DNA of 29,741 nucleotides from an uncultured Collinsella sp. (lineage in GTDB: Bacteria > Actinomycetota > Coriobacteriia > Coriobacteriales > Coriobacteriaceae). The translations under genes were made by a program, and so were the position numbers. Below, piece by piece: positions 1-29,741 of the stretch; position 1 is the first letter of the stretch, and each line of letters begins with the position of its first letter. The notes under the pieces are model-generated. The model saw only the letters and a program-made list of their open reading frames with translations, was not told the origin of the DNA and ran no database searches. The stretch spans positions 1-29,741 of the forward strand of contig CAJLAN010000001.1 in the NCBI GenBank assembly GCA_905204635.1, in the 5' to 3' direction.

Positions 1-37
1 AGTCCGTATTTCACCGCAACCGATGGGTGGGATGGAG

Positions 38-1255
38 TTAGAGGCCCAGGTAGGTAGTCATGCCTTCGACGGCGAGCTTGGCGCCGGCTACGGCGTGAAC
101 AACCGTCAGTGGGCCGTTGACCACGTCGCCGGCGGCAAAGACGCCAGGCACGGTGGTCATGCCATGCTCGTCGACCGAAAGCAGGCCGCGATGGTCGGTC
201 TCCAGACCGCCCGTTGTAAGCACGAGCTTGTCCTTGGGCACCTGCGAAGCTGCAATCACAACTGTGTCGGCAGACGCATGGTCGAGCTCCTCCTCGTAGC
301 CCACCACGTTGTTGTCCTCGTCAAAGATAGCCGTCTCGAACACCGGACCGTTATCATCGATGGCGCAGATCGCCTTGCCGCGCACAATCTCGGCACCGTC
401 AAGCTCGGTCAGCTCCACCTCGTCATCGATGGCAGAGATATGGCGCGATCGGGCGTACACGGTAACCTTGCGAGCACCCGAGCGCAGGGCCGTGCGGGCA
501 ACATCCATGGCCACATTGCCGGCGCCGATAACCGCCACGTTCTGCCCGATTGCCACGCTCGTGGGATCGACCAGATAGTCGATACCAAACAGCACATTGC
601 CGCGCGACTCGCCGGGAATACCCAGCTTTCGAGCTCGCCAGGTGCCGGTACCAACAAAGACCGCATCGTAACCGTCGCGCAGCAGGTCATCGATGTGCAG
701 TGCGCCGCCGATGGTAGTCGAGGGGCGCACACGCACGCCGAGCGAGCACATCACGTGGCGATACTTTTGCACGAGCGAGCGCGGCAGACGGAACTCGGGG
801 ATACCGTACTCCAGCACGCCGCCGATCTCGGGCCGCTGCTCAAACACCGTGACGGCGCAACCCAGCTGCGCCATCTTAATGGCCACGGTCATGCCGGCAG
901 GGCCGGAGCCGACCACGGCGACCTGTTTGCCGCGCGACGGCGCGGGTCTCCACTCTTTGCGGTCCAAATACGCCGTGGAGATATAGTTCTCGATGCTCGA
1001 AAAATGCACGGGCGCGCCCTTGCGGCCCTGAATGCAAGCGCCCTCGCACTGGCCCGAATGATTGCACACCATGGAGCAGACCGCACTCATGGGATTGTTC
1101 TGGAACAGTAGCTCGCCCGCCTCTTGCAGACGGCGCTGCTTAAAGAGGTCGATAACCTGCGGAATGGGCGTCTGCACCGGACAGCCCTTTATTTGACAGA
1201 ACGCCTTTTTGCAGCCCAGACAGCGATTTGCTTCCTCAACGATGTGGATAGCCAC
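38..1255 (-). CDS. GltD-like NAD(P)-dependent flavoprotein oxidoreductase
   Basis: A 405-residue protein of the glutamate synthase small subunit/NfnB-like family, which moves electrons between NAD(P)H, FAD and 4Fe-4S clusters. Visible features in order: an N-terminal cluster-binding Cys set C12, C15, C20, C25 and a second set C60, C64, C70, C74; the FAD dinucleotide motif GSGPAG at 116-121; the family signature GVLEYGIPEFRLP at 146-158; the NAD(P) motif GAGNVA at 244-249; and the C-terminal FAD motif GVFAAGD at 371-377. The start is GTG, chosen because AGAGGGG lies about 7 nt upstream and the Cys motif begins 11 residues in. It is shorter than typical GltD (about 450-490 residues). No large glutamate synthase subunit is adjacent, so the electron partner and true substrate are unknown. 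Family assignment is firm; glutamate synthesis as its role is only one possibility. Confidence 0.88.
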   Translation of the reverse strand: MAIHIVEEANRCLGCKKAFCQIKGCPVQTPIPQVIDLFKQRRLQEAGELLFQNNPMSAVCSMVCNHSGQCEGACIQGRKGAPVHFSSIENYISTAYLDRKEWRPAPSRGKQVAVVGSGPAGMTVAIKMAQLGCAVTVFEQRPEIGGVLEYGIPEFRLPRSLVQKYRHVMCSLGVRVRPSTTIGGALHIDDLLRDGYDAVFVGTGTWRARKLGIPGESRGNVLFGIDYLVDPTSVAIGQNVAVIGAGNVAMDVARTALRSGARKVTVYARSRHISAIDDEVELTELDGAEIVRGKAICAIDDNGPVFETAIFDEDNNVVGYEEELDHASADTVVIAASQVPKDKLVLTTGGLETDHRGLLSVDEHGMTTVPGVFAAGDVVNGPLTVVHAVAGAKLAVEGMTTYLGL

Positions 1256-1427
1256 GCAATTCCCCTCTATCGACCTGGACGAAATCGGCTTCTTAAACCA
1301 ATTTGCCCGAATTTATAACCATAGATACGTCAACAGTGCGGAAAAGGGCACCGAAAAGCATCTCACAAACGCGCAGTAGCAACCCTTCCCTCGCACGGAG
1401 CCACTGTGCAGCCCCGTCATCGAGATC

Positions 1428-1460
1428 AAAAGATTCGCCACCCCTACGAATGGCGAATCT
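1428..1460 (-). terminator. Intrinsic terminator of the uxa operon
   Basis: A 10-bp perfect stem (1431-1440 with 1451-1460, AGATTCGCCA and TGGCGAATCT) with a 10-nt loop begins 2 nt beyond the uxaA stop codon. On the minus strand it is followed by TTTT. The short U-tract makes it modest in strength, but the position is right for ending the uxaC-uxaA transcript. Confidence 0.75.
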
Positions 1461-1462
1461 CT

Positions 1463-2947
1463 CTACAGGCAGACGCCGTCTTTCCAGATACTGATCTCGT
1501 GGCAGCCGCGGCGCTCGGCACTCGTTAGCTTACCGCTCGCTGTATCCAGTACCAGCTGATACAGGTCGCGGGCAGCCTCGTCGAGTGTGCGTTCGCCTGT
1601 GGCAATCACGCCGGCGTTAAAGTCCATCCAGTTGGCCTTGTGGTCGCACAGACGCTGATTGGTGAACACCTTGAGGGTGGGCGCCGGTGCACCAAACGGC
1701 GTGCCGCGTCCAGTCGAGAACAGAATCACGTGACAGCCAGCAGCCGTCAACGCCGTGGTGGATACCATGTCGTTGCCCGGGCCGCACAGCATGTTCAGGC
1801 CATGCTTGGTGACCTGACCGGCATACGGCAGCACGTCGACGATGGGTGCGGAGCCGCCCTTTTGCACGCAGCCGCAACTCTTGTCCTCGAGCGTGGTGAT
1901 GCCACCGTCCTTGTTACCGGGACTCGGGTTCTCGTAGACCACCTCACCATGGCTAATAAAGTAATCCTTAAAACCGTTAAGCATGTCAGAGGCAGCGTTA
2001 AAGACCTGCTCGTTCTCGCAGCGATCGAGCAGGATGCTCTCCGCGCCAAACATCTCGGGCACTTCGGTGAGCACCGACGTGCCGCCACGGGCGACGACCA
2101 TATCGCTCACGCGACCGATCGTGGGGTTGGCGGTAATGCCCGAAAGACCGTCAGAGCCGCCGCACTTAAGACCAATAACCAGCTCTGAGGCCGGAATGGG
2201 CTCACGCTTGGCCTGCTTGGCCAGGTCAGCCAGCTCGGACAGAATCTTGTGGCCCTCGATCTGCTCGTCGGCTACATCCTGGCAGGTGAGAAAACGAACG
2301 CGCTCGTGATCGAAGTCACCGAGCTCGTCGAGCACCTGCTGATGCGTGCAGTTCTCGCAACCGAGCGACAAGAACAGCACGCCCGCGGCGTTTGCGTGAC
2401 GCGACAGCGCCACCAGCAGACGACGGGTCTGGGCATGGTCGGCGCCGGTCTGTGAGCAACCGAACGGATGCGGGAAGTAATAGACGCCCTCCAACGAGCC
2501 CTCGACCAGGTCCTGAGCCTGCTCGCACATGGCACGAGCGACTTCGTTGACACAACCGACGGTGGGAATGATCCAAAGCTCATTGCGCGTGGCGGCACGA
2601 CCGTCGGCACGGCGGAAGCCCATAAAGGTCTCGGCCTCGACCGGCTCAACGACCGGATGTGTCGGATTGTAGGCGTACTCGATCTCACCCGAGAGGTTGG
2701 TCTTCACGTTGTGCGTGTGCAGCCACTGGCCGGGCTGAATGTCCTTCGTCACGTGGCCGATGGGAAGACCGTACTTGATGACATCCTCACCGGCTGCAAT
2801 GGCGCGCACGGCCATCTTGTGACCCTGCGGGATATCCTCCGCGGCAACGACCTCGCCCACGCCGGGAACCTCGACGGCAGCACCCTTGGCGAGCGGCGAC
2901 AGCGCAACGATGACGTTGTCGGCCGGATTGATCTGGATAGTGTTCAT
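1463..2947 (-). CDS. uxaA: Altronate dehydratase (UxaA family)
   Basis: A 494-residue enzyme expected to dehydrate D-altronate to 2-keto-3-deoxy-D-gluconate in the galacturonate branch of hexuronate catabolism, in the cytosol with a metal cofactor. Residues 1 to about 95 form the SAF-type domain, with HTHN at 77-80. The UxaA catalytic body follows, starting at FMGFRRADGRAATRN (from residue 108) and including the conserved GLKCGGSDGLSG stretch and a CGCVQKGGSAP motif. Length fits the full two-domain UxaA. The ATG start has AGGACT about 8 nt upstream. It is the last gene of the operon, 78 nt downstream of uxaB, and is followed directly by a terminator. Its partner uxaB makes its substrate, which supports altronate over related sugar acids such as galactarate. 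Confidence 0.92.
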   Translation of the reverse strand: MNTIQINPADNVIVALSPLAKGAAVEVPGVGEVVAAEDIPQGHKMAVRAIAAGEDVIKYGLPIGHVTKDIQPGQWLHTHNVKTNLSGEIEYAYNPTHPVVEPVEAETFMGFRRADGRAATRNELWIIPTVGCVNEVARAMCEQAQDLVEGSLEGVYYFPHPFGCSQTGADHAQTRRLLVALSRHANAAGVLFLSLGCENCTHQQVLDELGDFDHERVRFLTCQDVADEQIEGHKILSELADLAKQAKREPIPASELVIGLKCGGSDGLSGITANPTIGRVSDMVVARGGTSVLTEVPEMFGAESILLDRCENEQVFNAASDMLNGFKDYFISHGEVVYENPSPGNKDGGITTLEDKSCGCVQKGGSAPIVDVLPYAGQVTKHGLNMLCGPGNDMVSTTALTAAGCHVILFSTGRGTPFGAPAPTLKVFTNQRLCDHKANWMDFNAGVIATGERTLDEAARDLYQLVLDTASGKLTSAERRGCHEISIWKDGVCL

Positions 2948-2989
2948 TACAAAGAGTCCTAACCCTACAGGTTGAGCAGAAGTCGAGTG

Positions 2990-3015
2990 ACGCCCGCCAG
3001 TTACCCGGCGGGCGT
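2990..3015 (-). other. Intercistronic GC hairpin between uxaB and uxaA
   Basis: A perfect 9-bp stem (2990-2998 ACGCCCGCC with 3007-3015 GGCGGGCGT) with an 8-nt loop lies 11 nt after the uxaB stop. No U-tract follows on the minus strand, so it is unlikely to be a complete terminator. It could stabilise the 3' end of an upstream mRNA segment or set the relative level of uxaA; that role is inferred. Confidence 0.55.
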
Positions 3016-3025
3016 ACAGAAGGAT

Positions 3026-4540
3026 TTAGGCCTGAGCGTTCGCGAACGCCTGCTTGACGCCCTCGGAGCGCACGACGGCGAGAGCGTTGACGACAAACTC
3101 CTCCAGGCCGGCGATCTGCGTAAGATCCTCGCCCCACATTTGCTCGTTGGAGAGCACATCGTGCACCAGCTCGGCGTCGTCGGCGCCGGCGTGGGCAGCG
3201 TAGAAGTCGAGCACAAAGGCGTCGTCCTGAGCGGTGTACTCGGTGCCGTCAGAGCGACGCAGGTGCAGGCCGTCGCCCTCGCGGGACACGAGCTCCTGCG
3301 TGTAGAAGGAGATGAGCGTGGCCAGGCTCGTCGCCAGGCACTTGGGCAGGTTGCCGGTCTCGGCAGCGTAGTCCTTGAGCGTAGGCAGGTCGCGGGCACG
3401 CCACTTAGCCGTGGAGTTGAGGCAGATGGAGAGCAGCGCGTGGTCGATAAACGGGTTGTCGAAGCGGTTCTCAACAGCGGCGGCAAAGGCCTTGCAGTCC
3501 TCGACATCCAGGTCGGCGGCAAGCGTCGGGATGACCTCGTCGTAGAGCATGGTGTTCATGAAGCCGCGGACGGTCTCGTCGTGCATGCAATCGCGCACGA
3601 TATCAAAGCCGGCAACCCAGGAACCCGGGACAAAGGCGGTGTGAGCGCCGTTGAGGATGCGGACCTTGCGCTTCTTGTACGGGATGACGTCGGGGGTCAC
3701 AAAGACACCCGGCAGACCGGCCTTCACGAAGGGCAGACGCTCCTTGAGCGATTCGTCACCCTGGATGCCCCACATCTGGAAGGGCTCACGCACGGCCAAG
3801 AACGGATCTTCATAGCCCAAGCGCTCGGCCACGGCAGCGGCCTCCTTGGGATCGCGGATGCGACCCGGAACGATGGTGTCGACGAGCGTGGTGCAGACGG
3901 TGCAGTCGTTGGCCATCCACTGCGAAAACTCGTCCTCCCAGCCCCAGTCGCTCACGTACTGGTTCATGATGCGCAGCAGCTCCTCGCCGTTATGGTCGAT
4001 GAGCTCGCAGGCGAGCACGATGACGCCCTGCTTGCCGGCAGCCCAGCGGGCATGGAGCACCTGGGCAAGCTTGGCAGGGAAGCTCGCGGGGGGCATGTCG
4101 TCGGCCTTGCAGGACGGATCGTAGGCGATACCGGCCTCGGTGGTGTTGGAGACGATAATCTCCAGGTCGTCGGAAACGGCGACCTCCATCATGGCACGGT
4201 AGTCAGCCTCGCGATACGGATTGAGGCAACGGCTGCAGGCGCTGATCACGCGGGAATCGTCAACCGTGTCACCGTTCTCCTTGCCGCGCACCAGTACGGT
4301 GTACAGGCCATCCTGGGCATTGATACCATCGGCGAAATCGAAGGCGCCGCTGATGGGCTGCACCATGACGACCTTGCCGTTCCAACCGGTGGCCTCGTTG
4401 CCCATATCGAAGAAACGATCGACGAAGGCGCGCAGGAAATTGCCCTCGCCAAACTGTAGGACCTTCTCGGGGGCGTCCTTGGGCAGCACGTAGCCCTCGT
4501 AGCCGATCTTCTCGAGCGTCTCGTAGCTGATGTTATTCAT
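3026..4540 (-). CDS. uxaB: Tagaturonate reductase (mannitol dehydrogenase family)
   Basis: A 504-residue NADH-dependent oxidoreductase expected to reduce D-tagaturonate to D-altronate. The N-terminal nucleotide-binding segment shows QFGEGNFLRAFVD at 29-41. SNTTEAGI at 131-138 matches the UxaB-type pattern. The mannitol dehydrogenase family motif KKRKVRILNGAH at 289-300 carries the conserved Lys/Asn/His active-site region. The ATG start has GAGAGGAAA upstream, itself within a small GAGG...CCTC dyad. It lies between the transporter gene (78-nt gap) and uxaA. Fructuronate reductase (UxuB) is the nearest alternative. The UxaA neighbour and absence of UxuA here favour the galacturonate branch, while UxaC upstream serves both branches. 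Confidence 0.9.
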   Translation of the reverse strand: MNNISYETLEKIGYEGYVLPKDAPEKVLQFGEGNFLRAFVDRFFDMGNEATGWNGKVVMVQPISGAFDFADGINAQDGLYTVLVRGKENGDTVDDSRVISACSRCLNPYREADYRAMMEVAVSDDLEIIVSNTTEAGIAYDPSCKADDMPPASFPAKLAQVLHARWAAGKQGVIVLACELIDHNGEELLRIMNQYVSDWGWEDEFSQWMANDCTVCTTLVDTIVPGRIRDPKEAAAVAERLGYEDPFLAVREPFQMWGIQGDESLKERLPFVKAGLPGVFVTPDVIPYKKRKVRILNGAHTAFVPGSWVAGFDIVRDCMHDETVRGFMNTMLYDEVIPTLAADLDVEDCKAFAAAVENRFDNPFIDHALLSICLNSTAKWRARDLPTLKDYAAETGNLPKCLATSLATLISFYTQELVSREGDGLHLRRSDGTEYTAQDDAFVLDFYAAHAGADDAELVHDVLSNEQMWGEDLTQIAGLEEFVVNALAVVRSEGVKQAFANAQA

Positions 4541-4564
4541 AGAGGTTTTCCTCTCAACTCAAGT

Positions 4565-4589
4565 CCCGGTACGGCATCGCCGCACCGGG
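4565..4589 (-). other. Intercistronic GC hairpin between transporter gene and uxaB
   Basis: Outer arms CCCGGT (4565-4570) and ACCGGG (4584-4589) and inner arms CGGC and GCCG (4572-4575 with 4579-4582) form a 10-bp stem with one mismatch and a 3-nt loop. No U-tract follows on the minus strand. It resembles the hairpin between uxaB and uxaA in position and type, so an mRNA processing or stability role is plausible but unproven. Confidence 0.5.
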
Positions 4590-4618
4590 TTGCATTCATG
4601 ATTGTTTAAACAGCGGGA

Positions 4619-6124
4619 CTATTTATCGATCGTCTCGATAGTGCTCTCGCCGATCTTGCCGCGCTCCCAGCGACCATTCGACAGGTCGTTGGAAATGGAA
4701 TTGAACTTCTTCTCGGTAATGTCGTAGAGAGCGAAGATGATCAAGGCTGCCACCAGAAGGGCGCAAGCGGGATAAATCGTCAGAGCGCCCTTGATGCCAA
4801 GCAGCGTGGCGGCCGTCTGGGGCTTATTTGCCACATATCCGGTAAGGGCAAGGATGCCGCCGGAAATGATCGCGGCAAGGGATTGCGCAAGCTTACGAGA
4901 AAAGTTGAACGCGGCGTAGGTCGTACCCTCCTTGCGGATTCCCGTGTGCCATTCACCGTAATCGATAACATCGGAAACCAGGTTCCAGGTGATACCGTTG
5001 GGGATGGCAAGCGCGACGTAGCCGATGGTGACGAAGATGATGAACGTCACGGTATTGGTCGGCAGGATGAAGTTGAGGCCGTTTGCCACGGCACCGACGA
5101 TAAAGCAGGCAACGCACGTGCGCTTCTTGCCAAAATGCTTGACGAGCGTCGGGATGGCAAGAATGGCGACAACCGACGTTCCGATCATGATGCCGTTGAC
5201 AACGGGCTGCAACGCGATGTTACCCAGGTTGTACTGGCAGAAATACACCATCATGGTGTTGTTGGTGTTCATGGCCGAAATGGTAAACAGCGTAAGCAGG
5301 ATAACTGCTCCCAGGTTCTTGTTGGTGAAAACGACCTTGAAATACGTGCTGAATGCGCTCGACTTCTTGCCGGCCTTTCCCGCAGCCTTCTCCTCGGCCT
5401 GTCGATCGATACGGATATGCTCGCGCGTTCCCAAAAAGCAGATGGCGAATCCGGCGATGCCGCACAGTCCCATGACGACAGCTGCAATCGTATAGCCGTG
5501 CGGATTGCCGTCGAGCGTGTCGCCACCCGCAAAGAACAGGACCAATGGGATGAACGCTACGCCCGTGATGAGCTGTGCGCAAAGCGAACCGGCCTGGCGC
5601 GTTGACGCCATGTGCGCGCGGTCATCGACGTCACGCGTCATTACCGTGGCCAGAGATCCGTATGGCACGTTGGTGAAGCTGTATACGACGCCCCAGATCA
5701 TGTAAGTTATCAGCGCATAGGCAATTTTACCTGCCATGGGAATATCGGGCGCAGTGAAGGTCACCACGGTTAGAACGGCAAGGATCACGGCCGAAACCAT
5801 CATGACCGGACGAAACCGACCGTGCTTGCCAATCTTCTTTCTACCGTCGACGAATGCACCGGCAATCGGGTCCATGAACGCATCGAAAATCTTGGTGACG
5901 GCGAAAATCAGGCTCACCACGCCTGGCGAAATCAGGCAGATGTCAGTGTAGAACTTGGTCAGATATGCCTGACCAAGATCGAACATAAATCCGTTGCCCA
6001 AATCGCCAAAGCCATAGCAGATTTTCTCACGCCAGCTCAGCTTGATATCCTGCGAGCTCTGCATCGATCCCGAATCCGCCTGAGCAGACACAATCTGCTC
6101 GTTTTTCTGTTGCCCTGTTCCCAT
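4619..6124 (-). CDS. GPH-family sugar/hexuronide cation symporter
   Basis: A 501-residue integral membrane transporter of the glycoside-pentoside-hexuronide:cation symporter family (major facilitator superfamily). Near the N-terminus it has the family hallmark YGFGDLGNGFMFDLGQAYL and then AFMDPIAGAFVDGR, the GPH form of the MFS loop 2-3 motif. About 12 hydrophobic segments follow. I place the start at the ATG at 6124, because GGGGAGGG lies just upstream; a GTG 42 nt earlier is possible but lacks such a site. It lies 50 nt after uxaC and 78 nt before uxaB in the same operon, so hexuronates or small uronide oligomers are the likely cargo. Substrate is inferred from context only. Confidence 0.88.
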   Translation of the reverse strand: MGTGQQKNEQIVSAQADSGSMQSSQDIKLSWREKICYGFGDLGNGFMFDLGQAYLTKFYTDICLISPGVVSLIFAVTKIFDAFMDPIAGAFVDGRKKIGKHGRFRPVMMVSAVILAVLTVVTFTAPDIPMAGKIAYALITYMIWGVVYSFTNVPYGSLATVMTRDVDDRAHMASTRQAGSLCAQLITGVAFIPLVLFFAGGDTLDGNPHGYTIAAVVMGLCGIAGFAICFLGTREHIRIDRQAEEKAAGKAGKKSSAFSTYFKVVFTNKNLGAVILLTLFTISAMNTNNTMMVYFCQYNLGNIALQPVVNGIMIGTSVVAILAIPTLVKHFGKKRTCVACFIVGAVANGLNFILPTNTVTFIIFVTIGYVALAIPNGITWNLVSDVIDYGEWHTGIRKEGTTYAAFNFSRKLAQSLAAIISGGILALTGYVANKPQTAATLLGIKGALTIYPACALLVAALIIFALYDITEKKFNSISNDLSNGRWERGKIGESTIETIDK

Positions 6125-6174
6125 ATGGTCCCTCCCCTTTGCAACCGATTTCACCAATCGGAGCACATACAGAT

Positions 6175-7602
6175 CTATGCCTCGACGGTGCCCAAATCGA
6201 AGCCAAAGTAGCGAACGGAATTGTTGTAGCTGATATCGCGCACGATGGTGCCCAGCAGCTCCATGTCGGCCGGATACTTGCCCTGCTCAACCCACTCGCC
6301 GATCACGCTGCACAGCACGCGACGGAAATACTCGTGGCGCGGATAGGACAGGAAGGAGCGGGAGTCGGTGAGCATGCCGACAAAGTTGCCCAGGACGCCC
6401 TCGTTGGCCAGAGCCGTGAGCTGCTCGCGCATACCGACCTCGTTGTCGTTGAACCACCAGGCAGAGCCGTTCTGAATCTTGCCAGCGGTCGGGGCCTCCT
6501 GGAAGCAACCCATGACGGTATCGATCATGGTGTTGTCGATGGGGTTCAAGCTGTACAGGATGGTCTTGGGCAAGCCGCAGGTCTCCTGGATGGAGTTGAG
6601 GAAATCGGCGAGCTGGTCGGACGGCGTGTAGTTGGAGATGCAGTCGTAACCGGTGTCGGGACCGAGCTTGGCGAACATGGCACGGTTGTTGTCGCGCTTG
6701 CAGCCAAAGTGCAGTTGCATGGCCCAGCCCAGGCGGACATACTCGCCCGCGACAAACTGCATAAAGGCGGTCTTGTACTTAAGGATCTCATCCTCGGTGA
6801 GCGGCTCGGCAGCCAGGCCCTTGGCAAAGATGGCCTCAATCTCATCGGCGGTAGCCGGGACATACATAACGTAATCGAGTGCGTGGTCGGAGGCGCGGCA
6901 GCCCAGCTCGTGGGCAACATCGTAGCGCTTGGAGATGGCAGACTTCATGCCCTCAAAGTCGCTGGCCTCAACGCCGGCAACCTCGGAAAGGTGCTTGCAG
7001 TAGTCGGCGAACTCCTGGCCGCGCTCGATGCGCAGAGCGGCGTCGGGGCGCATGGCGGGAACGACCTGAACGTCAAAACTGTCATCGGCGGCAATCTTCT
7101 TGTGCCACTCAAAGCTGTCGGCGGGGTCGTCGGTAGTGCAGATCATGCGGACGTTGGACTGCTTGATCAGGTTGCGGCAGGTAAAGCTGGCCTCGGCGAG
7201 CTTGGCGTTGGCAAGGTCCCAGACCTCCTGGGCGGTCTTGCCGTTGAGGACGCCCTCGTAGCCAAAGTAGCGCTTAAGCTCCAGATGGCTCCACTCAAAG
7301 ACGGGGTTGCCAACGCAGCGGCCCAGGGTCTCGGCCCACTTTTGGAACTTCTCGCGAGCAGGGGCGTCGCCAGTGATAAAACGCTCGTCGACGCCGTTGG
7401 CGCGCATCAGGCGCCACTTGTAGTGGTCGCCGCCCAGCCAAACCTCGGTGATGTTCTCGAAACGCTTGTCCTCCCAGATCTCCTTGGGAGAAATGTGGCA
7501 ATGGTAGTCAACGATGGGCATGCCCTCGGCAAAGTTGTGGAACAGTTCCTCGCCGGTCTTGGTGCTCAGCAGGAAATCCTGATCGTCCATGAAGTTTTTC
7601 AT
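6175..7602 (-). CDS. uxaC: Glucuronate/galacturonate isomerase
   Basis: A 475-residue uronate isomerase that converts D-glucuronate to D-fructuronate and D-galacturonate to D-tagaturonate, the entry step of the pathway. The amidohydrolase-type metal motif is seen as DYHCHISPKEIW, with H34 and H36 as presumptive ligands. The product ends GFDLGTVEA. I set the start at the ATG at 7602, preceded by AAAGGGG. An in-frame ATG at 7671 would add 23 residues but lies inside an operator palindrome downstream of the -10, so it is rejected. The chosen length matches E. coli UxaC (470 residues). It is the first gene of the uxa operon. Confidence 0.93.
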   Translation of the reverse strand: MKNFMDDQDFLLSTKTGEELFHNFAEGMPIVDYHCHISPKEIWEDKRFENITEVWLGGDHYKWRLMRANGVDERFITGDAPAREKFQKWAETLGRCVGNPVFEWSHLELKRYFGYEGVLNGKTAQEVWDLANAKLAEASFTCRNLIKQSNVRMICTTDDPADSFEWHKKIAADDSFDVQVVPAMRPDAALRIERGQEFADYCKHLSEVAGVEASDFEGMKSAISKRYDVAHELGCRASDHALDYVMYVPATADEIEAIFAKGLAAEPLTEDEILKYKTAFMQFVAGEYVRLGWAMQLHFGCKRDNNRAMFAKLGPDTGYDCISNYTPSDQLADFLNSIQETCGLPKTILYSLNPIDNTMIDTVMGCFQEAPTAGKIQNGSAWWFNDNEVGMREQLTALANEGVLGNFVGMLTDSRSFLSYPRHEYFRRVLCSVIGEWVEQGKYPADMELLGTIVRDISYNNSVRYFGFDLGTVEA

Positions 7603-7655
7603 CAAACAACCCCTTTGTTTGCGGAGCGGGCGCACAATACGCTCGTCATCCTCTA

Positions 7656-7669
7656 GGTGAACGTTCACC
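7656..7669 (-). promoter_or_regulatory. LacI-type operator 1 of the uxa operon
   Basis: The perfect 14-bp palindrome GGTGAACGTTCACC starts immediately downstream of the predicted -10 box and covers the expected transcription start. A second copy lies 38 bp away, centre to centre. The adjacent LacI-family gene is the obvious candidate binder (inference). Confidence 0.85.
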
Positions 7670-7699
7670 ATCTTAGTGCAAAATGCGTTACGAGGTGAA
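7670..7699 (-). promoter_or_regulatory. Predicted uxaC promoter
   Basis: On the minus strand TTCACC (7694-7699) and TAAGAT (7670-7675) are separated by 18 bp. The -35 lies within operator 2 and the -10 abuts operator 1, so a bound repressor would block polymerase. The same -10 sequence and spacer occur at the ebgA promoter. Prediction from pattern only. Confidence 0.55.
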
Positions 7700-7708
7700 C
7701 GTTCACCT
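7693..7708 (-). promoter_or_regulatory. LacI-type operator 2 of the uxa operon
   Basis: The perfect 16-bp palindrome AGGTGAACGTTCACCT contains the predicted -35 of uxaC. It shares the 14-bp core GGTGAACGTTCACC with operator 1 exactly. Confidence 0.85.
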
Positions 7709-7780
7709 AACCATCATGGGGCGAACGGTAGGTTTTGACCGCTTAACGGTTGCCGAGCCATGGACCCTGCGTTGGATCGG

Positions 7781-7824
7781 CACAAAGAAAGGCCACTGAC
7801 GGCAGATTCGCCATCAGCGGCCTT
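7781..7824 (-). terminator. Intrinsic terminator after the uxa-side lacI gene
   Basis: A 15-bp stem (7789-7803 with 7810-7824, two G-U wobbles) with a 6-nt loop is followed on the minus strand by TTTCTTTG. It lies about 60 nt past the regulator's stop codon and separates it from the uxa promoter. Confidence 0.85.
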
Positions 7825-7886
7825 CGAAACAATTTTTCGATCCCCAGCCAAAAAATACGCGGCAAGTAGGGAACTCCCTAAACGCA

Positions 7887-8966
7887 TTAGATTCCGGCGA
7901 GCTCGCAGTAACGATCGACGTTGCTGGCAAACACCATCTCAACAGCCCCCTTTTGCACAGGCTCCGCCGGCGTCTTTCCCCACAGCAGGTAATCGCCTAA
8001 GGTCTTGGCGCCACGGTATGCCAAACTCACCGGGTCCTTGTAGACGATGTTGGTAAAGATGCCCCGACGCAAGGCCAGCGCACTTTCTGGGAACAGGTCG
8101 TTGCCGATCACCATTACTTCGCCGGCCTTGTTAGCCGAGACAAGCGCATCGGCAATCAGCTCAGAGCCCACGGCGAACACGCTGCAGATCAACTCGGGGG
8201 CTTCCGATGACTTTAGACGCTGGTTGAGCTCGTGCTCGAGCTGCTTGACCTGGGCATGAGCACCGGTCAGATCCTCGACCTGCCAGGGAACATTGTGCTC
8301 GCGAAGGTAATTGTGGAAGGCGCGAGCGGTCAAATAGTGCGAGTCGGTATAGGGGTCGCCCGCCAATAAAAGCACGCGGGTATCGGTCCCAGAAGCGTGA
8401 ACCAGGTTGGCCGCCTGCTCGGCCATCAGGCTTCCCGCCGTGGAGTAGTCGGCCAAACTAGCGCCCAGGCGATCGAGGTGAGGGCGGTCGCCGTCAACGA
8501 GCTCAATCGTCACGCCCGCCTCGGCGATCTGCCCCAAAAGCTCAGTCGCACGATCGTCGCCCGGCGTATAGGCGAGCAAGCCATCAATCTTCTCGCCCAC
8601 CTGCAGACGCTCGTCGATTTGCTCAAGTGCATCAGCGTAGCCGCCCACGCCAAATTCAACGCGTTCAACGGTAATGCCCTGGTCGATGACCTCTTGCTCA
8701 AAGCGATTGCAGCCTTCCCATAGGTAACGGAAAAAGTACGCACCCTCGCGCGATGCGCTGGGCAGGCAAAACACCAGATTGATATCCTTGCGGCGCAGGC
8801 TTGAGGCACTTGTGTTGCGGTGATAGCCCATGGCCTCGGCCTTAGCGTTCACCTTGGCACGCACGGATTCGCTCACGCCGGCCTTTCCCGTCAGAGCCTT
8901 GTGAACGGTATTGATGGAAACGCCAAGCTCGGCGGCTATGTCCTTCATGGTTACACGAGCGCTCAT
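7887..8966 (-). CDS. LacI-family transcriptional regulator, probable hexuronate regulator
   Basis: A 359-residue repressor-type protein. Residues about 6-26 form the LacI helix-turn-helix (MKDIAAELGVSINTVHKAL), followed by the hinge region and a periplasmic-binding-protein-like sensor domain (from about residue 66) that would bind a sugar effector. The SINTVHKAL recognition helix differs from the usual S..TVSRAL by His at the Ser position. The ATG start has CGGAG 7 nt upstream. It lies upstream of the uxa operon on the same strand, with its own terminator between, so it is likely transcribed alone. The two GGTGAACGTTCACC sites at the uxaC promoter are the best candidate targets; no copy is seen at its own promoter. 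The regulator-operator pairing is inferred from proximity. Confidence 0.88.
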   Translation of the reverse strand: MSARVTMKDIAAELGVSINTVHKALTGKAGVSESVRAKVNAKAEAMGYHRNTSASSLRRKDINLVFCLPSASREGAYFFRYLWEGCNRFEQEVIDQGITVERVEFGVGGYADALEQIDERLQVGEKIDGLLAYTPGDDRATELLGQIAEAGVTIELVDGDRPHLDRLGASLADYSTAGSLMAEQAANLVHASGTDTRVLLLAGDPYTDSHYLTARAFHNYLREHNVPWQVEDLTGAHAQVKQLEHELNQRLKSSEAPELICSVFAVGSELIADALVSANKAGEVMVIGNDLFPESALALRRGIFTNIVYKDPVSLAYRGAKTLGDYLLWGKTPAEPVQKGAVEMVFASNVDRYCELAGI

Positions 8967-9063
8967 GGGATTACTCCGTTATAGATAAGTTGCCAATTTA
9001 CAGTTCAGTTAACGATACCCCAAAAATACTCTTCAACTCGCCGCGCTCGCGCCCAAATGCGCA

Positions 9064-9097
9064 AAGCGCCCCGCGAACGGATGCTCGCGAGGCGCTT
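9064..9097 (-). terminator. Hairpin after the FeoB-associated gene
   Basis: A stem of about 13 bp (9064-9077 with 9085-9097, including G-U pairs) begins 14 nt downstream of the stop codon. The U-tract is poor (TGCGCATTTG), so this may be a weak terminator. Confidence 0.55.
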
Positions 9098-9110
9098 GGA
9101 TGTCTGGACC

Positions 9111-9311
9111 TTATTTGATACCGCGGCCCAAGTCTTCGGCGATTTTGTCCACGCCCTTAAGTGCGGCGCACGTCTTTTTGTTGGAGCAATGCCCCGTGCA
9201 AACGCCACCCTGAGCGCAGTCGGCGCAGGTGCCCTTGCGGTAGATGCGCACGCACACGGCGACAAACGCAATACCGATAACAGCCAGTACAACAATATCG
9301 ATAGGTGCCAT
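9111..9311 (-). CDS. FeoB-associated Cys-rich membrane protein
   Basis: A 66-residue protein with one N-terminal transmembrane segment (about residues 4-23, IDIVVLAVIGIAFVAVCVRI). A cytosolic tail follows with five Cys in the pattern TCADCAQGGVCTGHC, then a sixth at KKTC. Small proteins of this form occur next to feoB in many anaerobes and are thought to assist ferrous iron uptake, though their biochemical role is not settled. Here it lies downstream of feoB but is cut off from it by a strong terminator and about 200 nt, so it probably has its own promoter. The start has GAGG a few bases upstream. Confidence 0.82.
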   Translation of the reverse strand: MAPIDIVVLAVIGIAFVAVCVRIYRKGTCADCAQGGVCTGHCSNKKTCAALKGVDKIAEDLGRGIK

Positions 9312-9369
9312 AGCAAGCCTCCTCTAGTTAACCATCACTTACTTTACCCCATTCTCCACCTACCAAATA

Positions 9370-9443
9370 GGGACAGGTTTATTTTGGTCGGTTTTATCTG
9401 CGGAAACGCCACATCTTACTTCTGGAGCAAAGCAATCTGTCCC
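9370..9443. repeat. GGGACAG...CTGTCCC inverted pair in intergenic DNA
   Basis: GGGACAG (9370-9376) and its exact complement CTGTCCC (9437-9443) bound 74 bp that is AT-richer than its surroundings, between the FeoB-associated gene and the feoB terminator. It could be a small repeat element or chance; only one copy is seen in the window. Confidence 0.3.
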
Positions 9444-9454
9444 CCCATTGCGTC

Positions 9455-9487
9455 AAAAAGCCCGAGTGTCACTGAGACACCCGGGCT
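9455..9487 (-). terminator. Intrinsic terminator of feoB
   Basis: A 12-position stem with one mismatch (9459-9470 with 9476-9487) and a 5-nt loop is followed on the minus strand by TTTTT. It begins about 30 nt after the feoB stop. Confidence 0.88.
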
Positions 9488-9516
9488 CGTGGAAAGGGGT
9501 TGGTCCTTATTCGGAC

Positions 9517-11844
9517 TTAGGCGGAAACTGCAGTGGAAGCAGTGTTGGTCTCGTCCTCGTCGGTCCAAGCGTGCTTGGGCATAGGACGGAAAATCTGGAA
9601 GAGCATCGCGACCAGCAGCACGATAGCCACAACCGTCCAGAAGCCAAACTGCCCAAGGACAAGCAGGTTATAGAACTGGTTGATGAACAGGCCGATCACC
9701 CAAGCGAAGGCGCACTCGTAGCCGAGGGCAATCGCGGTCCACTTGCCGGAATCCATCTGGTTGCGGATGGTACCCATAGCGGCAAAGCACGGAGCGCACA
9801 GCAGGTTGAACGCGCCGAAGGCAACGCAGGCGCCCATGGTGGGGAACATGCCGGCAAACGCGGTCCACAGGCGCGGGTCGGTCTCCCCCGCGTCGGCGAC
9901 GGACAGCAGCGAGCCGGCGGTGGCGACAACGTTCTCCTTGGCGACGAGGCCAGAGACAGTCAGCGCGGTTGCCTGCCAGGTGCTAAAGCCGAGCGGGGCG
10001 AAGATCCAGGCGATCAGGTTGCCGAGCATGGCAAGCACGGAGTAGTCCATGAACTCCTCGGGGATGCCGTCCATCGCGGGCAGGAAGCCAAAGGAACCGT
10101 TGTAGCTACCAAAGTTGGACAGGAACCAAACCACGACAGTGGAGGCAAAGATGACCGTGCCGGCCTTCTTGATAAAGGCCCAGCAGCGCTCCCACACGTG
10201 CAGCGCCCAAGAGCGGATCGCCGGGAAGTGGTAGGCAGGAAGCTCCATAACAAACGGCGTCGGGCGGCCGGCGAAGAGCTTGGTCTTTTTGAGCATGAGG
10301 CCCGAGGCGATGACGGCAAAGACGCCCAGGAAGTAGAAGAGCGGGCTGATCCACGCGGCGGTGGTGGAAGAATCGCCGATGATGGAACCCATGAGCAGGG
10401 CGATGATCGGCAGCTTAGCGCCACAGGGAATGAACGTGGTGGTCATGACCGTCATGCGGCGGTCCTTCTCGTTCTCGATGGTCTTGGTGGCCATGACGCC
10501 GGGGACGCCGCAGCCCGAGGACACGAGCATGGGGATAAAGGATTTACCGGACAGGCCAAAGCGGCGGAACACGCGGTCCATGATGAAGGCGACGCGGGCC
10601 ATATAGCCGCAGTCCTCCAGGAAGGACAGCATGACGAACAGCAGGAACATCTGCGGCACAAAGCCAAAGATGGCACCCAAACCACCGACAATACCGTCGC
10701 AGACCAGCGAATCGACGAGGCCACCGTCCTCGGTGCCGCCCGCCACAAGGGCGTCGTGCACCACGGTGGTGATACCCGGGACATAGGGGCCGTACTGCGC
10801 CGGGTCGACCGAGTCGACATCGTCGCCCACAGCCTCGACGGCTGCATCGTAGGCGTCGCGGCCCTGACCGAGCACATACCAACCGTCGGTGCCAAAGAGC
10901 TGGTCGTTGGTGAAGTCGGTCACCGTGCCGCCCAGGGTGGAAACGGCGATGTAGTACACGCAGAACATGATGACCACAAAGATCGGCAGGCCCAGGATAC
11001 GGTTGGTAACCACGCGGTCGATCTTCTCGGAGGTGCTCATCTTTGCCGGAGCCTTAGTGAGGCACTCGTCAATGATGTGGGCAATCACGCCGTAACGCTC
11101 GCCGGTGATGATGGACTCGGCGTCGTCGTCGCAGTCCTGCTCGCACTGGGCGACCAGCTGCTCCACGCGAGCAGCCTTCTCCTTGGTGAGGTTGATGAGC
11201 TTGCAGGCGTCCGCGTCGCGCTCAAACAGTTTGACCGCGTAGTAGCGGCGCTTGTTGGCGGGAACGCTCGCAGGCAGGTTATTCTCGATGTGGTCCAGAA
11301 CGTCCTCGATGGAGGAGTCGAACTTGTGCTCCGGCACCTGGCCCTTGGAAGCAGCGGACTTCTTGACCTGCTCGAACAGCTCCTTAATACCCTTGTTCTT
11401 AAGGGCCGAGATCATCATGACCGGGCAGCCGAGCTTCTTGGAGAGCTTGTCCGTGTCGATCTTGTCGCCGTTCTTCTCGACCAGGTCGGCCATGTTGAGG
11501 GCAACGACCACGGGCAGGCCGGTCTCGATAACCTGAAGCGCCAGATACAGGTTGCGCTCGAGGTTGGTTGCGTCGACAACCTGGACGACAACATCGGGCT
11601 CGCCGCTCATGAGGTAATCGCGCGAGCATTGCTCCTCGGGGCTGTAGGGGGAAAGCGAGTAGATGCCAGGGAGGTCCGTGATGGTAACGTTCTTGTCGCT
11701 TAGGAGCTTGGCTTCCTTTTTCTCAACCGTGACGCCGGGCCAGTTGCCAACGTAGCCGTTGGCGCCGGTAATCAGGTTGAAAAGCGTGGTCTTGCCGCAG
11801 TTGGGGTTACCCGCCAGCGCGACATGGATCTGAGAATCCGCCAT
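9517..11844 (-). CDS. feoB: Ferrous iron transport protein B
   Basis: A 775-residue Fe(II) uptake protein with an N-terminal G domain and a C-terminal membrane channel. G1 is GNPNCGKTT (12-20), G3 DLPG (57-60), G4 NMAD (117-120) and G5 SAL near 145, so GTP binding looks intact. The membrane part carries the two FeoB gate repeats, seen as SSGCGVPGVMATK and TFIPCGAKLPI, with their Cys residues. Length is normal for the family. The ATG start has GAAGGA upstream. It follows the two feoA genes with a 123-nt gap that holds a DtxR-like palindrome, so feoB may be expressed both from the feoA promoter and from its own iron-controlled site. A terminator lies about 30 nt after the stop. Confidence 0.97.
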   Translation of the reverse strand: MADSQIHVALAGNPNCGKTTLFNLITGANGYVGNWPGVTVEKKEAKLLSDKNVTITDLPGIYSLSPYSPEEQCSRDYLMSGEPDVVVQVVDATNLERNLYLALQVIETGLPVVVALNMADLVEKNGDKIDTDKLSKKLGCPVMMISALKNKGIKELFEQVKKSAASKGQVPEHKFDSSIEDVLDHIENNLPASVPANKRRYYAVKLFERDADACKLINLTKEKAARVEQLVAQCEQDCDDDAESIITGERYGVIAHIIDECLTKAPAKMSTSEKIDRVVTNRILGLPIFVVIMFCVYYIAVSTLGGTVTDFTNDQLFGTDGWYVLGQGRDAYDAAVEAVGDDVDSVDPAQYGPYVPGITTVVHDALVAGGTEDGGLVDSLVCDGIVGGLGAIFGFVPQMFLLFVMLSFLEDCGYMARVAFIMDRVFRRFGLSGKSFIPMLVSSGCGVPGVMATKTIENEKDRRMTVMTTTFIPCGAKLPIIALLMGSIIGDSSTTAAWISPLFYFLGVFAVIASGLMLKKTKLFAGRPTPFVMELPAYHFPAIRSWALHVWERCWAFIKKAGTVIFASTVVVWFLSNFGSYNGSFGFLPAMDGIPEEFMDYSVLAMLGNLIAWIFAPLGFSTWQATALTVSGLVAKENVVATAGSLLSVADAGETDPRLWTAFAGMFPTMGACVAFGAFNLLCAPCFAAMGTIRNQMDSGKWTAIALGYECAFAWVIGLFINQFYNLLVLGQFGFWTVVAIVLLVAMLFQIFRPMPKHAWTDEDETNTASTAVSA

Positions 11845-11917
11845 TCAATCCTTCTTCCTTGTATGTCTGCGCTGCTTTCTCCGCGCAGGCTGGATAATGT
11901 GCTTCAAAGATGCTGCA

Positions 11918-11939
11918 TTAAGTTAGAAAAACCTAACTT
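11918..11939 (-). promoter_or_regulatory. DtxR/IdeR-like iron box before feoB
   Basis: AAGTTAG (11920-11926) and CTAACTT (11933-11939) form a perfect 7-bp dyad. Read on the minus strand, TTAGGTTTTTCTAACTTAA matches 15 of 19 positions of the classical DtxR consensus TTAGGTTAGCCTAACCTAA. It lies 74 nt upstream of the feoB start, in the gap after the second feoA. Confidence 0.65.
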
Positions 11940-11967
11940 TATCTGCAGAAATATGCGCCGCGAGTCC

Positions 11968-12189
11968 TTACTGAACCTCGACGACGGCGGCCTCCTCCTT
12001 GCGGATGGAAAGCTCGTAGCCGCGCACGTTGATCTCGACCGGATCACCGAGCGGTGCAACCTTCACGACCTTGAACGAAGTGCCCTTGATGAGCCCCAGG
12101 TCCATAAGGTGGCGGCGAAGCGCACCCTCACCGTGAAGTTTGACGATGGTGGAGCTCTCGCCCACCTTAACGTCACCCAACGTCTTCAT
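11968..12189 (-). CDS. feoA: FeoA family protein (second copy)
   Basis: A 73-residue SH3-like FeoA domain protein, a small cytosolic partner needed for FeoB-dependent Fe(II) uptake in other bacteria. It has the family pattern of a short hydrophobic N-terminus, a central LRRHLMDLGLIKGTSFKVV segment, and the closing strand GYELSIRKEEAAVVEV. The start has GAGG directly before the ATG and GGGGG a few bases earlier. It follows the first feoA by 39 nt and precedes feoB. The two copies differ clearly in sequence, so this is a paralogous pair rather than a recent duplication. Confidence 0.92.
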   Translation of the reverse strand: MKTLGDVKVGESSTIVKLHGEGALRRHLMDLGLIKGTSFKVVKVAPLGDPVEINVRGYELSIRKEEAAVVEVQ

Positions 12190-12228
12190 CCTCTTGTCCC
12201 CCTTTCGGTTTTTATGAAATGCTGCAGA

Positions 12229-12471
12229 CTAACCGACGGTCATGATGTGCATGGCAACCTTGGAATCGATACCAAAGCGTGCGCCCAGCACCGTAACGAT
12301 GATATTGGCGCCGCTCGAGCTCACCACGTGGATTTCGCTGCCCTCGACAAAGCCGAGGTCCTTGAGGTGGTGCTTCATGTCCTCATTGCCCTTTACACGA
12401 GACACGCGCACGGTTTCGCCCGCTTTTACCATCGAAAGCGGCATTGCCGGCATCTGCGGTCCGCAAGACAT
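12229..12471 (-). CDS. feoA: FeoA family protein (first copy)
   Basis: An 80-residue FeoA-domain protein, first gene of the feo cluster. After an N-terminal MSCGPQMPAMPLSMVKAG extension, it shows the domain core with MKHHLKDLGFVEGSEIHVV and ends GIDSKVAMHIMTVG. The lone Cys at position 3 and the Met-rich start are unusual compared with its neighbour. The ATG has TTAGGAG 7 nt upstream. It is probably cotranscribed with the second feoA and feoB. Confidence 0.9.
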   Translation of the reverse strand: MSCGPQMPAMPLSMVKAGETVRVSRVKGNEDMKHHLKDLGFVEGSEIHVVSSSGANIIVTVLGARFGIDSKVAMHIMTVG

Positions 12472-12513
12472 GAGTGGCTCCTAACGTCAGTTCGTCCTTC
12501 ACATCGACATGGT

Positions 12514-12551
12514 AAAAGTTAGCCACATCTATGTTCGCTTTAGTAAACTAA
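12514..12551 (-). promoter_or_regulatory. Palindromic sites upstream of the feo operon
   Basis: TTAGTAAACTAA (12540-12551) is a perfect 12-bp palindrome lying about 70 nt upstream of the first feoA, and a separate AAAAGTTAG (12514-12522) repeats the half-site of the feoB box. The location and half-site sequence suggest metal-responsive control. The match to a DtxR box is weaker here than at feoB. Confidence 0.4.
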
Positions 12552-12610
12552 CACGTGGTTAACTTTTTGGAAAGGGTCCCCATTCAGATTTCGAAAAAGT
12601 TTCCTATACG

Positions 12611-12651
12611 AAACAAAAGGGCGCGGCAAAGAGCTGTCCTTTGCCGCGCCC
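12611..12651 (-). terminator. Intrinsic terminator of the HPr-like gene
   Basis: A perfect 13-bp stem (12619-12631 with 12639-12651) with a 7-nt loop is followed on the minus strand by TTTTGTTT. It starts 8 nt after the stop codon. Confidence 0.92.
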
Positions 12652-12659
12652 TGTCATGC

Positions 12660-12908
12660 TTAGAGCGAGAGGTTTCTGATCGACGTAACGCAGGAAGCCT
12701 CGTCTACGCCCGAAACGCGAAAGATGATGTCCTCGCCGCACTCGCCGTAGAGAGCCATGAGGCCCATGACATCGCGACCGTCGGTATGGCGGTCGCCGAT
12801 GCTGACCGACACGTCGCTACGGTGCTTGGCAATGATGTCATAGAGCAGCGCAACCGGGCGGGCGTGTAGTCCCAACGGATCTTTAATCGTCTTTGTAAAC
12901 TCGACCAT
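12660..12908 (-). CDS. HPr-like phosphocarrier protein with Asp at position 46
   Basis: An 82-residue HPr-family protein, the phosphocarrier of the sugar phosphotransferase system. With the ATG at 12908, which has GGGAGGGG just upstream, the catalytic site reads LGLHARP with His at exactly position 15. The regulatory loop reads GRDVMGLM, so position 46 is Asp (GAT codon), where Gram-positive HPr usually carries the Ser phosphorylated by HPr kinase. An upstream in-frame ATG at 12953 would add 15 residues without a good ribosome site. The C-terminus is a few residues shorter than typical. No ptsI or enzyme II genes are next to it; it stands as a single-gene unit with its own terminator. Confidence 0.87.
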   Translation of the reverse strand: MVEFTKTIKDPLGLHARPVALLYDIIAKHRSDVSVSIGDRHTDGRDVMGLMALYGECGEDIIFRVSGVDEASCVTSIRNLSL

Positions 12909-13001
12909 GTCCCCTCCCACGACATCACACATTCGGCCGGCAAACCCAGCCACGTGGTAGTTATTGTAGCGTTAGATGTTTATCGAGGGCCCCTCCGGAT
13001 A

Positions 13002-13229
13002 CCCCGTGGTCAAAAAGTGGCAAATATGAGTACTGTCACAAATTTAGTAGCAGCAAAATCGAGAGCAAATTGCCTAGCTTGAGCGATTCGAAGAGGTTGA
13101 AAGCCGTCAAACGCCCTTTAAAGGGAGTTAGATAAATCGATTTTGATCCCATTTTCGCTCAGAGCAGGCCGAAAAATATGGCACTTCTTTTGCAACAGTA
13201 CTCATATTTGGCATTTTTTGACCACGGGG
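13002..13229. mobile_element. MITE-like element with 35-bp inverted ends
   Basis: The first 35 bp (13002-13036, beginning CCCCGTGGTCAAAAAGTGGC) and the last 35 bp (13195-13229) are inverted copies that differ at only two positions. The 158-bp interior is visibly AT-richer than the flanking genes, has no credible coding frame, and holds small palindromes such as CCCTTTAAAGGG. It lies between the HPr-like gene and the amino-acid transporter terminator. No target-site duplication is evident. Long inverted ends with a non-coding interior are typical of miniature inverted-repeat elements. No transposase is nearby, and copy number cannot be judged here. Confidence 0.6.
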
Positions 13230-13240
13230 GCCAAGACCAT

Positions 13241-13282
13241 GCCCCAAAACACAAAAGGAGGGGCCTCGTAAGGCCCCTCCTT
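13241..13282 (-). terminator. Intrinsic terminator of the amino-acid transporter gene
   Basis: A perfect 12-bp stem (13255-13266 with 13271-13282, core GGAGGGGCC) with a 4-nt loop is followed on the minus strand by TTTGTGTTTTG. It begins about 48 nt after the stop codon. Confidence 0.85.
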
Positions 13283-13329
13283 AGGAAAGGGAATCGATTT
13301 ATTCCACAGCCGCAGATTAATCCTAGCCG

Positions 13330-14805
<1,476 letters not shown>

Positions 14806-14824
14806 TCATCTGTTAAATGTCATC

Positions 14825-14860
14825 TAAAACCGTCCGAGCTGCAAGTGCAAACACGGACGG
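14825..14860 (-). terminator. Terminator downstream of ebgC
   Basis: CCGTCCG (14830-14836) pairs with CGGACGG (14854-14860), and the loop contains a smaller TGCA...TGCA stem. TTTT follows on the minus strand. It lies 87 nt beyond the ebgC stop and is the likely end of the ebgA-ebgC transcript. Confidence 0.65.
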
Positions 14861-14946
14861 CGCACCTGCTAAGGGGAATGGGGAAAAGGGAGTCAACAAA
14901 GCCATCCCCCTTAACGGCGCGAAGCAAACGTCCAGGCGGACGAATA

Positions 14947-15402
14947 CTACTTGTTGGGGAAGGAATAACCTTCGACTGTCACGTGCAGTACCACGACGCG
15001 GGGATCCGCGGCATCGGCCACGACACGGTAGGCCTCGTCAATTTCGACGACGGCAACGCCGCCGGTGGGAATCGTCACGGTCTCCCCCGTACCCTCAAAG
15101 CGCTCGCGATCATCGATATCGCTGTAGGCGCGCGTACAGGTAAGATCGGCCTTGGAAGCCACCTCAACGGTCAGATTGCCGTCGAGCGGGGCGAGCACGG
15201 CATGGTAGCGACGGTGACCGACCAGATCGGCAGTAGCCGCCTCGTGGGCGTTCACCCACCAATACACCAGCGAGTCGCCGATAGAGTACGCCACATCGTG
15301 CTGCAGTTCAGAAACGCCGTCGAGTGCCTGACCGGTACGCATCCACTTCTTGACGGACTTCATCTGGGCGTCGAAATCGGCACGCGAGTTAAAGATATGC
15401 AT
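14947..15402 (-). CDS. ebgC: Beta-galactosidase beta subunit, EbgC/YhcH family
   Basis: A 151-residue cupin-like protein of the YhcH/YjgK/YiaL (DUF386) family, matching the length of E. coli EbgC (149 residues). It reads MHIFNSRADFDAQMKSV at the start and ends in a VVLHVTVEGY strand. In E. coli EbgC binds EbgA and is needed for full beta-galactosidase activity. Here the gene starts 3 nt after the ebgA stop, with its ribosome site AAGGAGG inside the ebgA tail, so the two are almost certainly translationally coupled. YhcH-family proteins also act in other sugar pathways, but this arrangement favours the EbgC role. Confidence 0.88.
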   Translation of the reverse strand: MHIFNSRADFDAQMKSVKKWMRTGQALDGVSELQHDVAYSIGDSLVYWWVNAHEAATADLVGHRRYHAVLAPLDGNLTVEVASKADLTCTRAYSDIDDRERFEGTGETVTIPTGGVAVVEIDEAYRVVADAADPRVVVLHVTVEGYSFPNK

Positions 15403-15405
15403 GAC

Positions 15406-18429
<3,024 letters not shown>

Positions 18430-18450
18430 TCATCGTAGTGCTTCTTTGTG

Positions 18451-18460
18451 CAACCGGTTG
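18451..18460 (-). promoter_or_regulatory. LacI-type operator 1 of ebgA
   Basis: The perfect palindrome CAACCGGTTG occurs within TGCAACCGGTTGTC, just downstream of the predicted -10. It is one of three identical cores in the ebgA-lacI divergent region. Confidence 0.85.
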
Positions 18461-18465
18461 TCCTT

Positions 18466-18495
18466 ATCTTACGGGCGGTACAAAAATCTGTGCAA
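18466..18495 (-). promoter_or_regulatory. Predicted ebgA promoter
   Basis: On the minus strand TTGCAC (18490-18495) and TAAGAT (18466-18471) are separated by 18 bp. The -35 overlaps operator 2 and operator 1 follows the -10, a layout suited to repression. Confidence 0.55.
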
Positions 18496-18502
18496 CCGGT
18501 TG
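18493..18502 (-). promoter_or_regulatory. LacI-type operator 2 of ebgA
   Basis: A second exact CAACCGGTTG, again within TGCAACCGGTTGTC, is centred 42 bp from operator 1 and overlaps the predicted -35. Confidence 0.85.
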
Positions 18503-18537
18503 TCCGCCGAACGGTCGATTTTGTCGGATTAACGGTG

Positions 18538-18547
18538 CAACCGGTTG
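18538..18547 (-). promoter_or_regulatory. LacI-type operator 3 of ebgA
   Basis: A third exact CAACCGGTTG, within TGCAACCGGTTGTA, is centred 45 bp from operator 2 and upstream of the promoter. Three sites at near-integral helical spacing suggest cooperative or looping repression (inference). Confidence 0.85.
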
Positions 18548-18570
18548 TACAACCATGCTACTTATGTCAC

Positions 18571-18582
18571 CCTAAGCTTAGG
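18571..18582. promoter_or_regulatory. Palindrome CCTAAGCTTAGG in the ebgA-lacI gap
   Basis: A perfect 12-bp palindrome lies between the ebgA operators and the lacI promoter region. It could bind a second regulator, but nothing in the window identifies one. The rest of the gap (18583-18720) shows no feature I can support. Confidence 0.3.
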
Positions 18583-18724
18583 TGCACAGCACGGGGCATC
18601 GTTCTTGAACTCACAGGCAACTGTCGCGCCTGCCTATGTCTCGCCCATACATGCCGTGCTCAGTCGCAGTTTGATTGCAAAACGACACCGGTCACCGGAT
18701 ACCATGGACGCCGTTCACGCGCGC

Positions 18725-18730
18725 TATAGT
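18725..18730 (+). promoter_or_regulatory. Candidate -10 box of the ebg-side lacI
   Basis: TATAGT lies 60 nt before the start codon on the plus strand. No convincing -35 is found at 16-18 bp, so this is tentative. Confidence 0.35.
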
Positions 18731-18790
18731 AATCTGTATCCGCATTAGCCTTTATCGATAGCCCACCGACCCAATTGCACAGGAGACGCC

Positions 18791-19807
18791 ATGACCCAAC
18801 CAGCACGCACCGCACCCACGCTTGCCGAGGTTGCTGAAGCTGCCGGTGTTTCGCGCTCCACGGCATCGCGCGCCCTCAACGACTCCCCCCGCATTAGCGA
18901 GGAAACTAAAAAGCGTGTCCGCGCAGCGGCGAAAAAGGTTAACTTCGTTCCCAACGCACGCGGCCGGGCGCTCGCCGTCGGACGCACGGAAATTATCGCC
19001 GTGCTGGTTACCGAGCCTTTGAGCGAGCTGTTTAGCGATCCCACCTACAGTGAGTTTTTAAGCGGCATTACCGAGGAACTTTCGGAGTCGTCTTACTTGC
19101 CCGTGATCTTGCAGGCATCTTCCTCGCATGAGCGCAACCGCGCACGCGAGCATTTTGAGCGCCGCTCGTTTGACGCCGTCATCGACGTCTCGCCCTACAA
19201 GGGCAGTGAGCTGCTCGAGGTGCTGCGCGAGCTGGGCGTACCCACTGTGTTATGCGGCCAGCTCGAGGGCCATCCCTATCGCGACGTGTTCTCGACGGTC
19301 TACTCCGACGACGAAGAGGGCGGACGCTTTGCGGCTCTCGCTATGAAAGATCGCGGACGCAAGGACATCGTTGCCGTGCTGGGGCCGCAGGATAACCCCG
19401 CCGTCATCGACCGCCTTCGCGGCTACCGTGCAATTTTGGGCGAAAGCCTTCCGGATGAAAATGTCATCTATACCGGATGGAGCAGCGGAGACGGCTACCA
19501 AGCCACGCGGCGGTTGCTCGCGCGCGAAATACGTGCCGACGGCGTGCTATGCGGATCGGACCGTATCGCAACCGGCGTTATCGCCGCATTCAACGAAGCA
19601 GGAATTAGCGTACCCAAAGACGTTTCGGTCGTGGGCTTCGATGACCACGAGGTCGCAGCTCGCAGCGTCCCCGCGTTGACGACCATTCGTCAGCCGCTTC
19701 GCGAGGAAGGCCGCATGGCCGCAGGCATTGCGCTCGATATGATCAATGGCGCCGTGCCCACCACCACCGTCATGCACATGCAGCTCGTTCAGAGAGACTC
19801 ACTGTAG
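18791..19807 (+). CDS. LacI-family transcriptional regulator, probable ebg repressor
   Basis: A 338-residue LacI/GalR-type regulator. The helix-turn-helix spans about residues 10-30 (TLAEVAEAAGVSRSTASRAL), followed by the hinge with PNARGRALA and a sugar-sensor domain closing with the family motif SVVGFDDHEVA. The ATG has AGGAG 6 nt upstream. It is divergent from ebgA with a 376-bp shared gap containing three identical CAACCGGTTG palindromes near ebgA and none near its own -10. It therefore most likely represses ebgA-ebgC and responds to a galactoside-derived effector; this is inferred from position and site number. A long hairpin follows its stop. Confidence 0.9.
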   Translation: MTQPARTAPTLAEVAEAAGVSRSTASRALNDSPRISEETKKRVRAAAKKVNFVPNARGRALAVGRTEIIAVLVTEPLSELFSDPTYSEFLSGITEELSESSYLPVILQASSSHERNRAREHFERRSFDAVIDVSPYKGSELLEVLRELGVPTVLCGQLEGHPYRDVFSTVYSDDEEGGRFAALAMKDRGRKDIVAVLGPQDNPAVIDRLRGYRAILGESLPDENVIYTGWSSGDGYQATRRLLAREIRADGVLCGSDRIATGVIAAFNEAGISVPKDVSVVGFDDHEVAARSVPALTTIRQPLREEGRMAAGIALDMINGAVPTTTVMHMQLVQRDSL

Positions 19808-19811
19808 GAAA

Positions 19812-19944
19812 CTGGGCCGGGCTTTCCGCTAGGCTGCTTTAGCGGAAAGCCCGGCCCATTCCGAACGCCGATTCTGGGATGTACTTTCCGCCAGAAGCTC
19901 AACCGGAAAGTGCGACCCGTTATTTGGCTGGATTCTGGGTCGCA
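19812..19944. repeat. Cluster of dyads with about 61-bp period
   Basis: CTGGG begins at 19812, 19874 and 19935, steps of 62 and 61 bp, each followed by a TTTCCG-containing stretch. The first unit folds as an 18-bp hairpin. The second has ACTTTCCG (19883-19890) pairing with CGGAAAGT (19904-19911). TGCGACCC (19911-19918) pairs with GGGTCGCA (19937-19944). This suggests degenerate palindromic repeats placed between two convergent genes. Confidence 0.45.
19814..19857 (+). terminator. Long hairpin after the ebg-side lacI
   Basis: A perfect 18-bp stem (19814-19831 with 19840-19857, beginning GGGCCGGGCTTTCC) with an 8-nt loop lies 6 nt after the stop codon. It lacks a U-tract, so termination may be inefficient or rho-assisted. 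It is also the first unit of the dyad cluster. Confidence 0.55.
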
Positions 19945-19991
19945 GTTTCCGCGACGTCCGGTCACCCTATGTCCTCGCAACGCCCGCGCAT

Positions 19992-20025
19992 AAAAAACGA
20001 GGGAAGGCACACGTCCTTCCCTCGT
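19992..20025 (-). terminator. Intrinsic terminator of aspS
   Basis: A perfect 11-bp stem (19997-20007 ACGAGGGAAGG with 20015-20025) with a 7-nt loop is followed on the minus strand by TTTTTTA. It begins 25 nt after the aspS stop. Confidence 0.92.
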
Positions 20026-20049
20026 TGCAGGCAATATGTAGTCGCTCGC

Positions 20050-21837
20050 CTACATCAGGCGCAGGCTGACGTCCTTGAGCTGGGCGCCACTAACGGCACT
20101 CGGGGCGCCCGACATAAGGTCGGAGCCGCTAGCCGTCTTGGGGAACGCCATGACGTCGCGGATGGAGTCGGAACCGGTAAGCAGCATGCACACGCGGTCC
20201 AGGCCCAGAGCGAAACCGCCCATCGGGGGCGCACCAAACTTGAGGGCCTCCATGAGGAAGCCAAACTGAGACTCGGCGCGCTCCTCGGTAAAGCCCAGGA
20301 GCTTGAGCATGGACATCTGCATCTCGGCGTTGTGGATACGCATACCGCCGCCGCCGGCCTCAAAGCCGTCCATGACAAAGTCGTAGGTGCAAGAACCGGC
20401 TGCCAACGGGTCGGCCTCGATCTTGGCGATGTCGGTCTCGGTCGGCAGGGTGAAGGGCTGGTGCTCGGCGGCATAGGCCTTGCGGTCCTCATCCCAGTGG
20501 AACAGCGGGAAGTTGACGACCCACAGGAAGTCATGGCCCTCGCGCTTGATCTCGAGCGCATTGGCCATGTGGGAACGCATGCCGCCCAGGATCTCGTCGG
20601 AGAGCAAGCGCGGGCCGGCGGCGAACATCACAAGGTCGCCGGGCTCGACGTCCATACGCTCGCGCAGGGCAGTCATTTCCTCGTCCGAGAAGAACTTGAC
20701 GATGGGACTGTTGATGGAGCCATCCTCGCGGAAGGCGATCCAGGCCAGACCCTTGGCGCCAAACGTGGAGGCCACGCCGGCAAGCTTATCGATCTTGGCA
20801 CGTGCCCAGGCACCGGCGCCCTTGGCGTTGATGGCCTTGACGACAGAGCCCTCCTCGTTTGCGGCAGTCGCAAAGACCTTGAACTTGGAGTTGGCGAAGA
20901 TGTCGGTCAGGTCGACCAGGTGCATGCCGTAGCGGGTATCGGGCTTGTCGGAGCCATAGGTGTCCATGGCCTCCCAGTAGTCCATGCGACGCAGCGGCGT
21001 GGGCATCTCGACACCCATGCGGCCGAAGGCATCGGCCAGGACCTCTTCGAGCGCGCTCATGACATCGTTCTGGTCCACGAAGGACATCTCGATATCGACC
21101 TGGGTGAACTCGGGCTGACGGTCGGCACGCAGGTCCTCGTCGCGGAAGCACTTGGCAACCTGGTAGTAGCGCTCGACGCCACCGACCATGAGCAGCTGCT
21201 TCAGGAGCTGCGGGGACTGCGGCAGGGCGTAGAAGTTGCCCGGCTGGATGCGGCTGGGAACGATGAAGTCGCGGGCGCCCTCGGGCGTGGACTTAAACAG
21301 GGAGGGCGTCTCGACCTCCATGAACTCACGGTTGTGCAGCGCCTCGCGAATGGCAAAGGTGAAGTCGGAGCGCAGCTTGAGGTTGGCCATCATCTCGGGA
21401 CGGCGGAGGTCCAGATAGCGATAGCGCAGGCGGGTGTCCTCGCTGGTCTCGATGCCGTCCTCGATCTGGAACGGCGGGGTGACGGACGTGTTGAGCACCT
21501 CGGCGTGGTCGGTCAGGACCTCGATCTCGCCGGTCGCGAGCTTGGTGTTGGTGGTCTCCTCGCCACGGGCGCGCACGACGCCGTGGATCTTGATGGGCCA
21601 CTCGGGACGCATGGTCTCGGCGATCTTAAAGGCATCGCCGTCGGAGTGCTCGGGGTCGAAGGTGAGCTGCGTGATGCCCTCGCGGTCGCGAAGGTCGCAG
21701 AAGATAAGGCCGCCGTGGTCGCGGCGACGGCTCACCCAACCGGTGAGGGTGACCTCTTCGCCCACGTTCTCGAAGCGAAGCTCGCCGCAGGTACGGGTGT
21801 GCATGGAATGCTCGTCAATGGGACGGGTCTGGCTCAT
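20050..21837 (-). CDS. aspS: Aspartyl-tRNA synthetase
   Basis: A 595-residue class II synthetase that charges tRNA-Asp. Domain order: N-terminal OB-fold anticodon-binding domain (LTGWVSRRRDHGGLIFCDLRD, residues 31-51), catalytic motif 1 region (FMEVETPSLFKSTPEGARDF, 172-191), motif 2 (FRDEDLRADRQPEFTQVDIE, 231-250), a bacterial GAD insertion (about 300-420), and motif 3 near the C-terminus (ALGLDRVCMLL). Length is typical for bacterial-type AspRS. The ATG at 21837 has AAAGGAGG 9 nt upstream; an internal ATG 11 codons later has no such site. Whether it also charges tRNA-Asn cannot be settled from what I can see. It is monocistronic and divergent from serB. Confidence 0.96.
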   Translation of the reverse strand: MSQTRPIDEHSMHTRTCGELRFENVGEEVTLTGWVSRRRDHGGLIFCDLRDREGITQLTFDPEHSDGDAFKIAETMRPEWPIKIHGVVRARGEETTNTKLATGEIEVLTDHAEVLNTSVTPPFQIEDGIETSEDTRLRYRYLDLRRPEMMANLKLRSDFTFAIREALHNREFMEVETPSLFKSTPEGARDFIVPSRIQPGNFYALPQSPQLLKQLLMVGGVERYYQVAKCFRDEDLRADRQPEFTQVDIEMSFVDQNDVMSALEEVLADAFGRMGVEMPTPLRRMDYWEAMDTYGSDKPDTRYGMHLVDLTDIFANSKFKVFATAANEEGSVVKAINAKGAGAWARAKIDKLAGVASTFGAKGLAWIAFREDGSINSPIVKFFSDEEMTALRERMDVEPGDLVMFAAGPRLLSDEILGGMRSHMANALEIKREGHDFLWVVNFPLFHWDEDRKAYAAEHQPFTLPTETDIAKIEADPLAAGSCTYDFVMDGFEAGGGGMRIHNAEMQMSMLKLLGFTEERAESQFGFLMEALKFGAPPMGGFALGLDRVCMLLTGSDSIRDVMAFPKTASGSDLMSGAPSAVSGAQLKDVSLRLM

Positions 21838-21858
21838 ACCAGTGATCCTCCTTTATGG

Positions 21859-21900
21859 ATCTGTGCCGCCCCGTGTCGTTCCGGGCGGCGTCGTACAGAT
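21859..21900 (-). promoter_or_regulatory. Hairpin in the aspS leader
   Basis: ATCTGT (21859-21864) pairs with ACAGAT (21895-21900), and inside it GCCGCCC (21865-21871) pairs with GGGCGGC (21883-21889). It lies directly 5' of the aspS ribosome site. I see no T-box hallmark sequence, so it is only a structured leader of unknown role. Confidence 0.4.
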
Positions 21901-21942
21901 TTGCCCAGCCTGCGTAAACCGCGCAGCCGGACATGGCGTTCT

Positions 21943-21948
21943 ATCTTA
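21943..21948 (-). promoter_or_regulatory. Candidate -10 box of aspS
   Basis: TAAGAT on the minus strand, the same hexamer predicted as the -10 at uxaC and ebgA, lies about 105 nt upstream of aspS. No good -35 accompanies it. Confidence 0.35.
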
Positions 21949-22093
21949 TCGCACCTGTGTCGATGTGCCGCGAAAAAGTAACTCTTGCCCAAAGACTTGA
22001 CGGAGACGAAACAATTGACGCACCGTGGCCGTCGCCGACGCGCGCCACGTGCGACAATGTGCCCCAATACAACTGCACTCGGAAAGGCCCGCC

Positions 22094-22729
22094 ATGACTG
22101 CACGCCTCATCGTTATGGATATCGACTCCACGCTCATCAACCAGGAGGTCATCGACCTGTTGGGCGAGGAAGCCGGCGTGGGCGAGCAGGTGGCGCAGAT
22201 CACCGAGCGCGCTATGCGCGGCGAGCTGGACTTTAAGCAGGCACTTGAAGAGCGCGTGGGGTTGCTTGCCGGCTTGGACGAGAGTGTGTTCGAGCGCACC
22301 TTTGAGCGCGTGACGTTTACCCCCGGCGCGTTGGAGCTTGTGCGCTCGGCACACAGCAAGGGCTGGAAGGTCGGCGTGGTGAGCGGCGGCTTCCACGAGG
22401 TCGCCGACAAGATCGTGGCCGCCGCGGGCATCGACTTCTGCCTGGCTAACCGCCTGGAGGTCGTGGACGGCAAGCTCACCGGTAAGTTGGCGGCAGACAT
22501 TGTGACCAAGGAGTCCAAGCTCATCCAGCTGCTGGATTGGGCAGTCGAGTGCGGTGTCGATATGGCCCATACCGTCGCGATCGGTGACGGCGCCAACGAC
22601 ATCCCCATGATTCAGGCCGCAGGCACGGGCATCGCATTTTGCGCCAAGCCCAAGACGCGCGAGGCCGCCCCATTTGCCATCGACGAGCGCAACCTGATGC
22701 TCGCCATGGACATCATCCTGCGCGACTAG
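22094..22729 (+). CDS. serB: Phosphoserine phosphatase (SerB, HAD family)
   Basis: A 211-residue HAD-superfamily phosphatase expected to release serine from phosphoserine in the last step of serine synthesis. Motif I is MDIDSTLIN (D9 nucleophile, D11), motif II VVSGGFHEVADK, and motif IV GDGANDIPMI with its metal-binding Asp residues. The cap domain is short, as in the minimal SerB form; the N-terminal ACT domains of longer SerB proteins are absent. The ATG at 22094 has GGAAAGG 7 nt upstream, whereas the upstream in-frame ATG at 22025 would add a non-homologous leader. It is divergent from aspS and ends 114 nt before larB. Another small HAD phosphatase role is possible, but the motifs fit SerB well. 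Confidence 0.87.
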   Translation: MTARLIVMDIDSTLINQEVIDLLGEEAGVGEQVAQITERAMRGELDFKQALEERVGLLAGLDESVFERTFERVTFTPGALELVRSAHSKGWKVGVVSGGFHEVADKIVAAAGIDFCLANRLEVVDGKLTGKLAADIVTKESKLIQLLDWAVECGVDMAHTVAIGDGANDIPMIQAAGTGIAFCAKPKTREAAPFAIDERNLMLAMDIILRD

Positions 22730-22761
22730 TCGATCAGTCTAACAATTGAATCAGTCTGTCC

Positions 22762-22798
22762 TATAGTTTCCGAACAATTTTGTCTTAGTGTTCGGAAA
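22762..22798 (+). promoter_or_regulatory. Inverted repeat and -10 candidate upstream of larB
   Basis: TTTCCGAACA (22767-22776) and TGTTCGGAAA (22789-22798) form a perfect 10-bp inverted repeat with a 12-bp spacer. Its left arm shares its first base with TATAGT (22762-22767), a plausible -10. No U-tract follows, so an operator over the transcription start is more likely than a serB terminator. The downstream TetR protein is one candidate ligand. Confidence 0.5.
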
Positions 22799-22843
22799 CA
22801 TACCCTTTGAGTGCTAGACTTTGCGCCGTCGAAGGGAACATAT

Positions 22844-23626
<783 letters not shown>

Positions 23627-23636
23627 GGAGCATTCC

Positions 23637-24554
23637 ATGTCCAATCATCAGCACACGCTTATCATCGACGGCACCTCGGGTATCAGCGGCGATATGACCG
23701 TCGCGGCCCTGCTCGACCTGGGCGCCAGCGAGGAGCACCTGCGCGAACAGCTCGCCACGCTGCCGGTCGACGGCTTTACGATCGCCGTCACGCGTGCAAA
23801 CAAGCATGGCATCGACGCCTGTGATTTTGACGTCCAGCTTGCAGAGGAGCTCGAGAACCACGATCACGACATGGCCTGGCTCTACGGCAACGAAGCAGCT
23901 GTCGAGCATATGCACGAGCACGAGCACCACCATCATGGCCATGGCGAGCACGAACACGAGCACTGCCACGAGCATGACCATGAGGGCCACGCCCATGAGC
24001 ACGAGGATCATCACCACACCCACCACCATCATCACCGCTCGCTAGCCGACGTCACGGAAATTATCGAGAATTCGCAGATGAGTGATGGCGCCAAGCGTCG
24101 CGCGCTCGCTATCTTTACCGCGCTCGCCGCCGCCGAGGCCAAGGCCCACGGCAAAACGCCCGAGACCGTCATGTTCCACGAAGTAGGCGCCATCGATTCC
24201 ATCGTTGACATCTGCTCTGTCGCCATCTGCCTCGATGACCTGGGCATCGAGGACATCGTGGTCGAGTCGCTCTCCGAGGGTCACGGCACCATCCACTGTG
24301 CCCACGGCCTTATGCCCATCCCGGTGCCCGCCGTCGTCAACCTATGCCAAGCAGGCAATATCGCCCTCACGCCCGCATCGGTCGCCGGCGAGCTCGTGAC
24401 GCCCACGGGTGCCGCCATCGTCGCCGCACTGCGCACGTCCGAGCACCTGCCGGCCCGCTACCGCATCGAAGCCGTCGGCTACGGCGCCGGTAAGCGCCCC
24501 TACGAGGGCTGCTCCGGCACGCTCCGTTGCCTGCTTGTTCACGTGGATGCATAG
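23637..24554 (+). CDS. larC: LarC, first domain only (LarC1-like), His-rich
   Basis: A 305-residue protein of the nickel-pincer cofactor nickel insertase family. It starts with the family motif IIDGTSGISGDMTVAALLDLG (from residue 9). A His-rich loop with 25 His in residues 91-133 follows, then FHEVGAIDSIVDI (180-192), EGHGTIHCAHGLMPIPVPAV (214-233) and ELVTPTGAAI (252-261). It ends soon after GYGAGKRPYEGCSG (281-294). Full LarC proteins continue with a LarC2 domain that contributes the CTP-dependent nickel insertion chemistry. That domain is absent, and the next frame is a TetR gene starting 2 nt later. The ATG has AAGGAG upstream. Either LarC2 is encoded elsewhere or this protein serves a nickel storage/delivery role. 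Confidence 0.92.
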   Translation: MSNHQHTLIIDGTSGISGDMTVAALLDLGASEEHLREQLATLPVDGFTIAVTRANKHGIDACDFDVQLAEELENHDHDMAWLYGNEAAVEHMHEHEHHHHGHGEHEHEHCHEHDHEGHAHEHEDHHHTHHHHHRSLADVTEIIENSQMSDGAKRRALAIFTALAAAEAKAHGKTPETVMFHEVGAIDSIVDICSVAICLDDLGIEDIVVESLSEGHGTIHCAHGLMPIPVPAVVNLCQAGNIALTPASVAGELVTPTGAAIVAALRTSEHLPARYRIEAVGYGAGKRPYEGCSGTLRCLLVHVDA

Positions 24555-24556
24555 CC

Positions 24557-25096
24557 ATGGATGCCCGCAAAACCAAAAGCCGCGCCGCCATCGTCGCAGC
24601 ATTTTCCGAGCTCCTTCGCGAGGAGGACTACGGCAAGATCACCGTCGGCGACATCATCGCGCGCGCTCACGTAGGCCGCGCGACATTCTACGGCCTCTTT
24701 AAGGGCAAAGACGACCTATTGTCCGAGCTCGTGAACGACATCTGCACCCACGCCCTCGACGACGATGGTACGCCGCTCGACGATCCGCTCGTACAAGTCG
24801 AGCATATCCTCAACAACCTCTGGGAACGCCGTCAGGGCGTTCGAGCCCTCGTAGCCGGCGCCGGCTCACGCGTCTTCGCCGACTGCCTCCGCAAGACCAT
24901 CATGTCGCGCGCAGCCGAAACCGTCCCCAACGACCCAAACGGCCCCGCCGCCACCATGGACCGCAGCTTCTTACTACACCACATAGCCTCAAGCTTCGTA
25001 GGAATGGTCCAATGGTGGGCCTGGCACAACTTCCAAGCAGACAAAGCCGACGTAGCCAAAGACTACCTATCAGCCATAAAGCCTCTCTTCAGATAG
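24557..25096 (+). CDS. TetR-family transcriptional regulator
   Basis: A 179-residue TetR/AcrR-type regulator. The N-terminal helix-turn-helix covers roughly residues 8-52 and reads KITVGDIIARAHVGRATFY then GLFKGKDDLLSELV. The C-terminal ligand domain is not recognisable to a specific ligand class, though its last helices include SFVGMVQWWAWHNF, common in TetR proteins of the TetR_C_7/33 type. The ATG begins 2 nt after the larC stop with no clear ribosome site of its own, so translation is probably coupled to larC. This placement suggests it regulates the lar genes, perhaps at the inverted repeat upstream of larB; that is inference. Confidence 0.87.
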   Translation: MDARKTKSRAAIVAAFSELLREEDYGKITVGDIIARAHVGRATFYGLFKGKDDLLSELVNDICTHALDDDGTPLDDPLVQVEHILNNLWERRQGVRALVAGAGSRVFADCLRKTIMSRAAETVPNDPNGPAATMDRSFLLHHIASSFVGMVQWWAWHNFQADKADVAKDYLSAIKPLFR

Positions 25097-25231
25097 ACGC
25101 CTCCTCCCAAGGCGTCGTCCCTTCCCAAAGTACCACCCTCATCTCAAAGCACTCAACAGCCAAGCGCCCACCACATCCATATTCAGATATATATGTTGGG
25201 TTGCTTGCTCGAGCGCAGCAAAGACCCCGCA

Positions 25232-25359
25232 GCCGTCCGCATGGGGTAACTTCCCAGCGCATTCCGCAGGACGCAAAAAGGCTCGCCGCACGAAGTGCGC
25301 AGCGAGCCTTTTTGCATGTCCGAGGACGCGCTGGGAAGAATTTTCCCCATGCGGACGGC
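25232..25359. repeat. Structured covarying repeat element, copy 1
   Basis: A 128-bp near-complete hairpin between convergent tetR and glpF. From the outside: a 15-bp outer helix (25232-25246 with 25345-25359), an internal loop, a 10-bp helix (25251-25260 with 25328-25337), TCC:GGA, internal loop GCA/GA, GGAC:GTCC, a 2-nt AT bulge on the right, a 14-bp helix (25273-25286 with 25302-25315), a CA bulge, then CGCAC-GAA-GTGCG at the tip. A5/T5 tracts in the 14-bp helix would allow it to work as a bidirectional intrinsic terminator for glpF and tetR. Copy 2 at 28044-28170 has the same core, bulges and tip but different helix sequences. Confidence 0.75.
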
Positions 25360-25380
25360 GGACAACTATGTAGCCTCAGA

Positions 25381-26112
25381 CTAGAACATGCCCAAGAAAC
25401 CATGCACAAACAGCGCAGCCAGAGCGGCACCGACAAACGGCGCGATGCCAGGAACAAGCAGGCCGTACTTCCAGTTGTTGTCAGCCTTGTTCTTGATCGG
25501 CAGCACCTGATAGGCCATGCGAGGACCAAGGTCACGAGCCTGGTTCATGGCGAAGCCGGTGATGCCGCCCATGCCCATGCCAACAGCCCAAACGATCAGA
25601 CCGACGCAGATAGCGAGCATCAAAACGTTCTCGCCGGCGCGGCTAGCGGCAGCAAGGATGGCGCTGATGAACACAAAGGTGCAGATAGCCTCGCAGAAGA
25701 AGTTGCGAGCATAGTTCGTGCCCTCGGTGGTGGGGTTGGTCGAGAAGATGTTGCGCTGGGCAATGGGGTCGACGACGCCCTCGGACGCCTTGAACTCATC
25801 GGCATACATAAGCCAAGCGATTACGGCACCCGCAAAGCCGCCGAGCATATCGGCAATCATGAAGGGAATGCAGCTGCTCCACGGCACCAAGCCTACGATG
25901 CACTGGGCAAGCACCATGGCGGGGTTCATGCACACGGCGCCGCCAAAGATAAACAGAGCAACCGAGATGCCAAAAGACCAGGTGGTGATGGCAAACATGT
26001 GGCCGGAGCCCTGATACTTGGTGCCCTTAAGCACGGTATCGCAGTGCACGCCCACGCCAAAGATGATCATGAGGGCCGTTGCGCCGAATTCGCAGAGGAG
26101 TTTGGTAAGCAT
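25381..26112 (-). CDS. Aquaglyceroporin, GlpF/LarD-like lactate channel
   Basis: A 243-residue, six-helix MIP-family channel. The first half-helix motif is NPA (63-65), within CMNPAMVLAQ. The second reads NQA at 190-192 instead of NPA, followed by R193 of the selectivity filter in NQARDLGPR, the GlpF-type context. It lies 49 nt downstream of larA on the same strand. In Lactobacillus plantarum the lar operon contains LarD, a GlpF paralogue that passes lactic acid, so lactate is the likely solute here. Glycerol remains possible. The ATG has AAGG 4-5 nt upstream. It is followed after about 20 nt by the structured repeat. Confidence 0.88.
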   Translation of the reverse strand: MLTKLLCEFGATALMIIFGVGVHCDTVLKGTKYQGSGHMFAITTWSFGISVALFIFGGAVCMNPAMVLAQCIVGLVPWSSCIPFMIADMLGGFAGAVIAWLMYADEFKASEGVVDPIAQRNIFSTNPTTEGTNYARNFFCEAICTFVFISAILAAASRAGENVLMLAICVGLIVWAVGMGMGGITGFAMNQARDLGPRMAYQVLPIKNKADNNWKYGLLVPGIAPFVGAALAALFVHGFLGMF

Positions 26113-26161
26113 AAAACCTTATCTTTCTTGTCGGTTATAAACGATTCGTTTAGGCCGCGTA

Positions 26162-27439
26162 CTAGTGCTGCGCGACGACAACGCCCAGGCCATCGGGAAT
26201 GACGGCCACCTTGGCATCGGCACCCTTCATCTCAAAGGCGAGCTTGAGCGCCTCATCGAGAGTGTTGACCGGCGTCATGTGCATATCCTTGATCATCTGG
26301 TGATCGCACAGGTCGGTAACCATGATCACGGGGTGATGCGCCAGGATGCGGGCAAAGATCTGGCTCGTCCACTGGTCGGGCAGGGTCTCGTCCTTAGGAC
26401 GGTCGATGCAGGCGCGCTCAAACTCCGCAGGATCGTTGTCGGCGATGTTGTGATAGAAGCCCTCGCCACCGTGACCGTCGGCACAACCGGCGACATCGAT
26501 AATCACGCCGCCCTCGGGAAGCGTGGCCTCGGCAGAGCACATGCCCTTCACGGCCTGGTAGATGTTCTGGTCGAGCGGGTAGCCGCCGTTGGTGGTGATG
26601 GCAATCTCGCACTCGACGGGCTCAACGCCGGCAAGGCTCTTCACGAACTCGCAGCCAGCCTCGTGCGCCTTGTGGATATCGCCGGCAAAGGAGCCGATGA
26701 CCTCGTGCTTGCCGTTGAGCACCACGTTAAGCACAAAGGCAAGGTGAGCCATCTCGGCAGCGGCAAACATGTCCTCGCTCACGTGGTTGTGGCACAGGTT
26801 GCCGGCACGCGAGTGGGAATCATTCACAAACTGACCGTTATGGTTGTACATGATGGTCTTGTAGCTGGCGATACCAGGCAGGACGGACTTGCGGCTACCA
26901 GAGAAACCGGCAAAGAAGTGCGGCTCAATAAAGCCCTCGGCAAGCAGCAGATCGCAATCGGCGGCAATCTTGTTGATGATGCACTCGCCACCAGAAGGCA
27001 GGGTGCCAATCTTTTTCATCATGCTGTCGTCAGTCGCGACGTGCATAACGATTTCCTCGTTGGCAACAATCTCCTCGCCATACTTGTTGACGAGTTCCTC
27101 GTGCGTCGACGGACGGTGCATACCCGTAGCAACCAGAATGCGCAGGCGAGCCTCGGGCGCAGCGGAATGGATGTGATGCAGCAGAATAGGCATCGTCACA
27201 CGCGAGGGAACGGGACGCGTATGATCGGAGCTAATGATGACGATATCCTTCTTGCCAGCACAAAGCTCCTCGAGCGAAGGCGAGCCATAAGGGTTGGCAA
27301 GTGACTCCTCTACCAGCTCTTCCTGCGATTTTGTAGTCTTAAACTCGTTTTGATGACCTTCCATCACACCCGCGAAGTTCTTATCCTCGAGCTCCAGATG
27401 TAACGTCTTGTGGTCAAACGGCAGTTCACATTCAAACAA
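26162..27439 (-). CDS. larA: Nickel-pincer lactate racemase
   Basis: A 425-residue LarA that interconverts D- and L-lactate with the covalently bound nickel-pincer nucleotide. Using the TTG at 27439 as start gives D72 and R75 in SDHTRP, H108 in GMHRPSTHEE, H174 in EPHFFAGFSG, K184 in SRKSVLPG and H200 in MYNHNGQF. These fall at the residue numbers known for L. plantarum LarA (424 residues), where K184 binds the cofactor and H108/H174 are catalytic. GGAAGAGGG precedes the TTG by about 10 nt. Upstream in-frame ATGs would add an unconserved leader of more than 20 residues. It is the first gene of a larA-glpF unit, convergent with larB-larC-tetR. All key residues are present. Confidence 0.95.
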   Translation of the reverse strand: MFECELPFDHKTLHLELEDKNFAGVMEGHQNEFKTTKSQEELVEESLANPYGSPSLEELCAGKKDIVIISSDHTRPVPSRVTMPILLHHIHSAAPEARLRILVATGMHRPSTHEELVNKYGEEIVANEEIVMHVATDDSMMKKIGTLPSGGECIINKIAADCDLLLAEGFIEPHFFAGFSGSRKSVLPGIASYKTIMYNHNGQFVNDSHSRAGNLCHNHVSEDMFAAAEMAHLAFVLNVVLNGKHEVIGSFAGDIHKAHEAGCEFVKSLAGVEPVECEIAITTNGGYPLDQNIYQAVKGMCSAEATLPEGGVIIDVAGCADGHGGEGFYHNIADNDPAEFERACIDRPKDETLPDQWTSQIFARILAHHPVIMVTDLCDHQMIKDMHMTPVNTLDEALKLAFEMKGADAKVAVIPDGLGVVVAQH

Positions 27440-27561
27440 TGACGCGCGCCCTCTTCCTTTCAACTGACACACTAGATTAACCGTTGGAAGGATACGCCGC
27501 TCACCGAAAAACACCACCGTCCACCGACTCATTAACACAACGTTCATATTTGACCCACAAC

Positions 27562-27595
27562 AAAACGGCCGCGATCCCAAAGGGAACCGCGGCCG
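27562..27595 (-). terminator. Intrinsic terminator in the larA leader region
   Basis: CGGCCGCG (27566-27573) pairs with CGCGGCCG (27588-27595), with an inner CCC-TTT-GGG stem, and TTTTGTTG follows on the minus strand. It lies about 125 nt upstream of larA and in the same orientation, so it is either the end of a small upstream transcript or an attenuator. Confidence 0.75.
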
Positions 27596-27677
27596 CCTGT
27601 CAAAGACACTATAGACAGGATGATTTACGCAGCGCCGAGGCAAACATCTACCCCGAGACGTTCGCACGTAAGCCATT

Positions 27678-27707
27678 TTGCATAAATGCGTTAATTAATT
27701 GCATAAA
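27678..27707. repeat. Direct repeats TTGCATAAA
   Basis: Two exact 9-bp copies at 27678-27686 and 27699-27707 are offset by 21 bp, two helical turns. The spacer includes the palindrome TTAATTAA. The spacing suits binding of a dimer or two monomers on one DNA face upstream of larA. Confidence 0.35.
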
Positions 27708-28043
27708 AAGGCACATGGATTTCTAGCCGTAACAGGGTAACACCCTCCGGAGCGTGCATTTTTGCGAGTATTCAGCATCGCGGGATAAGATTTTGGTGTC
27801 AAAAGTCTTTCAAAAGGTAGATAGTCCTCATGGCTCGTCCCATCTGGATGGCATGCGGCGAGAAACCAGCCATATATGAACATCGACAAAGCCCAATCGT
27901 CATGCAAAAGCATCAACAGGAGCCGCGAACGTCACCCATAGCCTTATGCACCAATCTTTGGCTGCTGAAAACTCCGTTTTTTGCACGTCGCCCCAAGCAC
28001 CACCCTCACCCAGTGGCTGATCCGCCGAAGACCGGACATCGCA

Positions 28044-28170
28044 GGGCCCGCCATTAGTCTACTTTTAGGCACACTCCGCAGGACGCAAGAAGCCCTCGCC
28101 GCACGAAGTGCGCAGCGAGGGCTTCTTGCATGTCCGAGGACGTGCCTAAAAGTAAACTGATGGCGGACCC
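28044..28170. repeat. Structured covarying repeat element, copy 2
   Basis: A 127-bp hairpin just past the ppc stop. Outer arms 28044-28072 and 28142-28170 pair over 29 positions with two C-A mismatches and one G-T wobble. Inside are TCC:GGA, internal loop GCA/GA, GGAC:GTCC, a right-side AT bulge, a 15-bp helix (28085-28099 with 28115-28129), a CA bulge and the tip CGCAC-GAA-GTGCG. Loops, bulges and tip equal those of copy 1, while the long helices have other sequences that still pair. Confidence 0.75.
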
Positions 28171-28191
28171 GGACGACTACAGGGCTATCGA

Positions 28192-29741
28192 TTACCCCGT
28201 GTTCTGCAATCCTGCCGAGACGCCGGTCACAGTCGAAAGAATCAGGCTCATGTACTCGGCCTTCTTCTCCTCGGCCATCTCGTCCTGGTTCATACGCACC
28301 TCGCGAAGGGCGCGGACCTGGGCGATGGACAGGGCGTCGACGTAGGGGTTACGCACGCGAACGGCGCAGCCGAGCACGCGACGACGCTGCAGCGGCCATT
28401 CATCACCGACGATGGCAAGGACCCACTTACGGGTGAGCTGCATCTCGGTAAAGACCTTCTTGGACAGATCATCGCGGTCGCCCAGATGCAGATACATCTT
28501 GGCGATGCGCTGATCGGTCTTAGCAATCGACATCTCGATGTTGTCGATAAAGGTGCGGAAGAACGGCCACTCCTGGTAGGCAGCCTTGAGCTGGTCAAGA
28601 TCGCCAAGCTGCTCGCAGGCGGTGCCCAGACCGTACCAAGCGGCCAGGTTAATGCGCGCCTGGCTCCAGCTGAAGATCCACGGGATGGTACGCAGGTCAT
28701 CGAGCGACTTGGCGCCCAGACCGCGCTTGGCGGGACGCGAGCCGATCGGCAGCAGACCGACCTCGGTCAGCGGCGTCACGGTCGAGAACCACGGTGTAAA
28801 GTCCTCGGTGTTCAGCAGGTCCAGATAGCGTTCGTGGCTTGCAGTGTTGAGCTTCTCGGCCATATCCCAGAACTTCTGCGTGGTCTCGGTGTTGGTCTTC
28901 TCGACACTCGGGGCCGACTGCAAAAGCGTTGCGGCGGCAACGGACTCAACATGGCGCTGAGCCAGCGTGCGGTTGCCGTAACGGGCAAAGATGACTTCGC
29001 CCTGCTCGGTAAGCTTAAAGAAGCAGTTGACCGAACCCTTGGGCTGCGCCAGCACGGCCTTGTTGGCCGGGCCGCCGCCACGGCCCACGGCACCGCCGCG
29101 ACCGTGCATGAGCACCAGGTCGATATCGTTCTTCTCTGCCCACTTGGCGATGCGCTCCTGCGCGGAGTGCAGCGCGAGCATGGCCGTGGTAGGACCGGCA
29201 TCCTTGGAAGAGTCGGAATAGCCCAGCATGACCTCCATGCGGCGGTTGGTCTGGGCAAGGCGCTTTTGCACCACGGGCAGCGTAAGCATCTGATCGAGCA
29301 CGTCGACGCAGCCCTCGAGGTCCTCGAGCTGCTCGAACAACGGGATCACGTCGAGCTCGGGGACATCCTCCTCGTGTGCAAAGGACAGGTGCGCCAGCTC
29401 AAAGACGTCGGCCACATGCTGAGCGCTCTTGGTAAACGAGATGATGTAGCGGTGCGCCATCTTCTTGCCGTAGCGCTTTTGGATGGAGCCGATAGCGCGG
29501 AAGGTATCGATGACCTCGCGCGTCATGGGCTGCAGGTCGCCATGGATACCGTTCTCGTGGATATCCTTAAGGGCGCGGGCATGCACCACGGAGTGCTGAC
29601 GGAACTCCATCTCGACCATGTGGAAGCCGAAGGTCTCGGCCTGCCAGATGAGGTCCTGCAGCGGGCCGTAGGCGGAACGCTTGGCGTTGGCTTCGGCGAG
29701 GGAGCGCTGCACGGTCTTCAGATCGGCGATGTAGTCCTCGC
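28192..29741 (-). CDS. ppc: Phosphoenolpyruvate carboxylase, C-terminal part (cut by window end)
   Basis: The last 516 residues of PEP carboxylase, which fixes bicarbonate onto PEP to make oxaloacetate. The reading frame runs open to the window edge (EDYIADLKTV before the first listed residues), so the N-terminal part lies outside. Visible hallmarks are the catalytic LGYSDSSKDAGP (about 29194-29232), the glycine-rich HGRGGAVGRGGGP loop (about 29068-29109), and the invariant C-terminal QNTG directly before the stop. Roughly 510 of an expected 880-950 residues are present. In fermenters the enzyme feeds succinate formation and anaplerosis. Structured repeat copy 2 begins about 20 nt past the stop. 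Confidence 0.96.
   Translation of the reverse strand, partial: EDYIADLKTVQRSLAEANAKRSAYGPLQDLIWQAETFGFHMVEMEFRQHSVVHARALKDIHENGIHGDLQPMTREVIDTFRAIGSIQKRYGKKMAHRYIISFTKSAQHVADVFELAHLSFAHEEDVPELDVIPLFEQLEDLEGCVDVLDQMLTLPVVQKRLAQTNRRMEVMLGYSDSSKDAGPTTAMLALHSAQERIAKWAEKNDIDLVLMHGRGGAVGRGGGPANKAVLAQPKGSVNCFFKLTEQGEVIFARYGNRTLAQRHVESVAAATLLQSAPSVEKTNTETTQKFWDMAEKLNTASHERYLDLLNTEDFTPWFSTVTPLTEVGLLPIGSRPAKRGLGAKSLDDLRTIPWIFSWSQARINLAAWYGLGTACEQLGDLDQLKAAYQEWPFFRTFIDNIEMSIAKTDQRIAKMYLHLGDRDDLSKKVFTEMQLTRKWVLAIVGDEWPLQRRRVLGCAVRVRNPYVDALSIAQVRALREVRMNQDEMAEEKKAEYMSLILSTVTGVSAGLQNTG

Follow-up and report, generated by a model that had tools for sequence, protein, structure and literature searches.

The window, by which we mean the whole analysed stretch of 29,741 nucleotides from an uncultured Collinsella sp., carries larC-type, TetR, larD, larA and ppc genes. 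The lactic acid channel gene larD (25381..26112, minus strand; MIP family by Pfam MIP, with an orthologue at locus L011 that matches NCBIfam LarD) and the PEP carboxylase gene ppc (28192..29712, minus strand; Pfam PEPcase, E 7.6e-153; its frame runs past the window edge) are each followed at the 3' end by a copy of a long structured element whose sense strand is also the minus strand. Copy 1 occupies 25232..25359 and copy 2 occupies 28044..28170, and the distance from stop codon to element core is 52 nt for larD and 49 nt for ppc. Model R1 matched copy 1 at 25244-25351 on the minus strand (96.8 bits) and model R2 matched it at 25239-25352 on the same strand (34.6 bits); for copy 2 the minus-strand scores were 107.7 bits (R1) and 37 bits (R2). 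Three other features of the window were seen in the same survey. An Rfam aspS RNA (RF02930, 77.6 bits) lies at 21849-21932 on the minus strand, operator-like palindromic sites lie at 18446-18552 and 7654-7709 (with CAACCGGTTG-type arms at three places and GGTGAACGTTCACC twice), and a perfect 19-bp inverted repeat with an 8-nt loop, which neither R1 nor R2 matched, lies at 19813-19858.

Both copies fold from end to end. The 5' half of the core in sense, UCCUCG, lies at 25321..25326 in copy 1 and at 28135..28140 in copy 2, and the 3' half, CUGCGGA, at 25263..25269 and 28075..28081, all on the minus strand and all placed by sequence and by alignment A1. Between the halves, the fold places the inner hairpin of copy 1 at 25273..25315 (helix 25273-25286 / 25302-25315, tip 25287-25299, CA bulge 25300-25301) and that of copy 2 at 28085..28129 (helix 28085-28099 / 28115-28129, tip 28100-28112, CA bulge 28113-28114), again on the minus strand. 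The outer arm of copy 1 comprises 25232..25262, its 3' side in sense (fold and inverted repeats I1 and I3), and 25327..25359, its 5' side (fold and orthologues). Folding energies were -103.0 and -102.4 kcal/mol for copies 1 and 2 on the minus strand and -97.3 and -92.6 kcal/mol on the plus strand. For both copies and either strand the z-scores fell between -13.9 and -16.4, and 0 of 200 shuffled sequences were equally stable. A sequence-only reading of this DNA had claimed one fold for the two copies, with identical loops (GCA/GA, AT and CA) and an identical tip (CGCACGAAGTGCG), and a 14/15-bp inner helix that differs between them with compensation; folding and sequence bore out each of these points. 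Its claim that the outer arms still pair holds near-perfectly across the family and less well for copy 1, in which TAA at 25247-25249 stands opposite AATTTT at 25339-25344. Most orthologues are fully paired at this point, so that copy 1 is locally degraded. In the nearest comparison genome (G001, which has 43% of sampled words in common with the window), the larD copy, L011, has an outer arm near-identical to that of the window and a different inner helix.

Comparison of further copies revealed a smaller common part than the two window copies had suggested. The invariant core that the sequence-only reading proposed does exist, but the tip and inner helix vary in other copies, and what is kept is UCCUCG-[any hairpin]-CUGCGGA in sense (TCCGCAG / CGAGGA on the window strand). 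These two strands form a near-invariant asymmetric internal loop (5' UCC-UC-G / 3' AGG-CGU-C) with a mismatch or bulge beside UCC/GGA. Two alignments were built, A1 with 91 C. aerofaciens-type sequences and A2 with 61 minimal elements from several genera (61 of 63 passed; L226, which is coding-like, and L266 were excluded). In A1, whose rows were gathered with the core pattern, UCCUCG is invariant in 91/91 rows, CUGCGG is likewise invariant and the final A of CUGCGGA is present in 88/91. Because exact-core patterns were used to find A1 and most A2 copies, core invariance in both alignments is partly by construction. Independent support comes from subfamily 2, which has other pairs in place of GGAC/GUCC, and from the Krumholzibacteriia copies found by covariance model, both of which keep UCCUCG/CUGCGGA. 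All 61 rows of A2 have a G-U pair outside UCC/GGA with a bulged base (A in nearly all), a feature largely fixed by the search pattern, and in other phyla different mismatches occupy this position.

Outside the core the elements are free in sequence. The inner hairpin varies from ~9 to >60 nt as well as in sequence, and the outer arms have a median length of 34 bp in Coriobacteriales (up to 56 bp; 115 representatives) and 47 bp in other phyla (26 representatives). Arm sequences are unrelated between loci, yet they are almost perfectly Watson-Crick paired. At a single locus the outer arms are often common to several species, while the inner hairpin type can differ. A foot motif, TGCG, after the outer arm was too weak to claim (26/115 versus 13/115 random positions in Coriobacteriales, and 2/26 versus 2/26 in other phyla). 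The core pattern gave 1-9 copies in 23 of 43 genus genomes, and the reversed two-part core pattern gave none in the 43. The 121 distinct copies fell into 11 groups by flanking DNA, two of which each merge two loci (larD with ppc, and ilvE with the ftsEX side).

To quantify the pairing, both alignments were compared with shuffled and with slid controls. In A1 99.0% of cells were paired, compared to 42.6-51.6% in slid controls, and in A2 98.6%, compared to 31.0-50.0%. The covariation score was 0.555 for A1 and 0.359 for A2, the latter against 0.105 when shuffled, and slid controls of either alignment reached at most 0.157. Percent paired, cell counts and scores were not equalled in any of 500 shuffles, so that compensatory change exceeds both kinds of control. 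Of 39 pairs in A1, 26 are changed on both sides, including 16 of 16 outer-arm pairs; the number of pairs with both-sided change lay within the shuffle range (99/500 for A1, 59/500 for A2), as did the number of pair types in A1 (490/500). These results strongly support selection acting on a folded single strand, as the sequence-only reading had argued. G-U pairs are scarce in the arms (9/2124 in one count; 79/5132 outer-arm pairs and 8/655 in another). Comparison of orthologues with one differing arm position gave 76 sequence pairs in which both sides had changed and 69 in which one had, these sequence pairs being non-independent. We infer that template-switch correction of quasi-palindromes helps to keep the arms perfect. 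If such correction takes place, it must be selection that maintains the core mismatches.

To determine the sense strand, we located the elements relative to open reading frames. Read as the reverse complement, the core begins 36-63 nt past a stop codon, that of the longest frame, in 10 of 11 flank groups. The same holds for the ilvE portion of the last, mixed group; its ftsEX-side portion, which no long sense ORF precedes, was seen by eye to be on the upstream side of a divergent ftsEX-like operon. This dependence on the stop codon indicates that the RNA is the reverse complement of the strand used in the sequence-only reading, which had recognised a fold that forms on either strand; the transcribed strand of the window copies is the minus. 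By core plus arms, 210 distinct elements, many of them mutually orthologous, were collected from Coriobacteriales DNA (334 sources), with 115 distinct right arms that had enough flank. Arms of -30 kcal/mol or lower were present in 208/210. This threshold was passed by 25/3000 shuffled and 240/3000 swapped arms (orthologues included among the swaps) in the Coriobacteriales controls and by 61/3000 shuffled and 24/3000 swapped arms in the other-phyla set, while -15 kcal/mol was too lax, being passed by 1672/3000 shuffled and 2196/3000 swapped arms. For 179 of the 208 strict elements a sense ORF of >=90 aa ends <=110 nt upstream, compared to 72/208 on the opposite strand. The element lies 20-70 nt past a stop in 176/208 in sense versus 39/208 in antisense, with a median of 50. 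The remaining 29/208 have no upstream ORF of 90 aa, and 20 of these come from two loci (the ftsEX side and the L207 locus). In the Krumholzibacteriia/Patescibacteria set, 22/27 lay 20-70 nt after stops in sense versus 9/27 in antisense. In a test independent of the arms, 64 of 67 core-pattern hits had arms of -30 kcal/mol or lower, including the coding-like L226, and the other three (L223, L227 and L239) look coding. At L364, two convergent genes each have their own oriented copy. This orientation and the narrow range of distances to stop codons support a role as RNA.

The upstream frames were taken from a first scan, which also supplied the representatives (87 or 84) of the terminator analysis below, and whose shortest-match rule misses elements with TGCGGA in the inner hairpin (e.g. 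at the C. aerofaciens-type groEL). They formed 45 clusters, at least four of which (18, 22, 30 and 37) look spurious. We searched 29 of the 45 against NCBIfam or Pfam with <=400 C-terminal residues, a limit that leaves several scores below the curated cut-off. The genes identified were PFOR, LarD, GrcA3, Ppc, IlvE, Pta, ThrB, PfkA and Fe-ADH/AdhE-like; GroEL, PurL, OppF, Fba, heavy-metal P-type ATPase, rubrerythrin, GlpK and Asd; and FTHFS, Hsp20, PheT, TypA, S10, DHH/DHHA2, NlpA lipoprotein and DJ-1. No family was found for the frame upstream of L249 in this search. The GroEL cluster includes loci from two families of the order (L183, L190 and L267 in f1; L225, L254 and L259 in f5), and its arms differ except that those of L190 and L267 are the same. 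Judging by the gene names, the upstream genes are probably highly expressed, with abundant mRNAs.

The covariance-model search among relatives in the Coriobacteriia, which the sequence-only reading had suggested, uncovered a large family. R1 found matches in 33/42 genus genomes at E 0.01 (its per-genome counts are doubled by the palindrome) and in 27/197 genomes of the order at E 0.001. In the complete genome G003, R1 gave 15 distinct copies and one weak one; R2 adds copies there (e.g. at 2088778 and 1475471), so 15 is a lower bound. R2 found the element in 58/197 genomes and 14/89 genera of the order, with up to 21 matches per genome. A minimal pattern hit 34/396 genomes of the class, some of the hits being coding. 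A stricter pattern run on named genomes gave 42 stretches, with ~1 chance hit expected by arithmetic; the carriers were Collinsella, Enorma, Ca. Limicola, Slackia and others in the Coriobacteriaceae and, beyond this family, Candidatus Peribacteria/Peregrinibacteria and Krumholzibacteriia. Stricter-pattern hits in Anaerolineales and Pumilibacter were without arms. R2 gave 2-10 matches per genome in five stricter-pattern genomes and, at E 1e-4, matched 23/80 genomes of the Krumholzibacteriia phylum and 4/379 of the Patescibacteria phylum, in searches whose filters lose weak matches. The R2 loci L349, L355 and L360 of the other phyla are without the regular-expression core, and the core hits L375 +, L384 +, L386 first and L390 + look coding and were not counted as members. 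Krumholzibacteriia copies stand in sense, mostly 25-46 nt past stops. Of 6 Patescibacteria cores, 5 lack a sense ORF upstream, and we therefore do not extend the gene-end rule to this phylum; at two of these five, L348 and L363, a 490-codon frame on the opposite strand ends 49-52 nt off. Three Patescibacteria loci (L347, L353 and L359) share one inner hairpin (GGCCGGCCACCAAGGGAGCC) and seem to be one conserved locus, with no upstream sense ORF. Viral carriage was rejected, since the 8 hits that one pattern produced in viral_contigs all lacked arms and were judged coding.

The elements matched no family at or above gathering score in Rfam 15, whose library we take, from the accession, to include the model RF01700; below threshold the matches were mainly to generic hairpin families, e.g. 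miRNA models. Membership of an Rfam family was accordingly rejected. The RF01700 RNA, Collinsella-1, resembles the element in its origin, since it is listed for Actinobacteria and the human gut (PMC2864571), and differs in that the elements were unmatched by it both at the gathering threshold and with E allowed up to 10. Among the titles listed in our literature search, which left most subscription journals outside its coverage, none dealt with the element. The hairpin family, with its many copies that keep both core loops and pairing, is thus previously uncatalogued. Integron attC sites are hairpins in which certain unpaired bases are conserved and the arms vary. By this general description the element is similar to them, but it is tied to stop codons and no cassette arrays were noticed around it.

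Simple hairpins followed by U tracts, or else Rho, are the usual explanation for the 3' ends of bacterial mRNAs. Like intrinsic (Rho-independent) terminators, the elements are stem-loops in sense shortly past a stop codon; unlike them, they have no U-rich tract at the foot (on average 2.9 T among the 12 nt that follow the outer arm, 87 representatives) and hold their near-invariant asymmetric core deep in a long rod. We scanned 84 representatives for canonical terminators with strict settings, with the zero point set 35 nt beyond the core, roughly where the arm ends. The bin of 50-99 nt then held 8 in sense (at 54-93 nt; two of them orthologous) and 0 in antisense, with ~0.6 expected by arithmetic from a background of 0.135 per kb per strand. 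Looser settings gave a smaller excess in this bin, 17 in sense versus 6, six of the 17 being one orthologous locus. This over-representation beyond the element suggests that in some loci it is a transcribed 3' UTR element, seemingly not a terminator. The reading in which the element is itself a terminator without a U tail, the rod alone or the rod with a core-reading factor dislodging RNA polymerase, is the main rival, possible though on the doubtful side. It is encouraged by the 57/87 representatives for which a lax scan found no canonical terminator <=250 nt downstream, by the 14/87 in which that scan scored a terminator-like hairpin within the element itself, and by window copy 1, whose inner hairpin (AAAAAGGCTCGC..GCGAGCCTTTTTGC) is also terminator-like. 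Moreover, the element stands where some non-carrier species have an ordinary hairpin and U run (by eye in 3/20 ppc 3' regions, L146, L150 and L156, in a survey where the wrong frame was picked in 5/20). Besides the bare foot and the terminators downstream, it has to contend with many inner hairpins that have no T run (e.g. GGAGCCCC types) and with the invariant asymmetric loop that the long perfect rod encloses, a feature terminators do not need. Cleavage by an RNase III-like endonuclease, placed by the asymmetric loop and making the mature mRNA 3' end, would suit the position of the elements, and RNase III-class substrates are typically long duplexes with asymmetric internal loops. We nevertheless consider it unlikely, since to our knowledge no RNase III sites are known to be marked by one invariant sequence that different phyla have in common.

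The sequence-only reading had suggested a mobile hairpin handled by a Y1-type transposase, and REP/BIME repeats with their RAYT (Y1) proteins do resemble the family, being repeated hairpins near gene 3' ends, with a few to ~20 matches per genome; REPs also stabilise the upstream mRNA. Within Coriobacteriaceae the transposase family PF01797 correlates with carriage. It is present in 10/10 strong carriers of this family searched and absent in 10/11 non-carriers from Coriobacteriales and the Krumholzibacteriota phylum (2/13 non-carriers overall, G027 and G507, have it). One inner-hairpin type can occur at several loci and differing types at one locus, and at grcA the element has been swapped: compared with ten other grcA loci (L004, L034, L053, L066, L071, L098, L108, L116, L129 and L140), in L234, L235, L237 and L238 the stop is followed by a new minimal element and then by an older type-1 element that has lost its 5' arm, so that elements can be replaced naturally. 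Against this, only 1 of 8 carriers from two other phyla gave any Y1 match, and that one is a broken piece, a frame of 78 aa interrupted by a stop, leaving an intact match missing in 8/8; a weak carrier of the same genus (G015) has one R2 copy and no Y1. R2 detected no element at 20 fetched Coriobacteriaceae Y1 loci (one from the non-carrier G027) and one, L394 (IS200-type), at the 4 best-hit Y1 loci; a laxer regular expression gave candidates at 5/20 (L400, L401, L406, L410 and L412), none accepted by R2. Whereas a REP keeps a conserved repeat that includes its stem and flanks its transposase, here the arms are unrelated between loci, with 26/39 pairs changed on both sides, and locus-specific arms at many orthologous positions in one gene-fixed orientation are unlike transposition. 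Spread between gene ends by Y1/RAYT mobilisation was therefore rejected as the main reading, 23/24 Y1 loci having no element beside them, and we hold it to be very improbable. Several divergent Y1 transposase-like proteins, mostly 250-360 aa and with an apparent C-terminal helix-turn-helix part, were seen in Collinsella-group genomes at L396-L414. A cruciform or inverted repeat bound as DNA by a chromosomal protein is scarcely credible: the near absence of G-U pairs is as in perfect DNA palindromes, but template-switch correction could also give it, orientation and distance follow the sense strand and the stop codon, and asymmetric loops are ill-suited to a dyad-binding protein.

The elements are a real, conserved and oriented RNA family at gene 3' ends. 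Covariation, position relative to stop codons, the arms on nearly all hits unselected for them, the missing U tail and the excess of canonical terminators further downstream favour a cis-acting 3'-UTR RNA rod, bound by a protein that would recognise the asymmetric core, so that mRNA 3' ends are protected or processed; for this function we judge the case evenly poised. The representatives with no terminator downstream or a terminator-like hairpin inside count against it, as do the smaller excess under loose settings, the elements without an upstream ORF, the Patescibacteria cores without a sense ORF and the swapped arms that pass the threshold. In such a 3'-UTR rod, RNA polymerase would pass through the element, and the rod would fold behind the last ribosome. 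A putative dedicated RNA-binding protein or nuclease may then recognise the core, after which the rod would block 3' exonucleases or fix a processed 3' end. The outcome would be a higher yield of abundant mRNAs, those of central metabolism, chaperone and translation genes, while template switching during replication may keep copying one arm onto the other, leaving few G-U pairs. More broadly, and with slightly more doubt than belief, we propose a new class of bacterial mRNA 3'-end signal, in which a near-invariant asymmetric loop (UCCUCG / CUGCGGA) is set in locus-specific, self-correcting perfect rods and read by this putative factor, and whose presence in Coriobacteriales, the Krumholzibacteriia phylum and a few Patescibacteria would stem from deep descent or transfer. 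A sequence-specific structured 3'-end signal that is kept at housekeeping genes of several families, and that recurs in distant phyla, implies a recognition factor, and with it a distinct way in which common bacteria of the human gut complete or shield their mRNAs. The motif, with its copies, can serve directly as bait.

Some elements stand apart from protein genes. At L207 (G003:C1:214150-214256, minus strand) the element lies between oppF and a tRNA-Leu gene, facing the oppF element, and neither it nor its orthologues (L037, L075, L101, L123 and L126) follow a protein gene in sense. Each of the six also has, ~75 nt beyond the element, a hairpin whose tail is CTTATATA-like, and this locus is a candidate small-RNA gene. 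The ftsEX-side element (L031, L039, L047, L055, L083, L086, L093, L113, L115, L117, L125, L131, L137 and L164) is on the upstream side of an ftsE/ftsX-like operon that is divergent to it, as judged by eye in L117. Neither a long protein gene in sense nor an Rfam RNA was found in L117, L031 and L105, and the ftsEX side is possibly another small-RNA gene. The ppc 3' end of G028 (L142) carries a long nested hairpin of another kind, whose internal loops differ from those of the element and which may belong to a second family of 3'-end rods.
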